From Solirubrobacter phytolaccae (lineage in GTDB: Bacteria; Actinomycetota; Thermoleophilia; Solirubrobacterales; Solirubrobacteraceae): a stretch of 64,000 bases of DNA. Positions 1-64,000 of this stretch are shown one piece after another. The notes beneath the pieces are model-generated. The model saw only the letters and a list, made by a program, of their open reading frames with translations, had not been told where the DNA came from and did no database searches. The stretch lies in assembly GCF_027587195.1 (NCBI RefSeq), contig NZ_JAPDDP010000029.1:1-64000 (forward strand), written 5' to 3'. The translations under genes and the position numbers were made by a program. Positions within the stretch are counted from its first letter, which is position 1. Every line of letters starts with the position of its first letter.

Positions 1-1
1 G

Positions 2-1573
2 GCGGCGGGTGGCGACGCCCGCGCGGCGGGCGCCGGCTCCGTCGGCGACGGCGTCGCCGACGTGCTCGTCGCCGGCGACGGCGCCGTGCGCCGCGGCGAC
101 GGTTCACTCGTGGCCGAGCTCGACGACGTCGACGCGCTCACCATGCGTGGCGGCGCGGTCTTCGCGAGCCTCGCGGGCGGCGGCCTCGCCGCGCTCAACG
201 GGCGCAACCGCTGCGCCGATCCCGGCACCGACGTGCAGACGTGCGGCAGCGCGGAGCAGCCCGGCACGCTTGCGACGGTGAGCGTCTCCGCCGACGGCAA
301 CCTCGTCGCGACGACCGACGGGCAGGCCGCGCAGTTCGCGTTGCGCGTGGACACGACGGCAACCGTCAACCGCGCTCCCGTCTGCCCGGGCGGCGCCGCG
401 AGCACGCGTCCCGGCCACGCGGTCACGATCCGCCTCGTGTGCGCGGACGCCGACGGCGATTCGCTCACGCTGAAGATCACGACGCCGCCCCAGCACGGCA
501 GCCTCTCCACGCTCGACACCGCGACCGGCAGCGTGCAGTACACGCCCGCGCCGGGCTATCGCGGCGGCGACGCGCTGCGCTTCACGGCCACCGACGGCAC
601 GACGACCACGCCCGAGGCGACGTTCGCGCTGACCGTCGCCAACACCGCCCCGACGTGCCGCGACGCGGGCACGGACGGGTCCCTCCACGTCGACTGCACG
701 GACGCCGACGGCGACTCGCTCACGATCGAGGTCGTCCAGGCGCCGACCGCCGGCACGATCAGTCCCTTCACAGGGCTCGGCGCCCAGTGGACCATGCCCA
801 CCAACTGGACCGGCACCGCCACGCTCACCTTCCGCGCGAGCGACGGCGTCGACCACTCCAACACGGCGACCGCCACGTTCACGCGCGTGGCCAAGACCGA
901 CGCGCCGACCTGCTCGTGGCTCGGCCCGATGCACGCCGCGCGCAACGGCGGCGTGGACGACGTGCGGCTCACGTGCGTCGACCCGGACGGCGGCAACGTC
1001 ACGGTCACCGTCCTGGACAGCCCGCTCGGCACGCTCAACGTCTACGCCAACCAGAGCCGCATGTCGTTCACCGGCGGTGGCAAGGACGGCGAGGCGGACG
1101 CCAAGCTCCGCGCCGTCGACGACGAGGGCACGGTCGCGATCATCCCGGTCGCCACCAAGGTCTCCAGCCCGCCCGCGGGCTGCGGCAACGGCTGCAAGCC
1201 CGGCACCGACGGCACCGTCACGATCGAGTACCGCTGCGACGGCGTCCCCGGCGGCCGCAAGGTCTACGACAAGTGCACGGGCAACGCGGTCATGATCGTC
1301 TGCACCAGCGCGAAGGTCTGCGAGACCCTGCCGAAGGGCACCGCCGGCACCGCGTCGGTCAAGGCCAAGGGCGTCAAGCTCGCCACGGCCAAGATCACGG
1401 TCAAGCCCAACGGCAGCGTGCGCCTCAAGCTCAAGCTCACCGCCAAGGCGCGCAAGCTGCTGGCCAAGCAGCGGAAGCTGACCGCGGTGGTCCTGATGGA
1501 CGTCCAGCGCCTGGACGGCCGCCACGACCAGCTCCGCAAGGTCATCACGCTCAAGGCGCCGCGGAAGCGGTGA
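2..1573 (+). CDS. Large exported Ig/cadherin-like repeat protein, 3' part
   Basis: The reading frame is open from base 2, so the gene starts outside the window. The visible ~520 residues hold tandem Ig/cadherin-like modules, each with an ADGDSLT-type calcium-site signature and a following TPAPGYRGGD-type strand (around codons 145-290). A Cys-containing linker and a basic beta-rich C-terminus ending KAPRKR follow. Such repeats normally act in surface adhesion or as stalks of secreted proteins. No enzyme domain is visible. The 3' end overlaps the convergent histidine kinase gene by 23 bp. Function beyond cell-surface or secreted is inference. Confidence 0.75.
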   Translation, partial: AAGGDARAAGAGSVGDGVADVLVAGDGAVRRGDGSLVAELDDVDALTMRGGAVFASLAGGGLAALNGRNRCADPGTDVQTCGSAEQPGTLATVSVSADGNLVATTDGQAAQFALRVDTTATVNRAPVCPGGAASTRPGHAVTIRLVCADADGDSLTLKITTPPQHGSLSTLDTATGSVQYTPAPGYRGGDALRFTATDGTTTTPEATFALTVANTAPTCRDAGTDGSLHVDCTDADGDSLTIEVVQAPTAGTISPFTGLGAQWTMPTNWTGTATLTFRASDGVDHSNTATATFTRVAKTDAPTCSWLGPMHAARNGGVDDVRLTCVDPDGGNVTVTVLDSPLGTLNVYANQSRMSFTGGGKDGEADAKLRAVDDEGTVAIIPVATKVSSPPAGCGNGCKPGTDGTVTIEYRCDGVPGGRKVYDKCTGNAVMIVCTSAKVCETLPKGTAGTASVKAKGVKLATAKITVKPNGSVRLKLKLTAKARKLLAKQRKLTAVVLMDVQRLDGRHDQLRKVITLKAPRKR

Positions 1574-3545
1574 GCCGGTCGGGCCCGGGGACGGGCAGCT
1601 CGGCGCGCACGCGCCAGCCGCCGTCAGCCCCGGGCCCCGCCACGAGGTGACCCCCGTAGAGCTCGACCCGTTCGAGCATGCCCGCCAGGCCGCGTCCGCT
1701 GCCGCCGCCCACGCCGCGGCGGCCGGCCGCGTTGACGACCTCGATCACGAGCCGGCGGTCGACCAGCGAGACGGTCACAGTCACCGGGACCGGGCCGGCG
1801 TGGCGGCCGACGTTGGTCAGGGCCTCCTGGACGATCCGGACCATCGTCAGCGCCAACGGCAGCGGCAACGCGGAGGTCTCCACGCGCTGGTCCAACGCCA
1901 CGGGCAGGCCGGAACGCGCGACGAGCCCCGCCAGGTCGTCGGCAGCGGCGGCGCTTGCGCCGAGGCGGGCGAGATCGCGCTCGACGTCGCCCGCGACCTG
2001 CGCGACGGCGGCACCCGCGTGACGGGCCCGCACCAGGTCCAGCGGCGCGTAGCGGACGGCGACCGCGGCCTGGAGCGTGATGATCGTGACCGCGTGGCCG
2101 ACCACGTCGTGCAGCTCGCGCGCCGCGCTCAACCGCTCCGCCAGCAGGTGCTCGCGGGCGCGGGTCTCGTGCACGCGGTCGGCGCGCTCGTGGGCGCGAT
2201 GGGCCCGGGCGGCGGACACCGCGCGGTCGCGGACGAGCAGCCCGCCGACTCCGCACGCCACGGGCAGCAGCACGATGAAGCTGTACGCGTAGGCCTCGTA
2301 GGGCTGCTGCTCGAGAACCATGCAGAGCACGCACGCGGCCGTGCCGGCGAAGACGACCGCAGCGCCACTCAAAACGTTCCGGGCCTGGGTCGCGCCGATG
2401 AACGTCGTCGCCGCGACCACGTAGAACTGCGTGAAGGTGAGCGTGCTGAGATCGTGCAGCAGCATCCGCACGACCACGAACGCGAACACCGCCAACGTGG
2501 CCGGGACCGGCCAGCGGCTCCGCCACAGCAGCGGCAACGGGCAGAGCACGGCGGTGACCCAGGGCGACCAGGAACCGAGCACCGGATCGGGGACCGGGTA
2601 CATCGTCGGGAACGGGTCCTGCAGCACCATCAGCTGGTCCGCGATCCCGAGCAGCGCGAGCAGGACGACCGGCGCCGCCACACCCAGCACGTGCTCCGCC
2701 CTCGTCCGACGCGCCGCCGCGACGGCTGAGCCCAGCTCCGACGTCTCCACCTCGCGCACGCCGGTCGGCGGCGCCAGCTCGAGCTCGCTGTCCGGCGCGC
2801 GCAGGAGCCGCACCGCGCGGCGCAGCTCGAGCATCGCCGCCTGCGCGCGGTCGTGCACCGTGCCCATCAGCTCGGCCAGCTCGCCCGCCCCCGCGCACCG
2901 GGCACGGTCGGCGAGCGGCCGCACGCCGCCCAGCAGCAGCGCGACCGCCCCGTCGACCTCGCCGGCGATCCGCGCGCGCTCGTCGGCCAGTGCCACGTCC
3001 AGTCGCCGCTCGGACGTCGCCTCCAGCTCGCGCACCTCGCGCTCACGCTGCTCGGCCTCGGCACCGCGGTCGCGCAGCGCGATCCCCGCGCTCACCCCGC
3101 CGATCGCCAGCGTCAGCGCGTGCGAGTAGCCGCCGATCGAAGCGTGCTGATAGACCCCGAAGCCCAGCAGGTCCATGGTCAGGATCCCGCCCAGCAGGAG
3201 CCCGCCGGCCGCCAATCCGCGCCACGGGAAGCTGCGCGGGGGAGAGCCCGCCTCCGACAGGAACAGCGCGACGATCAGCACCACGGTCTGCGCCGCGGCG
3301 CCCGGCGCGCGCTGCTCGGCGACGTCGCGTGCGACCACCAGCGCGACGACGCCGAGCGACGCGAGTCCTGGGGCGCTCCGCGCCGCCACCAGTGGGAGCG
3401 GCAGCGCGAACGCCCACACGACCACGATGATCGACACCCCCTGGCCGCTGGGGACAGTCAGCTGCCAGTAGGCCTCGCCCGCGCTCCAAAGGGAGAGCGC
3501 GAGGACGAGCGCAGCTGCGCGGCGACTCGTCCCGAGGATCATCAC
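1551..3545 (-). CDS. NarL-family sensor histidine kinase with duplicated, partly degenerate sensor half
   Basis: A 664-residue membrane kinase. Residues 1-160 hold several hydrophobic segments, then a coiled-coil-like stretch. Residues 189-255 resemble a HisKA_3 dimerisation helix, but where RELHD is expected it reads AGEVDG, so the phospho-accepting His is missing. A second membrane block (about 285-440) is followed by a canonical H-box AARELHDVVGHAV with His about 479 and a HATPase_c N-box QEALTNVGRHAG. The response regulator gene lies just upstream (divided by ~70 bp) on the same strand, so the two form a two-component system. Signal unknown. The tandem architecture is seen directly; the idea that the first half is a pseudo-kinase remnant is inference. 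Confidence 0.85.
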   Translation of the reverse strand: MMILGTSRRAAALVLALSLWSAGEAYWQLTVPSGQGVSIIVVVWAFALPLPLVAARSAPGLASLGVVALVVARDVAEQRAPGAAAQTVVLIVALFLSEAGSPPRSFPWRGLAAGGLLLGGILTMDLLGFGVYQHASIGGYSHALTLAIGGVSAGIALRDRGAEAEQREREVRELEATSERRLDVALADERARIAGEVDGAVALLLGGVRPLADRARCAGAGELAELMGTVHDRAQAAMLELRRAVRLLRAPDSELELAPPTGVREVETSELGSAVAAARRTRAEHVLGVAAPVVLLALLGIADQLMVLQDPFPTMYPVPDPVLGSWSPWVTAVLCPLPLLWRSRWPVPATLAVFAFVVVRMLLHDLSTLTFTQFYVVAATTFIGATQARNVLSGAAVVFAGTAACVLCMVLEQQPYEAYAYSFIVLLPVACGVGGLLVRDRAVSAARAHRAHERADRVHETRAREHLLAERLSAARELHDVVGHAVTIITLQAAVAVRYAPLDLVRARHAGAAVAQVAGDVERDLARLGASAAAADDLAGLVARSGLPVALDQRVETSALPLPLALTMVRIVQEALTNVGRHAGPVPVTVTVSLVDRRLVIEVVNAAGRRGVGGGSGRGLAGMLERVELYGGHLVAGPGADGGWRVRAELPVPGPDRLTASAAP

Positions 3546-3617
3546 CGCACAGCCTGCCGACCACCACCTCCGGCCACATCCACCGAAAGGTGTGGCGCGC
3601 CCCGACGATCGGTGCGT

Positions 3618-4277
3618 TCAGCGCCGGCCGGGCCGCACGAGCCCGCTCTCGTACGCGAGCACGACCGCGCCGACCCGGCTGCGCACGCCGAGCTTGCTCA
3701 GCAGCCGCGTCACGTGCGACTTGATCGTCGCGTCGCTGAGGAACAGGTCGCGGCCCATCTCGGCGTTCGACTTGCCGTCCGCGAGCAGCAGCCAGACCTC
3801 GCGCTCGCGGTCCGTGAGGTCCTCCAGCCGCGCCGAGAGCCGCGCGTCCGGCTCGGGCCGCACGAGGTACTCCTCGATCAGGCGCCGCGTGAGCGCCGGG
3901 TCGAGCACGGACTCGCCGGACGCGATCGTGCGGATCGCCGCCGCCAGGCGCTCCGGCGCGAGCGCCTTGAGCAGGAACCCGGACGCGCCGGCCTGCAGCG
4001 CGCGATAGACGTACTCGTCCTGGTCGAACGTGGTGACCATCACGACCCGGGCGCGCGAGCCGGCGGCCAGCAGCCGCTTGGTGGCCTCGATCCCGTCGAG
4101 CACCGGCATCCGGACGTCCATCAGCACGACGTCCGGATGCGTGCGCAGCACGCCCTCTACCGCGGCGGCACCGTCGGACGCCTCACCGGCGAGCTCCATG
4201 TCCGGTTCGAGCTCGAGCAGGGCGATGAGGCCGCCACGGACCAACGCCTCGTCTTCGGCGACGAATACCTTCAGCAC
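3618..4277 (-). CDS. NarL/LuxR-family response regulator
   Basis: 219 residues. The receiver domain (about 1-120) has an acidic pocket AEDE and phosphoacceptor Asp54 in VVLMDVRMP, followed by the switch VTTFD and the conserved Lys in GFLLKA. The C-terminal LuxR-type helix-turn-helix reads LTDREREVWLLLADGKSNAEM then IKSHVTRLLSKLGV. It is a DNA-binding partner of the downstream duplicated-sensor kinase, transcribed first in the same direction. The target genes are unknown; the adjacent exported deacetylase operon is a candidate. Confidence 0.9.
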   Translation of the reverse strand: MLKVFVAEDEALVRGGLIALLELEPDMELAGEASDGAAAVEGVLRTHPDVVLMDVRMPVLDGIEATKRLLAAGSRARVVMVTTFDQDEYVYRALQAGASGFLLKALAPERLAAAIRTIASGESVLDPALTRRLIEEYLVRPEPDARLSARLEDLTDREREVWLLLADGKSNAEMGRDLFLSDATIKSHVTRLLSKLGVRSRVGAVVLAYESGLVRPGRR

Positions 4278-4286
4278 GCGGCAAGC

Positions 4287-6413
4287 CTACGGCTCCGTCG
4301 TCGAGAGGGTGAACGTGAGCGTCTTCGTGTACGTCCCGGTCCGCAGCGCGTCGCGATCGCCGATCGCCTGCCGGTACGTGATCGGCACGGCCTCGCTGGA
4401 CGTCGGACCGCTCCAGGCCGTCTTGCCGAGCTCCACCCGCAGCGGCTGCGGCAGCGTGAACGCACCGTTCGCGAGGTGGCCCGGGTCGGAGACGGACAAT
4501 GCCGCGTTGCCGGCGGTCGACGTCACGGTGGCGGACGAGCTCGCCGTGTAGTCGCGCGCCACGCCCGGGAGGAACGCCGGGAAGCTCGCGGCGCCGACGC
4601 TCAAGGCCAGCGTCGCCGGCACCGTGCCCCCGACCTCGCCCGGGACCGGCGTCGCGGTGCTGATCCGGTCGCTCCCGTTGTGCACCCAGACGTTCCCGCC
4701 GCGGCCCGTGACCCGCGGTGTGGTCGCGATCACCGCCGGCGCGTCCGCGGCCACGTTCACCGCGATCACGATCGGCGGCAGCGAGGCGCCCGGCGCGAGC
4801 ACGGTCATCCGCGTGCAGGAGACGGTGGCGCCGACCGTGCACGTCCAGCCGGTCCCGCTCGCGCTGGTCGCGCTCAATCCCGCGGGGATCGCCTGCGTGA
4901 CGACCGTCGGGTTGTCGTCGCTCGGCGTGTCGGTCGTCGGGTTCGAGACCGTCAGCGTCAGCGTCCCCGTGCCGCCGCGCGCGAACACCGCGGGGGAGTG
5001 GGCGGCGTCCACGCGCAGCGGCTGCGGCACCGTGTGCCACGGCGAAGGCGGCGTGCCGGGGTAGGCGAGCGGGATGTAGGGGACGGAGTTGGTGATCGGC
5101 GGGATCGGCGCGCCGCTGTTCGTGTAGCGCCCGGCGACGACGCGGCCGGAGGCGTCGAGCACGCCGAAGCAGTAGCCGCGTGCCCGCGCCTCGTCGATCA
5201 GCATCGCGACCGCGGCGACGGTCGCGGCGCCGGCGCCCGTGTCGATCGGCCCGTCGTGCAGCACGATCCCGCGGCCCGGCCGCAGCCCGGCGAGGATCGC
5301 GTCGCGGATCTGCGTCGCGCTGAACGCCGGGTCGAAGTCCAGCGTGCCGACCGACCCGCTGCCGTCGCCCGCGAAGCCGAACGAGGCCGCGGTCTCGTTC
5401 ACGAACGCGTTGGTGCCACCGAACGGCGCGCGCAGCACCGGCAACAGCCCCGGCTGCATCAGCGCCGCCGCGCCCTCGAGCTGGAACCGCAAGCCGTTCG
5501 CCGACAGGTTCGTCAGCCGCGGGTGCTCGTACGAGTGCAGCGCGATCTTGTGGCCCTCGGCGAGCGTGAAGGCGTGCAGCGCCGGGTTGGCGACGTGCCG
5601 CGCCGCGAGGTTGAAGAACGTCGCCGGCGCGCCCTTGGCCCGGAACACCGCGAGCGTCTGCGGGCGATAGAAGGACGGGCCGTCGTCGAACGTGAACGCG
5701 ATCCGGGTCGCGCACGAGTTGTCCATGCCCCCGACGGGGTTCGGCGTCGCCGCGATCACCGCGTCCGTGTTCGCGCCCGGGAAGTCCGGTGCCACCGCGC
5801 GCACCCGCGCCTCGAACGCCGACTGCGAAGCGAACGGCTCGCCTTCCCAGACGGCGTCGAGCAGCGAGCAGCCGTCGGCGCGCTCGGGGTTGATCGCGCT
5901 CGCCAGCCAGCCGTTCGGACACCCGTCGGCGGCCACCGGGATCGCGTCGGCGCCGGTGAAGAGCGAGCCGTCACCGCCGCCGACGACGGTCGGCGCCGTG
6001 TTGACGACCGCCGGCGCGGCGTTGGTCACGTTGACCGTGACCGTGATCGGCGGATACGAACCGCCCGCCGCCAGCGCATCGCTCCGTGAGCACGACAACG
6101 CCGCCGTGCACGTCCAGCCGGGGCCCGAGGCGGCGAGCGGCCCGGCACCGAGCGCCGGGTTGTTCGTCAACGCGGTGAAACCGGCGGGGAGCGGATGCGT
6201 GACCGTGACCGCGGTGCCGTCGGTCGCGTCGGCGCCCGCGTTGCGCACCACGAGCGTGATCGTCCCCGAATACGGCGTCGTGTTCGGCGGCGCCGACCGC
6301 AAGAAGGTCGGCTTCGCGTGCGTCGCGGACACCGTCAGATCGGGCGCTGCGGCCGCGGGCGCCGCTCCTGCCAGCGCGCCCGCAACCGCGAACACCATCG
6401 CTCGGCCGACCAT
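4287..6413 (-). CDS. Exported polysaccharide deacetylase (NodB) flanked by DUF11 repeats
   Basis: 708 residues with a signal peptide ending near AAAAPDL. A DUF11 beta-sandwich (about 25-150) precedes a complete NodB catalytic domain: TFDDGPS (241-247), metal-binding HSYEHP (293-298), RAPFGG (328-333) and GIVLHDG. A second DUF11-like domain and a terminal beta domain follow. NodB enzymes remove N- or O-acetyl groups from peptidoglycan, chitin oligomers or xylan; the substrate here is unknown. The ATG at 6413 is chosen because a strong GGAGGAGAG site precedes it by 4 nt; an in-frame GTG 15 nt upstream would lie before that site. A promoter-like sequence with an inverted repeat lies 40-70 bp upstream. 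Confidence 0.88.
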   Translation of the reverse strand: MVGRAMVFAVAGALAGAAPAAAAPDLTVSATHAKPTFLRSAPPNTTPYSGTITLVVRNAGADATDGTAVTVTHPLPAGFTALTNNPALGAGPLAASGPGWTCTAALSCSRSDALAAGGSYPPITVTVNVTNAAPAVVNTAPTVVGGGDGSLFTGADAIPVAADGCPNGWLASAINPERADGCSLLDAVWEGEPFASQSAFEARVRAVAPDFPGANTDAVIAATPNPVGGMDNSCATRIAFTFDDGPSFYRPQTLAVFRAKGAPATFFNLAARHVANPALHAFTLAEGHKIALHSYEHPRLTNLSANGLRFQLEGAAALMQPGLLPVLRAPFGGTNAFVNETAASFGFAGDGSGSVGTLDFDPAFSATQIRDAILAGLRPGRGIVLHDGPIDTGAGAATVAAVAMLIDEARARGYCFGVLDASGRVVAGRYTNSGAPIPPITNSVPYIPLAYPGTPPSPWHTVPQPLRVDAAHSPAVFARGGTGTLTLTVSNPTTDTPSDDNPTVVTQAIPAGLSATSASGTGWTCTVGATVSCTRMTVLAPGASLPPIVIAVNVAADAPAVIATTPRVTGRGGNVWVHNGSDRISTATPVPGEVGGTVPATLALSVGAASFPAFLPGVARDYTASSSATVTSTAGNAALSVSDPGHLANGAFTLPQPLRVELGKTAWSGPTSSEAVPITYRQAIGDRDALRTGTYTKTLTFTLSTTEP

Positions 6414-6449
6414 GCTCTCTCCTCCCACCGCCTGGACGAGAAGCGAGCC

Positions 6450-6480
6450 TATGTGACACGTGTAACCCGTGTCAATGGCG
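6450..6480 (-). promoter_or_regulatory. Promoter with overlapping inverted repeat before the deacetylase gene
   Basis: On the minus strand a perfect TTGACA is followed after 17 nt by ATAGGC, resembling a sigma-70 promoter. A perfect 7-bp inverted repeat, TGACACG (6454-6460) and CGTGTCA (6468-6474), fills the spacer and overlaps the -35 box, the usual layout of a repressor operator. The regulator is unknown. Confidence 0.5.
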
Positions 6481-6503
6481 AATCGCCCAGGGGGCGAATC
6501 GCT

Positions 6504-6552
6504 GGGAGTTCCCCCGCTCGCGTCGCGGCCCGCCGCGTCCGCGGGAACTCCC
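6504..6552 (-). terminator. Inverted repeat downstream of the ParB-like gene
   Basis: GGGAGTTCCC (6504-6513) and GGGAACTCCC (6543-6552) are perfect 10-bp complements separated by a GC-rich loop. The repeat lies 8 bp beyond the stop of the ParB-like gene and before the deacetylase promoter, so it could end the ParB-like transcript. No clear T-run is present, so a cruciform or protein site is also possible. Confidence 0.4.
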
Positions 6553-6559
6553 TTGCGGG

Positions 6560-6967
6560 CTAGTACCCGATCGCGGCGTCGATCGCGATCGCGCCCCGGG
6601 CGCGGGCGACCGACACGCGGTGGTGGCCGTCGCGGACCGCGTAGCCGCCGTCGACGGGCACGACCGAGATCGGCGGGAGCATCACGCCGCGCTCTTCCGC
6701 GATCCAGACGCGCTCCCAGCGCCGGCGGGCCGAGGCCCGTACCGGGGCGAACGTGGCGTCGAACTGCGTCGCGCGGCTCGGCTCGAGCGTCCCGTGGATG
6801 GCCTCGATCGGGATCTCGTGGACGCCGCCGCGGGCGGTCACGACGTGCGGCGTCGAGTACACGGGCAGCTGGACCCGGGCGCGGCGCAGGCGCCGGAGGC
6901 GTGCACCGCGCCGGGCTCGGGTGAACGCGGTCTCCGCGTCGATGAGGGCTCCGCCGGTCTTGAACAT
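6560..6967 (-). CDS. ParB-like nuclease-fold protein
   Basis: About 135 residues from the ATG at 6967, preceded by GGAGG. The N-terminal half is basic ([16 protein letters not shown]). The C-terminal half reads PPISVVPVDGGYAVRDGHHRVSVARARG, which matches the core of ParB/Srx-fold proteins, where a GxxRxxA-type loop (here DGHHRVSVARA) follows a beta strand. Proteins of this size with a lone ParB-like domain are common and mostly uncharacterised. A true chromosome-partition role is unlikely because no HTH or ParA neighbour is present. The frame extends upstream to 7111, but without a good ribosome-binding site. Confidence 0.6.
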   Translation of the reverse strand: MFKTGGALIDAETAFTRARRGARLRRLRRARVQLPVYSTPHVVTARGGVHEIPIEAIHGTLEPSRATQFDATFAPVRASARRRWERVWIAEERGVMLPPISVVPVDGGYAVRDGHHRVSVARARGAIAIDAAIGY

Positions 6968-7266
6968 GCCTCCAGACTCGCGCTGAGACGGGCCGGCCAC
7001 ATCGGACGGATGGTCCTCAATTCGCCCTCGAGACCCCTTACGTGACAAGACTGGACGTATGTACTGACGGGTGCGCAACGATTCCGTCAGTCGCCAAACC
7101 GTTGACGGCAATCGCCCGCCCAGCGCGAAAAACCGGAATCAAGAATTATGAGTTTTGGAGCGAAGGCGAACCCCTGAGTGCGCCGGATCGATGCGATGCC
7201 CTTGCGCAGGGTTTGGCCGTTCAGGTACAACACCCGCCGGGTTCGGAGGTTCGGAGGGTGGAACAA
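6968..7266. promoter_or_regulatory. Divergent intergenic region with TGACGG repeats
   Basis: This 299-bp stretch separates the ParB-like gene from the kinase gene and is less GC-rich than its surroundings. It holds a perfect 8-bp inverted repeat, ACTGACGG (7063-7070) and CCGTCAGT (7084-7091), and a further TTGACGG about 10 nt beyond. A weak promoter, TTGCGC-N18-TACAAC, precedes the kinase start. No gene is visible on either strand. Confidence 0.35.
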
Positions 7267-8586
7267 ATGGAGCATGGACCGGCTCGGAGGCCGGCGCTTC
7301 CTACGGTGTCGCTTGCTGCGGTTGGTGCCGCGGCAGTGTCACTCGCGGTCGTAGCCGTCCCCTGGCTGCGTATGTCGTTCGAGGCACCTGGCTTACGGGT
7401 TGCGCTCGAAACTGGTGGGTCATTGCTGGCGGTCACGACGGTTGGTCTCCTCGTGCGCCAATGCGGGCTGCGCTCACGCGCGGACCATTTGTGGTTGACG
7501 CTGGGTCTGGTCGTGCTTGCGGCCACCTCGCTCGCGGTCGCGGGCTTGATCGTCGCGGACGCCTGGTCCGGCGAAAAGGCGCGCTACGCCATCGCGGGCA
7601 ACCTCGCGGGCACGGCGCTGCTGGCGATTGCTGCGTTCGCGCCGACCGGGCGCTTACGAGTACGGGCGCGGCGGATTCTCCTGCCGGGAGCCCTGCTCGC
7701 GGCGGTGCTGTTCGCCGCTACCTCGTACGTCGCGGGCCTCGCGAAGGCGCCCGTCCAGATCGCGGTCGCCACGACGCTGCTGGTCGCCGCCGTCGGGCTC
7801 GCACGCCGCGCCAACCGCCGCGACGAGCCGCTGCTGCGCTGGATCGCGGTGGCCGTCGTCCTCGGCGCGTTCGCCAAGGTCGACTACGCGCTCATCCCGC
7901 CGATCGGCGCGCAGGCCGTGCACCTCGGTGACGTGCTGCGCATCATGGGCTGGGTCGCGCTGTCCGTCGGCGTCGTCGGCGAGCTGCGGACCCGCATGCG
8001 GGTCCGGGCCGAGACCGCGGTGGCGCTCGAGCGTCGCCGGCTCGCCCGCGAGCTGCACGACGGTGTCGCGCAGGAGCTCGCGTTCATCCGCCGTCGCGCC
8101 GGCCGCCTCAGCGAGAGCGCGGACGGGCTCGAGATCCTCGGTGCCGCGGACCGCGCGCTCGAGGACTCCCGGCGCGCGATCGAAGCCCTCGTCCCGCCGG
8201 CGCACGAGCGCCTGGACGTCGCCCTCGAGCGCCTCGGGGCGCGGCTGGCGACCGAGTGCGGGGTCGAGGTCCAGGTCAACGTGCGTGAGGCCGCCGACGT
8301 CAGCGACGAGGTCCGCGCCGAGCTGGTGCGGATCATCTCGGAGGCGACGCGTAACGCCGCGCACCATGGCGGCGCACGCCACGTCCGAGTGGACCTGACG
8401 GCCGCGCCGCTGGCCGTCCGGATCATCGACGACGGCAGCGGGTTCCGTGACGGGGCCAACAGCGGGCTCGGCGTGGCGGGCTACGGCCTGATCGCGATGC
8501 GCGAGCGCGCGGAGTTGGTGGGCGGGCAATTCAGCCTGGAATCCGTCCGCGGCGCCGGTACCCTCGTGCAAGTGGTGCTGCCATAG
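7267..8586 (+). CDS. NarL-family sensor histidine kinase
   Basis: 439 residues from the ATG at 7267, which has GGAGGG 8 nt upstream; the frame runs upstream to 7042, but that part is not needed. About seven hydrophobic segments (15-240) form a membrane sensor of MASE-like type with no obvious soluble sensor. The H-box ARELHDGVAQEL carries His264. The ATPase domain has SEATRNAAHHGGA and DDGSGF, ending in the GYGLIAMRERAELVGG lid. It is followed 6 nt later by its response regulator. Signal unknown. Confidence 0.88.
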   Translation: MEHGPARRPALPTVSLAAVGAAAVSLAVVAVPWLRMSFEAPGLRVALETGGSLLAVTTVGLLVRQCGLRSRADHLWLTLGLVVLAATSLAVAGLIVADAWSGEKARYAIAGNLAGTALLAIAAFAPTGRLRVRARRILLPGALLAAVLFAATSYVAGLAKAPVQIAVATTLLVAAVGLARRANRRDEPLLRWIAVAVVLGAFAKVDYALIPPIGAQAVHLGDVLRIMGWVALSVGVVGELRTRMRVRAETAVALERRRLARELHDGVAQELAFIRRRAGRLSESADGLEILGAADRALEDSRRAIEALVPPAHERLDVALERLGARLATECGVEVQVNVREAADVSDEVRAELVRIISEATRNAAHHGGARHVRVDLTAAPLAVRIIDDGSGFRDGANSGLGVAGYGLIAMRERAELVGGQFSLESVRGAGTLVQVVLP

Positions 8587-8591
8587 AGCCC

Positions 8592-9236
8592 GTGCGCGTA
8601 CTCGTCGCCGACGACCATGGCCCGACGCGTGAGGACATCGCGGCGGCCCTGGGGCGCGACGGCGGGTTCGAGATCATCGCGACCGCGGAGGATGCTCCGG
8701 GCGCGGTGGACGCCGCGTTGCGTGAGCAGCCGGATCTCGCGCTGCTGGACGTGAACATGCCGGGCAGTGGCCTCGCCGCCGCCTGGGAGATCACCGCGCG
8801 GCTCCCGGCTACGCGCGTGGTCATGCTCACCATCTCCCGCGACGACAGCCACGTGTTCGCCGCCCTGCGCGCGGGCGCGGCGGGCTACCTGCTCAAGGAC
8901 ACGGAGACCGAGCGGCTGCCGAACGCCCTGCGGGACGTGATGGCGGGGGAGGCCGCGTTGCCGGTCACGCTCGTCACGCGGCTCGTGGAGGAGTTCCGCG
9001 ACCGCGCGCCGCGCCGCCGCGCGCTGATGCCCTCACGCGAGGGCTCGCCGCGGCTCACCTCCCGCGAGTGGGAGGTGCTCGAGCTGATGCGCCGCAAGAT
9101 GACGACGGCGCAGATCGCGCGCACGCTCGTCGTCTCCCCGGCGACGGTGCGTTCGCACGTGGCCGCGATCCTGCGCAAGCTGCGCGTGCCCGACCGCGAC
9201 GCCGCAGTGAGGTTGCTTGATAATCCGGAGGCGTGA
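8592..9236 (+). CDS. NarL/LuxR-family response regulator
   Basis: 214 residues from a GTG start. The receiver has ADDH at residues 6-9, phosphoacceptor Asp53 in ALLDVNMP, the switch LTISRDD and Lys in GYLLKDT. The C-terminal HTH reads LTSREWEVLELMRRKMTTAQIA and ATVRSHVAAILRKLRV. It lies 5 nt after the kinase stop, so it is co-translated, and its stop overlaps the start of the MerR-like gene (GTGA). The three genes are probably one operon. Confidence 0.88.
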   Translation: MRVLVADDHGPTREDIAAALGRDGGFEIIATAEDAPGAVDAALREQPDLALLDVNMPGSGLAAAWEITARLPATRVVMLTISRDDSHVFAALRAGAAGYLLKDTETERLPNALRDVMAGEAALPVTLVTRLVEEFRDRAPRRRALMPSREGSPRLTSREWEVLELMRRKMTTAQIARTLVVSPATVRSHVAAILRKLRVPDRDAAVRLLDNPEA

Positions 9237-9640
9237 GGGCTCACGGCGAGTTCCTCGCCGGCGCGGTAGGTGAGCTCGCCGGCGTCTCCGGCACGACGAT
9301 CGGCCAGTGGGCGCGCTGGGGGTACATCCGCGCGTCCCAGTCCGACGGGGACCCGCACGTCTACTCGCTCGAGGACGTGGCCGAGGCGGTGATGGTCAAG
9401 GCACTGCTGGACCGTGGCGTGTCGCGGCCGATGATCCGGCGCGCAGTGGCGCATCTCACCGACTACGGCGACTGGCCGCTGTCGGAGGCGCGGCTGGCGA
9501 CGTCGAGCAACGGGCGCCGCACCCGGATCGTGCTGCGCGACGACGACGGCGCCTACGCCCTGTCCCCGCGCGGCTGGCAGCAGATGGTCGCCCCGCCACC
9601 GCTGGAGGACGTTCGCCTCCGCCTTAGGCGCGCCGGGTAG
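9233..9640 (+). CDS. MerR-like winged-helix DNA-binding protein
   Basis: 135 residues. The N-terminus (VGELAGVSGTTIGQWARWGYIRAS) matches a MerR-type HTH that reads a GYI wing, followed by YSLEDVAEAVMVKALLDRGVS. The C-terminal part is short and beta-rich with no known ligand domain. The start overlaps the stop of the response regulator, suggesting translational coupling, so it may be a second output of that signalling operon. Targets unknown. Confidence 0.7.
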   Translation: MRAHGEFLAGAVGELAGVSGTTIGQWARWGYIRASQSDGDPHVYSLEDVAEAVMVKALLDRGVSRPMIRRAVAHLTDYGDWPLSEARLATSSNGRRTRIVLRDDDGAYALSPRGWQQMVAPPPLEDVRLRLRRAG

Positions 9641-9652
9641 CTTCTGTAAGAC

Positions 9653-10468
9653 ATGCGTCGTCCGCTCCTTCTCGCCCTCTGGTGCGCCGTGCTGTTCGTG
9701 GCGGCGTACGTCGGGTTCGTGCACGTCCCCGCGCTGCGGGACGCGGATCTGCGCGTGCTCGAGGGCTTCATGGGGCTGTGGTCGCTGCCCGGCGCGCAGT
9801 TCGGGGACGACCTCGTACTGGCGTTCGACCCCGCGCCGTTCGCGGCGATGGTGCTCGGCGTCGTGGCCGTCGCGCACCTGCTCGGCCGCACGCGGGCCGG
9901 CCTGCTGGCGGCGGGCGCGATGCTCGCCGCGAACGTCAGCACGCAGATCCTCAAGCCGCTGCTGGCGATCCAGCGCGACTTCCCGCTGGACCACTTCATG
10001 GGGCCCGAGGCCTACCCGAGCGGGCACACCACCGCGGTGATGAGCTTCGCGCTCGCCCTCGTGATCATCGCCCCGCCGCGCTGGCGCGCGCTGGTGGCGA
10101 CGTTCGCGGGCCTGCTGACCGTGCTCACGACCTTCTCGATCATGATGCTCGGCTGGCACTACCCGAGCGACATCGTCGGCGGGCTGCTGGTGGCGACCTT
10201 CTGGGCGTGCCTGGTCGTGATCCCGCTGCGCGCCGAGGTGCGCGCGCCGAGCCTGCGGGCATCGGCCCGGGCGGGCGCCGTGCTCGTCGGCGGCGCCGCT
10301 CTGCTCGCGCTCACGCGGCCGGCCGCGGCGGTCGACTACGCGCTCGCGAACACGACCTGGCTGCTCGGCGCGGTGGCGATCGCCGTCGCCGCGCTCGTGC
10401 TCAGCGGAAGCGTCCCGGCTCCCACAGCGGCTCGGCCGCGCCCGCGGCGTGATTTGCCGCACGGCTGA
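9653..10468 (+). CDS. PAP2-superfamily membrane phosphatase
   Basis: 271 residues with about six membrane segments. The three PAP2 motifs are present in modified form: KPLLAIQRDFP (K-x6-R), YPSGHTTAV (PSGH) and MLGWHYPSDIVGG (H-x3-D). The Arg usually found just before the last motif is replaced by Met. Family members dephosphorylate undecaprenyl diphosphate or phosphatidic and related lipids on the outer face of the membrane. The 3' end overlaps the convergent cobalamin adenosyltransferase gene by 68 bp. Confidence 0.78.
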   Translation: MRRPLLLALWCAVLFVAAYVGFVHVPALRDADLRVLEGFMGLWSLPGAQFGDDLVLAFDPAPFAAMVLGVVAVAHLLGRTRAGLLAAGAMLAANVSTQILKPLLAIQRDFPLDHFMGPEAYPSGHTTAVMSFALALVIIAPPRWRALVATFAGLLTVLTTFSIMMLGWHYPSDIVGGLLVATFWACLVVIPLRAEVRAPSLRASARAGAVLVGGAALLALTRPAAAVDYALANTTWLLGAVAIAVAALVLSGSVPAPTAARPRPRRDLPHG

Positions 10469-10964
10469 GGATGAAGAGCAGGTCGCTGAGGCGGTTCAGG
10501 TAGCGCACGGTCTCGGCACTCACCGCGTCACCGCAGGCCAGCACGCGGCGCTCCGCGCGGCGACAGACCGTGCGGCAGACGTGCAGGTGGGCGGCGGCGA
10601 GCGTGCCGCCGGGCAGCACGAACGACTTCAGCGGCGGCAGCTCGGCGTTGGCCTCGTCGCAGGCGGTCTCCAGCCACGTGGTCTGCTCTGGGATCACGCG
10701 CAGCCGGTCACGCGTGCCGCCCTCGGGCACCGAGATGTCGGCGCCGACATCGAACAGGTCGTTCTGGATGCGCTTCAGCCAGCCCTCGTAGGGTTGGGGA
10801 AGCCCGCCGGCGGCGAGCGTGACGCCGAGCTGGGCGTTGAGCTCGTCCACGGTGCCGTAGGCCTCGATCCGCGGATCGGTCTTCGGGACGCGGCTCATAT
10901 CGCCGAGATGCGTCTCTCCGCCGTCACCGAGGCGGGTGTAGATGCGTGTCAAGTTAACGGTCAT
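10401..10964 (-). CDS. PduO-type corrinoid adenosyltransferase
   Basis: 187 residues from the ATG at 10964. The N-terminus IYTRLGDGGETHLGD is the ATP-binding signature of PduO/EutT-like ATP:cob(I)alamin adenosyltransferases; PRIEAYGTVDELNAQLG and CRRAERR further on complete the trimeric helical fold. The enzyme makes adenosylcobalamin for B12-dependent mutases and reductases. It starts 30 bp from the divergent transcobalamin-like lipoprotein gene. The longer frame to 11363 is antisense to that gene and is rejected. Confidence 0.92.
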   Translation of the reverse strand: MTVNLTRIYTRLGDGGETHLGDMSRVPKTDPRIEAYGTVDELNAQLGVTLAAGGLPQPYEGWLKRIQNDLFDVGADISVPEGGTRDRLRVIPEQTTWLETACDEANAELPPLKSFVLPGGTLAAAHLHVCRTVCRRAERRVLACGDAVSAETVRYLNRLSDLLFILSRAANHAAGAAEPLWEPGRFR

Positions 10965-10994
10965 CTCGCACCACTGTCGTATACCACTGTGCCG
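10965..10994. promoter_or_regulatory. Compact divergent promoter with CCACTGT direct repeats
   Basis: Only 30 bp separate the two divergent starts. A central TATAC core lies between two direct copies of CCACTGT (10971-10977 and 10985-10991). Both transcripts must begin within or beside this segment, so they are likely to be controlled together. Confidence 0.4.
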
Positions 10995-11912
10995 ATGAAA
11001 TTCGCCCCTGTCCTTCTCGCCGCCGTGCTGGCGCTGCTCGCCGCCGGTTGCGGCTCCAAGGCCGAGGTCCCCACCGGTGGCCGCGTCACGGTCACCGTGT
11101 CGCAGGACTTCGGGGAGACGCGCCTGGCGCCGACGCGTGGGCAGACCGCGGCCGAGGAGGACACCGTCCTCGACGTGCTCGAGCGCTCGCAGTTCGAGGT
11201 GCGCGCGACCGGGGCCGACGTCGACGAGATCGACGGGCTGTCCGGCGGCCGGCAGGACGGCAAGCCCGTCGAGTGGTACCCGTACGTCAACGGCATCGCG
11301 AGCCTCGAGGGCGCCGCCACGCGCAAGCTCTACAAGAACGACCGCGTCTGGTACGACCATCACGCGACGGGCTCGAAGATCGAGGCCGTCGTGGGCTCGT
11401 TCCCGCAGCCGTTCACGGGCGGCATCGACGGCAAGAAGTACCCGATCCGGCTCGTCTGCATGGCGCCGGAGGACCGCTCGTGCGACGAGGTCGAGACGCG
11501 GCTGGAGCAGGCCGGCGTGCGCGGGCTCACGCGCTCGAACCTCGAGTCCTCACCCGGGCAGGTCCTGCGCGTGCTCGTCGGCACCTGGAAGGAGCTGCGC
11601 AAGGACATCGCGGCCCGCGAGCTCGAGAAGGGCCCGACCGTCTCGGGCGTGTTCGCCAAGCCGAACGCCGCGGGCGACCAGATCGAGCTGCTCGGCCCGG
11701 ACGGCGCGGCCGTGAAGGCGCTCGGCCCGGGCACGGGCCTCGTCGCGGCGACGACGTTCCTCGAGCAGCGCCCGACGTGGCTGATCACCGGCACCGACGA
11801 CGTCGGCGTGGCCGCGGCGGCCGCGGCTCTCACCGAGGACATGCTGCGCTTCCGCTTCGCGCTGGCGATCGAAGCGGGCCAGGGCGTCCCGTTGCCGGTC
11901 GAGACGCCGTAG
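10995..11912 (+). CDS. Lipoprotein with transcobalamin-like (DUF4430) domain
   Basis: 305 residues from the ATG at 10995. The signal peptide ends in lipobox LAAGC. The next ~110 residues match DUF4430/transcobalamin C-terminal-like folds: EEDTVLDVLERSQFEV, WYPYVNGI and YKNDRVWYDHH. The rest is a soluble domain with a Cys pair (VCMAPEDRSC), not recognised. Divergent position to a cobalamin adenosyltransferase makes a corrinoid-related surface function plausible but unproven. The upstream extension of the frame to 10449 is antisense to that gene. Confidence 0.75.
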   Translation: MKFAPVLLAAVLALLAAGCGSKAEVPTGGRVTVTVSQDFGETRLAPTRGQTAAEEDTVLDVLERSQFEVRATGADVDEIDGLSGGRQDGKPVEWYPYVNGIASLEGAATRKLYKNDRVWYDHHATGSKIEAVVGSFPQPFTGGIDGKKYPIRLVCMAPEDRSCDEVETRLEQAGVRGLTRSNLESSPGQVLRVLVGTWKELRKDIAARELEKGPTVSGVFAKPNAAGDQIELLGPDGAAVKALGPGTGLVAATTFLEQRPTWLITGTDDVGVAAAAAALTEDMLRFRFALAIEAGQGVPLPVETP

Positions 11913-11936
11913 CGTCATGTAGCTTTCCGCACCAGG

Positions 11937-13004
<1,068 letters not shown>

Positions 13005-13290
13005 GTGGACTTGCTGACCGAGCTCGCGATCCTCGTGCTCGCCGCGTTCGTCGGCTTCGAGGTGATCTCGAAGGTGCCGAACACGCTGCACACGCCGCTG
13101 ATGAGCGGCACGAACGCGATCCACGGCATCGTCGTGCTCGGCGGCCTCATCCTGATCGGGCACGTCGAAGGCGTGCTCAACGACATCCTGCTCGTCGTCG
13201 CGATCGCGTTCGGCACGATCAACGTCATCGGCGGCTTCCTCGTCACCGATCGGATGCTCGGGATGTTCAAGGGCAAGAAGCCGGGGCCGG

Positions 13291-13304
<14 letters not shown>
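13005..13304 (+). CDS. pntAB: NAD(P) transhydrogenase subunit alpha part 2
   Basis: 99 residues from GTG, starting directly after the pntAA stop. It carries about three membrane segments (LAILVLAAFVGFEVISKVP, then GIVVLGGLILIG and a third near ILLVVAIAFGTINVIGGFLV). This is the small membrane part of the alpha subunit that contributes to the proton channel. It overlaps pntB by 14 bp, indicating translational coupling. Confidence 0.93.
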
Positions 13305-14660
<1,356 letters not shown>

Positions 14661-14664
<4 letters not shown>

Positions 14665-15344
14665 CGGATCGCGAAGTCGATCGCGACGATGTGGTCGGCC
14701 CGCGTGACGACGGAGACCGCGACGCGCACGCGCCCGATGCGCATGGGCGGCAGCCGCAGCCGGCCGTGCGTGGGGAGCTTGGCCAGCCGCGCGTCGAGGT
14801 AGCGGGCGAGCGGCACGGAGTCGCCGATCAGGACCTCTTGGCCGGTCACGAACGCGTCCGCCTCCGCGTCACCCTCGAGGCGCCAGCGGGCGCCGGTGAG
14901 GGTGAGCCGGGTGACGCGGCCTCCGCAGGCTCGCGCCGTCAGTCCGAGGCGTGGCCAGCGGGCCTCGCAGCCGGCGCGACGCGGTGTGCCGAGACCTTCG
15001 CGCAGCGCCTTTAGCCGCGGGGCCTTGCGGTCGTAGTGGGAGAGCGTGAACGAGCGGGCCGTGTTCATCGACTGCAGGGAGACCTCGGGCCCGTCGTCGT
15101 CGTAGCGGTGCAGGCGGTTGCGATAGATCCGCAGCGAGTACACGTCGCGCGGCTCGAAGCCTCGGTCGGACCCCGGGTTCACGCAGCTTCCACGCAGCTC
15201 GACGACGACGGGCTCGGGCACGGTGTCGAGCAGGCCGTCATCGCCGCGACACGACGGGATGCGGTTGCCTCCGGTCGGGCGCACCATCGCCCAGCCCGCG
15301 CTGGTGCGGTGCGCCCACACCGTCCACATCGCGGTCCCGGCCAT
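14661..15344 (-). CDS. Exported protein of unknown function, apparently frameshifted at the N-terminus
   Basis: 227 residues from the ATG at 15344. It is beta-rich, with spaced Cys residues (PSCRGDD, GSCVNPG, CEARW, RACGG). Coding character continues upstream in the same frame (LVTDDGTWGVAATVCEAARNPG) but meets no start codon before a stop. A plausible start, MRVLIALIAA with a promoter hexamer before it, lies at 15454 in another frame. The simplest reading is one gene with a small indel near 15420, breaking the signal peptide. A sequencing error would look the same. No family recognised. Confidence 0.5.
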
Positions 15345-15454
15345 GCCCGGGTTCCGGGCGGCCTCGCAGACGGTGGCCGCGACGCCCCACGTGCCGTCGT
15401 CGGTGACCAGCGGCAGCGAGCTCGAGCGGCGATCAGCGCGATCAGCACACGCAT

Positions 15455-15467
15455 TCGGTGAAGCCTA
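15455..15467 (-). promoter_or_regulatory. TAGGCT hexamer 7 nt before the MRVLIAL start
   Basis: On the minus strand TAGGCT (15462-15467) stands 7 nt before the ATG at 15454, matching the spacing seen at other leaderless-looking starts in this window. It supports 15454 as the original start of the frameshifted exported protein. Confidence 0.35.
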
Positions 15468-15536
15468 ATCGCTCGGAAGGGGTGGAGCCGCAGTCACCCC
15501 TTAGGTGGCTGGTCGCGTGCCCTCCATCGCGCGAGC

Positions 15537-16310
15537 GTGTGGGACATGCCGTTCGTCCGCCTCGCGGCGTGCTGCGCCGCGCTCGTCATCGTCGGGGCGT
15601 GCGGGGCCGAGTCGCGCCCGCGCCCGGCCGCCGCGCCGACCGCCACGCCCGATCCGAGCGGGCTGCGGTTCGTCAAGCCACCGCTCGTCACGTTCCACGC
15701 CGGCGACGACAGCGTGAGCATCACGGCCCGCCTCAACCGCGGGCTGCGGCACAACCTCGGCCATCCCGGGGAGGTCGCCGACACGCCGGTGGTCCTCGAC
15801 GTGCCGACTGCTGAGCACGACTACCTGGTGGGGATGGATCGTGATCCCGTGCGACCCACGTGTTACCGCGAGACGGTCGGGGTCGACACGCCGCTGGTCG
15901 ACGGGCAGCCGATCGAGGTGTCGCTCGTGCTGGACGAGCAGCGCCGCGTCACGACGACCGCCACGCTGCGGGAGCTCGCGGACGGCGAGTCGATCCGGCC
16001 CGAGCGCGAGCTGGGCTGCCCGAACCGCGAGCCCGGCCTGCCGTCCGTCCACCGCTGCGACGACGACGCTCCCGGCCTCTACTCGATCTGGATGGTGTCG
16101 GCGCGTGGGACGAGCTGCCGGCGCGCGGCCGCGGTGATGCGCGCCGCCGAGCGCGACGCCCCCTCGGGCGGGGACTGCTACGAGGACCTGTGCCTGCGCG
16201 GGCAGGAGTACCGCGGCTACCGGTGCCGGGCCGCGCTCTCCGGCGAGGCCTACTGGGATATCGTTTGCTCACGCGGCGAAGCCGAGGTCCGTGGCAACGC
16301 AGCGGACTGA
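15537..16310 (+). CDS. Putative lipoprotein of unknown function
   Basis: 257 residues from GTG; an ATG three codons on (15546) is an alternative. The hydrophobic N-terminus ends in VIVGACGAE, a lipobox. A Pro/Ala/Thr-rich spacer leads to a beta-rich domain. The C-terminal third is Cys-rich and contains TSCRRAAAVMRAAER and YRGYRCRAALSGEAYWDIVCSRG, a pattern I associate with many small exported proteins of Solirubrobacterales. No enzymatic motif is evident. Confidence 0.6.
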   Translation: MWDMPFVRLAACCAALVIVGACGAESRPRPAAAPTATPDPSGLRFVKPPLVTFHAGDDSVSITARLNRGLRHNLGHPGEVADTPVVLDVPTAEHDYLVGMDRDPVRPTCYRETVGVDTPLVDGQPIEVSLVLDEQRRVTTTATLRELADGESIRPERELGCPNREPGLPSVHRCDDDAPGLYSIWMVSARGTSCRRAAAVMRAAERDAPSGGDCYEDLCLRGQEYRGYRCRAALSGEAYWDIVCSRGEAEVRGNAAD

Positions 16311-16320
16311 CCAGGGCGGT

Positions 16321-16332
16321 TACCGTGCAGGC
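16321..16332 (+). promoter_or_regulatory. TACCGT hexamer 6 nt before ohr
   Basis: TACCGT (16321-16326) stands 6 nt before the ATG, a -10-like TAnnnT placed for leaderless transcription. The same hexamer lies 9 nt before ohrR (16779-16784). Confidence 0.4.
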
Positions 16333-16749
16333 ATGAAAACGCTGTACGAGGCCGAGGCGGTCGCCACGGGGGACGGCCGCAACGGGCACGCGCGCTCCAC
16401 CGACGGGATCCTCGACATCGACCTCGCGATGCCGGTGTCGATGGGCGGCAGCGGCGACGCGACGAACCCGGAGCAGCTGTTCGCGGCCGGCTATGCGGCG
16501 TGCTTCCACAGCTCGCTGATCACGATCGGGCGGCGGTTGAGGCTCGCGCCCGGCGATTCGACGGTGACGGCGCACGTCACGCTCGGCAGCACGGAGCAGC
16601 GCGCGTACCAGCTCGCGGTGCGCCTCGTGATCGACCTGCCGAACCTCGACCGCCCGGTGGCGGAGGAGCTCGCCGAGGCCGCGCATCAGCAGTGCCCGTA
16701 CTCGCACGCTACCCGCGGCAACATCGACGTCACGTGGGAGATCGTCTGA
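16333..16749 (+). CDS. ohr: Organic hydroperoxide resistance protein (first copy)
   Basis: 138 residues, the usual Ohr length. The two catalytic cysteines are Cys57 (AACFHSS) and Cys121 (QCPYSHATRGN). Ohr is a cytosolic thiol peroxidase that reduces organic hydroperoxides using lipoylated proteins as reductant. It is followed by the OhrR regulator and a second ohr copy; the two Ohr proteins are close paralogues. No OhrR-type palindrome is seen upstream of this copy, so it may be expressed differently from the pair downstream. Confidence 0.93.
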   Translation: MKTLYEAEAVATGDGRNGHARSTDGILDIDLAMPVSMGGSGDATNPEQLFAAGYAACFHSSLITIGRRLRLAPGDSTVTAHVTLGSTEQRAYQLAVRLVIDLPNLDRPVAEELAEAAHQQCPYSHATRGNIDVTWEIV

Positions 16750-16759
16750 GTTCGATCGT

Positions 16760-16776
16760 GCACAACTGAGTTGTGC
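16760..16776. promoter_or_regulatory. OhrR operator palindrome
   Basis: GCACAACT-G-AGTTGTGC is a perfect 8+1+8 inverted repeat between the first ohr and ohrR, 18 bp before the ohrR start and just before the TACCGT hexamer. Its ACAACT/AGTTGT half-sites are close in character to known OhrR operators. Binding would repress ohrR and the coupled second ohr until Cys18 of OhrR is oxidised. Confidence 0.7.
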
Positions 16777-16793
16777 GCTACCGTTGGTGATCG

Positions 16794-17234
16794 ATGTCGG
16801 CCACCGCTGTCCCGGAGAATCCGCTCGCGCTTGATCAGCAGGTCTGCTTCGCGCTGTACTCGGCGTCCCGCGCCGTCACCGCCGCGTACCGGCCGCTGCT
16901 GGAGCCGCTCGGGCTGACCTACCCGCAGTACCTGGTCATGCTCGCGCTGTGGGAGCAGTCGCCGCGCACGGTGCGTGAGCTGGGCACGACCCTGAACCTG
17001 GAGTCCGGCACGCTGTCTCCGCTGCTCAAGCGGATGGAGGCCAACGGGCTCGTGACGCGTACGCGGTCGACCGCCGACGAGCGCCAGGTCCTCGTCGGGC
17101 TCACCAAGGCCGGACGAGCCCTTCGCGAGCGAGCGGAGACCGTCCCGGCGCAGCTGGCACAGGCGGCCGGCATCGACGAACACACCCTCGTGCTGCTCCG
17201 CCGCACGTGCCAAGCCCTCATCCAGGAGTCCTGA
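16794..17234 (+). CDS. ohrR: MarR-family organic peroxide sensor
   Basis: 146 residues. The N-terminal reactive cysteine, Cys18 in QQVCFALYSASRA, is the hallmark of OhrR, and the winged helix has LNLESGTLSPLLKRMEANGLV and RSTADERQVLVGLT. OhrR represses ohr until peroxide oxidises this cysteine. No second Cys is evident near residue 120 apart from the C-terminal RRTCQAL, so it could be of either one-Cys or two-Cys type. It lies one base before the second ohr. Confidence 0.92.
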   Translation: MSATAVPENPLALDQQVCFALYSASRAVTAAYRPLLEPLGLTYPQYLVMLALWEQSPRTVRELGTTLNLESGTLSPLLKRMEANGLVTRTRSTADERQVLVGLTKAGRALRERAETVPAQLAQAAGIDEHTLVLLRRTCQALIQES

Positions 17235-17235
17235 C

Positions 17236-17652
17236 ATGAAGACGCTCTACACCGCCGAAGCGACTGTCACGGGGGAGGGCCGGGACGGCCACGCGCGTTC
17301 GTCCGACGGCGTGCTGGACGTGGAGCTGGCGATCCCCGCCGAGATGGGCGGCCAGGGCGGCGCGACCAACCCCGAGCAGCTGTTCGCCGCGGGCTACGCG
17401 GCCTGCTTCCACAGCGCGCTGCGCACGATCGCCCGGCGCGAGAAGACCGATCTCGGCGAGTCCACGATCACCGCCAGCGTCGGCATCGGCCCGACCGAGA
17501 ACCGCGGCTTCGGCCTCGAGGTCAAGCTCGTCGTCGACCTGCCCGGCTTCGAGCGCGAGGAGGCGGAGCGCCTCGTCGAGGCCGCCCACCAGGTGTGCCC
17601 CTACTCGAACGCCACGCGCGGCAACATCGACGTCGCCCTCGAGGTCGCATGA
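17236..17652 (+). CDS. ohr: Organic hydroperoxide resistance protein (second copy)
   Basis: 138 residues with Cys57 (AACFHSA) and Cys121 (VCPYSNATRGN). It starts one base after the ohrR stop, so it is clearly co-translated and should share the OhrR operator upstream of ohrR. It differs from the first copy mainly in the middle strand and helix, which may mean different peroxide preference. Its stop overlaps the next start (ATGA), placing a DoxX-like protein in the same operon. Confidence 0.93.
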   Translation: MKTLYTAEATVTGEGRDGHARSSDGVLDVELAIPAEMGGQGGATNPEQLFAAGYAACFHSALRTIARREKTDLGESTITASVGIGPTENRGFGLEVKLVVDLPGFEREEAERLVEAAHQVCPYSNATRGNIDVALEVA

Positions 17653-18059
17653 GCCGCGTGCGCGCGGCGGCACAGGTCCTGCTCGGCGCGGCGATGGCCG
17701 GCGCGGGCACGACGCACCTCACCACCGCGCGTGAGGAGTTCAAGAACCAGGTCCCGCCGTGGGTCCCCGTGGACGCGGACCTCGTCGTCCTGGCCTCCGG
17801 CGTCGTGGAGATCGGCCTCGGCGCGGCGATGCTGGCCACGTGGAAGCAGCCCAAGCGCGCGCTCGTCGGCGCGACGCTCGCCGCCTTCTACATCGCGATC
17901 TTCCCGGGCAACATCGCCCAGTACACCGAGCACCGCGACGCCTTCGGGCTCGACACGGACACCAAGCGCCTCGTCCGCCTGTTCTTCCAGCCGCTGCTCG
18001 TGCTCTGGGCGCTGGAGGCGACCGACGCGCGCCGCGTCTGGCGGGCCCGCCGCGGTTAG
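17649..18059 (+). CDS. DoxX-like membrane protein
   Basis: 136 residues from the ATG at 17649, overlapping the stop of the second ohr by 4 bp. Four hydrophobic segments and the pattern GTTHLTTAREEFKNQVPPWVP resemble the DoxX/DUF4870-like quinone-related family that often accompanies thiol-stress genes. Its place in the ohrR operon suggests a peroxide-response role, possibly in membrane redox balance; this is inference. Its TAG stop shares bases with the convergent gene's TAA. Confidence 0.65.
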   Translation: MSRVRAAAQVLLGAAMAGAGTTHLTTAREEFKNQVPPWVPVDADLVVLASGVVEIGLGAAMLATWKQPKRALVGATLAAFYIAIFPGNIAQYTEHRDAFGLDTDTKRLVRLFFQPLLVLWALEATDARRVWRARRG

Positions 18060-18400
18060 CCGTTGTAGTCGACGCGGGTGACGCGCCCCGACCGGTCGTA
18101 GAGGATCTCGAGGGAGAGCTCGTCGCGGTCGACGATCGAGCCGTTGTCGCCCGCGGGGTAGTAGTCGCGATCCGCGAAGACGGTCGGCCAGTCCGCACCC
18201 GAGCCCAGCACCGCCCGCACACGCTTGCGGGTGAGCCCGACGAGCGCCTGATCACGCTCGGCGGCCCGCGCCTGCCGGCCCTGCTCCTTCTCGTCGCGGG
18301 CCTCGATCGCGGCCCGGTAGGCGGCGGGGTCCCACTTGGCCTTCGTGGTCACGCACCCGCTGCACGCGAGGGCGAGGATCGCGATCGCGAGCCACCTCAT
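18056..18400 (-). CDS. Small lipoprotein with BamE/SmpA-like fold
   Basis: 114 residues from the ATG at 18400. The signal peptide ends in lipobox ACSGC. After a charged helical region (RAAIEARDEKEQGRQARAAE), the sequence LVGLTRKRVRAVLGSG, then LEILYDRSGRVTRVDYNG, follows the helix-turn then beta pattern of SmpA/OmlA-type domains. In this phylum there is no outer membrane, so the role is a surface lipoprotein of unknown task. TAGCTT lies 8 nt before the start on the minus strand. Confidence 0.55.
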   Translation of the reverse strand: MRWLAIAILALACSGCVTTKAKWDPAAYRAAIEARDEKEQGRQARAAERDQALVGLTRKRVRAVLGSGADWPTVFADRDYYPAGDNGSIVDRDELSLEILYDRSGRVTRVDYNG

Positions 18401-18456
18401 CGTCCCGCAAGCTAGCCACGCGCGGCCGCGAAGGGCCGGATCTGCACCGAATCTCC

Positions 18457-19071
18457 TCAGGCCAGCCCGGAGCGCTGGGCCCAGAGTGCCGCCTGCGTGC
18501 GGTCGGTCGCGCCGATCTTCCGGCACGCGGCCGAGAGCGTGTTGCGCACGGTCTTGTGGCTGATGCCGAGCCGCAGCGCGATCACCTTGTTCGCGTGGCC
18601 CGCGGCGACGAGGGTGAGGATCTCGCGTTCGCGCTCGGTCAGGTCGGGCGGCGTCTCGCGCTGGGCCGACAGCACCTCTCGCGCCGCGCGCGGGTCCAGT
18701 GGCGCGTCGCCGTTGGCCGCGGCGCGGACCGCCCGCACGACCTCCTCCGGCTCGGCGTCCTTGAGCAGATAGCCCGTGGCGCCGGCGTCCAACGCCTCGA
18801 GGATGCGCGGGCGGTCGCCGAAGGAGGTGAGCACCACGACGCGGACGCCGTCGTCCGCGGCGAGGATCGCGCGCGTCGCCGCGGCGCCGTCCAGGTCCGG
18901 CATCTCGAGGTCCATGAGCACGACGTCGGGCCTGGAGGACGCGGCGAGCGTCACGCCCTCGCGCCCGCCGGCGGCGCTCGCCACCACCTCGAGGCCATCG
19001 GCGACGGAGAGCATCGACTCCAGGCCGGCCCGCAGCGCGGGATGGTCGTCGACGAGCAGGACCCGGATCAC
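18457..19071 (-). CDS. NarL/LuxR-family response regulator
   Basis: 204 residues. The receiver has VDDH at 8-10 and Asp54 in VVLMDLEMP, a switch LTSFGDR and Lys in GYLLKDAE. The LuxR HTH reads LTEREREILTLVAAGHANKVIA and SHKTVRNTLSAACRKIGA. It overlaps the end of the kinase gene by 4 bp (start ATGA in kinase stop), so it is the cognate regulator. Confidence 0.9.
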   Translation of the reverse strand: MIRVLLVDDHPALRAGLESMLSVADGLEVVASAAGGREGVTLAASSRPDVVLMDLEMPDLDGAAATRAILAADDGVRVVVLTSFGDRPRILEALDAGATGYLLKDAEPEEVVRAVRAAANGDAPLDPRAAREVLSAQRETPPDLTEREREILTLVAAGHANKVIALRLGISHKTVRNTLSAACRKIGATDRTQAALWAQRSGLA

Positions 19072-20300
19072 TGGACGGGCACCCGCGCGCGCACCGCGGT
19101 GCCGTCGCCCGGCGCGGAGTCCACGGTCAGCTCGCCGCCTGCCGACTCCACCAGGTCGTGGATGAGCGCCAGCCCGACGTGGCCCGGCCGCGGCTCGGCC
19201 CGTGTGAACCCGCGTCCGTCGTCGGCCACGAGCACGTCCAGCGACCCGTTCACGCGCTCGATCCGCAGGTCGATCCGGCTCGCGTCGGCGTGGCCGACGA
19301 CGTTGCGCACGGCCTCCTGGACTGTCCGGTAGACGAGCGCCGCGGTGTCCGGCGGCAGCTCGTCGAGCTCGTCGTCGAGCACCGCCGCGACCTCCAGCGG
19401 TGTGGCCTGGAGCAGGTCGTCGACCGCGGAGCGCAGCCCGGCGCGCTGCAGGTTCGGCGGGTAGATGTCCACGAGCGCCTGGCGCAGCGCGCGGGTCGTG
19501 CGGCGCGAGTTGTCGGCCAGCGCGCGCAGCTCCGGGCTCTGGTGCGCGGCGGCCGCGCCGCTCAGCGCCATCGACAGCCCCGCCAGGTCCTGGATGACGC
19601 CGTTGTGCAGGTCGGCGGCCAACCGTCGCCGCTCGCGGTCGGAGGCCGCGATCTCGCGCTGGAGCGAGCGACGCGAGCGCCGCATCAGCACGATCGCGAG
19701 CGGCAGGTTCACGAGCTGGAGCGCGAGGACGCCGCCGATCAGGTACGGCGCGAAGCGGTCCAGCAGCGCGCGCCCGTCGGCCCGCACGGCGGTCAGCCGC
19801 CGGCAGGACTCGATCAGCACCCGCTCGCCGCCCGCGGTGACCACGGGCTGGTAGACGTCGAGCAGCTCGACGTCGGACGGCACGTCCTTGCCCGGCTCCA
19901 GCGGCCCGCCCATGCGCGTGTAGGTCTCGTCGCTGCGCAGCGCCGCGCGCATCGGCTGCGTGAGGCCCGAGGCGCCGTAGTCCGGGTTGCTGGAGTAGAC
20001 GAGGCGGCCGTCCGGCCGGTAGATCGTCACGCGCAGCACCGGCTCCTGCAGCACGCCGGTCCGCAGTCGCGCGTCCAGCCGCTTCAACGCCGCGGGGTCG
20101 CCCGCGAGCACGTCCTCGTCGACGAGCGGCGCGATCACCGTCGTGGCCGTGATCCGGGTCACCTCGGTCGCGGCGGCAGCCGCCTCCTCCCGCCCGGCGC
20201 GCGCGAACGCGACGAGCACGAGCACGACGATCAGCACGACCGCAGCGAGGCCCGACACCACGAATTGAGCCACAGCCCAGCGTTCACCCGAACGGCGCAT
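19068..20300 (-). CDS. NarL-family sensor histidine kinase with extracytoplasmic sensor
   Basis: 410 residues from the ATG at 20300. One membrane segment (12-34) and a second (about 184-206) enclose an extracytoplasmic domain of about 150 residues containing VTIYRPDGRLVYSSNPD, a dCache/PAS-like signature. The H-box LAADLHNGVIQDLAGLS carries His232; the ATPase domain has QEAVRNVVGHADAS and DDGRGF. It is translationally coupled to its regulator. The reading frame continues to 21464, but that part is antisense to other genes. Confidence 0.88.
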   Translation of the reverse strand: MRRSGERWAVAQFVVSGLAAVVLIVVLVLVAFARAGREEAAAAATEVTRITATTVIAPLVDEDVLAGDPAALKRLDARLRTGVLQEPVLRVTIYRPDGRLVYSSNPDYGASGLTQPMRAALRSDETYTRMGGPLEPGKDVPSDVELLDVYQPVVTAGGERVLIESCRRLTAVRADGRALLDRFAPYLIGGVLALQLVNLPLAIVLMRRSRRSLQREIAASDRERRRLAADLHNGVIQDLAGLSMALSGAAAAHQSPELRALADNSRRTTRALRQALVDIYPPNLQRAGLRSAVDDLLQATPLEVAAVLDDELDELPPDTAALVYRTVQEAVRNVVGHADASRIDLRIERVNGSLDVLVADDGRGFTRAEPRPGHVGLALIHDLVESAGGELTVDSAPGDGTAVRARVPVQ

Positions 20301-20390
20301 CCCAGGGCAGGTGTACCCGACCTGCGGGGCGATGCGACCGGGACGATCGTCCCAGTCGGCGCGGGACCGCCCGTGGGCAAGGTCGCAAGC

Positions 20391-20834
20391 ATGGAATCCA
20401 CACGCACCGACCTGGCCCTCCTCGCCGTACGCGTCGTCGTCGGCCTCACGTTCCTGCTGCACGGCCTGGACAAGCTCGGGGACCTCTCCGGCACCGAGCA
20501 GGGCTTCGACGGGATGGGCATCCCTGCACCCGCGGTCATGGCGCCGTTCGTGGCGGTGCTGGAGACCATCGGCGGCATCGCCCTGATCATCGGCGCGCTC
20601 GCGCCGCTGTTCGCGATCGGCCTCGTGATCAACATGCTGGTCGCCGCGCTGACCGTGCACATCGAGAACGGCTTCTTCGCCTCCGACGGCGGTTATGAGC
20701 TCGTGCTGCTGCTCGGCGTCGCCTCGCTCGCGATCGCCATCGCCGGCGCCGGGCGCTTCAGCGTCGACGCCACGCTGCGCATCGCCCAGAAGGTCCCCGG
20801 CTACCCCGGTGGTGAGCGTCGCATGCTGGCGTAA
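20391..20834 (+). CDS. DoxX-family membrane protein
   Basis: 147 residues with four membrane segments. Sequence TDLALLAVRVVVGLTFLLHGLDKL and VAVLETIGGIALIIGALAPL are typical of DoxX (thiosulfate:quinone oxidoreductase-like) proteins. In Mycobacterium DoxX is linked to superoxide detoxification, but specific functions vary. It lies alone between the divergent kinase and the small gene at 20844, with a CAAGGT hexamer before it. Confidence 0.75.
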   Translation: MESTRTDLALLAVRVVVGLTFLLHGLDKLGDLSGTEQGFDGMGIPAPAVMAPFVAVLETIGGIALIIGALAPLFAIGLVINMLVAALTVHIENGFFASDGGYELVLLLGVASLAIAIAGAGRFSVDATLRIAQKVPGYPGGERRMLA

Positions 20835-20843
20835 GATCGCCGC
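20832..20843 (+). promoter_or_regulatory. TAAGAT hexamer 6 nt before the small ORF
   Basis: TAAGAT (20832-20837) is a good -10-like sequence placed 6 nt before ATG 20844, favouring a leaderless start. It also overlaps the stop of the preceding DoxX gene. Confidence 0.4.
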
Positions 20844-21035
20844 ATGCAGGAGGAGAGAGCCAAACTGCAAGACGAGATCTCCGTCGCCATGGAGCAGGTG
20901 ATGGAGAACATGGGCACCGGGACGTTGCTGATCCCCGAGCCGGTCCAGCGTGGGCTCGCGGAGAGCACGAACCCGACACTCGACCTGGAAGGCCTCCGGG
21001 TCCTCCGGGACGATCTGAACCACTTGCTGCGATGA
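20844..21035 (+). CDS. Small acidic protein of unknown function
   Basis: 63 residues, MQEERAKLQDEISVAMEQVM onward, predicted mainly helical with a conserved-looking NPTLDLEGLRVLRDDLNHLLR end. It sits just upstream of the MoaD-like and propeller genes in the same direction and could be part of that unit, although a 31-bp gap separates them. Not recognised. A promoter hexamer and an ATG at the expected spacing support expression. Confidence 0.5.
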   Translation: MQEERAKLQDEISVAMEQVMENMGTGTLLIPEPVQRGLAESTNPTLDLEGLRVLRDDLNHLLR

Positions 21036-21066
21036 GTTTCGGCGGGCGCTCCGGTCTGTGTTGCAC

Positions 21067-21336
21067 ATGACCGGAGCACTCGTTCGTCTTCGCGGTCCCC
21101 TGAAGCGCCTCGCAGGCAGCGGTGAGCTCGAGCTCACCGGCGCCACGGTCGGTGAGCTCCTGCAGCGCCTGGAGGTCGAGCAGCCGCCGCTGCAGGGCTG
21201 GATCCTCGACGAGCGGGACCGCATCCGCCGCCACATCAACGTGTTCGTCAACGGCGAACGCGGGCACGAGGACACGCCGATCGGCCCTGGGGACCGGGTC
21301 GACGTGCTGCCCGCGATCTCAGGAGGAAGCGCATGA
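21067..21336 (+). CDS. MoaD/ThiS-family ubiquitin-like sulfur-carrier protein
   Basis: 89 residues with a beta-grasp pattern: RLRGPLKRLAG, VGELLQRLEVEQPPL, VFVNGERGHEDTPIGPGDRVDVLPAISGG. Typical MoaD and ThiS end in GG; here the pair (86-87) is followed by Ser-Ala, so two residues would have to be removed before activation. The stop overlaps the propeller start (ATGA). This MoaD-propeller pairing recurs in bacteria, as far as I recall, but its function is undefined. It is unlikely to be the molybdopterin synthase subunit, as no moaE or moeB is nearby. Confidence 0.75.
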   Translation: MTGALVRLRGPLKRLAGSGELELTGATVGELLQRLEVEQPPLQGWILDERDRIRRHINVFVNGERGHEDTPIGPGDRVDVLPAISGGSA

Positions 21337-22391
21337 CCGAGTTGCTCGTCGGCACAAAGAAGGGCCTGTTCGTGCTCGAAGGCGACTCCGGGCAACCGGC
21401 GTTCGCGGTCACCGCGCGCGCCTTCGCGGGCGAGCCCGTCGAGTACGCGATGCGCGATCCGCACAGCGGGCGCACGTTCGCGACGATGACCTCACCCTGG
21501 TACGGGCCGAAGATCTTCTACACCGAGGACCCGGCGGCCGGCGACTGGGAGCAGGCACAGGGCCTCGAGCTGCCGGAGGGCGCGCTCGAGCGGATCTGGA
21601 TCATCGTTCCCGACGAGGACGGCACGCTGTACGCGGGCGGCGATCCGGGCGTGCTGTTCGCGAGCCACGACGGCGGCGCCACGTGGGAGCTCAACCGCGC
21701 GCTGTGGGAGCACCCGACCCGGCCCGACTGGCAGCCGGGCGGCGGCGGGCTGTGCCTGCACTCGATCGCGCCGACGGTCGGCGCGCCGGGGCGGCTCGCG
21801 CTCGGCATCAGCGCCGTCGGCGTGTGGCTGACCGAGGACGGCGGCGCGACGTGGCGCCATGGCAATCAAGGCCTCCGCGGCCGCTATCTCCCCGACGAAG
21901 CGCCGGAGGACACGCTGACGCTGTGCGTGCACGACCTCCAGCGCGCCGCCCGCGAGCCCGACCGGCTGTTCATGCAGTTCCACGGCGGCGTGTACCGGTC
22001 CGACGACGCGGGGGAGAGCTGGACCGACATCGGCGCCGGGCTGCCTTCCGACTTCGGGTTCCCGCTCGTGCTGGACCCCGCCGATCCCGACAGCGCCTAC
22101 GTGATCCCGCTCAAGGCCGACAGCGACCGGGTCACGCCCGACGGACGCGTCGCGGTCTATGAGACGCGCGACGCGGGTGCGACGTGGACCGCGCGCGGCG
22201 AGGGCCTGCCGGCCGAGCACGCCTACCTGACGATCCTGCGCGAGGCGTTCGACCGGCGCGGCGAGGGCGACGGGCTCGAGCTCTACTTCGGGGCCACGAG
22301 CGGCGACGTGTTCGGCTCCGGTGACGCGGGCGGGAGCTGGGCCTGCGCGGCGACCCGGCTCCCGCCCGTGTACTCACTTCGGGTCGCGTGA
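21333..22391 (+). CDS. BNR/sialidase-like beta-propeller protein
   Basis: 352 residues with no signal peptide. Asp-box-like repeats are plain: SHDGGATWELN, TEDGGATWRHG, SDDAGESWTDIG, TRDAGATWTARG and GDAGGSWACA, spaced as in a five- or six-bladed propeller. The N-terminus MTELLVGTKKGLFVLEGD begins a blade. Such proteins are called exo-alpha-sialidase-like, but sialidase catalytic residues are not seen. Coupled to the MoaD-like gene by ATGA overlap. It may be a partner or target of that carrier protein (inference). Confidence 0.75.
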   Translation: MTELLVGTKKGLFVLEGDSGQPAFAVTARAFAGEPVEYAMRDPHSGRTFATMTSPWYGPKIFYTEDPAAGDWEQAQGLELPEGALERIWIIVPDEDGTLYAGGDPGVLFASHDGGATWELNRALWEHPTRPDWQPGGGGLCLHSIAPTVGAPGRLALGISAVGVWLTEDGGATWRHGNQGLRGRYLPDEAPEDTLTLCVHDLQRAAREPDRLFMQFHGGVYRSDDAGESWTDIGAGLPSDFGFPLVLDPADPDSAYVIPLKADSDRVTPDGRVAVYETRDAGATWTARGEGLPAEHAYLTILREAFDRRGEGDGLELYFGATSGDVFGSGDAGGSWACAATRLPPVYSLRVA

Positions 22392-23762
22392 GCCCGCCTT
22401 CGCGGGCCGGTTGACGACCCGCTTGGTCGGCGCGGAGGCAGTGGCCATGGTGCCGTCGTCGTTGGTGGCGGCGACGGTCACGCGCAGCTTGCGCCCGATG
22501 TCCTTCGTGGACGGGCGGTACTTGGACCTGCCGGCGCCGCTGATGCTGACCCACTTGTTCTTCGTCAGCCGCTGCCAGCGGTACTTGAAGCTCGTCGGCT
22601 GGTTGATCCACTCGCCCGGCGTGGCCTTCAGCGTCGCGCCGCGGCGACTGGAGCCCTTGATCTTCGGCTCCCGCTTGGGGGTCGGGACGGTCGGCGCCTC
22701 GGTCACCTCACCGCCGCCACAGGCCGGGGCGATCTGGTCGCACGGCGCCAGGAACGCGGAGTCGTACGTGTTCCAGTGCGTCGCGAGGTAGCTGCCGGGC
22801 GCCGGCGCAGGGCTGAAGTAGTCGTCGCGGCCGCAGTCGAAGCTGACCGTGATGGCGCCCGGGACCGGCCCGCACTCGTTGACGAGCTGGCTCGCCGCAC
22901 CTTGGTCCTCGGCGTAGCACATGACGTCCACGCCCTGCCAGCAGTGGCCGTACGCCGGGTTCTGCTGGCCGCGCGGCTGCGTCGAGTGCGGCGCGCCCCA
23001 CTGGACGGCGCCGAGCGTGTGCGTGATCTCGTGCAGGAAGCCCTCGGGCCAGAAGCCCAGCGCGCCGGCGCCGGGCGCCTCGCCGCCGTCCTTGGTGAAC
23101 AGGACCGCGGTCAGCGCGCCGTTGTTGTGCGGGTTCTGCGGCCCGGGCACCTCGCCGGACGGGCCGGTGATCGTCTCCGCCAGCCCGCGTTCGCTCCCGA
23201 TGCTCGAGAGGCTGTCGGCGAGCACGACCGCGTTGCGCGCCCCGCCCTGGTTGCCCAGCGCCTTCTGGACGTCCTGCGCGACCGCCCGGAAGTTGTCGAC
23301 GTACGCGGCGTGCGCGCCGGGGAGCGCGACGACCTGGAGGTCCACGTACTGCGGCCCGCAGCGCGTGCCCATGTCGAAGCGCAGGGCCTTGGTCCCGCCG
23401 GCCTGCGCGGCCAGGTAGCGGTTGACGATCGAGACGTTGGCCTGGAGCGCGTCCTGCCAGCCGGCGGCGCGGTTCGGGCGGTCGGCGGCGAACGCGTAGA
23501 CGACCTTGATCTGGGCCGCGTCCGCCGGGAACGGGGCGTTGGCGGTGCCGTTGCTCGTGGTCTCGTCGCCGCACCACGCGGCCGGGATGCCGTCGGCGGC
23601 GCTCTCGCCGGCCGCGGCGCGCGCGGTCTGGACGGTGTCGATCAGGTTCAGGTTCGGGATGTCCTTCGGCGTCTCGCCGTGGACCGTGGTCTTGGGCGAG
23701 TCCGGCGCGACGATCACCGGCAGGGCCAGCGCGGCGAGCACCAGCAGGGTCGGGCGGAGCAT
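22374..23762 (-). CDS. Secreted HExxH metalloprotease-like protein with C-terminal Ig-like domain
   Basis: 462 residues with a signal peptide. The central domain has the zinc motif HEITH (244-248) followed by TLG, a further His at 259 and a Met-turn-like VMCY (280-283), consistent with a metzincin-type fold in which the third ligand is farther away than in classical HExxHxxGxxH enzymes. Six or more Cys residues suggest disulfides. The last ~85 residues (GATLKATPGEWINQPTSFKY and WVSISGAGRSKYRPSTKDIG) form an Ig-like module common in exported proteins of this group. Substrate unknown. Confidence 0.7.
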   Translation of the reverse strand: MLRPTLLVLAALALPVIVAPDSPKTTVHGETPKDIPNLNLIDTVQTARAAAGESAADGIPAAWCGDETTSNGTANAPFPADAAQIKVVYAFAADRPNRAAGWQDALQANVSIVNRYLAAQAGGTKALRFDMGTRCGPQYVDLQVVALPGAHAAYVDNFRAVAQDVQKALGNQGGARNAVVLADSLSSIGSERGLAETITGPSGEVPGPQNPHNNGALTAVLFTKDGGEAPGAGALGFWPEGFLHEITHTLGAVQWGAPHSTQPRGQQNPAYGHCWQGVDVMCYAEDQGAASQLVNECGPVPGAITVSFDCGRDDYFSPAPAPGSYLATHWNTYDSAFLAPCDQIAPACGGGEVTEAPTVPTPKREPKIKGSSRRGATLKATPGEWINQPTSFKYRWQRLTKNKWVSISGAGRSKYRPSTKDIGRKLRVTVAATNDDGTMATASAPTKRVVNRPAKAGSRDPK

Positions 23763-23770
23763 GGGCGACC

Positions 23771-24301
23771 TCAGGGCTTGGCGCCGAAGTTGGCGGTCAC
23801 CGTCGCACCGGTCGTCGGGTCCTTCGGCACGCCGAGGCGCACGCCGAACCCGATCTCGCGGTAGCTGCGGTTGACGATCGTCCGGCGGTGGCCGGCCGAG
23901 TTCATCCAGGCCTGCATCATCGCCTTGGGCGTGCTCAGCTCAGCGGTGCCCCAGGCGAGGTTCTCGCCGAGCGACCAACCGTCGTAGCGGCGCGTGTAGC
24001 CCGCGGCGATGATGCGGTCCACGAACGTCTCGTCGCCACGCTCGTGGCTGAAGTAGCCGTTCTCGACCATGTCCGAGGAGTGGCCGGAGGCGGCTCGTCG
24101 GAGCTTGGCGTTCTCTCTGAGTTGTGGGAGCCCGCGACCGGCGCGCTCCTCGTTGTGCAGGCACAGCAGGGCCTCACGCACCTGCGGAAGATTGTCCGCG
24201 GTCGGCGTGAGGTCCTGGTTCGGGCAGGCCGCGAAGGCGGCTGAAGGAGTGGCTAGAGCGGTGAAAGCGAGTGTGACGGTGATGAAAACGCGGGGGCGCA
24301 A
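23771..24301 (-). CDS. Secreted CAP-domain (SCP/PR-1-like) protein
   Basis: 176 residues from a TTG start at 24301, with a signal peptide ending AAFAACPNQ. CAP motifs are present in order: LHNEERA, ASGHSSDMVENGYFSHE, GENLAWGT, AWMNSAGHRRTIVN and EIGFGV. CAP proteins bind lipids or sterols or act in cell-wall processes; bacterial forms are often sporulation or wall related. The ribosome-binding site GGAGG lies 5 nt before TTG and is locked in a 10-bp stem (see the regulatory feature). The start of the HExxH gene is 9 nt after its stop, in the same direction. Confidence 0.82.
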   Translation of the reverse strand: MRPRVFITVTLAFTALATPSAAFAACPNQDLTPTADNLPQVREALLCLHNEERAGRGLPQLRENAKLRRAASGHSSDMVENGYFSHERGDETFVDRIIAAGYTRRYDGWSLGENLAWGTAELSTPKAMMQAWMNSAGHRRTIVNRSYREIGFGVRLGVPKDPTTGATVTANFGAKP

Positions 24302-24341
24302 TGTTGCCTCCAGGAACAGAGTGGACGTTCCTCCTGGAGGC
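24302..24341 (-). promoter_or_regulatory. Ribosome-binding-site-sequestering hairpin before the CAP gene
   Basis: GCCTCCAGGA (24306-24315) and TCCTGGAGGC (24332-24341) are perfect 10-bp complements with a 16-nt loop. In the minus-strand mRNA, the strand nearest the start contains the GGAGG that should recruit the ribosome for the TTG start. The distal arm can also pair locally (CCTC-CAG-GAGG), giving two exclusive structures, as expected for a translational switch. Confidence 0.5.
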
Positions 24342-24376
24342 CAGAACGTGTCCAGCCCGCGAAACTGACGCTCTAC

Positions 24377-25810
24377 TCAGGCGACGACGGCGACCTCGGA
24401 TTCGACGTTTGCCGCCGCATGCAGCAGAATGCTTTGAGCCAGCTCGAAGCGTTCTTGCGCGTCAGAGGCGGTTCTCCCGATTACGGTCATTCCAATGCGC
24501 CCTAATTCGGTAAGAGCGCTGAGCATGTGAAAGACGACCCCGCACCCGTCAGGATCCAGACGGGGACGATCCGCAAGCGCGAACAACGCGCCGTTGCCGA
24601 GCGCCGACAGGCATGGAGAAGCGAGGTAGTCGGTGGCGACGTAGTGGCGAGTTGAGCCGTCCGCGGCGCGAAAAGTCGCTGCATCCGCGTCGTAAGTTCC
24701 GCCCGTCACCAGCTCTAGCGCATACAGGGGGTGCGTCGTCGCGCCCTTGCGCAGGTTGATCTCGATGGCGTACGCGCTCCAGCTTCCGGAGCGATTGCGC
24801 GCCACGATGAAGTCGATCGCCGCGCGGCCGATCGCGCCCGCGGCCACCAGCTCCGCCCCGATCCGCTCGGCGGCCTCGGTGATCGCGCGCGCGTAGGCGG
24901 GCTCGGCCGGGAAGCGGCAGCCGACGCACATGTCGTCGCTGAGGATCTGGTCGTGCGTCGACACGACCTGGGTGCCGGTGGGGGAGAGCTCGAGCTGGAC
25001 GCTCGGGCTGCGCAGCTCACGCGCGACGATCCGCTCCTCGACGATCCCGCCGCCGCGCTCGAGGCGCTCGAAGTACTCGTGCGGCGCGACGTTGACCGCC
25101 TGCAGGCGCATCGCGTCCACGCGCTCGGCGATCTTGGCCAGCTCGGGGCGCGTGCCCGCGCGCGGAAGGCCGCGCAGCTCGACGATCGCGTTGCCCTCGC
25201 CCGAGACGCCGTCGTCGAGCTTGACCACGACCTGGCCGAGCCGCGGACGGACCGCGCGCAGGCGGGCGATCGCGGCGATCACGTCGGCGCGCGTGTACAC
25301 GTGCTCGATCCCGAGCGGGTGCGCGACGCCGACGCGCGCGAACAGCTCACGCCCGCCGCTCTTGGTGCCCAGGTAGGCGAGCGCGGGATCGGCGCCCTGG
25401 ACGGGCAGGTCGAGCTCCTTGCCGAGCGCGTACTCGAGCTCCGTGCACACGTAGGGAACGAGGTAGGCGTCCTCGTGGTCCTCGATCGCCCAGCGGATGC
25501 GAGTGAGCAGGGTCGGGCGCTCGAGCAGCTTGGCGCTGAGGGGGCGGAGCGACGGGTCGTCGGCGCTGATCATCGTCAGCCGCTCGCGGGCGCCGCGACG
25601 CAGGCGCTTGGGCAGCAGGTCGAGGTAGTAGTCGACGATCTCGTCGGCCACCGGGTTCGACGTTACGTAGACCACATGAAGGCTCGGATCGCGCAGTTTG
25701 AGCAGCAAGCAGAGCAGGCGTTCTTCGTACGCCTGTGTCTCTGCTGGGGGCTCATGGAACTTCTCGATCGTCCGGGACGGGACGACCACAACCGTCTGCG
25801 CTCTCCTCAT
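24377..25810 (-). CDS. ATP-grasp ligase, PGM1-like
   Basis: About 478 residues from the ATG at 25810; a GTG at 25873 adds 21 residues and neither start has a strong ribosome-binding site. An N-terminal pre-ATP-grasp domain (VVVVPSRTI, then YEERLLCLLLKLR and VVYVTSNPVADEIVDYYLDLLP) is followed by an ATP-grasp fold: VVKLDDGVSGEGNAIVEL, IVEERIV and AIDFIVARNR with the metal-binding EINLRKGATTHP. The pattern matches the family of pheganomycin peptide ligase PGM1. It probably joins amino acids or peptides, substrate unknown. It is transcribed toward the CAP gene. Confidence 0.72.
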   Translation of the reverse strand: MRRAQTVVVVPSRTIEKFHEPPAETQAYEERLLCLLLKLRDPSLHVVYVTSNPVADEIVDYYLDLLPKRLRRGARERLTMISADDPSLRPLSAKLLERPTLLTRIRWAIEDHEDAYLVPYVCTELEYALGKELDLPVQGADPALAYLGTKSGGRELFARVGVAHPLGIEHVYTRADVIAAIARLRAVRPRLGQVVVKLDDGVSGEGNAIVELRGLPRAGTRPELAKIAERVDAMRLQAVNVAPHEYFERLERGGGIVEERIVARELRSPSVQLELSPTGTQVVSTHDQILSDDMCVGCRFPAEPAYARAITEAAERIGAELVAAGAIGRAAIDFIVARNRSGSWSAYAIEINLRKGATTHPLYALELVTGGTYDADAATFRAADGSTRHYVATDYLASPCLSALGNGALFALADRPRLDPDGCGVVFHMLSALTELGRIGMTVIGRTASDAQERFELAQSILLHAAANVESEVAVVA

Positions 25811-25882
25811 GGCGCGCGGAAATATGACGACTGGAAGGGCGCCTTGCCACCCCTCCAAGGGATAAATATTCACACCGAGGCG

Positions 25883-25894
25883 TAGATTGGACGA
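25883..25894 (+). promoter_or_regulatory. TAGATT hexamer 6 nt before the start at 25895
   Basis: TAGATT (25883-25888) stands 6 nt before the ATG. The region 25811-25894 also serves the divergent ATP-grasp gene and is relatively AT-rich (AAATATGA, ATAAATATT). Confidence 0.4.
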
Positions 25895-26509
25895 ATGGAT
25901 GTAGCGGCGGCCCTGGCGACCGCGATTCTCATGTCCGCCTGCCCGGCGGAAACGCCGCCCGCGATGGCCCTCGACGGGGTCCCGCAGGTGCTGGTGGCGG
26001 GCCGTTCCTACGAGGTCGGGCTGGCGTCCACGGGGGCGGGAACGGCGGTGTCGGGCTGGACGCTCGGCGTGTTCGACCGGCTGGGGCGCGGCTGGTCGGC
26101 GGACCTGCCGTCGCTCGGGTTCCGGCAGGCGTTCAGCGTCGGCATGACGGGGGCGCCGTACGCGGTCTCGGGCGCGTACGTGGAGTCGCTGCTCGGTGGC
26201 GGGACCTGCACGCGCACGCTGTCGTTGTCGGTGCCGGTGGAGCGACGGGTGTTGGGCGTGGTCGCGTGCCGGCGGGGCGAGGTCGAGCCGCGGACGCTGA
26301 CGCTGGGCTGCGACGACGCGCAGCGGGTGCGGCTGCGCGGGCTCACGTGGCGCGGCTGGAACGACGACGTGGCCGTCGGGCGCGGCGCGGGTGGCGTGCG
26401 AGTCCGGCTGTCACGGCCGCGCGAGTGCGCCGAGCTGGACGGGTTCATCTACACGCGAGCGCGCGTGGACGGCCGGACCTACCGGGTGGACTGCCCGATC
26501 ACGGACTGA
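25895..26509 (+). CDS. Exported or membrane-anchored protein of unknown function
   Basis: 204 residues. A short hydrophobic N-terminus (MDVAAALATAILMSACPAE) could be a lipobox-type signal (MSAC). The body is beta-rich with repeated YEVGLAST, YAVSGAYVESL and TYRVDCPITD strands and four Cys. No family recognised. Its end overlaps the convergent LysR gene by 31 bp. Confidence 0.55.
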   Translation: MDVAAALATAILMSACPAETPPAMALDGVPQVLVAGRSYEVGLASTGAGTAVSGWTLGVFDRLGRGWSADLPSLGFRQAFSVGMTGAPYAVSGAYVESLLGGGTCTRTLSLSVPVERRVLGVVACRRGEVEPRTLTLGCDDAQRVRLRGLTWRGWNDDVAVGRGAGGVRVRLSRPRECAELDGFIYTRARVDGRTYRVDCPITD

Positions 26510-27408
26510 TTCGCGGCGGCCGCGGCGAGCGCCTTGCGGACCGCGAGGATCGCCGGCGATCGGGCGGCGGCGGTCCGCGCCGCGGTGAAGATCGTCCGCT
26601 CGACCTCCCCCTCGGCGATCGGGCGCGCCGCGACCTGGGGCGTGGCGGTGGCGATCAGCACGGGCAGGATCGTCACGGCCTGGCCGGAGGCGACGAGCGC
26701 GCGCAGGATCAGGCCGTCGTCGGTGCGGTGGTGGATGTCGGGCGCGAAGTTCCCGAGCCGGTTGCAGAGGTGGTCGACGGCCGCGGCGTGGCCCGTGCCC
26801 GGCTTGCCGGCCGCCCACGCGGCGTGCTCGACGGCGGCGAGCGGGATCGGGTCCTCGGTGGCGGCGAGCGGATGGTCGACCGGTACGACCAGGTGCACGG
26901 CCTCGCGCAGCAGGTCCTCCCGGTGCACGTCGTGGTGGCGCGGGACGGGCGTCACGTCGTACTCGCTGCCGACCACCAGGTCCACCTCGCGCGAGCGCAG
27001 GTCGGCGATCCCGGGCGCCGTCTCGTACTGCACGACCTCGACGCGCAGATCCGGCGCCGCGTCCGCCAGCGTGGCGAGCGTGCCGGGCAGGAGCGCGAGC
27101 GCGGGCGTCTGCAGGAACGCGAGGCGCAGGCGGCCGCGCGGCGCGTCGCTCAGTGAGGCGAGCTCGGCGCGGACGGCTTCGTCCTGTTGGAGGGCCTGCG
27201 CGGCGTGGTCGGCCAGCCGGTGTCCGGCGGGGGTGAGCTGCAGCGTTCGCCCGACCTTGCGCAGCAGCTGCGTGCCGGCTTCGCGCTCGAGCTCGGAGAG
27301 CTGGACGGAGACGGAGGACGGGCTGTAGTCGAGCGCCTCCGCGACGGCGGCGACGGTGCCGCGGCGGGCGAGCTCGTGCAGCAGGCGCAGGCGCCGCAGC
27401 TCCATCAT
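26479..27408 (-). CDS. LysR-family transcriptional regulator
   Basis: About 309 residues from the ATG pair at 27408/27405. The N-terminal winged HTH reads LRRLRLLHELARRGTVAAVAEALDYSPSSVSVQLSELEREAG, followed by a periplasmic-binding-like effector domain with two lobes (LRLAFLQTPAL, VDLVVGSEYDVTP). It is divergent from the split membrane protein gene 77 bp away, which is its likely target. Effector unknown. The upstream extension to 27804 is antisense to that gene. Confidence 0.88.
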   Translation of the reverse strand: MMELRRLRLLHELARRGTVAAVAEALDYSPSSVSVQLSELEREAGTQLLRKVGRTLQLTPAGHRLADHAAQALQQDEAVRAELASLSDAPRGRLRLAFLQTPALALLPGTLATLADAAPDLRVEVVQYETAPGIADLRSREVDLVVGSEYDVTPVPRHHDVHREDLLREAVHLVVPVDHPLAATEDPIPLAAVEHAAWAAGKPGTGHAAAVDHLCNRLGNFAPDIHHRTDDGLILRALVASGQAVTILPVLIATATPQVAARPIAEGEVERTIFTAARTAAARSPAILAVRKALAAAAANQSVIGQSTR

Positions 27409-27484
27409 CGTTCGGATTCTTGCACGGGTTGCGTTCGGAAACGTTCGCTGGAAGTGAATGGCTTTGTGACCGAAGGTGAAGGGC

Positions 27485-27892
27485 ATGGTCGTTCCGCTCC
27501 TCGCCGCTCCCACCCTGATGCTCGCCGTGACCGCCGTCGAACGCCGCGCCGGCCCGGCCGCCGCGGGGGTGATCGCGGCGGCGCCCCTGTCGATCGCGGT
27601 GATCGTGCTTGCTCTGGGTGCCGAGGGTCCCGCCGTCGCGGCGAGCGCCGGCGCGCACGTGGTCGCGCAGGTCGCGTTCGCGCTGGCCTTCGCGCTCGTG
27701 ATCGTCCGGCGCGGTGCGCTCGTCGGGCTGGCCGCGGCGTCATCAGCGTTCGTGGCCGTCTCGCTGCTCGTCGCGCTCGTCCCCCTCTGGCTGGCCACCG
27801 CCACCGCGGTGCCCGTCCTCTTTTTATCGTCCTGGGAACATAAAGCCCCAGGTCCTTTATCTTCCCGGGAACCTAAACGTCCAGGACGTTAA
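27485..27892 (+). CDS. N-terminal half of a membrane protein interrupted by palindromic repeats
   Basis: About 135 residues with four hydrophobic segments from the ATG at 27485 (GAAGG upstream). AGPAAAGVIAAAPLSIAVIVLALG resembles LGPAAAGIVAAFPSLSATFALLVA in the following ORF, so the original protein had two homologous halves. From 27821 the frame enters a 78-bp repeat block, reads WEHKAPGPLSSREPKRPGR and stops at 27890-27892. The next ORF is in the same frame. No family recognised; probably under LysR control. Confidence 0.55.
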   Translation: MVVPLLAAPTLMLAVTAVERRAGPAAAGVIAAAPLSIAVIVLALGAEGPAVAASAGAHVVAQVAFALAFALVIVRRGALVGLAAASSAFVAVSLLVALVPLWLATATAVPVLFLSSWEHKAPGPLSSREPKRPGR

Positions 27893-27900
27893 ACTTCCGG
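27823..27900. repeat. Tandem 33-bp palindromic repeat inside a membrane-protein gene
   Basis: Two 33-bp units (27823-27855 and 27856-27888) match at 25 of 33 positions, and a third, decaying copy starts at 27889. Each holds a near-palindrome of the form TTTA-n2-TTCCCGGGAA-n2-TAAA and a second one centred on CCAGG (AACGTCC-A-GGACGTT in the second unit). The block is unlike the flanking GC-rich coding DNA and carries the in-frame TAA. It looks inserted. Confidence 0.65.
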
Positions 27901-27928
27901 CGAGCCCGTCGACGCGCGGGTCGGCGCC

Positions 27929-28240
27929 GTGATCGTGTTCGGGATCGTCGGCGTGTCGCTGGTCACGGCCGACCTGCTCGGGCCGGCGGCGGCCGGGATC
28001 GTCGCCGCGTTCCCGTCGCTCAGCGCGACGTTCGCGCTGCTGGTCGCGCGGGCGCGCGGGGTGGACGCGGCGGCGTCGGCGCTCGGCGGGCTCGTCGTCG
28101 GGCTGCGCGGCTACTTCGCGTTCTGCCTGGTCGTGGCCGGCACCGGGTGGGTCGCGCTGGGCGTCTTGGCGGCCGTGGCGATGAATTGCGGACTCGGGCG
28201 CCGTCTGAGCTTGCATGGCACTTCCCGAGATCGTCACTGA
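27929..28240 (+). CDS. C-terminal half of the interrupted membrane protein
   Basis: 103 residues from GTG at 27929. Coding character runs back in frame to about 27899 (GEPVDARVGAV), directly after the repeat block. It contains about three hydrophobic segments (VFGIVGVSLVTADLLGPAAAG, then SATFALLVARA and YFAFCLVVAGTGWVALGVL) and mirrors the first half. It may be a separate translated unit or the remnant of one inactivated gene. It overlaps the start of the DUF899 gene by 26 bp. Confidence 0.5.
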   Translation: MIVFGIVGVSLVTADLLGPAAAGIVAAFPSLSATFALLVARARGVDAAASALGGLVVGLRGYFAFCLVVAGTGWVALGVLAAVAMNCGLGRRLSLHGTSRDRH

Positions 28241-28853
28241 GCACGAATGGCGGGCGGCGAACGCCGCGCTGAACGCGAAGGAGAAGGCCGCGACGCGGGA
28301 GCGGGACGCGCTTGCGGCTGAGCGCCGGCGTCAACCGATGACGCCGTTCGCCACGGACTTCGTGTTCAACGGCGAGCTGTCGCTGCTCGACTTGTTCGAG
28401 GGCCGGCGGCAGCTGATCCTCTATCACTTCTGGTTCCCGGAGGACGGCGAGGCCTGCGGTGGCTGCACGATGTTCACGGACCAGGTCTCCGAGCTCGCGC
28501 ACCTGCACGCGCGCGATGTGTCGTTCGCGCTCGTCTCGCGCGCCTCGCAGGAGCGGATCGCGGCCTACAAGGCGCGGATGGGCTGGTCCGAGATCCCGTG
28601 GTACACGGACGAGCTCGCGTTCCAGGAGGCGTGCGGGACGACGGAGTACTTCCGGCTCCAGGTCTTCCTGCGCGACGAGGACCGCGTCTACCTGACCTAC
28701 GAGACGACCTCGCGTGGGGTGGAGGCGCTGGGCTCGGTCTGGACCTTCCTCGACCTGACGCCCTTCGGGCGCCAGGAGGAGTGGGAGGACACGCCGCCTG
28801 GCCGGCCGCAGTCGCCGCCGTACCAGTGGTGGCGCAAGAAGGGCGAGTACTAG
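28215..28853 (+). CDS. DUF899 family thioredoxin-like protein
   Basis: 212 residues. The signature EDGEACGGCTMFTDQVSELAHLHARDVSFALVSRA is typical of DUF899, a thioredoxin-fold family with a conserved Cys pair (CGGC) of unknown catalytic role. WYTDELAFQEACGTTEYF and the LTPFGRQEEWEDTPPGRPQSPPYQWWRKKGEY end are also characteristic. It shares a CTAG stop with the convergent GNAT gene. Confidence 0.82.
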   Translation: MALPEIVTEHEWRAANAALNAKEKAATRERDALAAERRRQPMTPFATDFVFNGELSLLDLFEGRRQLILYHFWFPEDGEACGGCTMFTDQVSELAHLHARDVSFALVSRASQERIAAYKARMGWSEIPWYTDELAFQEACGTTEYFRLQVFLRDEDRVYLTYETTSRGVEALGSVWTFLDLTPFGRQEEWEDTPPGRPQSPPYQWWRKKGEY

Positions 28854-29299
28854 GTGAGCTTCTGACCCAGGAACAGGGTGCGGCCGGGCGGCTTCGGCTC
28901 GACCTTGAAGCCGAGGCTGGAGTAGAGCCCGATCGCGCCCGTGTTGGTCTCGTTGACGTCGAGCTCGATCCGCTTGCAGCCGCGCGCGCGGGCGCGGTCG
29001 ATCGCGGTCTGGACGAGCGCCTTGCCCAGGCCGGTGCCGCGCGCGGAGTCGCGCACGTAGACGTCCTCCAGCCAGCAGTCCTCGGTGCCCGTCCAGGCGG
29101 AGAGCCGGAAGCGCAGCTGCGCGAGGCCGTCGGTGCCGGCGAGCAGGAACACCGTGTTCGGGTCCTCGAGCAGCTTCGCGGCGGTCGTCCGGAACGTCTC
29201 GTCGGACGGCGTCGTCGAGTCCCACCAGTCGCGGAAGGCAGCCAGCAGCGCGGTGACGGTCTCCAGGTCCTCAGGCCCGGCGGTGCGGATCTCCGGCAC
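28850..29299 (-). CDS. GNAT-family N-acetyltransferase
   Basis: 149 residues. The acetyl-CoA motif reads DVYVRDSARGTGLGKALVQTAIDRARARG, and the C-terminal ETNTGAIGLYSSLGFKVEPK is the usual GNAT end. Substrate unknown. It lies directly after the PPOX gene on the same strand (stop of that gene at 29300), so the two are probably co-transcribed. Confidence 0.85.
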   Translation of the reverse strand: MPEIRTAGPEDLETVTALLAAFRDWWDSTTPSDETFRTTAAKLLEDPNTVFLLAGTDGLAQLRFRLSAWTGTEDCWLEDVYVRDSARGTGLGKALVQTAIDRARARGCKRIELDVNETNTGAIGLYSSLGFKVEPKPPGRTLFLGQKLT

Positions 29300-29719
29300 C
29301 TAGAACCCCCGGACCTTCGTGATCGCGATGTCGACGGTGGTGCTGTACTCCTGCGCGAATCGCTCGGGCGTCATCTTCAGATTGTCGAGGCCGCTCTGGT
29401 ACTTCTCGACGTAGGCGGTGTGCTCGTGGGCCGGCTCGACCTCGCCGAGGACGGTCGCACGGCCGTTGAGGACGACGACGTCGCCGCCCGTCTCCGTGCC
29501 GCGGAAGTTGAGCGACACCTTCGGGTTCTCCTGCAGGGTGCGCACGCGCAGGCTGCCCGGCAGCGTGTAGATCCGGACGGTCTCGGCGCCGTCCCAGATG
29601 AACCACACCGGGTTCGGGACCGGCTGCCCGCCCGGCGTGACCGTCGTCAGCCAGACGACCTCGTCCTCGGTGAGATGCTGCGCGACTCGCTTCCCGAAGT
29701 CCGTGCTCTCGTCGATCAT
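29300..29719 (-). CDS. PPOX-class F420-dependent oxidoreductase (Rv3369-like)
   Basis: 139 residues with the split beta-barrel signature: TVTPGGQPVPNPVWFIWDG, RTLQENPKVSLNFRG and EKYQSGLDNLKMTPERFAQEY. The family matches small F420-binding oxidoreductases of actinobacteria; FMN use is possible. It reduces an unknown substrate. A TACGAT hexamer lies 6 nt before the ATG. Confidence 0.78.
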   Translation of the reverse strand: MIDESTDFGKRVAQHLTEDEVVWLTTVTPGGQPVPNPVWFIWDGAETVRIYTLPGSLRVRTLQENPKVSLNFRGTETGGDVVVLNGRATVLGEVEPAHEHTAYVEKYQSGLDNLKMTPERFAQEYSTTVDIAITKVRGF

Positions 29720-29731
29720 GCCCCGATCGTA
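29720..29731 (-). promoter_or_regulatory. TACGAT hexamer 6 nt before the PPOX start
   Basis: On the minus strand TACGAT (29726-29731) stands 6 nt before the ATG at 29719, the same spacing as at other leaderless-like starts here. Confidence 0.4.
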
Positions 29732-29740
29732 TTGAGGCGG

Positions 29741-31432
29741 CTACTTCCGCTTCTGCCGCGCCGTGTAGCTCTTGCCCTTGCGCACGACCTTGTTGATCTT
29801 CTTGACTTGGTCGCGCACCGTGACCGTGCCCTGCGTCACCTTCGTCACCGTGCGATCGCAGTAGTCCGTCACGAGCCACTTCGTGCCGCGCACGGTCGCC
29901 GCGCTGTATTTGCCCTGCGTGCGGAACGCGCCCTTGCCGTCGCCCCACAGCTTGCGGGTCTTCTTCTTCGCCGCCGCCGAGGACGCCGTCTTCTTGGCCT
30001 TCGTGCAGCTGAGCTGCTCGGTGAGCGTCAACGTCGTCAGCGGCCGCGCGCCCTTCGTCTGGCTGATCTTGAAGATGCCGTCGAAGAACTTCGCCTTCCC
30101 GCCCTGCCCGGCGGCCGTCAGCTCGATCGTGCCCTTGCGCGCGTCCACCTCGGTCCCGACCGGCAACAGCCCGGCGGTCTTCAGGTCCACGTACCGGTTG
30201 GTCCTCGGCAGCTTGACCTTGACCGTGCCCTTCACGGGCTCCGCGTTGACCGTGGTGCCGGCGACGGGTGTGGCCACCGGCGTGGCGGTGGGAGTCGGCG
30301 TCGGGGTGGGCGGCGGCTGCTGCGGCGGGGCCGTCGAGTTCAGGAACGACATGAAGCCGTTGAGCGTGTCCGACGTGACCACGAGGTCCGGCTGCCCGTC
30401 CCGGTTGAAGTCCGCGGTCGCAGGGAAGTACGCGCGTTCGAGCGGCAGCGACGTGTCCAGCGTGGTCCCGCCGGACAGGACCGTCACGACGCCGGCCGCG
30501 TTGCCGGTGACCGCGATGTCGGGAGTGCCGTTTCTGTCGAAGTCCGCGGTCGCCATCCCGAGCGGCCCCGCGGGGATGGGCACGATCGGGCCCGCGTCGA
30601 AGCCGTTGTTGGCCGCGTTCCGATACAGGAGCGTCACCGTGCTCGGGTCGCCGCCGCGCGTGCTGACGGCGACGTCGGTGCGGCCGTCACGGTTGAAGTC
30701 CGCGGCCACGACGCCGCTCGGCGTCGCGCCCACAGGGACCGTCGTCTCGGTCGTGAACGCCGTGCGGCCGGGGTTGCGGAGCAGGATCGACACGCTGTTG
30801 GAAGCCTCGTTCGCGACCGCCACGTCGAGGGCGCCGTCGGCGTTGAAGTCGGCGAGCGTGAGCTGACGCGCGCTCGAGCCGACCGTCGTGATCTCCTGGT
30901 TGGAGAACGTCCCGTCGCCCTGCCCGCGGAGGACGTTGAGGCCCTGGCTGCTGAAGTTCGTGGCCACGAGGTCGACGAACCCGTCGCCATTGACCTCGCC
31001 GACGGCGATCGCGCTCCCCTGGCCGCTGAGCCCGACGGATTGTCCGACGGTGAACCCGCCCGCTGGGTTACGCAGGAAGATCAGCACCGAGTTGAAGACG
31101 AAGTTCGCCACCGCGATGTCGTTCAGGCCGTCACGGTTGAAGTCGGCGGACACGCCGAAGTTCGGGCCGGAACCGACGCCGGTGCTGTACGGCGATCCCG
31201 CTTCCTGCACAAAGCCACCGGTGGGCTGGCGCAGATACACGTTCATCGTGCTGCCCGTGCCATTGATCACGGCCACGTCCGGGAACCCGTCGCCATTGAA
31301 GTCGTTCGCGACGACGCCGTACGCGGCGTTGCCGGCGGGGAACGGAGAGCCGAGCTCGGTCGTGAAGACGCTCGCGGAGGCGCTCGCGGGAAGCGCCAGC
31401 ACAACGACGGCGGACAGCAGCAGACGCTTCAT
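29741..31432 (-). CDS. Secreted FG-GAP/VCBS-repeat protein with FecR-like C-terminal domain
   Basis: 563 residues from the ATG at 31432, with a signal peptide MKRLLLSAVVVLALPASASA. At least seven FG-GAP-type repeats (DFNGDGFPDVAV, DFNRDGLNDIAV, DFNADGALDVAV, DFDRNGTPDIAV and others) form a beta-propeller with calcium-binding loops. A TPTPTPT linker leads to a C-terminal domain (PVKGTVKVKLPRTNRYVDLK, LPVGTEVDARKGTIEL and GRKSY-like basic tail) seen in many exported proteins of this group and related to FecR folds. Likely surface or matrix protein. Confidence 0.8.
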   Translation of the reverse strand: MKRLLLSAVVVLALPASASASVFTTELGSPFPAGNAAYGVVANDFNGDGFPDVAVINGTGSTMNVYLRQPTGGFVQEAGSPYSTGVGSGPNFGVSADFNRDGLNDIAVANFVFNSVLIFLRNPAGGFTVGQSVGLSGQGSAIAVGEVNGDGFVDLVATNFSSQGLNVLRGQGDGTFSNQEITTVGSSARQLTLADFNADGALDVAVANEASNSVSILLRNPGRTAFTTETTVPVGATPSGVVAADFNRDGRTDVAVSTRGGDPSTVTLLYRNAANNGFDAGPIVPIPAGPLGMATADFDRNGTPDIAVTGNAAGVVTVLSGGTTLDTSLPLERAYFPATADFNRDGQPDLVVTSDTLNGFMSFLNSTAPPQQPPPTPTPTPTATPVATPVAGTTVNAEPVKGTVKVKLPRTNRYVDLKTAGLLPVGTEVDARKGTIELTAAGQGGKAKFFDGIFKISQTKGARPLTTLTLTEQLSCTKAKKTASSAAAKKKTRKLWGDGKGAFRTQGKYSAATVRGTKWLVTDYCDRTVTKVTQGTVTVRDQVKKINKVVRKGKSYTARQKRK

Positions 31433-31463
31433 CGGTCGATTCTCTCGCATCCTGAGTGAGGAC

Positions 31464-31475
31464 TAGCCTGGTCGA
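31464..31475 (+). promoter_or_regulatory. TAGCCT hexamer 6 nt before the cupin gene
   Basis: TAGCCT (31464-31469) stands 6 nt before ATG 31476. The region 31433-31475 is shared with the divergent FG-GAP gene. Confidence 0.4.
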
Positions 31476-32012
31476 ATGGACGAGGCGCAGATGGAACAGT
31501 CGGAATACGGACGAGTTGCGGCGACCGAAGGCTGGTTCACGGTCAACGTCAGGGATTCGGCCTGGGTGCGTAGCGAGTACTTCGGCGACGCGTGCATCTT
31601 CGAGGGCGGCGTCGGCTTCCCGCAGATCGGCTACACGCTCTGCGTCCTCCAGCCCGGCCAGCCGAACGGCATGTACCACCGCGAGGGCAACCAGGAGGAC
31701 TTCCTCGTGCTGCAGGGCGAGTGCCTGCTGATCGTCGAGGGCCAGGAGCGCCGACTGCAGGCCTGGGACTTCTTCCACTCGCCGCCGGGTTGCGACCACA
31801 TCCTCGTCGGCGCGGGCGACGGTCCGTGCCTCGTGTTCGCGATCGGCGCGCGCGTGAACGGCGACGAGACGCTCTACGTGCGTGACGAGACGGCGCTCAA
31901 GCACGGCGCGGGTCCGGAGCAGGACACGCCGGACAACAAGGTCGCGTACGCGCCGTTCCCGAAGTGGGTCAGCGGCCCGCCGGAGTCGTTCGCCGGGCTG
32001 CCGTTCGCCTAG
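31476..32012 (+). CDS. Cupin-domain protein
   Basis: 178 residues. The cupin motifs are recognisable: GMYHREGNQEDFLVLQGECLLIVEGQE and FFHSPPGCDHILVGAGDGPCLVFAIGAR. It has conserved His and Glu/Gln at usual metal positions (H-x3-E replaced by HREGNQED). The family covers dioxygenases, isomerases and binding proteins; the reaction here is unknown. It is monocistronic and appears leaderless. Confidence 0.8.
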   Translation: MDEAQMEQSEYGRVAATEGWFTVNVRDSAWVRSEYFGDACIFEGGVGFPQIGYTLCVLQPGQPNGMYHREGNQEDFLVLQGECLLIVEGQERRLQAWDFFHSPPGCDHILVGAGDGPCLVFAIGARVNGDETLYVRDETALKHGAGPEQDTPDNKVAYAPFPKWVSGPPESFAGLPFA

Positions 32013-32153
32013 CTCGATGCACCAGTTGTCGGCACGCTGACCTCGGAACGCCCACGACGGGGGAGAGAATCCCTGGAGATCGCCTATAGGGCACATGCGA
32101 TCGCTTGCAGCGAGCCCCGTTGGCCAAGACATTGAGCCGGGAGACGATCCGAG

Positions 32154-33053
32154 TTGAGACCGGTTCACACTGTTGTCGCTACCGCCTTGGCGCTGGCGAG
32201 CTTTTTCGTCGCGGCCAGCCCTGGGCACGCTGACACCTACTGGGTTCGACAATGCGTCGGTGGACAGACGAGTCCGGCGTTCTGGGCGCCTGTCTCCGGA
32301 GCCGCTCCAGTCACGGGGGTGTTCTACGCCACGAACGCGTGCGATGTGACCAATGGCGGCGTCTTCGGGTTCATCGTCCAAGGTCCCGTCCGCGAGTACT
32401 CGACGCTCCCCCAAGGCACGCAGGTCGCGCTGCAGTTCACGGCGCCGGACTCGACCTGGGTCGCGGGCGTCGCGGCGACGGCCTATTCACAAGCGGGACC
32501 GGTCGGCCGTCAGTTCGCGGCACAGCTGTGGAACCCGGACACCGGCTCCACCCTCGCCCAGCTGGCGGCGACGGCGGTGCCAGCGTGGATCCCGTTCGAA
32601 GTGGCGTTCACGCCGAGCATTCGTGTCGCGGCGGGGCTGCGGTGTCTGAACCCGTCCGGTTGCTTGATCGGCAACCTGGCCGTCGGACCGAGCATGTCCG
32701 AGCGCATGCATCTGAGGGAAGTCAGGTTCGGGATCGAGGATCCCGACCCGCCGGTCATTTCCGGAAGTGCAACTACCTCGCCAGAGTGGCGTTCGAGCGG
32801 GACGGACAACTTCGACTTCGCTGCGACAGACAACATCGGGATCCAGGAACTGCGCATTCGAGTCGATGGCATTGATGCCGCCGCGTCGCGCATCCCCTGC
32901 TACGACGCTGCGTCGAACGTCGAGTCTCGCCCATGCGCCGGATTCAACTCCACGGCAAAAGCGGTTGTGCAGCTGGCTGCTCTGTCGAACGGACGACACG
33001 TGGTCACGGTCGAGGCGCGCGACCCCGGCGGGCTCGCGACAACACGGACCTAG
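32154..33053 (+). CDS. Exported Ig-like protein, 5' part of a gene interrupted by TAG
   Basis: 299 residues from a TTG start with GGGAG upstream and a signal peptide ending HADTYWVRQ. Several Cys residues mark a lectin-like or beta-sandwich N-terminal domain (VRQCVGGQTSPAFWAP, ACDVTNGGVFGF), then a DPDPPVISG Ig-like module. A TAG at 33051-33053 ends it, but the same frame continues without a break (VIRVDRAAPGAPRELGLTASDG) into the next feature. GC content here is slightly lower than in neighbours. Function unknown. Confidence 0.6.
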   Translation: MRPVHTVVATALALASFFVAASPGHADTYWVRQCVGGQTSPAFWAPVSGAAPVTGVFYATNACDVTNGGVFGFIVQGPVREYSTLPQGTQVALQFTAPDSTWVAGVAATAYSQAGPVGRQFAAQLWNPDTGSTLAQLAATAVPAWIPFEVAFTPSIRVAAGLRCLNPSGCLIGNLAVGPSMSERMHLREVRFGIEDPDPPVISGSATTSPEWRSSGTDNFDFAATDNIGIQELRIRVDGIDAAASRIPCYDAASNVESRPCAGFNSTAKAVVQLAALSNGRHVVTVEARDPGGLATTRT

Positions 33054-34382
33054 GTCATCCGCGTCGATCGAGCAGCGCCCGGGGCGCCTCGTGAGCTCGG
33101 ACTGACCGCCAGCGACGGTTGGCGTCGCGACAACCGATTCGAGATCACATGGGCCAGACCTCCAGAGAGCGATGAAGCATCGCCCTTGGCCGGCAACGAG
33201 TACGAGTTTTGCCCCTCGACGAACTCGGCGTACGACAGCGCAGGGTGCGTTCGGACAAGGAGCAGCTTCGACGCCACCCGCGCAAAAGACGACGTGAGTG
33301 TTCCCGCTGAGGGAGCGTGGCGGCTGCGTGTCGCGCACCGCGATGCGGCTGCCAACACCGACCTTGCCAACTCGACGTCACCGGGGCCGCTGAGATTCGA
33401 CGCTACGCCTCCATCAGGGGAGTTCGAGCCGTTCGATCCTCGCGACCCCTCTCGGATTTGGCTGCGGGCGTCGGACGCGACGTCCGGCGTGGCGCGAGTG
33501 GAGATCGAGGCCCGGAGCGACGGGGAGACGGCGTGGCACACGCTCAAAGTCGACGGGGATGCCGGAAGCTATTCGGCCGTGCTCGACGATGCGCTGTACC
33601 CGCGCGGAAGCTACGAGGTGCGCGCTCGCGTGTTCGATCGTGCCGAGAACGAGCGCTCGATCATGCAAACGGCTCAGGGCACGCCGCTGCGCGTCGCGTT
33701 GCCGGTGCGGGTCGAGACGCGGATGGACGCCGGACGTGCCACGAAGATTCGTACGAACAAGCGCGGCAAGCCGAAGTACAAGCAGGTGCTGGACGCGCGG
33801 CCGGTGGTCGCGTTCGGGCGGACCACGACGGTCTCGGGGAAGGTGACGGACCCGGCCGGCAATCCGCGGGCGGGCGTGGTCGTCGACGTGCTCGAGCGCG
33901 TGGACGCTCCGGCACGGCCGTGGCAGGCGATCGGGACCGTCCAGACGAACGCCGCCGGGATGTTTACGTTCAAGGTGTCCAAGGGCGCTTCGTGGACGCT
34001 CCGGTTCAGCTACGGCGGGAGCCCGACGACGCAACCCGCGAGCAAGGAGGTCGAGCTGCGGGTGCGGGCAGCGGCGACGATCGCTCCGGACCGGCGCGTG
34101 CGGCGCAATGGCGATGAGGTCGTGTTCAGGGGACGCGTCCGTTCGGGGCCGGTCCCCGAGGCGGGCAAGCTCGTCACGCTCCAGGCGCTCACGCGGCGGG
34201 GATGGACGACGTTCGGCAATGCGCGAGCGAGGGCCAAAGACGGACGGTGGAGCTACCGGTACCGGTTCACCGGCACGACCGTTCGCTCTCGGTACACGTT
34301 CCGCGTCGTGGTGCCGGCGGAATCCGGATATCCATATGCGCGAGGGGCGTCGAAGACGACGCGGGTGATCGTGAACCCCTGA
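33054..34382 (+). CDS. Exported Ig-like protein, 3' part of the TAG-interrupted gene
   Basis: The frame continues from 33054; the first possible restart is TTG at 33186. Residues include further Ig-like modules (GVARVEIEARSDG, SYEVRARVFDRAEN) and a C-terminal pair of beta domains, TTTVSGKVTDPAGNPRAGVVV and RVRRNGDEVVFRGRVRSGP, typical of exported proteins with carboxypeptidase-regulatory or Ig folds. With the upstream part it makes a 743-codon frame, including the TAG codon. Without read-through, this part lacks a signal peptide and would not be exported. Confidence 0.5.
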   Translation, partial: VIRVDRAAPGAPRELGLTASDGWRRDNRFEITWARPPESDEASPLAGNEYEFCPSTNSAYDSAGCVRTRSSFDATRAKDDVSVPAEGAWRLRVAHRDAAANTDLANSTSPGPLRFDATPPSGEFEPFDPRDPSRIWLRASDATSGVARVEIEARSDGETAWHTLKVDGDAGSYSAVLDDALYPRGSYEVRARVFDRAENERSIMQTAQGTPLRVALPVRVETRMDAGRATKIRTNKRGKPKYKQVLDARPVVAFGRTTTVSGKVTDPAGNPRAGVVVDVLERVDAPARPWQAIGTVQTNAAGMFTFKVSKGASWTLRFSYGGSPTTQPASKEVELRVRAAATIAPDRRVRRNGDEVVFRGRVRSGPVPEAGKLVTLQALTRRGWTTFGNARARAKDGRWSYRYRFTGTTVRSRYTFRVVVPAESGYPYARGASKTTRVIVNP

Positions 34383-34430
34383 CGGAGCGCGTTGATCTGG
34401 CCAACAGGTTCCGCTGCGATCATCGGACCT

Positions 34431-34955
34431 ATGGACGACGACACGCCGAAGAGCTTCGAGGACGCGCTGCGCGAGATCGCCGACGAGGTGCAGCGCGGTT
34501 TCCAGCGCTTCCAGGCCGGTGACTTCGAGGACGTCGCGCGCACGTACGGCGTCGATGCGGACCGCGCGAAGCAGTTCGTGGACAACGCGGGTGAGTGGCT
34601 GCGCGCCCAGGCCGAGAACCTTGGTGGGATGCCGGGCACGCCGTCCGCGCCGACTCCGGCGTCGAGCCCGGGTCAGTCGCAGCCGGCGGGCAACTGGACG
34701 GACCCGCTGAGCGGGGCCGGGCCGGACCCGTTGGACCGGCCGACCGACGAGCAGGGCCGCGCGCTCGCCGCGCTGGACTCCGGGCGCTGGACGATCGAAC
34801 CCGGCACGTCGATGCTGACGTCGCACGGGGAGGGTCCCGGTCCGCGCGACGCGCTCGGGCTGGTGCGCGAGCTGCGCGTGCGGGACTGGATCGACGCCGA
34901 GGGCGAAGTGACGATGGTCGGCGCGGCCGCGCTGCGGCGCTGGCTGGACGCCTGA
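34431..34955 (+). CDS. Protein of unknown function
   Basis: 174 residues from the ATG at 34431. The N-terminal ~60 residues are charged and helical (FEDALREIADEVQRGFQRFQAG, VARTYGVDADRAKQFVDNAGEWLRAQ). A Pro/Ser/Ala-rich linker follows, then a compact C-terminal domain (ALDSGRWTIEPGTSML, VRELRVRDWIDAEGEVTMVGAAALRRWLDA). No signal peptide and no recognised family. A hairpin terminator separates it from the convergent gene. Confidence 0.5.
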   Translation: MDDDTPKSFEDALREIADEVQRGFQRFQAGDFEDVARTYGVDADRAKQFVDNAGEWLRAQAENLGGMPGTPSAPTPASSPGQSQPAGNWTDPLSGAGPDPLDRPTDEQGRALAALDSGRWTIEPGTSMLTSHGEGPGPRDALGLVRELRVRDWIDAEGEVTMVGAAALRRWLDA

Positions 34956-34963
34956 CGCTGAGT

Positions 34964-34989
34964 CGGCCCGCCGCACACGTGGCGGGCCG
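34964..34989. terminator. Bidirectional hairpin between convergent genes
   Basis: CGGCCCGCC (34964-34972) and GGCGGGCCG (34981-34989) pair perfectly around an 8-nt loop. It lies between the stops of genes at 34955 and 34999, so it may serve both. No T-run follows. Confidence 0.5.
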
Positions 34990-34998
34990 GCAGCACTC

Positions 34999-35661
34999 CT
35001 AGCGGGCGGGCTTGCCCGTCTCCTTGGGCTTGTCCTTGTCGCGGCCGTTGGCGTTGCCGCGCGGAGCTTCGTCGCGCTTGCCCCGCGGGGCGTCGTCGGA
35101 CTTGCCGCGCGGACGGTCGGTCACCGGCTTCGGCGGCGCGGGATGGTGCGGCTTGCCCGGCTTCGGCTTGTGCGGCTTCGGCTTCTTGGCCTTGGGCGTG
35201 TTGAGCTCGGCGCAAAGCACGAGCTCGCCCGGCGCGCCGTTCGCGCCCGCGCGGAACACGCCGACGAAGTAGCGCTGCGTCTTGTCGACGCTGAACGACT
35301 TCGAGCGCGCGGTGGCGTTGCCCACGCCGGAGCGCGAGGTCCGCAGCGTGCGGTACTTCCAGCCCGGCACATCGGTCCCGGCCGGAGCGTCCGCGGCGCA
35401 CGCCGACGGCGCCGACTGGAGCCGGTAGACGTACGTGGTCCGCGACGCGAGCCGGCGCACGTGCACGCTGAGCTTGTCCTCCCGCTTGCCGTCGACCAGC
35501 TGGACCTTGCCGAACTTGCCCGTGACGTAGTCGCCGTCGGCGCCGGCGTACTCGAACGTCCCCTTGTAGACCTTGGCTTTCGAGGGCTTGGGCTTGGCGA
35601 GCGCCGCCCCCGGCGCGGCGAGCACCGAGCCCGCCGCGAGCAACGCGATCAATCGGTTCAT
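34999..35661 (-). CDS. Secreted protein with basic low-complexity tail
   Basis: 220 residues with a signal peptide (MNRLIALLAAGSVLAAPGAALA). Residues 25-150 are beta-rich (VYKGTFEYAGADGDYVTGKFGKV, KLSVHVRRLASRTTYVYRLQ, YFVGVFRAGANGAPGELVLCAELN), like a small CHRD or SOD-like sandwich with a Cys pair. The C-terminal ~70 residues are Lys/Pro/Arg-rich with DAPRGK repeats, likely to bind polyanions at the wall. Function unknown. Confidence 0.55.
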   Translation of the reverse strand: MNRLIALLAAGSVLAAPGAALAKPKPSKAKVYKGTFEYAGADGDYVTGKFGKVQLVDGKREDKLSVHVRRLASRTTYVYRLQSAPSACAADAPAGTDVPGWKYRTLRTSRSGVGNATARSKSFSVDKTQRYFVGVFRAGANGAPGELVLCAELNTPKAKKPKPHKPKPGKPHHPAPPKPVTDRPRGKSDDAPRGKRDEAPRGNANGRDKDKPKETGKPAR

Positions 35662-35702
35662 GTGACCGGCAACGTGAGGTCCGCGGGTCGGTTGGGTTCA
35701 AT

Positions 35703-36107
35703 ATGTCAACGACGATGGACACCGCCCCGGTACGGATCGACAAGTGGTTGTGGGCCGCACGGCTCGTGAAGACGCGCGCGCTGGCCGTGGACGCCATCCG
35801 CGGCGGGCGCGTGAAGGTCAACGGCGCGCCCGCGAAGCCGAGCAAGGACATCAAGCCCGGCGACGAGATCGAGTTCAGCCAGGGCGTGATCCGGCTCACC
35901 GCGCGCGTCAACGGCACCGCGGAACGGCGGCTGCCGGCCTCCGGGGCCGTCCAGCTCTACACGGAGACCGAGGAGAGCCGGACGCAGCGTGAGGCCCGGC
36001 TCGCCGAGATGAAGATGACCCGGCCGCAGGGGGTCGACCGCAACGCGCGGCCGACCAAGCGCGACCGCCGGCAGTTCGACCGACTACGCGGCCGCGACGA
36101 CGACTAG
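35703..36107 (+). CDS. S4-domain RNA-binding protein (Hsp15/RqcP-like)
   Basis: 134 residues from ATG 35703; ATG 35715 is an alternative. The S4 domain reads RIDKWLWAARLVKTRALAVDAIRGGRVKVNG and IKPGDEIEF; a basic C-terminal region (RPTKRDRRQFDRLRGRD) follows. Hsp15-type proteins bind stalled 50S subunits with peptidyl-tRNA and recycle them. Monocistronic, ended by a strong hairpin. Confidence 0.82.
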   Translation: MSTTMDTAPVRIDKWLWAARLVKTRALAVDAIRGGRVKVNGAPAKPSKDIKPGDEIEFSQGVIRLTARVNGTAERRLPASGAVQLYTETEESRTQREARLAEMKMTRPQGVDRNARPTKRDRRQFDRLRGRDDD

Positions 36108-36112
36108 GGGTG

Positions 36113-36171
36113 CCCGAGCAGGGGACGCTCTGACACGTTCTCCCCTGGTCGGGTGGGCCCCCGTGGGTTTT
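36113..36171 (+). terminator. Long hairpin then T-run after the S4-domain gene
   Basis: CCCGAGCAGGGGA (36113-36125) pairs with TCCCCTGGTCGGG (36141-36153) with one mismatch around a 15-nt loop. It is followed by a small CCC-CGT-GGG hairpin and TTTT (36168-36171). It lies 6 bp past the S4 gene stop and beyond the end of the convergent trehalose-synthase-like gene. Confidence 0.55.
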
Positions 36172-36174
36172 CTC

Positions 36175-37797
36175 CTACGGCGGGAGTCGCACGCCGGTGC
36201 GCGCCACGCGGAACCAGCGCGCCGCGAACGGCTCCAGCTGCAGCGTCGCCGGCAGATCGCACGACGCGTCCCCGAACAGATCCACCAGCGCCTCGCCGTC
36301 CTCGACCGGCAACGCGACCGTCGCCGGCTTGCCGGACAGCTCGTGCACGGCGACGATCGTCGCGTCCTCCCAATCCACGCGATGGGCGAACACGGACTCC
36401 ACGTCCACGTCGAGCACGGTCAACGCCCCGAAGCCCAGCTCCGGGCACTCGCGCCGGCGCCGGATGAGCCGCTCGAACCAGTTCAGCAGCGACCCCGGGT
36501 CGCGCCGCTGGTCGGTCACGTTCACCCGCTCGGGCCCGAACGCGCCCTCGACCATCGGCCGGCGCGACTCCACACCGGGCAGCGTGAAGCCACCGTCGCG
36601 GGCCCACTGCATCGGCGCCCGCACCGCGTAGCGACCTTCGATCTCGAGGTTCTCGGCCATCCCGATCTCCTCGCCGTAGAACAGCACCGGCGTGCCGGGG
36701 AGCGAGAACGCGAGCGAGTACATCATCCGCACCGCGCGCTCGTCGCCGTCGAGCATCGTCGGCAGCCGCCGCCGCAGCCCGCGACCGTACAGCTGCAGCG
36801 ACTCGTCCGCGCCGAAGCGCGCGAACACCTCCGCGCGCTCGTCATCGCTCAACTTGTCCAGCGAGAGCTCGTCGTGGTTGCGTACGAACCGGCCGAGCGA
36901 AGCGGCCCACGGCACCTCGGGGTACGAGCGCAGCACGCGCGCGAGCGGCTCCGCCGAACCGCGCGCCAGCGCCAGGTACAGCGCCTGGTTGCCGATGAAG
37001 TCGAGGACCATGTGCAGCTCGTCGCCGTCCTCGTCGCCGAGGAACTTGCGCACGTCCTTCGGCGGCAGGTTGACCTCGCCGAGCAGGACCGCGTCGCCGA
37101 CCCGCCGGTTCACGTACGCCCGCAGGTCGCGCACGATCTGGTGCGGATCGTCCAGCGCCCCCTCGATCAGGAACGGCACGGCGTCCACGCGGAACCCCGA
37201 CAGCCCCTGCTGGAGCCAGAACCCCATCACCTGCGCGAGCTCGTCGCGCACGGCGGGGTTCGCGAGGTTCAGGTCGGGCTGGTGCTTGTAGAAGCGGTGC
37301 TGGTAGTACTGGCCGGCCTTGCGGTCGTACGTCCAGTTGGACGTCTCCTGGTCGGGGAAGACCAGGTCGCCCGGCTTCTCCGGCGGCTTCTCGTCCACCC
37401 ACACGTAGAAGTCGCGGTAGGGGGAATCCGGTGAGGACCGCGCCGCCTGGAACCACGGGTGCTGATCGGACGTGTGGTTCATGACGAAGTCGACGATCAC
37501 GCGGATGCCGCGGTCCCGGCACGTGCGCACCAGCTCGGCGAAGTCGCCGAGGGTCCCCAGGGCGGGATCGACCGCGTAGAAGTCGGTGATGTCGTAGCCG
37601 TCGTCGCGGTTGGGGGAGGGGTAGAACGGCATCAGCCACAGCACGCTGATGCCGAGCCCGGCGAGGTAGTCGACGCGCTCGGTCAGCCCGAGCAGGTCGC
37701 CGCAGCCGTCGCCGTCGGCGTCGTAGAACATCTCGACGTCGAGGCAGTACACGACGGCGTTCTTCCACCACAGATCGCTGGAGACCTTGACGCTCAT
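36175..37797 (-). CDS. GH13 alpha-amylase-family enzyme, trehalose-synthase-like
   Basis: 540 residues from the ATG at 37797. GH13 residues are present: substrate-pocket FYPSPNRDDGYDITDFYAVDPALG, nucleophile Asp in GFRVDAVPFL, acid Glu in LLGEVN and third Asp in RNHDELSL. The overall pattern is that of trehalose synthase (TreS) and close relatives which interconvert maltose and trehalose, but without a maltokinase domain. Coupled by ATGA overlap to the LLM oxidoreductase gene upstream. Whether it makes trehalose or acts on another alpha-glucan is not decidable here. Confidence 0.82.
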   Translation of the reverse strand: MSVKVSSDLWWKNAVVYCLDVEMFYDADGDGCGDLLGLTERVDYLAGLGISVLWLMPFYPSPNRDDGYDITDFYAVDPALGTLGDFAELVRTCRDRGIRVIVDFVMNHTSDQHPWFQAARSSPDSPYRDFYVWVDEKPPEKPGDLVFPDQETSNWTYDRKAGQYYQHRFYKHQPDLNLANPAVRDELAQVMGFWLQQGLSGFRVDAVPFLIEGALDDPHQIVRDLRAYVNRRVGDAVLLGEVNLPPKDVRKFLGDEDGDELHMVLDFIGNQALYLALARGSAEPLARVLRSYPEVPWAASLGRFVRNHDELSLDKLSDDERAEVFARFGADESLQLYGRGLRRRLPTMLDGDERAVRMMYSLAFSLPGTPVLFYGEEIGMAENLEIEGRYAVRAPMQWARDGGFTLPGVESRRPMVEGAFGPERVNVTDQRRDPGSLLNWFERLIRRRRECPELGFGALTVLDVDVESVFAHRVDWEDATIVAVHELSGKPATVALPVEDGEALVDLFGDASCDLPATLQLEPFAARWFRVARTGVRLPP

Positions 37798-38741
37798 AGG
37801 GCAGGCAGCACCTTCGAGCCGAACGCGTCGATGAACGGGTCCAGGTCCTGGCCGACGTGGTGGATCGCGATGTCGGTGAAGCCGAGCGCCGCGAACTCCT
37901 GCAGCCACGCCACGTGCTGCCCCAGATCGGACGAGACCAGCACGCTCTTGTGCACGTCCTCGGGGCGCACGTGCGCCGCCGCGGCGTCGAACGCCTCGGG
38001 CGTGTCGAGGTCCCAGCACACGGGCGGGTCGAACAGGTTCGTGCGCCACTGGTCATAGGCGATCGCGAGCGCCTCCTCGTCGGTCGGCGCCCAGCTCACG
38101 TGCACCTGCAACACCCGCCGGCCGTCCGTGCGCCCGAACGCGTCCAGCATCCGCCGCAGGTGGTCGATCGGCGCGTTGACGGTCGCGAACCCGTCCGCCC
38201 ACTCAGAGCCCCACGCCGCGGTCTTCTCGCTCACGGCCGCGACGAGCAGCTCCGGCGGCGTCGCCGGCAAGGTCCACAGCCGAGCGCGGTCCACGACCAC
38301 GTGCCCGGAGTGCGAGACCTCCTCGCCCGCGAACAGCGCCCGCATCACGTCCACGCACTCACGCAGCCGCGCGTTGCGGTCGGCCTTGTCCGGCCAGCGC
38401 CCGCCGGTGATGTGCTCGTTGGACGCCTCGCCCGAGCCCAGCGCGACCCACAGCCGCTCCGGGAACATCTCGCTCAGCGAGGCGGCCGCCTGCGCGATGA
38501 TCGCCGGGTGATAGCGCTGTCCCGGCGCGTTGACGACGCCGAACGGCAGCGAGGTCGAGGCGAGCGCGGCGCCGAGGAACGACCACGCGAACCCGGACTC
38601 GCCCTGACGCACGCTCCACGGCGCGAAGTGGTCGGACGACATGCCGCCCGTGAATCCGGCCTGCTCGGCGTGGACGATCGACTTCAAGAGCCGTGATGGC
38701 GGGATCTGCTCGTGCGAGCAGTGGAGGGCAATCCGGGGCAC
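37794..38741 (-). CDS. LLM-class flavin/F420-dependent oxidoreductase
   Basis: 315 residues from GTG. The fold is recognisable from SSDHFAPWSVRQGESGFAWSFLGAALASTS, LGSGEASNEHITGGRWP, RNARLRECVDVMRALFAGEEVSHSG and PPELLVAAVSEKTAAWG. It resembles a subclass that I recall often lying beside trehalose synthase. F420 or FMN use is unresolved. It starts 4 bp before the TreS-like gene ends upstream of it, so both come from one transcript. The physiological substrate is unknown. Confidence 0.78.
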   Translation of the reverse strand: MPRIALHCSHEQIPPSRLLKSIVHAEQAGFTGGMSSDHFAPWSVRQGESGFAWSFLGAALASTSLPFGVVNAPGQRYHPAIIAQAAASLSEMFPERLWVALGSGEASNEHITGGRWPDKADRNARLRECVDVMRALFAGEEVSHSGHVVVDRARLWTLPATPPELLVAAVSEKTAAWGSEWADGFATVNAPIDHLRRMLDAFGRTDGRRVLQVHVSWAPTDEEALAIAYDQWRTNLFDPPVCWDLDTPEAFDAAAAHVRPEDVHKSVLVSSDLGQHVAWLQEFAALGFTDIAIHHVGQDLDPFIDAFGSKVLPAL

Positions 38742-38777
38742 GCACGCTCACTACCCGCTCACACAGCGAGGGAACGT

Positions 38778-38790
38778 TAGGGTGCGCGCC
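38778..38790 (+). promoter_or_regulatory. TAGGGT hexamer 7 nt before GTG 38791
   Basis: TAGGGT (38778-38783) stands 7 nt before a GTG at 38791, fitting a leaderless start and deciding between the GTG codons at 38782 and 38791. Confidence 0.4.
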
Positions 38791-39576
38791 GTGATCATCC
38801 GGGAGGCCCAGCCGGGCGACATCGAACCCGCGCTGGCGGCCATGAGCGAAGCCTTCGGCCTGCAGCTGCGCGCGCCCACCGTCCACACGCTCGTCGCGGC
38901 CTCGCCCGACGGCGTGCTGCTCGTGGCCGAGGAGGACGGAGCCGTCGTCGGCACGGCGGCCTCCGTCGGCTTCGGCCCGACCGCCTGGCTCGGCGGCGTC
39001 ACCGTCGCCCCGCAGGCGCGCGGCAACGGCCTCGGCCGGCAGCTCACGGAAGCCGCGATCGACGCCCTCGGCGAGCGCGAGACGATCCTGCTGCTCGCGA
39101 CGCCGATGGGCCAACCCGTCTACGAGAAGCTGGGCTTCGAGGTCGAAGGCACCTACCGCGTGTTCAGCTCCGGGAGCCGACGGCCGGAGAAGACGGTCGA
39201 GCTGCGCGACGTCACGCCCGACGACCACGACGCGATCCGCGCGCTCGACCGCCGCGCCACCGGCGAGGACCGGTCACTCGCCATCGACGCCTCCCTCGAG
39301 GGCGCGAAGGCGACGCCGGACCTGAAGGCGGTCGCGCTCAACCCGCCGTGGCCGGCGCTCCCGATCATCGGGGACCCGCAGGCCGCCACCACGCTGCTCA
39401 CGTCGCTGATCGAACCGGGCCTGCGGATCGCCGTCCCCGACGAGAACACCGATGCCGTGAACCTCCTGCGCCTGCTCGGCCGCGAGCAGCGCACGGTGGC
39501 GCGCATGCGCCGCGGTCCGGCCGTCGACTGGCGGCCGGACGAGGTCTGGGGCGTCTTCAGCCTCTTCTTCGGCTAG
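38791..39576 (+). CDS. GNAT-family acetyltransferase with C-terminal extension
   Basis: 261 residues from GTG 38791. The N-terminal GNAT domain reads VTVAPQARGNGLGRQLTEAAIDALGERETILLL and GQPVYEKLGFEVEGTY. A C-terminal domain of about 120 residues (VTPDDHDAIRALDRRATGED, LLTSLIEPGLRIAVPDENTDAVNLLRLLGREQ) is a second acetyltransferase-like half, as in the Eis-like or N-acyl two-domain proteins. Substrate unknown. Its stop shares CTAG with the convergent gene. Confidence 0.78.
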   Translation: MIIREAQPGDIEPALAAMSEAFGLQLRAPTVHTLVAASPDGVLLVAEEDGAVVGTAASVGFGPTAWLGGVTVAPQARGNGLGRQLTEAAIDALGERETILLLATPMGQPVYEKLGFEVEGTYRVFSSGSRRPEKTVELRDVTPDDHDAIRALDRRATGEDRSLAIDASLEGAKATPDLKAVALNPPWPALPIIGDPQAATTLLTSLIEPGLRIAVPDENTDAVNLLRLLGREQRTVARMRRGPAVDWRPDEVWGVFSLFFG

Positions 39577-40193
39577 CTGGTGGTCGTCGGCTCGGCGGGC
39601 GCGGGTTCTTCCTCGCGCTGCGCCGACGCCGGGCGCTGCAGGAGCGAGCCGACGTCCGGCGCGGACTCCTCGGCCGGCTCGCGGCGGACGGTCAGCAGCC
39701 GCTCGCCGCCGAAGCGCACCATCGCGACCGTGTAGGCGAACACCGGCACCTCGTGCCGGGTCGCGAGCCAGTCGATCGTGGTCAGCGCGCGCGGGTCGTA
39801 GCCGCCGGCGACCAGCACCAGCGACGGCGACTCGTGGCCGTTGGCGCTCTCGAGCGTCGCGTCGATCTCGTGCAGACGCTCCTTGTCCCACGACGCGACG
39901 TCCGCGGCGGCGCCCAGCGCGCGCCCGAGCTGCCACTCGACGGTGTCCCCGGTCACGAGGATCACGACGACGCGGTCGTTGGGCTCGTCGTAGCCGAGCA
40001 GGTCCACGTACGGGACGGGCTCGCGGGCGATCAGGCGGATCCCGCTCAGGCCCAGCTCGGCCGAGAACGCGTCCCACGAGGCCGTGATCAGGCCGAGCAG
40101 CTCCTCGCGATCCGGGGGACTCTCCACGAGCCCGGAGGCCTGCGGCGCTACAAGCGTCCCGGAGTTCTCATCGATGCGCAGCACGGCGTTCAC
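39573..40193 (-). CDS. Protein of unknown function
   Basis: 206 residues from GTG, preceded closely by AGGAGG. Sequence is a mixed alpha/beta domain (ELLGLITASWDAFSAELGLSG, RVVVILVTGDTVEWQLGRALGAA, SLVLVAGGYDPRALTTIDWLAT, VPVFAYTVAMVRF) that could be a small Rossmann-like or PD-(D/E)xK-like fold, then an acidic Pro/Ala/Glu-rich tail. No membrane segment, no recognised family. It is likely co-transcribed with the MOSC gene 31 bp upstream. Confidence 0.5.
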   Translation of the reverse strand: MNAVLRIDENSGTLVAPQASGLVESPPDREELLGLITASWDAFSAELGLSGIRLIAREPVPYVDLLGYDEPNDRVVVILVTGDTVEWQLGRALGAAADVASWDKERLHEIDATLESANGHESPSLVLVAGGYDPRALTTIDWLATRHEVPVFAYTVAMVRFGGERLLTVRREPAEESAPDVGSLLQRPASAQREEEPAPAEPTTTS

Positions 40194-40224
40194 AGCCTCC
40201 TAGGCAAGGTCGGGACCCCGAAGC

Positions 40225-40809
40225 CTAACCGAGCACGACAGGCTCGCCGAGCACGATGCGCCCGGCCTCGACCACGCGGGCCTCGATCCCCGGACCGTCG
40301 GCGCGGGAAGCGACGAGCTTGAGGCGCACGCCGTCGCGGAAGATCAGGTCCGCGCCGGCCCAGCCGCCGCGGGCGGGAAGCTCGAGCGCGAGCTGCACGT
40401 TGACGCCCGCGAACGCCCGGTCGAGCTCGTGCCTGACCGTGGTGAGGATCACGCCGCGGGTGGCGTCGAGGTCGCGCACGAGCTCGATCGACCGGCCCAG
40501 AGAACGCTCGAGCGCGTGCGCGAGCCGCGGGTCGCCCCAGCGGTACGTGCGGTCGCCCGGGCCGTGCAGGACCGGGAACGGCGGGGCGTTGTAGGTCTGG
40601 ATCGCGCCGTCGGGGTTGAACGGGAACGTCGCGCGCCACTCGGCGAGCTCCGGCAGGTCGTGGACGGACAGCTGCCCTTCGGGCCCCGCGGCGAAGTGCT
40701 GGCGGTCCCCGGCGAGGCCGCGCGCGTCGATCTGGGACGAGCGCAGCGGCTCACCGCCCATTCCGAGCACGGGGAACCGCCAGAGCGCTTGCACGAACCC
40801 GCCGGACAT
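40225..40809 (-). CDS. MOSC-domain protein
   Basis: 194 residues. A beta-barrel start (GFVQALWRFPVLGMGGEPLRSSQIDARGLAGDRQHF) and DATRGVILTTVRHELDRAFAGVNVQLALELPARGGWAGADLIFRDG resemble MOSC N-terminal plus MOSC domains of Moco-dependent sulfite/amidoxime reductases such as YcbX-like proteins. The conserved Cys of MOSC proteins is not evident, so metal-cofactor binding is uncertain. Divergent from glpD across 29 bp. Confidence 0.62.
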   Translation of the reverse strand: MSGGFVQALWRFPVLGMGGEPLRSSQIDARGLAGDRQHFAAGPEGQLSVHDLPELAEWRATFPFNPDGAIQTYNAPPFPVLHGPGDRTYRWGDPRLAHALERSLGRSIELVRDLDATRGVILTTVRHELDRAFAGVNVQLALELPARGGWAGADLIFRDGVRLKLVASRADGPGIEARVVEAGRIVLGEPVVLG

Positions 40810-40838
40810 CGCGGGCGAGAACGGTAACGTGCGGACGC

Positions 40839-42470
40839 GTGCTGCCCCGCGCCGAAGCCGTCCGCACGCTCACCCGCGAGCCGTTCGACGTGCTCGTCAT
40901 CGGCGGCGGGATCACGGGCGCGGGCGTCGCGCTCGACGCCGCCACGCGCGGCTACTCGGTCGCGCTGATCGAACGCAACGACTACGCGAGCGGCACGAGC
41001 TCGCGTTCCTCCAAGCTCGTCCACGGCGGCCTGCGCTACCTGCAGAACTTCGATCTCGGGCTCGTCCGGGAGGCGCTGCTCGAGCGCCAGATCAACGTCA
41101 ACATCGCGCCGTACCTGACGCGCCCGCTGCGCCTGATCGTGCCCGGGTTCGAGGGCCAGCGGCTGGATCGCGTCGTCGGGCTCGGGCTCAACGCGTACGA
41201 CGTGATGTCGGTCGACCGCATCCGTCGGCGCCGCCGGCGTGGGGGCGACGAGTCCGACTGGAGCCCGGCCCGGCACCGGATCATCAGCGGCGAAGAGGTG
41301 ATCGAGCGGATCCCGGCGCTCGCCAACCGCGCGCCCACGAGCGGCTACCTCTTCTACGACTGCCAGACCGACGACTCGCGGCTCGTCCTGACCGTCCTGG
41401 CCGAGGCCGAGCGCTTCGGCGTCGTCGCCGCGAACCGGCTGGAGGCGCTGGGCCTGATCGACGCGGGCGGCCGCGCGGCCGGCGCGCGCGTGCGCGACAA
41501 GGAGTCCGGCGACGAGCTGGAGATCCGCGCGACCACGGTCGTCAACGCCACCGGCGTGTGGGCCGACCGGCTGCGCCCCGCGGAGCTCTACGACGAGGCC
41601 GAGGTGCCCGTGATCCGGCCCAGCCGCGGCACGCACATCGTCGTCGACGCCGAGAAGCTGCCGATGCACGGCGCGGGCGCGATCGTCCCCGCCGGCTCCG
41701 GGCGGACGATCTTCGTGCTGCCGTGGCTCGGCCAGACGCTGATCGGCACGACGGACACCGACCACGGCGGCGACGTCGTCCACGTCCGGCCCGCCGAGGA
41801 GGACATCAACTACCTGCTGGACGCCGTCAACGCGTTCTTCGGCACCGACCTGGAGCCGGATGACCTCGCGGGCGCGTACGCGGGCGTGCGCCCGCTGATC
41901 TCGACCGGCGACAGCGGCAAGTCGGTCGACATCTCGCGCAAGGCGGAGCTGTACGAGACCTCGAGCGGGATGATCACGATCACCGGCGGCAAGCTCACCA
42001 CCTGGCGGCGGATGGCCAAGCAGACGGTCGACCGGATCGTCGAGCGCGACGGCAACGACGCGCGCTGCATCACGCACGAGCTGCCGCTGGGCATGGCCGT
42101 CGCGTCGAGCGATCTCGTCGCCGCGCCGGAGTGGGCCCGGGCTCAGCTCGCGGGCCGCTACGGCCATCTCGCGCACGACGTGCTCGCCGTTGCGCCGTCG
42201 CTGGCGGAGGCGATCGTGCCCGGCCGCCCGGACCTGCTGGCGGAGGTCGTCTACGCCGCGCGGCGCGAGCAGGCGCGCACGGTCGGGGATGTGCTGCTGC
42301 GCCGCACGCGGCTCGCGCTCACCGCCGCCCGCGCGCTCACCCCGCCCGTGGTCGCGCGCGTCGCGGACGTGCTCGGCGACGAGCTCGGCTGGGACGAATC
42401 CCGCCGCGCGCGCGAGATCGAGGCGTTCGCCCTCGAGTCGCGCGAAGAAGGCATCCTCCCGGCACCGTAA
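40839..42470 (+). CDS. glpD: Glycerol-3-phosphate dehydrogenase (FAD)
   Basis: 543 residues from GTG. FAD-binding GGGITGAGVALDAATRGYSVALIERNDYASGTSSRSSKLVHGG is diagnostic, followed by LFYDCQTDDSRL, NATGVWADRL and IIGTTDTDHGG-type motifs and a C-terminal helical DAO_C domain (ARREQARTVGDVLLRRTRLAL). The membrane-associated enzyme oxidises glycerol-3-phosphate to DHAP with electrons to quinone. A TAACGT hexamer lies 8 nt before the start. No glpF or glpK next to it. Confidence 0.95.
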   Translation: MLPRAEAVRTLTREPFDVLVIGGGITGAGVALDAATRGYSVALIERNDYASGTSSRSSKLVHGGLRYLQNFDLGLVREALLERQINVNIAPYLTRPLRLIVPGFEGQRLDRVVGLGLNAYDVMSVDRIRRRRRRGGDESDWSPARHRIISGEEVIERIPALANRAPTSGYLFYDCQTDDSRLVLTVLAEAERFGVVAANRLEALGLIDAGGRAAGARVRDKESGDELEIRATTVVNATGVWADRLRPAELYDEAEVPVIRPSRGTHIVVDAEKLPMHGAGAIVPAGSGRTIFVLPWLGQTLIGTTDTDHGGDVVHVRPAEEDINYLLDAVNAFFGTDLEPDDLAGAYAGVRPLISTGDSGKSVDISRKAELYETSSGMITITGGKLTTWRRMAKQTVDRIVERDGNDARCITHELPLGMAVASSDLVAAPEWARAQLAGRYGHLAHDVLAVAPSLAEAIVPGRPDLLAEVVYAARREQARTVGDVLLRRTRLALTAARALTPPVVARVADVLGDELGWDESRRAREIEAFALESREEGILPAP

Positions 42471-42552
42471 GTTTCAAGCACCGCTGGTGCTGCCGCGCGG
42501 GGTCGCGAAACTTATTGGGCCGAGCCCGAAGGGCGAGTGCCACCGTAACTTT
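42468..42552 (+). repeat. Nested hairpins and repeats after glpD
   Basis: TAAGTTTC (42468-42475, including the glpD stop) pairs perfectly with GAAACTTA (42507-42514); inside lies AGCACC-GCT-GGTGCT. A GGGC-CGA-GCCC hairpin follows near 42518, and CACCGTAAGTTTC is nearly repeated as CACCGTAACTTTC (42541-42553). This could end the glpD transcript. The spacing and the copied glpD end suggest a small duplication event. Confidence 0.45.
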
Positions 42553-42602
42553 CTGGCGTCCCGCCGGTTGAGACCGGGCGGAGTCCCCGACCTGGAGCTG
42601 TC

Positions 42603-44411
42603 TTGCCCCGCCGCCTCATCGTCCTGCTGCTGATGCTGCTCGTGTTCCCCGCCACCGCGCGGGCGGACTGGTTCCCCGCTGCCGCGATCGACGGGCCCAA
42701 CGCCGACGTCGTCGCGGTCGGCAACGTCGACGTCGCCCGGGACGGCACCGGGGCCGTCGCGTACCTGCGCAAGGACGGCGGCTTCACGCACGCGTTCGTC
42801 TCGCGGATCGTCGGCGGTGGTTGGCGCGCCCCCGAGCGGGTCGACCCGGCCACCGGTGAGGCGACCGAGGTCAAGGTCGCGGTCGGCGAGGGCAACCGGA
42901 TCGTCGTTGCGTGGGTGGCTGACGGGATCGTCTACGCGAACGTCGCTCAGGGCGGGACCCCGGAGCCCGGTGGCTTCGTCGGCCACACGCAGCTCAGTGG
43001 ACCGAACGCGAAGTCGGTCGACATCGATCTCGGCATCAATGGCGCCGCATACGTGACCTGGGAGCAGGACGGCAACGTCATCGCCGCGCGTCTGCAGGAC
43101 ACGACGTGGAGCTGGGTGCCCACCCCGCTCGACGGCGACCCCAACGCGGTTGCCGGCACGGGCGTGCTGCGCCCGAAGGTCGCCGTCAGCGCCGAGGGCT
43201 ACGCGGTCATCACCTGGGGCGAGGTCGGGCCGGCCGGCACGCGCGTGTGGGCACGCCGCGTGACGGGCCTGACGCTGTCCGCGGTGCCGCAGATCCTCAA
43301 CCTCCCCGAGGGCGGCAACGCCGACTCGCCCGAGATCGACATCGAGGAGGACGGCTCGTTCGCCTGGGTGGTGTTCCGCCAGGACATCGCGGGCGGGTCG
43401 CGCACGATCGGCCGCCGCCTGGTCGGCTCCCTGTTCGAGGCGCCGGAGACGTTCGACGGCGGACTGTCCTCGGACGAGCCTCGAGTGGACATCAACGGTG
43501 ACGGCGTCGGCTTCGGCGTCGCCCAGGGCAATGGCGGGGCGCTCGCGCTCGGCGCCTGGCTCTTCCGCGACCACTTCCAGCCCTCGATGGGCCTCGCGAG
43601 CGGCCCGAGCGCGACGCCGACCCGGCCGGACGTCTCCGCGTCCGACCGCGGTGACGTCGCGGTGGCGTGGCGGACCGGCGAGCTTGGCGGCACGATCGCC
43701 CGCGCCCGCTACAAGGACGAGGCGTCGACCGCGGTCGGCCCCGAGTTCACGGTCTCCAACCCGGCGCTCGGCCCGGTCGTCGATCCCGGCGTCAGCATCA
43801 GTGGCGACCGTGTCGGCGACTTCGCCGTGGCCATGGTCCAGGGCACCCCGGGGGCGTACACGCTGACCGGCGCGGTGTTCGACCGCGCGCCGGGCGCCCC
43901 GTTCATCGAAGAGACCACGACCTACAAGCGCAAGACGCGCCCGGACCTGCGCTGGCGCGCCGGCATCGAGCTGTGGGGCGCGCAGCGCTTCCGCGTCTAC
44001 GTCGACAACGTCGTGATCGGTGAGACCACGAGCGAGACGCTCACGCCGCGCGTGCCGCTCACCACCGGCAAGCACACGTGGCAGGTCGAGGCGGTCGACG
44101 TGCGCGGGCAGACGAGCCGCAGCCGTGTGCGGACCCTGCGCATCGACGCGCTCGCCCCGACGCTCAGCGTGAAGGTGACCGGCAAGCGCGCGGCGGGCCA
44201 GAACCTCAAGGTCACGGTGCGCGCGACGGACACCGGCGGCGCGGGCCTGGACCACATCACCGTCGACTACGGCGACAAGTCGGCCAAGTCCGACAAGGCC
44301 ACGACGCGCCACAAGTACAAGCGGGGCACGTTCCGCCTGAAGGTCGCGGCCGTGGACAAGGCGGGCAACGTCACCCGCAAGGAAGTCAGGCTCCGGATCA
44401 AGAAGAAGTGA
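42603..44411 (+). CDS. Secreted beta-propeller-like protein with C-terminal Ig/PKD-like domains
   Basis: 602 residues from TTG with GGAG 6 nt upstream; a signal peptide ends ATARADWFP. The N-terminal ~430 residues form a repeated beta pattern (GAVAYLRKDGG, AAYVTWEQDGNVIAARL, AVITWGEVGPAGTRVWARR, VAVAWRTG) of a propeller. The C-terminal ~160 residues hold fibronectin/Ig-like modules (GIELWGAQRFRVYVDN, KHTWQVEAVDVRGQTS, PKD-like TVDYGDKSAKSDKA) and a basic KKK end. Its stop overlaps the folP start. Role unknown. Confidence 0.7.
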   Translation: MPRRLIVLLLMLLVFPATARADWFPAAAIDGPNADVVAVGNVDVARDGTGAVAYLRKDGGFTHAFVSRIVGGGWRAPERVDPATGEATEVKVAVGEGNRIVVAWVADGIVYANVAQGGTPEPGGFVGHTQLSGPNAKSVDIDLGINGAAYVTWEQDGNVIAARLQDTTWSWVPTPLDGDPNAVAGTGVLRPKVAVSAEGYAVITWGEVGPAGTRVWARRVTGLTLSAVPQILNLPEGGNADSPEIDIEEDGSFAWVVFRQDIAGGSRTIGRRLVGSLFEAPETFDGGLSSDEPRVDINGDGVGFGVAQGNGGALALGAWLFRDHFQPSMGLASGPSATPTRPDVSASDRGDVAVAWRTGELGGTIARARYKDEASTAVGPEFTVSNPALGPVVDPGVSISGDRVGDFAVAMVQGTPGAYTLTGAVFDRAPGAPFIEETTTYKRKTRPDLRWRAGIELWGAQRFRVYVDNVVIGETTSETLTPRVPLTTGKHTWQVEAVDVRGQTSRSRVRTLRIDALAPTLSVKVTGKRAAGQNLKVTVRATDTGGAGLDHITVDYGDKSAKSDKATTRHKYKRGTFRLKVAAVDKAGNVTRKEVRLRIKKK

Positions 44412-45310
44412 TCCTGCAGGCGGGCACCCGACGGCTGGAGCTCGGCGCCCGCCCGCTGCTGATGGGCATCCTCAACGCCACCCCGGACTCGTTCTCGGAG
44501 GAGCGTGGGGAGGAGCCGCCGTCCGCGCGCGTGGCGCGCGGCCGGGCGTTGATCGCGGCCGGCGCGGATCTGCTCGACATCGGCGGGGAGTCCGCGCGCG
44601 GGGATCGGCCGGCGGTGTCGGTCGAGGAGGAGATCGACCGGGTCTGCACACTGATCGCGTCCCTCGCGGGTGACGCGCTGATCTCCGTCGACACCTACAA
44701 GCCCGAGGTCGCGGAGGCCGCGATCGCGGCGGGCGCGTCGATCGTCAACGACGTCTCGGGCCTGCGGGACCCGCGGCTCGCCGAGGTGTGCGCGGCCAGC
44801 GGCGCCGGGCTGGTGCTCATGCACACGGCCGTCGCGCCGAAGGGCACGTTGCTCGACCCGGCCACCTACACGGACGTCGTGGAGGAGGTCGTCGCGTTTC
44901 TGACGGAGCGGATGGCGGTGGCGCGCGCGGCGGGGGTCGCCGAGGAGCAGCTCGTCCTGGACCCCGGCCCCGACTTCGCCAAGACGCCCGCGCAGACGGT
45001 CGCGATCCTCCGCCGGCTGGACGCCGTGGCCGCGCTGGGACGCCCGATCCTGCTCGCCGCCTCGCGTAAGGACTTCGTCGGCGCTATCACCGCGCGCCCG
45101 CCCGCAGAGCGCGATCCGGGCACGTTGGCCGCGCTCGGACACGGGGTCGAGCACGGCGCTTCGATCCTGCGCGTGCACGACGTCGCCGGGGCGCGCGACT
45201 ACTTCGACGTGCGTGCGGTTCTGCGCGGCGAGCGCGTGCTCGCGCCGCTCGAGGGCTTGTCGCCGGAGCGTTATCCGGACGGTGTCCCCGCGCATCTCTC
45301 GCTAGGCTGA
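44408..45310 (+). CDS. folP: Dihydropteroate synthase, divergent
   Basis: 300 residues from GTG 44408, overlapping the previous stop. Motifs: LMGILNATPDSFSE, DLLDIGGESARGDRP (usually DIGGESTRPG), GASIVNDVSG, LVLMHTA, DPGPDFAKT (usually DPGIGFGKT) and ILLAASRKDFVG. It condenses 6-hydroxymethyl-dihydropterin diphosphate with p-aminobenzoate in folate synthesis. The conserved Thr of DIGGEST is Ala here, so specificity or sulfonamide response may differ. No other folate genes are next to it. Confidence 0.85.
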   Translation: MILQAGTRRLELGARPLLMGILNATPDSFSEERGEEPPSARVARGRALIAAGADLLDIGGESARGDRPAVSVEEEIDRVCTLIASLAGDALISVDTYKPEVAEAAIAAGASIVNDVSGLRDPRLAEVCAASGAGLVLMHTAVAPKGTLLDPATYTDVVEEVVAFLTERMAVARAAGVAEEQLVLDPGPDFAKTPAQTVAILRRLDAVAALGRPILLAASRKDFVGAITARPPAERDPGTLAALGHGVEHGASILRVHDVAGARDYFDVRAVLRGERVLAPLEGLSPERYPDGVPAHLSLG

Positions 45311-45326
45311 GCCTCGATCCCGACCG

Positions 45327-45352
45327 CCCGGCGCTGAACCCAACGCGCCGGG
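45327..45352 (+). promoter_or_regulatory. Leader hairpin before the rho-like gene
   Basis: CCCGGCG (45327-45333) and CGCCGGG (45346-45352) pair around 12 nt, 25 bp before ATG 45377, whose ribosome-binding site GAGGAG is at 45367-45372. Leader structures are common before autoregulated rho genes; here it is only a possibility. Confidence 0.35.
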
Positions 45353-45376
45353 ACGCCTACCGATCCGAGGAGATCT

Positions 45377-47053
45377 ATGCCTACCGTCCTGGACCGCTCC
45401 GCTCTGGAGCAAAGCCCGCTCGCCGATCTGCACGTGCTGGCGAACGAGCTCGGCGTCGACGGCTTCCGCCGCCTGCGCAAGCCCGACCTCGTCGACGCGA
45501 TCCTCGCCCGCCAGGGTGGGGAGCCGGTCGTTGAAGCCGACGAGACGCCCGAGGCCGTCGACGCGCCGACCGCGACCGCGAACGGGAACGACGACGAGCC
45601 CAAGCGCTCGCGCCGTGGCCGCCGCGGTGGCCGTGGCCGCCGTCGCGACGAGGAGGAGAACGGCTCCGCCGACTCCGGCCGTGACCGCGACTCCGGCCGT
45701 GACCGTGACCGTGAGCCCGTCGCCGAGGACCGCTCGTCCGACGACAAGATCGCGGAGGGCACCGTCGAGCTGCTCGCCAACGGCTCCGGCTTCCTGCGCG
45801 TGCTCGGCACGCAGGCGTCCGACGACGACATCTACATCTCCGCCGCCCAGGTCAAGCGCTGCGAGCTGGTCTCGGGCGACAAGATCGCCGGCCCGGTGCG
45901 CGCCGCGCGCCGCTCGGAGCGCTTCCCGTCGCTCGTCCGCGTGGACACCATCAACGGCCGCCCGGCCGACGAGGTCGCCGAGGGCACCCGCTTCGAGGAC
46001 CTCGCCGTCGCGTGGCCGGACGAGCGGATCGCGCTCGGCTCCGACGACCCGACGGTCACCGCGATCGAGTGGCTGACGCCGTTCGGCAAGGGCTCGCGCG
46101 TCGTCATCGCCGGCCCGTCGCGCTCGGGCAAGACCGAGGCGCTGCGTCGCCTGGCCACCGCGCTCGTCGCGCAGGAGGGCCTCGAGGTCAGCGTGCTGCT
46201 CACGGGCGTGCGCCCGGAGGAGGCCGCGGACTGGGCCGTCGAGCCGAGCACGGTGCTCACGTTCGCCTCGTCCGCCGACGCGCAGGCGCAGGCCGTCGAG
46301 CAGGCGGTCGAGACCGGCCGTCGCGTCGCCGCTCGCGGTGGGGACGCCGTCCTGCTGATCGACGGCTTCGAGTACCTCCCGGCGACCGCCGCCCGGCGCG
46401 CGCTGGCCGCGGCCCGCAACCTCGCCGGCGGCGGCTCGCTGACGATCGTCGCCACCTCGCCGGCCCCGGTCGGCGGCGAGACGACCCTCGTCGCGCTGGA
46501 CCGCTCGCTCGCCGCGCTGGGCACGTTCCCGTCCCTGTCGCTCGCCGACTCGGGCGTGCTGCGGGCGGAGCTGCTGGTCGGCCAGGCGGGCGTGGACGCG
46601 ATCCGCGCCGCGACCGCGGGCGGCGAGTTCGTCGCCCCGAAGCCGGCGGCCAAGCCGAAGCCGAAGGGTGGGGCGAGCAAGCCGAAGCCCGAGCCGAAGG
46701 CCAAGCCCGAGCCCAAGGCCAAGCCGGAGGCGAAGGCCAAGCCGAAGGCGAAGCCCGCGCCGGAGCCCGTCGTCGAGGCGGCTGCGGCCGTCGAGGCCGT
46801 CGCGAAGCCCGCCGCCGCGCCGAAGCGCAAGCCGGCCGCCGCGAAGAAGCCGGCGGCGACCAAGACCGCCGCCGCGAAGAAGCCGGCCGCCGCCAAGAAG
46901 CCGGCGGCCAAGGCGGCCGCGACCAAGACGGCGGCGAAGAAGCCCGCCGGCGCGCGCAAGCCCGCTGCGGCGAAGACCGCTGCCGCCAAGAAGCCGGCGG
47001 CCACGACCGCCAAGCGCAAGCCGGCGGCTCGCAAGAAGCCCGCCGCTTCCTAG
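45377..47053 (+). CDS. rho: Divergent Rho-like protein with histone-H1-like tail
   Basis: 558 residues. Rho_N-like helix bundle (10-50), an Arg/Gly- and acidic insert (75-122), a cold-shock RNA-binding domain (GSGFLRVLGTQASDDDIYIS, 136-155) and a RecA-like ATPase core with Walker A GPSRSGKT (246-253) and Walker B VLLID (325-329). Compared with canonical Rho, as I recall it, the Q-loop and R-loop segments (about 35 and 20 residues) are missing and the catalytic Glu in ERPEEV is Val (GVRPEEA). The C-terminal 138 residues are Lys/Ala/Pro repeats like histone H1. A canonical rho elsewhere in the genome is likely, in which case this is a paralogue with a DNA- or RNA-binding role. Confidence 0.82.
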   Translation: MPTVLDRSALEQSPLADLHVLANELGVDGFRRLRKPDLVDAILARQGGEPVVEADETPEAVDAPTATANGNDDEPKRSRRGRRGGRGRRRDEEENGSADSGRDRDSGRDRDREPVAEDRSSDDKIAEGTVELLANGSGFLRVLGTQASDDDIYISAAQVKRCELVSGDKIAGPVRAARRSERFPSLVRVDTINGRPADEVAEGTRFEDLAVAWPDERIALGSDDPTVTAIEWLTPFGKGSRVVIAGPSRSGKTEALRRLATALVAQEGLEVSVLLTGVRPEEAADWAVEPSTVLTFASSADAQAQAVEQAVETGRRVAARGGDAVLLIDGFEYLPATAARRALAAARNLAGGGSLTIVATSPAPVGGETTLVALDRSLAALGTFPSLSLADSGVLRAELLVGQAGVDAIRAATAGGEFVAPKPAAKPKPKGGASKPKPEPKAKPEPKAKPEAKAKPKAKPAPEPVVEAAAAVEAVAKPAAAPKRKPAAAKKPAATKTAAAKKPAAAKKPAAKAAATKTAAKKPAGARKPAAAKTAAAKKPAATTAKRKPAARKKPAAS

Positions 47054-47066
47054 AACGTCCCGTGTG

Positions 47067-47090
47067 CGCGGGGGCCTTCGGGCCCCCGCG
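47067..47090. terminator. Strong hairpin after the rho-like gene
   Basis: CGCGGGGGCC pairs with GGCCCCCGCG around a TTCG tetraloop (10 bp). It lies 13 bp past the rho-like stop and 8 bp past the end of the convergent gene. No T-run follows. Confidence 0.65.
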
Positions 47091-47098
47091 GCGCGTCT

Positions 47099-47605
47099 CT
47101 AGTGGCGCGGGCCGTACGCGACCCGGCGCCAGCTCGGCTCCGGGGAGAGCTCGATCGGCTCACGATCGCGCTCGGGCTGGACGTAGCCGAAGGTGTGCGT
47201 CGCGTCGTCGAAGACCACGTCGAGCTCGCCTTCCTTCACGCGCTGGTCCAGCCAGGCGGAGCGGAACACGAGCCGGCGCAGCCAGTGCACCAGCGAGCGG
47301 TCCGCGGGGCCGACGAGGTCTGGCCAGCAGTCGTTGACGTGCTCCCCGAGGCCAGAAGCGGGGTCGACGACCTCACCGTTGACCGTGAGGTTCACGAGGT
47401 CCTCGAGCTCTGTGTCCTCGAGCGGGTAGCCGACGAAGCCCAGCTTGCGCGCGGCTTGCTCGACGCGCTCGGAAAAGTCACGTTCGTTGAACGTGAACCG
47501 AAGGTCTCCGTACTCCAGGACATAGTCCTGGCCGGAGTCGTAGTTGCCGCGGCGAATCTGATCCATAACGAGATGTGCCTCAGGGGTGCCCTGAGGCGTC
47601 TGCAT
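47099..47605 (-). CDS. Protein of unknown function
   Basis: 168 residues from the ATG at 47605 (GGAGG about 13 nt upstream). Acidic, mixed alpha/beta: QDYVLEYGDLRFTFNERDFSERVEQAARKLG, ELEDLVNLTVNGEVVDP, LVHWLRRLVFRSAWLDQRVKEGELDVVFDDATHTFGYV. It has no signal peptide and no recognised family. It reads like an enzyme-binding or immunity-sized protein, but nothing supports a function. Its promoter region 47606-47800 is shared with the divergent gene. Confidence 0.5.
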   Translation of the reverse strand: MQTPQGTPEAHLVMDQIRRGNYDSGQDYVLEYGDLRFTFNERDFSERVEQAARKLGFVGYPLEDTELEDLVNLTVNGEVVDPASGLGEHVNDCWPDLVGPADRSLVHWLRRLVFRSAWLDQRVKEGELDVVFDDATHTFGYVQPERDREPIELSPEPSWRRVAYGPRH

Positions 47606-47788
47606 CTTATGCGCGGTTCCTCCCCTGAGTCCCGCACTGAATCGGAACTTTCATCCAGCGACCACAGGGTGTCGGAGATCGAACGCGCGGAGCCCGCCGT
47701 CCGCTGTTCGCGAGTGTACCGGCGCCGCAAGGCTGGACGTTCCGCCAGGGTGTCAGCAATGCACCGTGATCTAGTTGTGAATTCTGGC

Positions 47789-47800
47789 TAGGGTCGAACC
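47789..47800 (+). promoter_or_regulatory. TAGGGT hexamer 6 nt before the start at 47801
   Basis: TAGGGT (47789-47794) stands 6 nt before ATG 47801. The rest of 47606-47788 shows no gene and no strong repeat. Confidence 0.4.
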
Positions 47801-48298
47801 ATGGCCGTCTGCCGTCTCGCAGTACTCAGCGCCGTCCTCGCGTTCGCCCTCGTGGGCCCCGCGTTCGCGGCCGACCCGATCGAACCCCGCGCCGATCTGA
47901 CGCTCAAAGGGCAGATCCAGTTCCCGCGCGCGCAGAGCATGTACGTGCGGACGGGCGCCAAGGACGGCTCGCGCCTGACCGTCGCGCTCGGCTTCCACGG
48001 CAAGTGCAAGGGCGGCGGACTCGGCGAGCTCTGGGCGTCCAACGTCGCGGCCAAGCCCGAGGTCCGCGTGCGCGACGGCAAGTTCGAGGCTGAGCTGACC
48101 GGCACCAGCCGCAACGTCGGCGGTGTCTCCGGCCGCACGGCGAGCTACACGTGGACGTTCAGCGGGCGCTTCACCGACCGTGAAGTCGCGGTCGCCACCG
48201 TGAGCGGCACCGCCGAGGTCCGCAACGGCTCCAAGGTCGTCTCGCGCTGCGAGATCCGCAAGCCCGCGTCCGTGCGGCTCGCGGTGCGCTCCGCATAG
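47801..48298 (+). CDS. Small secreted protein of unknown function
   Basis: 165 residues with a signal peptide (MAVCRLAVLSAVLAFALVGPAFA). The mature part is beta-rich (LTVALGFHGKCKGGGLGELWASN, YTWTFSGRFTDREVAVATVSGTAEVRNG) with two further Cys (KCKGG and RCEIRK) that could pair. No family recognised. It precedes the response regulator and could belong to its regulon. Confidence 0.55.
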   Translation: MAVCRLAVLSAVLAFALVGPAFAADPIEPRADLTLKGQIQFPRAQSMYVRTGAKDGSRLTVALGFHGKCKGGGLGELWASNVAAKPEVRVRDGKFEAELTGTSRNVGGVSGRTASYTWTFSGRFTDREVAVATVSGTAEVRNGSKVVSRCEIRKPASVRLAVRSA

Positions 48299-48325
48299 TT
48301 TTCGCCGCCATGCCCTAGAGAGGGC
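48297..48325 (+). promoter_or_regulatory. Shared leader motif before the OmpR regulator
   Basis: AGTTTTCG (48297-48304), 9 nt, then CCTAGAGAGGGC directly before ATG 48326. The last 20 nt of the block including ATG GACCC are identical to those before tadA at 58935, and the 30-nt leaders align with the leader of the kinase at 52029. AGAGAGGG can serve as ribosome-binding site; the upstream part may be a promoter element. Confidence 0.45.
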
Positions 48326-48329
48326 ATGG
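48308..48329 (+). promoter_or_regulatory. Hairpin enclosing the start codon of the OmpR regulator
   Basis: CCATGCCCT (48308-48316) pairs perfectly with AGGGCATGG (48321-48329) across an AGAG loop. The right arm contains the ATG (48326-48328) and overlaps the ribosome-binding site, so translation could be limited by this 9-bp stem. Confidence 0.5.
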
Positions 48330-49063
48330 ACCCCGCCACGCTCCTGCTCGTCGAGGACGACCCGGTGATCCGGCTCTTCCTCGCCGACAACCTCACCGCC
48401 GACGGCTACGACGTCCTCGTCGCCGAGACCGTCCATGACGCCGGGCGCCTGCTCGAGCGCTCACGCCCGGACCTCGCCGTCTTCGACGTGCACCTGCCCG
48501 ACGGCTCCGGGCTCGACCTGCTGCGCCGCGTACGCGCCTCCGACGGGCTCGCCTCGCGCCTGGACCCGACGCTGCCGGTCGTGATGCTCTCCGGCGCGGG
48601 CGAGGAGCTCGACCGCGTCCGCGGCCTGGAGCGCGGCGCCGACGACTACGTGGTCAAGCCGTTCGCGTACCCGGAGCTGCGGCTGCGGATCGAGGCGGTC
48701 CTGCGCCGCGCCCGGACGCGCGTGCAGCTCGGGACGCTGCGGATCGGCTCGCTGGAGATCGACCCGGCGGGTCGCGCGGCGTCCGTGCGCGGGCAGCGCG
48801 TGGAGCTGGCGGCGAAGGAGTTCGCGCTGCTGCGGACGCTGGCCTCGGCGCCTTCGCGGGTGTTCACGAAGGAGGAGCTGTTGCGCGACGTGTGGGGCTT
48901 TCGCGCGGCCGGATCGACGAGGACCTTGGACTCGCACGCGTGCCGGCTGCGGCAGAAGCTGCGCGCCGACGGGGACGAGTTCGTGGTCAACGTCTGGGGC
49001 GTGGGCTACCGCTTGGTGGACGGTCCGGCGCCATCAGGGTTTCCTGCTCGGTCGGCTTCATGA
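48326..49063 (+). CDS. OmpR/PhoB-family response regulator
   Basis: 245 residues. Receiver with VEDD at 9-12, Asp54 in AVFDVHLP, switch MLSGAG and Lys in DDYVVKPFAYPE. The C-terminal OmpR winged helix reads VELAAKEFALLRTLASAPSRVFTKEELLRDVWG and RTLDSHACRLRQKL. No kinase is directly adjacent, but a classic kinase lies at 52029, four genes on. It heads a block of c-di-GMP genes and may regulate the Tad pilus, because it shares a leader motif with tadA. Confidence 0.88.
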   Translation: MDPATLLLVEDDPVIRLFLADNLTADGYDVLVAETVHDAGRLLERSRPDLAVFDVHLPDGSGLDLLRRVRASDGLASRLDPTLPVVMLSGAGEELDRVRGLERGADDYVVKPFAYPELRLRIEAVLRRARTRVQLGTLRIGSLEIDPAGRAASVRGQRVELAAKEFALLRTLASAPSRVFTKEELLRDVWGFRAAGSTRTLDSHACRLRQKLRADGDEFVVNVWGVGYRLVDGPAPSGFPARSAS

Positions 49064-49118
49064 CCTGCCGCCCGCTGGTCGCGAGCCCGGCGGGTAGGCG
49101 GGACGGATAGACCTCCAA

Positions 49119-50927
49119 GTGCAGATCGGTGACGAGAGCGCCCGCCTGAGCGCGCTGCGGGACGTGGGGTTGCTCGACGCGGAGCCGGACCCGGCGCTGG
49201 AGCGGCTCACGCGGCTGGCGGGTGAGCTGTTGGGCGTGCCGATCTCGCTGGTGACGCTGGTCGCGGACGGGCGCCAGTACTTCGCGGGCGCGACCGGACT
49301 CGAGGCACCACTCGACCGCGAGCGCGAGACGCCGCTGTCGCACTCGTGCTGCCGGCACGTGGTCGAGCGGCGGGCGCCGCTGGTCGTCGACGACTGTCGC
49401 GAGTCATCCCTGCTGGCGGAGAACCTCGGCGTGCGCGACTATGGCGTCATGGCGTACGCGGGGATGCCACTCACGCTCGACGGTGGGGAGACGCTCGGGG
49501 CGTTCTGCGCCGTCGACAAGGTCCCGCACCCCTGGAGCGAGCGCGAGGTGCGGCTGCTCGAGGAGCTCGCCGCGCTGGCCGTGGACGTGCTGGAGGCGCG
49601 GCGCGCGAGCGGGCGGGAGCTGCGTGATCGCCTCACCGGCCTGGCGGGGCGGGCGTTGTTCGGGGAGCTCGTCGCGCGGTCGATCGCGCGGGGCGTGCGC
49701 GGCGACCGCTCGTGCGCGGTGCTCGCGTTCGGGCTGGACGGGTTCCGGCTCGTCAACGACGCGCTCGGGCACGCGGCGGGCGACGAGCTTCTCCAGTCGG
49801 TCGCGACGCGGCTGTCCACGGCGCTGCGCAGCGGAGACGCGGCCTGCCGGCTGGCCGGTGACGAGTTCCTCGTGCTCTGCGACGCGCTCGAAGACGAGGG
49901 CGAGGCCGAGATGATCTGCGACCGGCTCGTGGGCGAGCTCACGCGTGGGTCGCACGTGGCGGGCGGGCATGCGGTGCCGGTCTCGCTGACCGTCGGGGTG
50001 TCGACGACGAGCACCGTGGTCGCCGCGGACGACCTGATCGACGCCGCGGTCGACGCGCTCGCGCGCCGCAAGCGTGGGGCGCACAGCGCGTCGGGGCGGC
50101 CGGACCCCGAGCGCCGGGTCCGCGCGACCCGCCGGCTGCGGCTCCAGCAGGCCCTGCACGGGGTGGAGGAGCGGGACGAGCTCACGCTCGTCTACCAGCC
50201 GCTGGTCGAGCTGCGCGGCGGCGGGCTCAAGGGCTTCGAGGCGCTGCTGCGCTGGACGCACCCCGAGCTCGGGCCGGTGCGCCCGGACGAGTTCATCCCG
50301 GTGGCTGAGCGGTCCGGCGCGATCGTGCCGATCGGCGAGTGGGTGCTCGAGCGCGCCGCGCGCGATCTCGCCGCGTGGCGCAAGGGGACCGACGTCACGG
50401 TGTCGGTGAACGTCGCGCCGATCCAGCTGCGCAGCGCGACGTTCCCGGAGCGGGTCGCCGCGATCTTCGCCGCGCACGGCGTGTCCCCGAGCGCGTTGAC
50501 GCTGGAGATCACCGAGCGCGTGCTGCTGGACGACCGTCCGGCGTACATGCGCGCGATGGCCGAGCTGCGCGAGCTCGGCGTGCAGATCGCGCTCGACGAC
50601 TTCGGCACGGGCTACTCGGCCCTGAGCTACCTGTCGCGCTTCCCGCTCGACGTGCTCAAGATCGACCGCGGGTTCGTCGCCGGGCTCGACTCGCAGCCGC
50701 AGGCCCGCGCGCTGCTGGAGGCGATCACCGGCATGGCTTCGGCGCTCGGCCTGCGGACGGTCGGCGAGGGGATCGAGACGGCGCGTCAGCTCGCGCAGCT
50801 CGCCGCGAGCGGGTGCGACATCGGCCAGGGCTACCACCTCGCCCGTCCGCTCCCGGTCGACGAGCTGTTGCCGTTGCTCGAACGTGTCTGGGACACCGGG
50901 GGAGCCGATGGCGAGGCGCCGGGCTGA
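49119..50927 (+). CDS. GAF-GGDEF-EAL protein (c-di-GMP phosphodiesterase likely)
   Basis: 602 residues from GTG. A GAF domain (about 20-160, with TPLSHSCCRHVV and LGAFCAVD) is followed by a GGDEF domain that reads AGDEF (246-250), so cyclase activity is doubtful, and an EAL domain with EAL at 374-376, NVAPIQL, EITERVLL and DDFGTGYS (493-500), DVLKIDRGFV, GEGIET and GYHLARPLP. All EAL catalytic motifs are intact, so it should degrade c-di-GMP, perhaps controlled by GAF ligand. The next gene starts 20 bp before its stop. Confidence 0.85.
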   Translation: MQIGDESARLSALRDVGLLDAEPDPALERLTRLAGELLGVPISLVTLVADGRQYFAGATGLEAPLDRERETPLSHSCCRHVVERRAPLVVDDCRESSLLAENLGVRDYGVMAYAGMPLTLDGGETLGAFCAVDKVPHPWSEREVRLLEELAALAVDVLEARRASGRELRDRLTGLAGRALFGELVARSIARGVRGDRSCAVLAFGLDGFRLVNDALGHAAGDELLQSVATRLSTALRSGDAACRLAGDEFLVLCDALEDEGEAEMICDRLVGELTRGSHVAGGHAVPVSLTVGVSTTSTVVAADDLIDAAVDALARRKRGAHSASGRPDPERRVRATRRLRLQQALHGVEERDELTLVYQPLVELRGGGLKGFEALLRWTHPELGPVRPDEFIPVAERSGAIVPIGEWVLERAARDLAAWRKGTDVTVSVNVAPIQLRSATFPERVAAIFAAHGVSPSALTLEITERVLLDDRPAYMRAMAELRELGVQIALDDFGTGYSALSYLSRFPLDVLKIDRGFVAGLDSQPQARALLEAITGMASALGLRTVGEGIETARQLAQLAASGCDIGQGYHLARPLPVDELLPLLERVWDTGGADGEAPG

Positions 50928-51900
50928 ACCGGCGCTCGTCTACAGCGCCGCGGCGATCTGCGCCGCCGCGGGCGCGATCGGCGCGCTGGAGGAGCTGCTC
51001 CCGAACGGGCCCGACTTCTCGATCGTGCCGACGCTCGTGGCCCTCGGGCTCGGGCTCTTGGCCGTCACCATGGGGCGCCGGTTGCCGCGGGACGCGATGC
51101 TGGTCTTCGGCTTCGTCGGCACGGCCGTGGTCGGCGTGGCCGTCGGCTCGACGCGTGGCTACTCCGACGCCGCGATCGTCTACTGCTGGCCGGTGCTGTG
51201 GGTGGCGTCGTTCTACGGCACGCGCGCGACGGCCGCGGTTGTGGTGTGGGTGGGTGCCGTGCACGGCGCGGCGTTGGCCGCGCTGCCGGACGGCGACGCG
51301 AGCGTGGACCGCTGGGTGGACGTCACGGTCACGGTCATCGTCGTCGGCGTCGTGGTGCGGGTGCTCGCGGCGCGCAACGAGCGGCTCGTGGAGGAGCTCT
51401 CCACCGAGGCGCGAATCGACCCGCTGACCCGGCTCCACAATCGGCGCGCGTTCGACGAGCGGTTGGCGGCGGAGACCGCGCGCGCCGTCCGCGACCGCAC
51501 GTCCCTGGCGGCCGTGGCCTTCGACATCGACCACTTCAAGCGCGTCAACGACGAGCACGGCCACGAGTTCGGCGACCGCGTCCTGCAGTGGGTGGCCAAG
51601 ATCCTCGCGCAGGAGACGCGGGGCGCGGACGTGACCGCGCGGGTCGGTGGCGAGGAGTTCGTCGTGCTGCTGCCCGGCACGGCGATCGGCGGCGCGGAGG
51701 AGCTCGCCGAGCGCGTCCGCAAGTCGGTCGAGCGCGGCGGCGGGCCGGTGGCGATCACGATCAGCGCCGGCGTGGCCGCGGCGATCCCCTCAGGTCCGAA
51801 GCACGGCCTGGTCGAGGCGGCCGACCGCGCCCTGTACCGCGCCAAGGGCGACGGCCGCAACGCCGTGCGCCTCGCGGACTCCGACCACGCGGCGCTCTGA
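50908..51900 (+). CDS. Membrane diguanylate cyclase
   Basis: 330 residues from ATG 50908 with GGGGGAG upstream. About six membrane segments (residues 10-155) lead to a GGDEF domain with active site GGEEF (247-251) and an inhibitory-site RxxD (RGAD, 238-241) at the normal five-residue distance. DIDHFKRVNDEHGHEFGD marks the metal and substrate pocket. It should make c-di-GMP with product inhibition. It overlaps the EAL gene by 20 bp, so synthesis and breakdown enzymes are made together. Confidence 0.87.
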   Translation: MARRRAEPALVYSAAAICAAAGAIGALEELLPNGPDFSIVPTLVALGLGLLAVTMGRRLPRDAMLVFGFVGTAVVGVAVGSTRGYSDAAIVYCWPVLWVASFYGTRATAAVVVWVGAVHGAALAALPDGDASVDRWVDVTVTVIVVGVVVRVLAARNERLVEELSTEARIDPLTRLHNRRAFDERLAAETARAVRDRTSLAAVAFDIDHFKRVNDEHGHEFGDRVLQWVAKILAQETRGADVTARVGGEEFVVLLPGTAIGGAEELAERVRKSVERGGGPVAITISAGVAAAIPSGPKHGLVEAADRALYRAKGDGRNAVRLADSDHAAL

Positions 51901-52028
51901 GCGCGCCGCGGAAGGCGGCCGCGACCGTGGCGCGCGCCGCGCCGCGAGCCGGTGGCGCGCGGCCCGCCCCGCTCGCGCCGTCGCCTGGCGAGGGGGGCGA
52001 ACTTCTCCCGGCGCGGCCTCTACGGACC

Positions 52029-52868
52029 ATGACGATCGCGACCTGGCTCCTCCTCGCGGCGCTGACCGCGTCCCTGCTCCGCTCGCATCATCGGCTCGTG
52101 CGGGTCGCGCGGGCCAGCCACGAGCTGCGCGGGCCGATCTCCGCCGTGCAGCTCGGCCTCCACGGGTTGTCCGGCGAGCCGGCCCGGCTGGCCGCGATCG
52201 AGCTGGAGCTGCGGCGCGCCGGCCGGGCGCTGGAGGATCTGGTCGGCGCGCGGAGTCGCACCGGGCCCGAACGCGTGGACCTCGCAGCGCTGGTGCTCGA
52301 GCACGAGCACGCGTGGGCGACGATCGCGCGCGCCCACGACGCGCGGCTGCACCTCGCGCCGCCCACGGTCGTGCTGCCGTTCGCGATCGGCGGCGGGGAC
52401 GTGCGCGCACCCGCGACGGTGCACGCCGACCCGCTGCGGATCGCCCAGGCGTGCGCGAACCTCGTCGCCAACGCGGCCGAGCACGGGCACGGCGAGGTCC
52501 GCGTGCGCGTCCGCGCCTCGCTCGACCGGGTCGCGATCGAGGTGCGCGACGACGGCCCGGGCCTGCCGGTTCCGCTCGCCGCGATGACGGCACCCGCCCG
52601 GTTGCGCCGCGGCCGCCGCGGCCACGGCCTGGCGATCGCGGCGAGCATCGCCTCCAGCCACGGCGGCCGCCTGTCCGCGGACGGTCCGCGGATGACACTG
52701 GAGCTCCCGGCCGCCAGCACACGCGTCCCGTTGACCCGCCGCGGCCGGCTGAAGGCGAGACTGCGCCGCCTCGCGCGGCGACCAGACGACCTGTTCGTCG
52801 CGCTCGATCCGCCCGGGATCACCGCTCCTCACCTGGATGAAGACGTCGATCGCTCGGTCGTCTCGTGA
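52029..52868 (+). CDS. HisKA-type sensor histidine kinase
   Basis: 279 residues with one N-terminal membrane helix (MTIATWLLLAALTASLLRSH). The H-box is ASHELRGPISAV with His31; the ATPase domain has ANLVANAAEHGHG, DDGPGLP and a GHGLAIAASIASSHGG lid. There is no sensor domain, so it may respond to membrane or partner cues; it is the likely kinase of the OmpR regulator at 48326. Its leader aligns with those of that regulator and tadA. Coupled to cpaB by GTGA overlap. Confidence 0.82.
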   Translation: MTIATWLLLAALTASLLRSHHRLVRVARASHELRGPISAVQLGLHGLSGEPARLAAIELELRRAGRALEDLVGARSRTGPERVDLAALVLEHEHAWATIARAHDARLHLAPPTVVLPFAIGGGDVRAPATVHADPLRIAQACANLVANAAEHGHGEVRVRVRASLDRVAIEVRDDGPGLPVPLAAMTAPARLRRGRRGHGLAIAASIASSHGGRLSADGPRMTLELPAASTRVPLTRRGRLKARLRRLARRPDDLFVALDPPGITAPHLDEDVDRSVVS

Positions 52869-53503
52869 CGCGGCGCCGGCGCGCGACCGTGCTGCTCGCG
52901 CTCGCACTCGTCCTTGGCGCGCTGTCCGCGACGCACATGTCGCGGCGCGAGGCCGCGCTGGAGGCGCAACTCGGGCCGCTCACCGAGGTGGTGGTCGCGC
53001 GCACGGACCTGCCGGCCGGGCGCACGCTGCAGCTTGCCGACCTCGGGGTGCGAGCGCTGCCCGCCCGGTACGCGCCCGCCGGGGAGCCGGTGTTCGCCGC
53101 CGCGTTGGCGGGGCGCAAGCTGGCGGTGCCCGTCGTCGCGGGTGGCGCGGTCACGGCCGAGTTGATCGCGCGCGATCCCGAGGAGCCACCGGTCAAGCGG
53201 GGGGAGCGGGCGGTCGACGTCGTCGCGTCCGGCAACGTCACGGCCGGCGCGCGCGTGGACGTCGTGGTCACGACGGACAAGCAGACGCGGCTCGCGCTGC
53301 AGGCGGTCGAGGTGCTCGCGGCCAAGCCGGCGGCGGCGAAGGAGGGCGGCGGCCCGCGCGTCGCGGCGACGCTGCGCGTGCCCGTCACCGACGCGGTCTA
53401 CCTCGTCGCGGCGCAGGAGTACGCGCGCGACGTGCGGCTGCTCGCGCGCATCCCCGGCGACGAGCGCACGGTCGACGCGCTCACGGTCGGCGACGGGCTC
53501 TGA
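52865..53503 (+). CDS. cpaB: Flp pilus assembly protein CpaB (SAF domain)
   Basis: 212 residues from GTG overlapping the kinase stop. One N-terminal membrane helix (ATVLLALALVLGALSATHM) precedes a SAF domain (TEVVVARTDLPAGRTLQLADLGVRALP, VVAGGAVTAELIARD) and a second beta domain (RAVDVVASGNVTAGARVDVVV). CpaB/RcpC anchors and aligns the Tad (Flp) pilus secretin or inner complex. tadA-tadB-tadC lie 5.4 kb downstream, so the pilus genes are split by unrelated genes. Confidence 0.8.
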   Translation: MTRRRRATVLLALALVLGALSATHMSRREAALEAQLGPLTEVVVARTDLPAGRTLQLADLGVRALPARYAPAGEPVFAAALAGRKLAVPVVAGGAVTAELIARDPEEPPVKRGERAVDVVASGNVTAGARVDVVVTTDKQTRLALQAVEVLAAKPAAAKEGGGPRVAATLRVPVTDAVYLVAAQEYARDVRLLARIPGDERTVDALTVGDGL

Positions 53504-53554
53504 CGGCACGCGCTCGTGCAGCGCGCGGCCGCCACTTGCATAGGGTTCAGGGCG

Positions 53555-54160
53555 ATGGAGATTCGCACCGAGGCCGAGCTGGTCGAGCGGGCCCGTGACC
53601 TGATCGCCCGGGGTGGGCGCCAGATCCTGGGCATCGCGGGGCCGCCCGGGGGCGGGAAGTCGACGGTCGCGCGCGCGGTCGTCGCCGCGCTCGGCGAGCA
53701 GGCGCGGCTCGTGCCGATGGACGGCTTCCACCTTGCGCAGCCCGAGCTGGTGCGGCTCGGGAGAAGAGACCGGATGGGCGCGCCGGACACGTTCGACTCC
53801 GCCGGCTACGCCGCGCTGCTGCAGCGCCTGCGCGGTGACGAGCCGGTCGTCTACGCGCCCGAGTTCCGGCGCGAGATCGAGGAGCCGATCGCGGGCTCGA
53901 TCGCCGTTCCGCGCAAGACCCCGCTCGTCGTCACCGAGGGGAACTACCTGCTGCTGTGGCCGGACATCAAGCCGCTGCTCGACGAGTGCTGGTACGTCGA
54001 GACCGACGAGGAGCTGCGCGTGCAGCGGCTCATCCAGCGCCACATCCAGTACGGCAAGACGCCCGAGTACGCGCGCGCCTGGGTCCTGCGCAGCGACGAG
54101 CGCAACGCGGAGGCCGTGGCGAAGACCGCCGAGCGCGCCGACGTGCTCGTCAGACTTTGA
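53555..54160 (+). CDS. P-loop kinase of the uridine kinase/PanK/FrcK family
   Basis: 201 residues from ATG 53555 with TAGGGT 8 nt upstream. Walker [10 protein letters not shown] (29-37), then [31 protein letters not shown], a hallmark of the nucleoside/sugar kinase group (FrcK, YggC). EGNYLLLW and [19 protein letters not shown] complete the fold. Substrate could be a sugar or nucleoside. Its 3' end overlaps the convergent SDR gene by 11 bp. Confidence 0.82.
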
Positions 54161-54872
54161 GCTCCTGCAGGGTGTTGCCGCCGTCGACCACGATCGACTG
54201 GCCGGTGACGTAGGACGCGCCCGGCGAGGCCAGGAACGCGACGACCTCCGCCACCTCGTCCGGCCGGCCCGGCCGCCCGGCCGGCGTGTTCGCGCCGGCG
54301 CGCAGCTCCTCCTCGGTGGATGAGCCGGTCGCGATCCAGCCCGGCGCGACGCTGTTGGCCGTGATCCCGCGCGGCCCGAGCTCGAGCGCGAGCGCGCGGG
54401 TGAGCCCGTCCACGCCCGCCTTCGCGGCGCCGTACGCCGCCGAGTAGAGCAGCGCCACGTACGGCCCGGTGACCGACGAGACGTTCACGATTCGCCCGCC
54501 CGCGGTCATCTTCGGGGCGACGAGCCGGCAGAGGCGGAACGTCGTGTGCAGGTTGATGTCGATCCCGCGCAGCCACTCGGGCTCGCTCAGCTCCGTGAAC
54601 AGCCGGTCCGGCGCGTCGATGCCCGTCTGGACCATGCCGGCGTTGTTGACGAGCACGTCGACGTCTCCCGCTTCCGCGACGACGCGCTCCGCGTCCTCCC
54701 AGCGGGTGAGGTCGGCGACGACGCCGCGCGCGCCCAGCTCCTGCGCCCGTTCCAAGATCCGCTCGGTCGTGGAGGTGATCGTGACCTCCGCACCACGCTC
54801 GATCAGCACTCGCGCGATCGCGAACCCGATCCCGTCGGGGCTACCGGCGCCGGTCACTAGAGCACGTCGCAC
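54150..54872 (-). CDS. Short-chain dehydrogenase/reductase
   Basis: 240 residues from GTG 54872 with GGAGG upstream. Cofactor motif [16 protein letters not shown], catalytic Ser in NVSSVTG and YxxxK (YSAAYGAAK), and the C-terminal PEEVAEVV-type [28 protein letters not shown]. The classical SDR fold, likely NADPH- or NADH-dependent; substrate unknown. The start lies inside the end of the fusion-protein gene, so both are in one transcript. Longer upstream frames are shadows of that gene. Confidence 0.88.
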
Positions 54873-57421
54873 AGGGCCTCCAGGAAGCGGTCGCAGTCGT
54901 CGGCGCTCAGTGGGAGCGGCGGCTTGATCTTCAGCACGTCCTCGTTCGGGCCGTCGGTCGAGATCAGGATCCCGCGCGCCTTCAGCCCTTCCTTCACGCG
55001 TGCGGCCTCCGCGCGCGAGGACAGCTCGACGCCGAGGAACAGCCCGTGCCCGCGGGCGTCGACCACGTTCAACCCGCGCAGCCCGTCGAGCAGCCGCGTG
55101 CCCATCGCCAGCGCGTGCGCCTGCAGCCGCTCGTCCTCGATCACGTCCAGCACCGCGAGCCCGATCTCCGCGCTGACCGGGTTGCCGCCGAACGTGTTGA
55201 AGTACTCCATGCCGGTCAGGAACGACGCGGCGACCTCGGGCGTCGTGACCACCGCGCCGAGCGGATGGCCGTTGCCGATCGGCTTGCCCAAGGTCACGAT
55301 GTCCGGCACGACGCCGCCGAGCTCGAACGCCCAGAAGTGCTCGCCCACACGGCCGAACCCGGTCTGCACCTCGTCCGCGACGCACAGCCCGCCCGCCGCG
55401 CGGACGGCCTCGAAGGCGGCGCTCAAGTAGCCGGGCGGGGGGACGACCTGGCCCGCGCAACCGAGGATCGGCTCCGCGAAGAACGCCGCGGGCCGGTCGA
55501 CCGCGGGCAGCTCCCACAGCGGCGTCACCCGCGCGCGCTCCGGCGGCGCCTTGTACGGGCTCAGGCCGATCGTTGAGGTCAAGTGCCCGTGGTAGGCGTG
55601 GTCGAGCACGTGCACCTCGTCGCGACCCGTGTGCGCGCGGGCGAGCCGCAGCGCGAGGTCGTTCGCCTCCGAGCCGCTGTTGACGAAGAAGCAGACGTGC
55701 AGCGGGTCCGGGAACGTCGCGGCGAGCCGGCGCGCGTAGTCGACGACCGAGGCGTGCAGGTAGCGCGTGTTCGTGTTCAGGACCGCCATCTGCCGCGCGC
55801 CCGCCTCGACCACGCGCGGGTGGCAGTGGCCGACGTGCGCGACGTTGTTGACGAGGTCCAGGAACGCGCGGCCATCGGCGTCGTAGAGATAGGCGCCCTC
55901 GCCGCGGACGATGTGCAGCGGCTCGCTGTAAGCCAGCGAGAGCGCCCGGCTCATCGCCGTCCGCCGGCGCTCGGCGATGTCCGGCCGGGCCGCCCGCGCC
56001 GAGGTCCCGTTCGGAAGCCCGAGCAGCAGGTTCGGATCCGGGCAGACGCTGCGGAACAGGTCGGCCTCCTCGGGCAGCGCGACGCCGTCGAGGTTCCCGA
56101 CGAGGTCGGTGAACAGCTGCAGGTGCAGGTGCGGCTCCCAGCCGCCGTTGACCTCCGCCGTGCCGAGCCGGGCGATCACGTCGCCCTGCTTGACCTCCCC
56201 GGTGGCGAGGCTGTCGGGGTCCAGATGCCCGTGCAGCGTCCAGAAGTCGCCGTGGCGGACGACCAGCAGCCCGCCGTAGTCGCCGAGCTGGTTGCGGTTC
56301 TCGCGCCGCTCGACCACGCCGTCCAGCGGCGCGTACACGGGCGCGCCCGCCGGCGCGAAGATGTCCACGGCCATGTGGCGCGTGCGCCAGCGCCCGTCCG
56401 GGGTCTGGAACTCGGGGGCCGTGTAGATCGCGCGCTGCTCGTCGTAGCGACCGATCGCGAGGCCGTCGACGGGCGGCATCCCGGCGCTCAGATCCAGCAC
56501 GGGCGCGTTCGCCAGGTCGCCGTCCATCACGGGATGCGCGTCGGCGAGCAGCAGCCGCTGGCGGACCGCCCGCGCGTTCGGGCTCGCCTCGTAGCCGCAG
56601 GCGTCGCGGAAGCGGAAGTGCGCGAGTTGCGGGTCCTCGTGCTGCAGGCGCTCCAGCAGGTCCCGGATGCCGGCCTGGCTCACGAGCAGGTACTCGTTGT
56701 CCGGCTGCTCGGCGAACTGCTTGTCCGCCATCGCGACGCTCATCCGCAGCCGCGCGAGCATCAGCTCGAACAGGACCGCGAGCTCCTCGACGCTGAGCGG
56801 CGTGACCTCGTGGTACCCGCGCACGAGCGGCACGACCGCGCGCGCCGGGTCCGCGCAGCCCTGCATCGCGTACGCGCCCGCGATCGCGAGCCCGCACACG
56901 CGAGCGGTGTACACCACGTCGCCGAAGTCGATCAGCCCGGTGACGTCACCGTCGGGTCCGACCAGGATGTTGTGCTCGTTCGCGTCGTTGTGGATGACCT
57001 GGTGGGGGAGGTGGTCGAGCCCGTCGTACGCGTGCTTGAGGTCCCACCGGTGCGGCCGGTGCATGTTCGGATGGGTGAAGTCCGCGAGCGCGCGATCCAC
57101 CCGCGCGACCGTCCGCCCGAGCGACGCCATGTCGCCGGGCGTCTCCGCCCACGGCGAGCCCTCGAGCCAGCTCAGCAGCCGCACCGTGTAGCCGTTCGAG
57201 GCGGCCGTCGGACCCACGAGCCGCGGCACGGCGGGCTCCTCACGCAGATGCTCGAGCACGGCGTCCTCGAGCGCGAGGTCGGCCGCATCCTTGTGCAGCT
57301 TGAGCACGTAGCGCGCGCCGTCCGCGGACAGCGCGAAGTTCAGGTCGTGCTCGCCCGGGAGCGGCCGGGCGGTCGCGTCGAGCCCGTACAGCTCACGGGC
57401 GATCTGCAGCGGATCGGTCAT
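54857..57421 (-). CDS. Three-domain fusion: APH kinase, M23 peptidase, class III aminotransferase
   Basis: 854 residues from the ATG at 57421. The N-terminal ~320 residues are an aminoglycoside-phosphotransferase-like kinase ([29 protein letters not shown]). The middle (about 370-520) is an M23/LytM-like domain with [14 protein letters not shown] and WEPHLHLQL. The last ~320 residues are a class III PLP aminotransferase with [30 protein letters not shown] and a PLP Lys in [17 protein letters not shown]. Such fusions occur in several bacteria; a combined kinase and transaminase or phospholyase on an amino-alcohol or amine substrate is plausible. The zinc site of the middle domain may be structural. 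Confidence 0.8.
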
Positions 57422-58529
57422 CGAGACCGTCGAGCCTATCCGCGAGCAGGCGGCGTTCGGCGTCAGGCGGGTCGAGCGCGAGCGCGCGGCGGTAGGCCGC
57501 GGCCGCTTCGGTGGGACGGTCGAGGCGGCGCAGGAGCTCCGCGCGCGTGGAGTGCAGGTAGCGGTAGTGCTCCAGCTCGAGGGCGTCGACGATCGCGAGG
57601 GCCGCGGGCACGTCCCCGGCCTCGGCGATGGCGACGGCACGGTTGAGCTCGACCACCGGCGAGTGGGGGAGGCGCGCGTAGAGGTCCGCGACGCGCGGCC
57701 AGTCGATGGGCGCCTCACACTGCAGGGAGGCGATCTCCGCCTGGATTGCGTACGGGCCACGGCCGCGCCGCAGGACCTTGCGGCCCCGCTCGAGCTGGTC
57801 GTGATCCCACTTGGTGCGGTCCTGGTCGGCGAGCAGCACGAGCTCGCCGTCGTCGAAGCGGGCAGCGCGGCGCGCGTCGTGGATCAGGATCAGGGCGAGC
57901 AGGCCGTGGACCTCGCCCTCGTCGGGCATCAGCGCCGCGAGGACCGACGCGAGTGAGATGGCCTGGTCGGCGAGGTCGCCCCGGCCGCTGTAGCCCTCGT
58001 TGAAGATCAGGTACAGGACGGCGAGGACCGCGTGCAGGCGCTCGGTCAGCAGGTGGTCGGGCGGGACCGCGAACGGGATGCCGGCGTCGCGGATCTTGGT
58101 CTTCGCGCGCGTGAGCCGGCGCTTCATCGTCTCGGGCGCGACGAGGAAGGCGCGGGCGATCTCCTCGGTGGTCAGCCCGCCGAGCGCACGCAGCGTGAGC
58201 GCGACCTGGGCCTCGGTCGGCAGCGCCGGGTGGCAACAGGTGAAGATCAGCTCGAGGCGCTCGTCGGGGAAGTCCGAGGTCTCGGTGGGCGATGGTGGGT
58301 CGATCATCGGGTGCGCTTGCTCGCGGCGGATGCGGTCGATCGCGCGGCGCTTCGCGGTGGTCGTCAGCCAGGCGGCGGGGTTGGTCGGCACGCCGTCGCG
58401 GGGCCAGCGTTCCGCGGCGATCGCGAACGCCTCCTGCGCGGCTTCCTCGGCACGGTCGAAGTCGCCGAGGAAGCCGACGAGCGAGGCCACGACGCGACCC
58501 CACTCCGCACGGAAGACCGCGTCGATCAG
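57393..58529 (-). CDS. ECF sigma factor (SigJ/ECF42-like) with C-terminal DUF6596 domain
   Basis: About 378 residues from a CTG start that overlaps the DGPF-gene stop (CTGA); GTG 58490 gives 365 residues but would cut off part of region 2. Sigma2: [47 protein letters not shown]; sigma4: [38 protein letters not shown] long C-terminal TPR-like domain ([46 protein letters not shown]) characterises this group. Target genes unknown. It overlaps the start of the fusion gene by 29 bp. Confidence 0.88.
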
Positions 58530-58858
58530 CGCTCGTACTCCACGATCGGCCGGACCTCCACCGCGCCGCCGAAGCGCTGCGCGGGAATGCGCTTGGCGAT
58601 CTCCAGCGCCCCGTCGAGGTCGTCCGCCTCGATCAGGAAGAAGCCGCCGAAGATCTCCTTCGTGTCGGCGAACGGGCCGTCGGTCACGAGGTCGTCGCGG
58701 ACGACGGTCGCGGTCTCGACCGGCTTCAGGTGCGCGCCGCTCTTCACCCGGCCGTCGTCGTACATCGCCATGTACTCGGCGGTGATGGCCTGGCGCTCCG
58801 CGGGCGACTTGCCCTCATGCGCGCCGGGGTTCTCGTAGATCAGGAGTGCGTATCTCAT
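58526..58858 (-). CDS. YCII-related DGPF-domain protein
   Basis: 110 residues from the ATG at 58858. The sequence [51 protein letters not shown] and [11 protein letters not shown] is typical of DGPF proteins, ferredoxin-like folds of the YCII group. These accompany ECF42-type sigma factors, and may be sensors or cofactors of them. The stop overlaps the sigma start (CTGA). Confidence 0.88.
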
Positions 58859-58906
58859 GTCATGTCGACGAACGGGTCGGGCGTTTGGGGACAGCGGTGG
58901 GGGAGA

Positions 58907-58934
58907 AGTTTCGCTCGCCGGGCCTAGAGAGGGC
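58907..58934 (+). promoter_or_regulatory. Shared leader motif before tadA
   Basis: AGTTTCG (58907-58913), 9 nt, then CCTAGAGAGGGC directly before ATG 58935. Same order and spacing as at 48297-48325, with the last 20 nt identical. A related, weaker version (GAACTTC, GGCCT at the same distances) precedes the kinase at 52029. Confidence 0.5.
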
Positions 58935-60188
58935 ATGGACCCACTCGAAGCACTCGCCGGAGACCTGCGCGAACGGCTGCTCGCGGGCGCCGGCGCGGGG
59001 GAGGAGGACCTGCCGGGGCGCATCCGTTCGCTGGTCGATCGCGAGGCGGGCGTGCTCAGCGAGGAGCGGCGCGGCGAGCTCGCGGCGCGGATCGCCCAAC
59101 GCGCCTTCGGGCTCGGGCCGCTCGAGCCGCTGCTGGCCGACCCCGCCGTCGACGAGATCATGGTGAGCGGGGTCGCGCCCGTGTGGGTGGAGCGGCGTGG
59201 CCGGCTCGAGAGCACGGGCGTGCGGTTCGAGCGCGAGAGCGACCTGCGCGACGCGATCGAGCGCATCCTGGCGCCGCTGGGCCGGCGCGCGGACGAGGCG
59301 GAGCCGTTGTGCGACGCCCGCTTGCCGGACGGGTCGCGCGTGAACGTGGTGCTGCCGCCGCTCGCGCTGGACGGTCCGGCCTTGACGATCCGCCGCTTTC
59401 GGAGGCACGGGCTGACGCCGGACGACTTGGTGGAGAACGGCACGCTCGGCCGGCCGCTGCTCGACTTCCTCGCGCGCGCTGTGCGGGCGCGCGCGAGCGT
59501 GTTGGTGTGCGGCGGCACCGGGTCCGGCAAGACGACCACGCTGAACGTCCTGTCGAGCTTCGTCGGCGAGGCCGAGCGCGTGGTGACGATCGAGGACGCC
59601 GCCGAGCTGCGGCTCCGCCAGCCGCACGTGGTCCGGCTCGAGGCACGTCCGCCCAACCTGGAGGGCCGCGGCGAGGTCACGATCCGGCGTCTGGTGAGGA
59701 ACGCGCTACGGATGCGGCCGGACCGGATCATCGTCGGCGAGGTCCGTGGTCCCGAGGCCTTGGATCTGCTCACGGCCTTGTCCACCGGCCACGACGGCTC
59801 CTTGAGCACCGTGCACGCGGGCTCGCCGACCGAAGCGCTCCGCCGCATCGAGGTCCTCGCCCTCATGTCCGACGTCGGCCTGCCGCACGCCGCGATCCGC
59901 GAGCAGATCGCCGACGCCTTCGACCTCGTCGTCTGCCAGGCCCGCACCGCCGACGGCACGCGCCGGATCGTCTCTGTCGCCGAGGTCGTGCGCGTCGCGG
60001 CGGGCCCGGCGGCGCGTGAGCTCTACGCGTGGCGGGACGGTGCCCCGCGCTGGCGAGCGGCGCTGACGGACGAGCTCGCCGCGCGGCTCGAGATCGCGGG
60101 TGGCCCGCGGGACGGGTCGGGCGACCCGGCGGCGCGGCCGGGTGCGCTCGCCACGGCGGACGGACCGCCCTCGCCCGGGGCGGCGTGA
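58935..60188 (+). CDS. tadA: Tad/Flp pilus assembly ATPase TadA (CpaF)
   Basis: 417 residues from ATG 58935. N-terminal helical domain, then the secretion ATPase: Walker A GGTGSGKT (193-200), IEDAAELRL, Walker B IIVGEVRG and the His box STGHDGSLSTVHA. CpaF/TadA powers pilus extension and retraction at the cytoplasmic membrane. A Pro/Gly-rich C-terminal tail of 40 residues is unusual. Followed one base later by tadB. Confidence 0.92.
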   Translation: MDPLEALAGDLRERLLAGAGAGEEDLPGRIRSLVDREAGVLSEERRGELAARIAQRAFGLGPLEPLLADPAVDEIMVSGVAPVWVERRGRLESTGVRFERESDLRDAIERILAPLGRRADEAEPLCDARLPDGSRVNVVLPPLALDGPALTIRRFRRHGLTPDDLVENGTLGRPLLDFLARAVRARASVLVCGGTGSGKTTTLNVLSSFVGEAERVVTIEDAAELRLRQPHVVRLEARPPNLEGRGEVTIRRLVRNALRMRPDRIIVGEVRGPEALDLLTALSTGHDGSLSTVHAGSPTEALRRIEVLALMSDVGLPHAAIREQIADAFDLVVCQARTADGTRRIVSVAEVVRVAAGPAARELYAWRDGAPRWRAALTDELAARLEIAGGPRDGSGDPAARPGALATADGPPSPGAA

Positions 60189-60189
60189 C

Positions 60190-61035
60190 GTGGCGGTCGC
60201 CCTCGCGTTTCTCGCCGCGGTCACCGCCGTCGTCGGTGTGTGGGAGCTGCTCGCCGCGGTCGAGCGGACGCGGGTCGTCGGGACGGTCGCGCACGCGCTC
60301 GCGCCGCTCGTCCGGGCCGGCACCGAGGGCGCGAGCCCGACCTCTCAGGAGCGCCGCCGGCTCGGCGTGCTGGCGGCGGTCGCGCTCGCGGCGGCGGGAT
60401 GGCTGCTCGGCGGGCTCGCCCTGGGGGTGCTCGCGGGTGTCGCGGGACCGGCGATCGCGGCCGCGCTGGTCACCGCGCGCCGGCGACGGTTCCGTGCCGC
60501 GCTCGCGCAGGCCGCGCCCGCCGTCGCCCGCGCGCTGGCGGATGCACTCGCCGCGGGGCACTCGGTGCGCGGCGCGTTCGGCGTCGTGGCCGCCGGCATC
60601 CCGGGCGCGGCCGGTCACGAGCTCGCGGCCGCGGCCCGGGCGCTCGACCTCGGCGCGCCGACCGAAGCCGTGCTCGAACGCCTACGCCGTCGCGCGAGCG
60701 CGCCCGCGTGGGACGCGATCGTCGCCGGCGTCCTGCTCCAGCGCGAGGCGGGCGGCGACCTCCCGGCGCTGCTGCGCGACCTGGCCGCCGCCGTCGAGAC
60801 CTCGGCCCGCCAGGAACGGGACGCGATCGCCGCCACCGCCCAGGCCCGGTTCACCGCGCGGATCGTGCTCGTCCTGCCGATCGGCGCCGCCGTCCTCGGC
60901 GAGCTCGCGCGGCCGGGCCTGCTCGCCGGCCTGATCGCGAACCCGGTCTCCGCCTTCCTGACGGGCTTCGGCCTCGTCCTGCAGCTCGTCGCCCTTCTGG
61001 CCGTGTCCCGCCTGACCCGGAGCGTGACCCGATGA
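60190..61035 (+). CDS. tadB: Tad pilus inner-membrane platform protein TadB
   Basis: 281 residues from GTG, one base after the tadA stop. Membrane segments lie at the N-terminus, around residues 60-95 and at the C-terminus; the cytoplasmic T2SSF-like domain includes FRAALAQAAPAVARALADALAAGHSVRGAF. It pairs with TadC to form the platform on which TadA works. No pilin gene is seen nearby. It overlaps the start of the 47-codon ORF. Confidence 0.88.
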   Translation: MAVALAFLAAVTAVVGVWELLAAVERTRVVGTVAHALAPLVRAGTEGASPTSQERRRLGVLAAVALAAAGWLLGGLALGVLAGVAGPAIAAALVTARRRRFRAALAQAAPAVARALADALAAGHSVRGAFGVVAAGIPGAAGHELAAAARALDLGAPTEAVLERLRRRASAPAWDAIVAGVLLQREAGGDLPALLRDLAAAVETSARQERDAIAATAQARFTARIVLVLPIGAAVLGELARPGLLAGLIANPVSAFLTGFGLVLQLVALLAVSRLTRSVTR

Positions 61036-61175
61036 CCACGGTGGGACGCCGTGGCGCGCGCGGGGGAGGCCCGGCGCGCGCGCCCGGGGAAAGGGCCGCC
61101 GGTGCGGAGGGGCGCGGTGGGGCGACAGGGGACGGGCGAGCCGGGCCCGCCGCGCACGCGGTGGCGCGGTCGTGA
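61032..61175 (+). CDS. Possible 47-residue bridging ORF between tadB and tadC
   Basis: ATG overlaps the tadB stop (ATGA) and its stop overlaps the tadC start (GTGA). The peptide is Gly/Ala/Arg-rich (MTTVGRRGARGGGPARAPGE) with no recognisable fold. It may exist mainly to carry ribosomes from tadB to tadC. It could also be a chance frame, as GC-rich DNA easily stays open. Confidence 0.3.
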   Translation: MTTVGRRGARGGGPARAPGERAAGAEGRGGATGDGRAGPAAHAVARS

Positions 61176-61987
61176 GCCTCGCCACGCTCCTCGCCGGCGC
61201 CGCGGGCGCGCTCGCCGCTGCGGGCGTCGCCGAGCTCGTCGCGACCCGCGTGCCCAAACCGCGGCGACGGCGCGGTGCGCTCCTCCGCGCGATCGCCACG
61301 CTCGGCGCCCGCGTGGGGATGCGCGCGTCATCGGGCCTCGCGAGGCGGATCGCCGCCGCCGGGCTCGAGCGCGGCCTGAGCGAGGTCGTCGCGCTCCAAG
61401 CCGGGCTCGCGATCCTCGCCGGCCTGCTCGCGCTGCCGCTCGCGACCGCCGCGCCCGGACGGCTCGGGCCGGCGATCCTCGTCCTCGCGCCGCTCGCCGG
61501 CTACCTCACGCCCGAGCTCGGCCTGCGACGTCGCGCGCAGGCCCGCGGCAAGCAGATCGAAGCCGAGCTCCCGGACGTGCTGGACCTGCTGCGGGTCGCG
61601 ATCGCCGCCGGCCTGGCTCCTCGTCGGGCGCTGCAGGAGGTCGGCCGCCGGCATCCCGGACTGCTGGCGAGGGAGCTCACGCGCCTGACCGCGCGCGCGA
61701 ACCTCGGCGAGCCCGTCGACCACGCGCTGTCCCACTTCGAGGCGCGGTGCCCGTCCCACACCGTCCCACCGTTCGTCGCCGCGCTCCGCCGGGCCGAGCG
61801 CCACGGCACCCCACTTCAGCCCACACTCCACGCTCAGGCCGCCGAAGCGCGGTCCCGACGCGCCGCGCAGCGCGCCGAACAAGCCGCCAAAGCCGCGCCG
61901 AAGATCCAGCTCGTGGTCGCGCTGCTGCTGGTTCCGGCCGTCCTGCTGTTGATCGCGGCGGCGATGGCGCCCGCCATCGGCGCGTAG
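61172..61987 (+). CDS. tadC: Tad pilus inner-membrane platform protein TadC
   Basis: 271 residues from GTG. N-terminal membrane helix, second hydrophobic block (LQAGLAILAGLLALPLATAA and ILVLAPLAGYL), T2SSF-like domain (IEAELPDVLDLLRVAIAAGLAPRRALQEVGRRHPG) and a C-terminal hairpin. It partners TadB. The last gene of the tad unit; the usual pilin (flp) and TadE-like genes are not in the window. Confidence 0.87.
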   Translation: MSLATLLAGAAGALAAAGVAELVATRVPKPRRRRGALLRAIATLGARVGMRASSGLARRIAAAGLERGLSEVVALQAGLAILAGLLALPLATAAPGRLGPAILVLAPLAGYLTPELGLRRRAQARGKQIEAELPDVLDLLRVAIAAGLAPRRALQEVGRRHPGLLARELTRLTARANLGEPVDHALSHFEARCPSHTVPPFVAALRRAERHGTPLQPTLHAQAAEARSRRAAQRAEQAAKAAPKIQLVVALLLVPAVLLLIAAAMAPAIGA

Positions 61988-62114
61988 CTCCCGATTCCTC
62001 CCACTCCGCCCCACGGAGGGCCCCACAACGCCCCCCAAAGCGCAAATCCGCGTGCAAACGCAAGCCTTGCAGCGACCGCTGCAGCTTTGGCCGTTTTGCA
62101 CGGCATCTTGAAAT

Positions 62115-62137
62115 CCCTGCAAAGTGCGGGCTTTTTT
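62115..62137 (+). terminator. Intrinsic terminator of the tad operon
   Basis: CCC (62115-62117), bulged T, GC, loop AAAGT, GC, GGG (62128-62130), C then TTTTTT (62132-62137). This is the clearest T-run terminator in the window, about 130 bp after tadC. Confidence 0.6.
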
Positions 62138-62154
62138 GGCATCAACCACGAAAA

Positions 62155-62201
62155 GTGGGACGCTGTGCGGGTTCCGTGTTGCAGAGTGGGGCGAAGTGGG
62201 G
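62155..62201 (+). promoter_or_regulatory. MraZ-binding boxes
   Basis: GTGGGA (62155-62160), GTGGGG (62186-62191) and GTGGGG (62196-62201). The last two are exactly 10 bp apart (one helical turn), the spacing at which MraZ rings bind direct TGGGN-type repeats to autoregulate the division cluster. Confidence 0.72.
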
Positions 62202-62308
62202 TACTTTGAATCAGCGAAGCCGTTCCCGGGTGGCGGGGCTCCTCCCACTCCGCCACCCGGGATCGACTGACCTGCTTCCTCCCGCTTCGCGACGACTCAC
62301 CATGCGCC

Positions 62309-62746
62309 TTGGCCTTCACCGGCACCTTCGAACACAACCTCGACACGAAGAATCGGCTCACGATTCCGTCGAAGTTCAGGGCCGACTTGAGCAAGGGGCT
62401 GTTCCTCTCGCGGGCGATCGAGAACGTCATCAGCCTGTATCCCGCGGAGACCTATACGGCGATGGCGGACCAAGCCCTCGCCGGATTCACGAATCCGCTG
62501 TCCGCGCAGGCACGCGAGACGCGTCGTCTGATCTACGGCACCGCCTTGGAGGCGGAGCTGGACTCCGCCGGTCGCGTGATGCTGACGCCGCGCTTCCTGG
62601 AGCACGCGGGGATCGGCCGCGAGGTCGTCATCACCGGCGTCGGCGACTGCCTCGAGATCTGGGACCGCTCGGCTTGGGCGGACTACGACACCGACCTCAC
62701 CCAGCGAGCGCCTGAGCTCACCGAGTCCCTTGGCCACACTTCTTGA
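62309..62746 (+). CDS. mraZ: Transcriptional regulator MraZ
   Basis: 145 residues from TTG (62309). Two SpoVT-AbrB-like halves: GTFEHNLDTKNRLTIPSKFRADL and EAELDSAGRVMLTPRFLEHAG. MraZ forms octamer or dodecamer rings, represses its own dcw operon through the boxes upstream, and can be antagonised by RsmH. It is followed one base later by rsmH. Confidence 0.95.
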   Translation: MAFTGTFEHNLDTKNRLTIPSKFRADLSKGLFLSRAIENVISLYPAETYTAMADQALAGFTNPLSAQARETRRLIYGTALEAELDSAGRVMLTPRFLEHAGIGREVVITGVGDCLEIWDRSAWADYDTDLTQRAPELTESLGHTS

Positions 62747-62747
62747 C

Positions 62748-63698
62748 ATGCCTCAGACGCACGTTCCGGTCCTAGCCGGCGAGCTGATCGAGGCGCTTGA
62801 CCCGCGCCCCGGCCAGACCGCGATCGACTGCACCCTCGGTGCGGGCGGTCACGCACGCCTCGTCGCCGAGCGCCTCGGCCCGGACGGGACCCTCATCGCC
62901 ATCGACCGCGACCCCACGGCCGAGCCGACCTTCCGCGCGCTGAGCGCCGAGGTCCCGTGCGAGACCCGCTTCATCCGCGCCGACTTCGCGACCGGGCTCG
63001 AGCAGCTCATCGACGAGGGCGTCCGCGTGGACATGGTCTACATGGACCTGGGCGTCAGCTCGATGCAGATCGACACGCGCGAGCGCGGGTTCGCCTATGC
63101 CTACGACGCGCCGCTGGACATGCGGATGGACCCCTCCCAGGAGCTCACCGCCAAGGAGGTCGTGAACACCTGGGAGCGCCGACGCCTCGCGCGCGCGCTC
63201 AAGGACTACGGCGAGGAGCGCTACGCCGACCGGATCGCGGGCGAGATCGTCCGTCGCCGCGCCCGCCAGGAGCTCACCACCACCTTCGAGCTCAACGAAG
63301 CCATCACCGCCGCCGTGCCCGCTCCCGCGCGCTTTGCCGGCGGCCACCCCGCCAAGCGCACGTTCCAGGCGATCCGGATCGTCGTCAACGGCGAGCTCCA
63401 GCAGCTCGAAGACGCCCTTCCGCGCGCCTGGGAAGTGCTGAAGATCGGTGGGCGCCTCGCCGCGCTCTCCTTCCACTCGCTCGAAGATCGCCGCGTCAAG
63501 CACTTCCTGGTCGACAAGGCCCGCGGCTGCATCTGCCCGCCCGACCTCCCCATCTGCGTCTGCGGCAACACGCCGGAGGCGGAACTCGTGCACCGTCGTT
63601 CGGTCGTCGCCACGCCGGGCGAGGTCGCGGCCAATCCCCGTTCGAAGTCGGCTCGCCTCAGGGCCGCTCGCAAGCTCTCCGAGGTGCGTCTTGCCTAA
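62748..63698 (+). CDS. rsmH: 16S rRNA (cytosine1402-N4)-methyltransferase RsmH
   Basis: 316 residues from ATG 62748; a TTG 18 nt upstream lies within the end of mraZ. SAM motif IDCTLGAGGHARLVAERLG, YMDLGVSSMQID, AFAYDAPLDMRMD and RRVKHFLVDKARGCICPPDLPICVCG are all typical. It methylates N4 of C1402 in the ribosomal P site. It belongs to the dcw cluster as second gene. It overlaps the start of ftsL by 8 bp. Confidence 0.97.
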   Translation: MPQTHVPVLAGELIEALDPRPGQTAIDCTLGAGGHARLVAERLGPDGTLIAIDRDPTAEPTFRALSAEVPCETRFIRADFATGLEQLIDEGVRVDMVYMDLGVSSMQIDTRERGFAYAYDAPLDMRMDPSQELTAKEVVNTWERRRLARALKDYGEERYADRIAGEIVRRRARQELTTTFELNEAITAAVPAPARFAGGHPAKRTFQAIRIVVNGELQQLEDALPRAWEVLKIGGRLAALSFHSLEDRRVKHFLVDKARGCICPPDLPICVCGNTPEAELVHRRSVVATPGEVAANPRSKSARLRAARKLSEVRLA

Positions 63699-64000
63699 CT
63701 CGTTCACCCGCTCCCGCACCGCGCCGATCGGCCCGCGGCGCATGTCCGGTCCCGTACGCCGCCCGCTCCCCGCCGGCGCGACGGTCGGCGGCCGTGGCCG
63801 CACGTCCGCCTTCGAGCGGATCGCGCGCCTGCCCGACTACAAGCTCGTCGACCGGCTGCTGCGCTCGCGCGCGTGCATCTGGCTGATCGGGATCATGCTC
63901 GGCGGCATCGTCGCCATGCAGGTGTCGCTGCTCAAGCTCAACACCGGCATCTCGAACGGGTTCCGCGCCGCCGAGACGCTCGAGCACCAGAACGCGCTGC
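63691..64000 (+). CDS. ftsL: FtsL-like division protein, partial
   Basis: The frame from TTG 63691 is open to the window end. About 65 basic, cytoplasmic residues (RMSGPVRRPLPAGATVGGRGRTS, IARLPDYKLVDRLLRSR) precede one membrane helix (ACIWLIGIMLGGIVAMQVSLL) and the start of a coiled coil (KLNTGISNGFRAAETLEHQNAL). This is the layout and position of FtsL/MraZ-cluster cell-division proteins of actinobacteria. The 3' end lies outside the window. Confidence 0.78.
   Translation, partial: MPNSFTRSRTAPIGPRRMSGPVRRPLPAGATVGGRGRTSAFERIARLPDYKLVDRLLRSRACIWLIGIMLGGIVAMQVSLLKLNTGISNGFRAAETLEHQNAL

What the first reader, a model, noticed from the sequence alone, without database searches (positions are those of the whole stretch)
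27821..27900. Tandem palindromic repeat interrupting a two-halved membrane protein in frame
Two 33-bp units (25 of 33 identical) with TTTA...TTCCCGGGAA...TAAA and CCAGG-centred palindromes lie between two homologous membrane halves. Both halves are in the same frame, and removing about 78 bp would restore one gene. The repeat is unlike local DNA and brings the only stop codon. It may be a mobile or replicating palindrome family, or a processed or bypassed element.
Basis: seen in the sequence. Interest (0 to 1): 0.65.

Follow-up and report, generated by a model that had tools for sequence, protein, structure and literature searches.

The report
RAYT-linked palindrome repeats inside genes
The odd repeat is two copies of a small mobile-looking DNA palindrome (a REP element paired with a RAYT transposase) sitting in frame inside a membrane-protein gene of the soil bacterium Solirubrobacter; the kind is known, but here related species carry different palindromes at the same gene positions, as if the core of the repeat were swapped in place.

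Summary
Window 27823-27900 holds 2.3 units of a 29-nt palindrome, GAASNTAAA-NNN-CCWGG-NNN-TTTANSTTC, joined by 4-nt linkers (period 33). It is a genus-level family: 56 copies in this genome, 53 in a sister species, 8 and 1 in two others, none in three, and no control hits. It is best explained as a REP element of a REP/RAYT system. The same genome encodes a Y1-type REP-associated tyrosine transposase flanked on both sides by the palindrome. Other Solirubrobacter RAYTs are mostly flanked by palindromes with the same TAAA feet and CWG apex but a different stem, and each genome is rich mainly in the class of its own RAYT. The one congener without a RAYT has none. Of 25 in-gene copies, 24 lie in the single stop-free phase and encode E-x-K-x-P-G-x-L. 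About 40 copies end genes with their own TAA. In the window gene every relative examined has a palindrome at the same linker. This genome gained about 36 bp there, and one copy carries an in-frame TAA; bypass is not supported. The unusual part is that orthologous sites keep position and arm letters while the core differs by species.

The parts
27823..27831 (+). remnant 3' arm (TTTATCGTC) of a third, truncated palindrome unit
   Evidence: matches the TTTANSTTC arm of the consensus
27832..27835 (+). 4-nt linker CTGG
27836..27864 (.). unit 1, 29-nt REP palindrome GAACATAAAGCCCCAGGTCCTTTATCTTC, core of the GCCCC/GGCCC class that flanks this genome's RAYT
   Evidence: 0 mismatches to the pattern
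27865..27868 (+). 4-nt linker CCGG (29 + 4 = period 33)
27869..27897 (.). unit 2, 29-nt REP palindrome GAACCTAAACGTCCAGGACGTTAAACTTC, CGTCC class shared with the single unit of the G002 orthologue; 1 mismatch to the pattern
27890..27892 (+). in-frame TAA inside unit 2, the only stop between the two halves
27476..27892 (+). first half of the membrane-protein gene, ending inside unit 2; the REP-encoded tail is EHKAPGPLSSREPKRPGR
   Evidence: orthologues
27929..28240 (+). second half of the gene, same frame; the ORF from a GTG at 27929 has no obvious ribosome-binding site
   Evidence: Solirubrobacter orthologues read through both halves

Best explanation
The block is a short tandem of REP elements belonging to a REP/RAYT system of Solirubrobacter. 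The unit is a near-perfect 29-nt palindrome that can form a hairpin with a CWG apex. A chromosomally encoded RAYT (TnpA-REP, HUH/Y1 single-strand nuclease), flanked by the same palindromes, is inferred to recognise and spread it. Copies persist in three kinds of place: in frame inside genes, where only one phase is stop-free and the element adds an 11-residue linker peptide; at gene 3' ends, where the element's own TAA becomes the stop, sometimes for both genes of a convergent pair; and between genes. In the window gene the site is old in the genus. This genome carries a CGTCC unit shared with G002, gained about 36 bp containing a unit of its own RAYT's core class, and has an in-frame TAA in the older unit that splits the gene. 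SHOWN: the family, the RAYT and its flanking copies, class-to-RAYT correlation across genomes, phase and frame statistics, shared sites with different cores. INFERRED: that RAYT moves the elements, that cores are replaced in place, and that the split is recent.
For: RAYT (PF01797; best NCBIfam hit NF047646 REP_Tyr_transpos, E 1.6e-21, 77 bits, just under its 80-bit cut-off) at G000:C149:21180-21587, with palindromes at C149:21104-21132 upstream and at about 21696 overlapping its 3' end. The G002 RAYT has the same layout with CGTCC cores. HUH (NHVHLL) and YxxxNP (YLIDNP) motifs are present. Class counts follow RAYTs: AGGGACWGTCCCT 26/10/55/56/55 in G000/G002/G001/G004/G006 and 0 in G003 and G005; GGGGTCAGGCCCC-type about 110 in G005, exactly the flank of its RAYT; G003 has neither RAYT nor any REP class. 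Interior copies: 24 of 25 in phase 0. Gene ends: 41 of 50 stops are the TAA at element positions 6-8, and 11 copies stop both convergent genes. At nine in-gene sites all 25 between-species spacings agree modulo 3. Orthologues of the window gene. The peptide falls in the only low-confidence internal loop of a model of the G002 protein.
Against: The canonical GTAG/GTGG guide tetranucleotide of most RAYT-linked REPs is absent; the foot is GAAS on both sides. NCBIfam scores of the four RAYTs scanned are below the curated cut-off, although the Pfam scores are above Pfam's. G000 also has many CGTCC copies without a CGTCC-flanked RAYT in the assembly, and G004 has 43 GGGGCC copies without a matching RAYT flank. 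No transposition or cleavage was observed.
Confidence: 0.9

Rival explanations
1. The palindromes are protein-binding operators or chromosome-organising sites kept in place by selection, and the RAYT association is incidental.
For: Positions are often conserved between species, and many copies sit at gene ends, some just upstream of a gene.
Against: RAYT genes in several genera are flanked by class-matched palindromes, copy number follows RAYT class, and 25 copies lie inside unrelated ORFs such as ispE-like, PabB/PabC-like, biotin carboxylase and glycosyltransferase genes.
Confidence: 0.05
2. Bidirectional transcription terminators at gene ends, a few of which drifted into coding sequence.
For: About 40 of roughly 105 G000/G002 copies overlap gene 3' ends, and 11 serve convergent pairs; the unit is a palindrome with A/T-rich feet.
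Against: No T-run follows the stem; about a quarter of copies are well inside genes and in frame; the RAYT association is unexplained.
Confidence: 0.04
3. On the sub-question of shared sites: they reflect insertion hotspots (flexible linkers, gene ends) into which each species' own REP inserted independently, rather than one old element whose core was replaced.
For: At the L104 site G000 and G004 have an element while G002, the closer relative, and G001 do not; elements in different species can differ in length and copy number at a site.
Against: The arms of 16 orthologous G000/G002 pairs are more alike than in random pairings (120 of 160 against a mean of 99.5, 0 of 20,000 permutations), while the cores are not (p = 0.27). 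The L007/L041 pair is identical in both arms with different cores. In G002 the ispE-like site keeps an old 3' arm around a nested new palindrome.
Confidence: 0.4
4. The block is excised or bypassed at RNA or translation level, so a full-length protein is still made in this genome.
For: Both halves stay in the same frame, and the second half shows no faster protein evolution than in G002 (dN to G004 0.18 against 0.26).
Against: The other in-gene copies are simply translated in the open phase; the block contains one stop codon only; a recent stop explains the lack of decay equally well.
Confidence: 0.03

Closest known systems
REP/RAYT (TnpA-REP) systems of Pseudomonas, Stenotrophomonas and E. 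coli (Nunvar 2010, PMC2817692; Bertels and Rainey 2011, PMC3116915)
   Same: Y1 transposase gene flanked by copies of a short dispersed palindrome; low-copy RAYT; palindrome class follows the RAYT; tandem or clustered copies
   Different: No GTAG/GTGG foot (GAAS on both sides instead); near-perfect palindrome with CWG apex and TAAA feet; 33-nt head-to-tail period rather than inverted REPIN doublets
Intragenic and gene-terminal GTAG/CGTC REPs (Di Nocera 2013, PMC3733652)
   Same: REPs inside ORFs encoding short peptides; REP termini supplying stop codons; different REPs at about the same recB site in two Xanthomonas species
   Different: Here the stop is TAA from inside the arm, and shared sites with different cores are seen at many loci rather than one
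Orthoswitch of REP classes at orthologous RAYT loci (Nunvar 2013, PMC3686654)
   Same: Orthologous RAYTs of related strains flanked by different REP classes (G000 and G002 RAYTs, 75% identical)
   Different: That model leaves old dispersed REPs to decay; here dispersed orthologous sites also carry a different core while keeping arm letters
Rickettsia palindromic elements (RPE)
   Same: Palindromes inserted in frame in protein genes, with length compatible with the frame
   Different: By my recollection RPE-1 elements are about 100-150 bp and not linked to a RAYT; the units here are 29 nt and RAYT-linked

Membership tests
REP/RAYT (TnpA-REP) system | genome encodes a Y1/HUH transposase of the RAYT class (HUH motif, YxxxNP) | tested here: met
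   PF01797 above cut-off, NF047646 best NCBIfam hit but under its 80-bit cut-off
REP/RAYT (TnpA-REP) system | RAYT gene flanked on both sides by the palindrome | tested here: met
   G000 C149, G002, and most other Solirubrobacter RAYTs
REP/RAYT (TnpA-REP) system | short palindrome, many dispersed copies, specific to the host species | tested here: met
REP/RAYT (TnpA-REP) system | copy number of a class depends on the cognate RAYT | tested here: met
   exceptions are CGTCC in G000 and GGGGCC in G004
REP/RAYT (TnpA-REP) system | GTAG/GTGG guide tetranucleotide at the hairpin foot (canonical REPs) | tested here: not met
   foot is GAAS; GTAG occurs only in odd copies. PMC6006769 describes RAYT subclasses (2.6, class 3) without this foot, so the broad system fits but not canonical GTAG REPs
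REP/RAYT (TnpA-REP) system | RAYT binds and cleaves the single-stranded palindrome | not testable with these tools
   needs biochemistry
REP/RAYT (TnpA-REP) system | inverted doublets (REPIN/BIME) | tested here: inconclusive
   mostly single copies, a few 33-37 nt tandems; near-perfect palindromes have little orientation
Rickettsia palindromic elements | in-frame insertion in unrelated ORFs | tested here: met
Rickettsia palindromic elements | element of about 100 bp or more | tested here: not met
   29-nt unit
Intrinsic terminator | stem-loop followed by a T-run | tested here: not met
   sequences

The most novel reading that the evidence does not exclude
REP sites in Solirubrobacter act as fixed addresses: when a lineage's RAYT changes specificity, the palindrome cores at old sites, including sites inside genes, are replaced in place by the new class (gene conversion, hairpin exchange, or nested insertion followed by loss), while position, arms and reading frame are kept. 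REP families would then evolve in concert across the genome rather than by fresh insertion and decay.
Probability: 0.5. Interest if true: 0.75.

Novelty: new variant of a known kind. Interest (0 to 1): 0.52.

Why it matters
How REP elements spread and how a RAYT and its REP change together are open questions; Nunvar 2013 could only speculate about the mechanism of the switch. Here a few closely related genomes show the same genic sites carrying different RAYT-type palindromes with conserved arms, which makes in-place replacement against re-insertion directly testable by sampling strains. It also appears to extend RAYT/REP systems to the Solirubrobacter lineage: a 2018 survey reported only IS200-type relatives in Actinobacteridae (PMC6006769), and my literature searches found no report from Solirubrobacter. 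It shows a unit whose only stop-free phase and 33-nt period suit life inside genes.

Tried and rejected
The exact-pattern scan of named genomes found only S. taibaiensis plus one Prevotellaceae contig, probably chance. Pfam gave no family for the membrane protein, and a Foldseek PDB search of its moderate-confidence model gave nothing significant. Hairpin folding of the block as DNA was only mildly better than shuffles (z = -1.7) and was not used as evidence. A decay signature of the second gene half was looked for and not found. RNA-family searches were not run because the copies lie in coding sequence and gene ends and have a DNA transposase partner. Some loci have multi-unit or complex sites and were left out of the permutation test.

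Full report
OBSERVATION. The block at 27821-27900 is as described: two 33-nt direct repeats, 76% alike, in a 49% G+C patch inside a 75% G+C gene. The natural unit is a 29-nt palindrome, GAASNTAAA-NNN-CCWGG-NNN-TTTANSTTC, with 4-nt linkers. Unit 1 is 27836-27864, unit 2 is 27869-27897, and a truncated arm precedes them. The frame from 27476 runs through unit 1 and stops at TAA 27890-27892 in unit 2; the same frame continues to 28240.

FAMILY. A search of the whole genome with 120 bases around the block gave 29 matches. The pattern with up to 3 mismatches gave 56 copies in this genome (G000), 53 in congener G002, 8 in G004, 1 in G005, 0 in G001, G003 and G006, and 0 for the reversed control. With up to 2 mismatches only G000, G002 and G004 matched among 146 family members.

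PARTNER ENZYME. PF01797 finds RAYT-type genes in six of seven Solirubrobacter genomes and none in G003. NCBIfam's best model is REP-associated tyrosine transposase; the scores of the four scanned are below its curated cut-off. The G000 RAYT on contig C149 is flanked by two palindromes of the window family, and the G002 RAYT by two CGTCC copies. The remaining RAYTs are mostly flanked by palindromes with the same TAAA feet and CWG apex but other stems: AGGGACWGTCCCT, GGGGTCWGACCCC, GGGGTCAGGCCCC; one G005 RAYT (L144) showed none. RAYTs of some other genera also have CWG palindromes nearby. Genome counts follow the RAYTs: AGGGAC type 55-56 in G001, G004 and G006, 26 in G000 (which has such a RAYT), 10 in G002 (which has none), and 0 in G003 and G005. 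G005 has about 110 of exactly its RAYT's type. Exceptions are CGTCC copies in G000 and GGGGCC copies in G004, for which no cognate RAYT was seen, and 17-20 GGGGTC copies in G000 and G002.

WHERE COPIES SIT. ORFs were called with a simple codon-usage caller trained on the window. For G000 and G002 together, outside the window gene, 25 copies lie inside ORFs, 39 overlap gene 3' ends, 38 are intergenic and 3 are at 5' ends. Of the interior copies 24 of 25 are in phase 0, the only phase without a stop, and encode E-x-K-x-P-G-x-L; the exception is 35 nt from a predicted start. At gene ends 41 of 50 stops are the TAA at element positions 6-8, and 11 copies stop both convergent genes. Host genes include an ispE-like GHMP kinase, a chorismate-binding/aminotransferase fusion, a biotin carboxylase, histidine kinase and glycosyltransferase genes (the ispE-like name is my reading of the GHMP domains).

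SHARED SITES, DIFFERENT CORES. Orthologues of the window gene carry a palindrome at the same linker in every congener examined: CGTCC in G002, GGGCC in G004, a degenerate GTGCC version in G001 and G006, and GGGGTCAGACCCC in G005. Relative to G002 the window gene has about 36 bp more: an extra unit of this genome's RAYT class next to a shared CGTCC unit that carries the stop. Blasting flanks of G000 and G002 copies against each other gave about 20 orthologous sites. In 16 clean pairs the arm letters are alike beyond random pairing (120 of 160, random mean 99.5, 0 of 20,000 permutations) while cores are not (p = 0.27). Nine in-gene sites compared with G001, G002 and G004 show different RAYT-type palindromes at one site in several species and empty sites in others, and all 25 spacings keep the frame. 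At the ispE-like site G002 has a GGGGTCAGACCCC palindrome nested inside an older element whose 3' arm matches G000.

MECHANISM. The best reading is a RAYT-linked REP family that persists inside genes where phase and loop position allow. Movement by the RAYT is inferred from linkage and class correlation and was not observed. Whether shared sites were re-hit independently or had their cores replaced in place is open. The arm statistic and the nested case favour replacement; the L104 site, present in G000 and G004 but absent in G002, favours re-hitting.

THE WINDOW GENE. In the G002 protein model the REP-encoded peptide falls in the one low-confidence internal segment (residues 122-129) between two helical halves. 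The second half in G000 shows no accelerated protein change, so the split is recent, the halves still work, or the stop is an assembly error; these cannot be told apart here.

PRIOR ART. REPs and RAYTs (PMC2817692), REPs in ORFs and as stop codons, and two Xanthomonas recB genes with different REPs at about the same site (PMC3733652), and class switching at RAYT loci (PMC3686654) are known. A survey reported only IS200-type relatives in Actinobacteridae (PMC6006769). No paper on Solirubrobacter RAYTs was found. The system is therefore a new variant of a known kind, with many-locus core switching at conserved genic sites as its unusual feature.

Noticed in passing
L010:1505-1533, L019, L054, L068, L083, L096 and others: One palindrome supplies the TAA stop codon to both genes of a convergent pair (11 cases in G000 and G002).
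   Followed up: partly
L138:1991-2025, L140:1991-2025: The RAYT genes themselves end in REP-encoded residues (KRPGRLSWGA in G002, KGPGPLSFAA in G000).
   Followed up: partly
L156 (G002:C1:1631140-1631630): A GGGGTCAGACCCC palindrome is nested inside an older palindrome within an ispE-like gene, with the frame kept.
   Followed up: partly
L189, L190, L192, L196, L200: RAYT genes of other genera in the family also have CWG-apex palindromes nearby, with other feet (for example TGAAAG, GGAAAG, GTGAG, TGAG).
   Followed up: partly
L050:2411-2439: Single exact match of the 29-nt pattern in a Prevotellaceae metagenome contig; probably chance.
   Followed up: no
G003 (whole genome): The one congener without a RAYT has none of the palindrome classes searched for.
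   Followed up: yes
window 26479-27408: The window gene lies divergent to what looks like a LysR-type regulator gene on the minus strand; the gene itself has no Pfam family.
   Followed up: no
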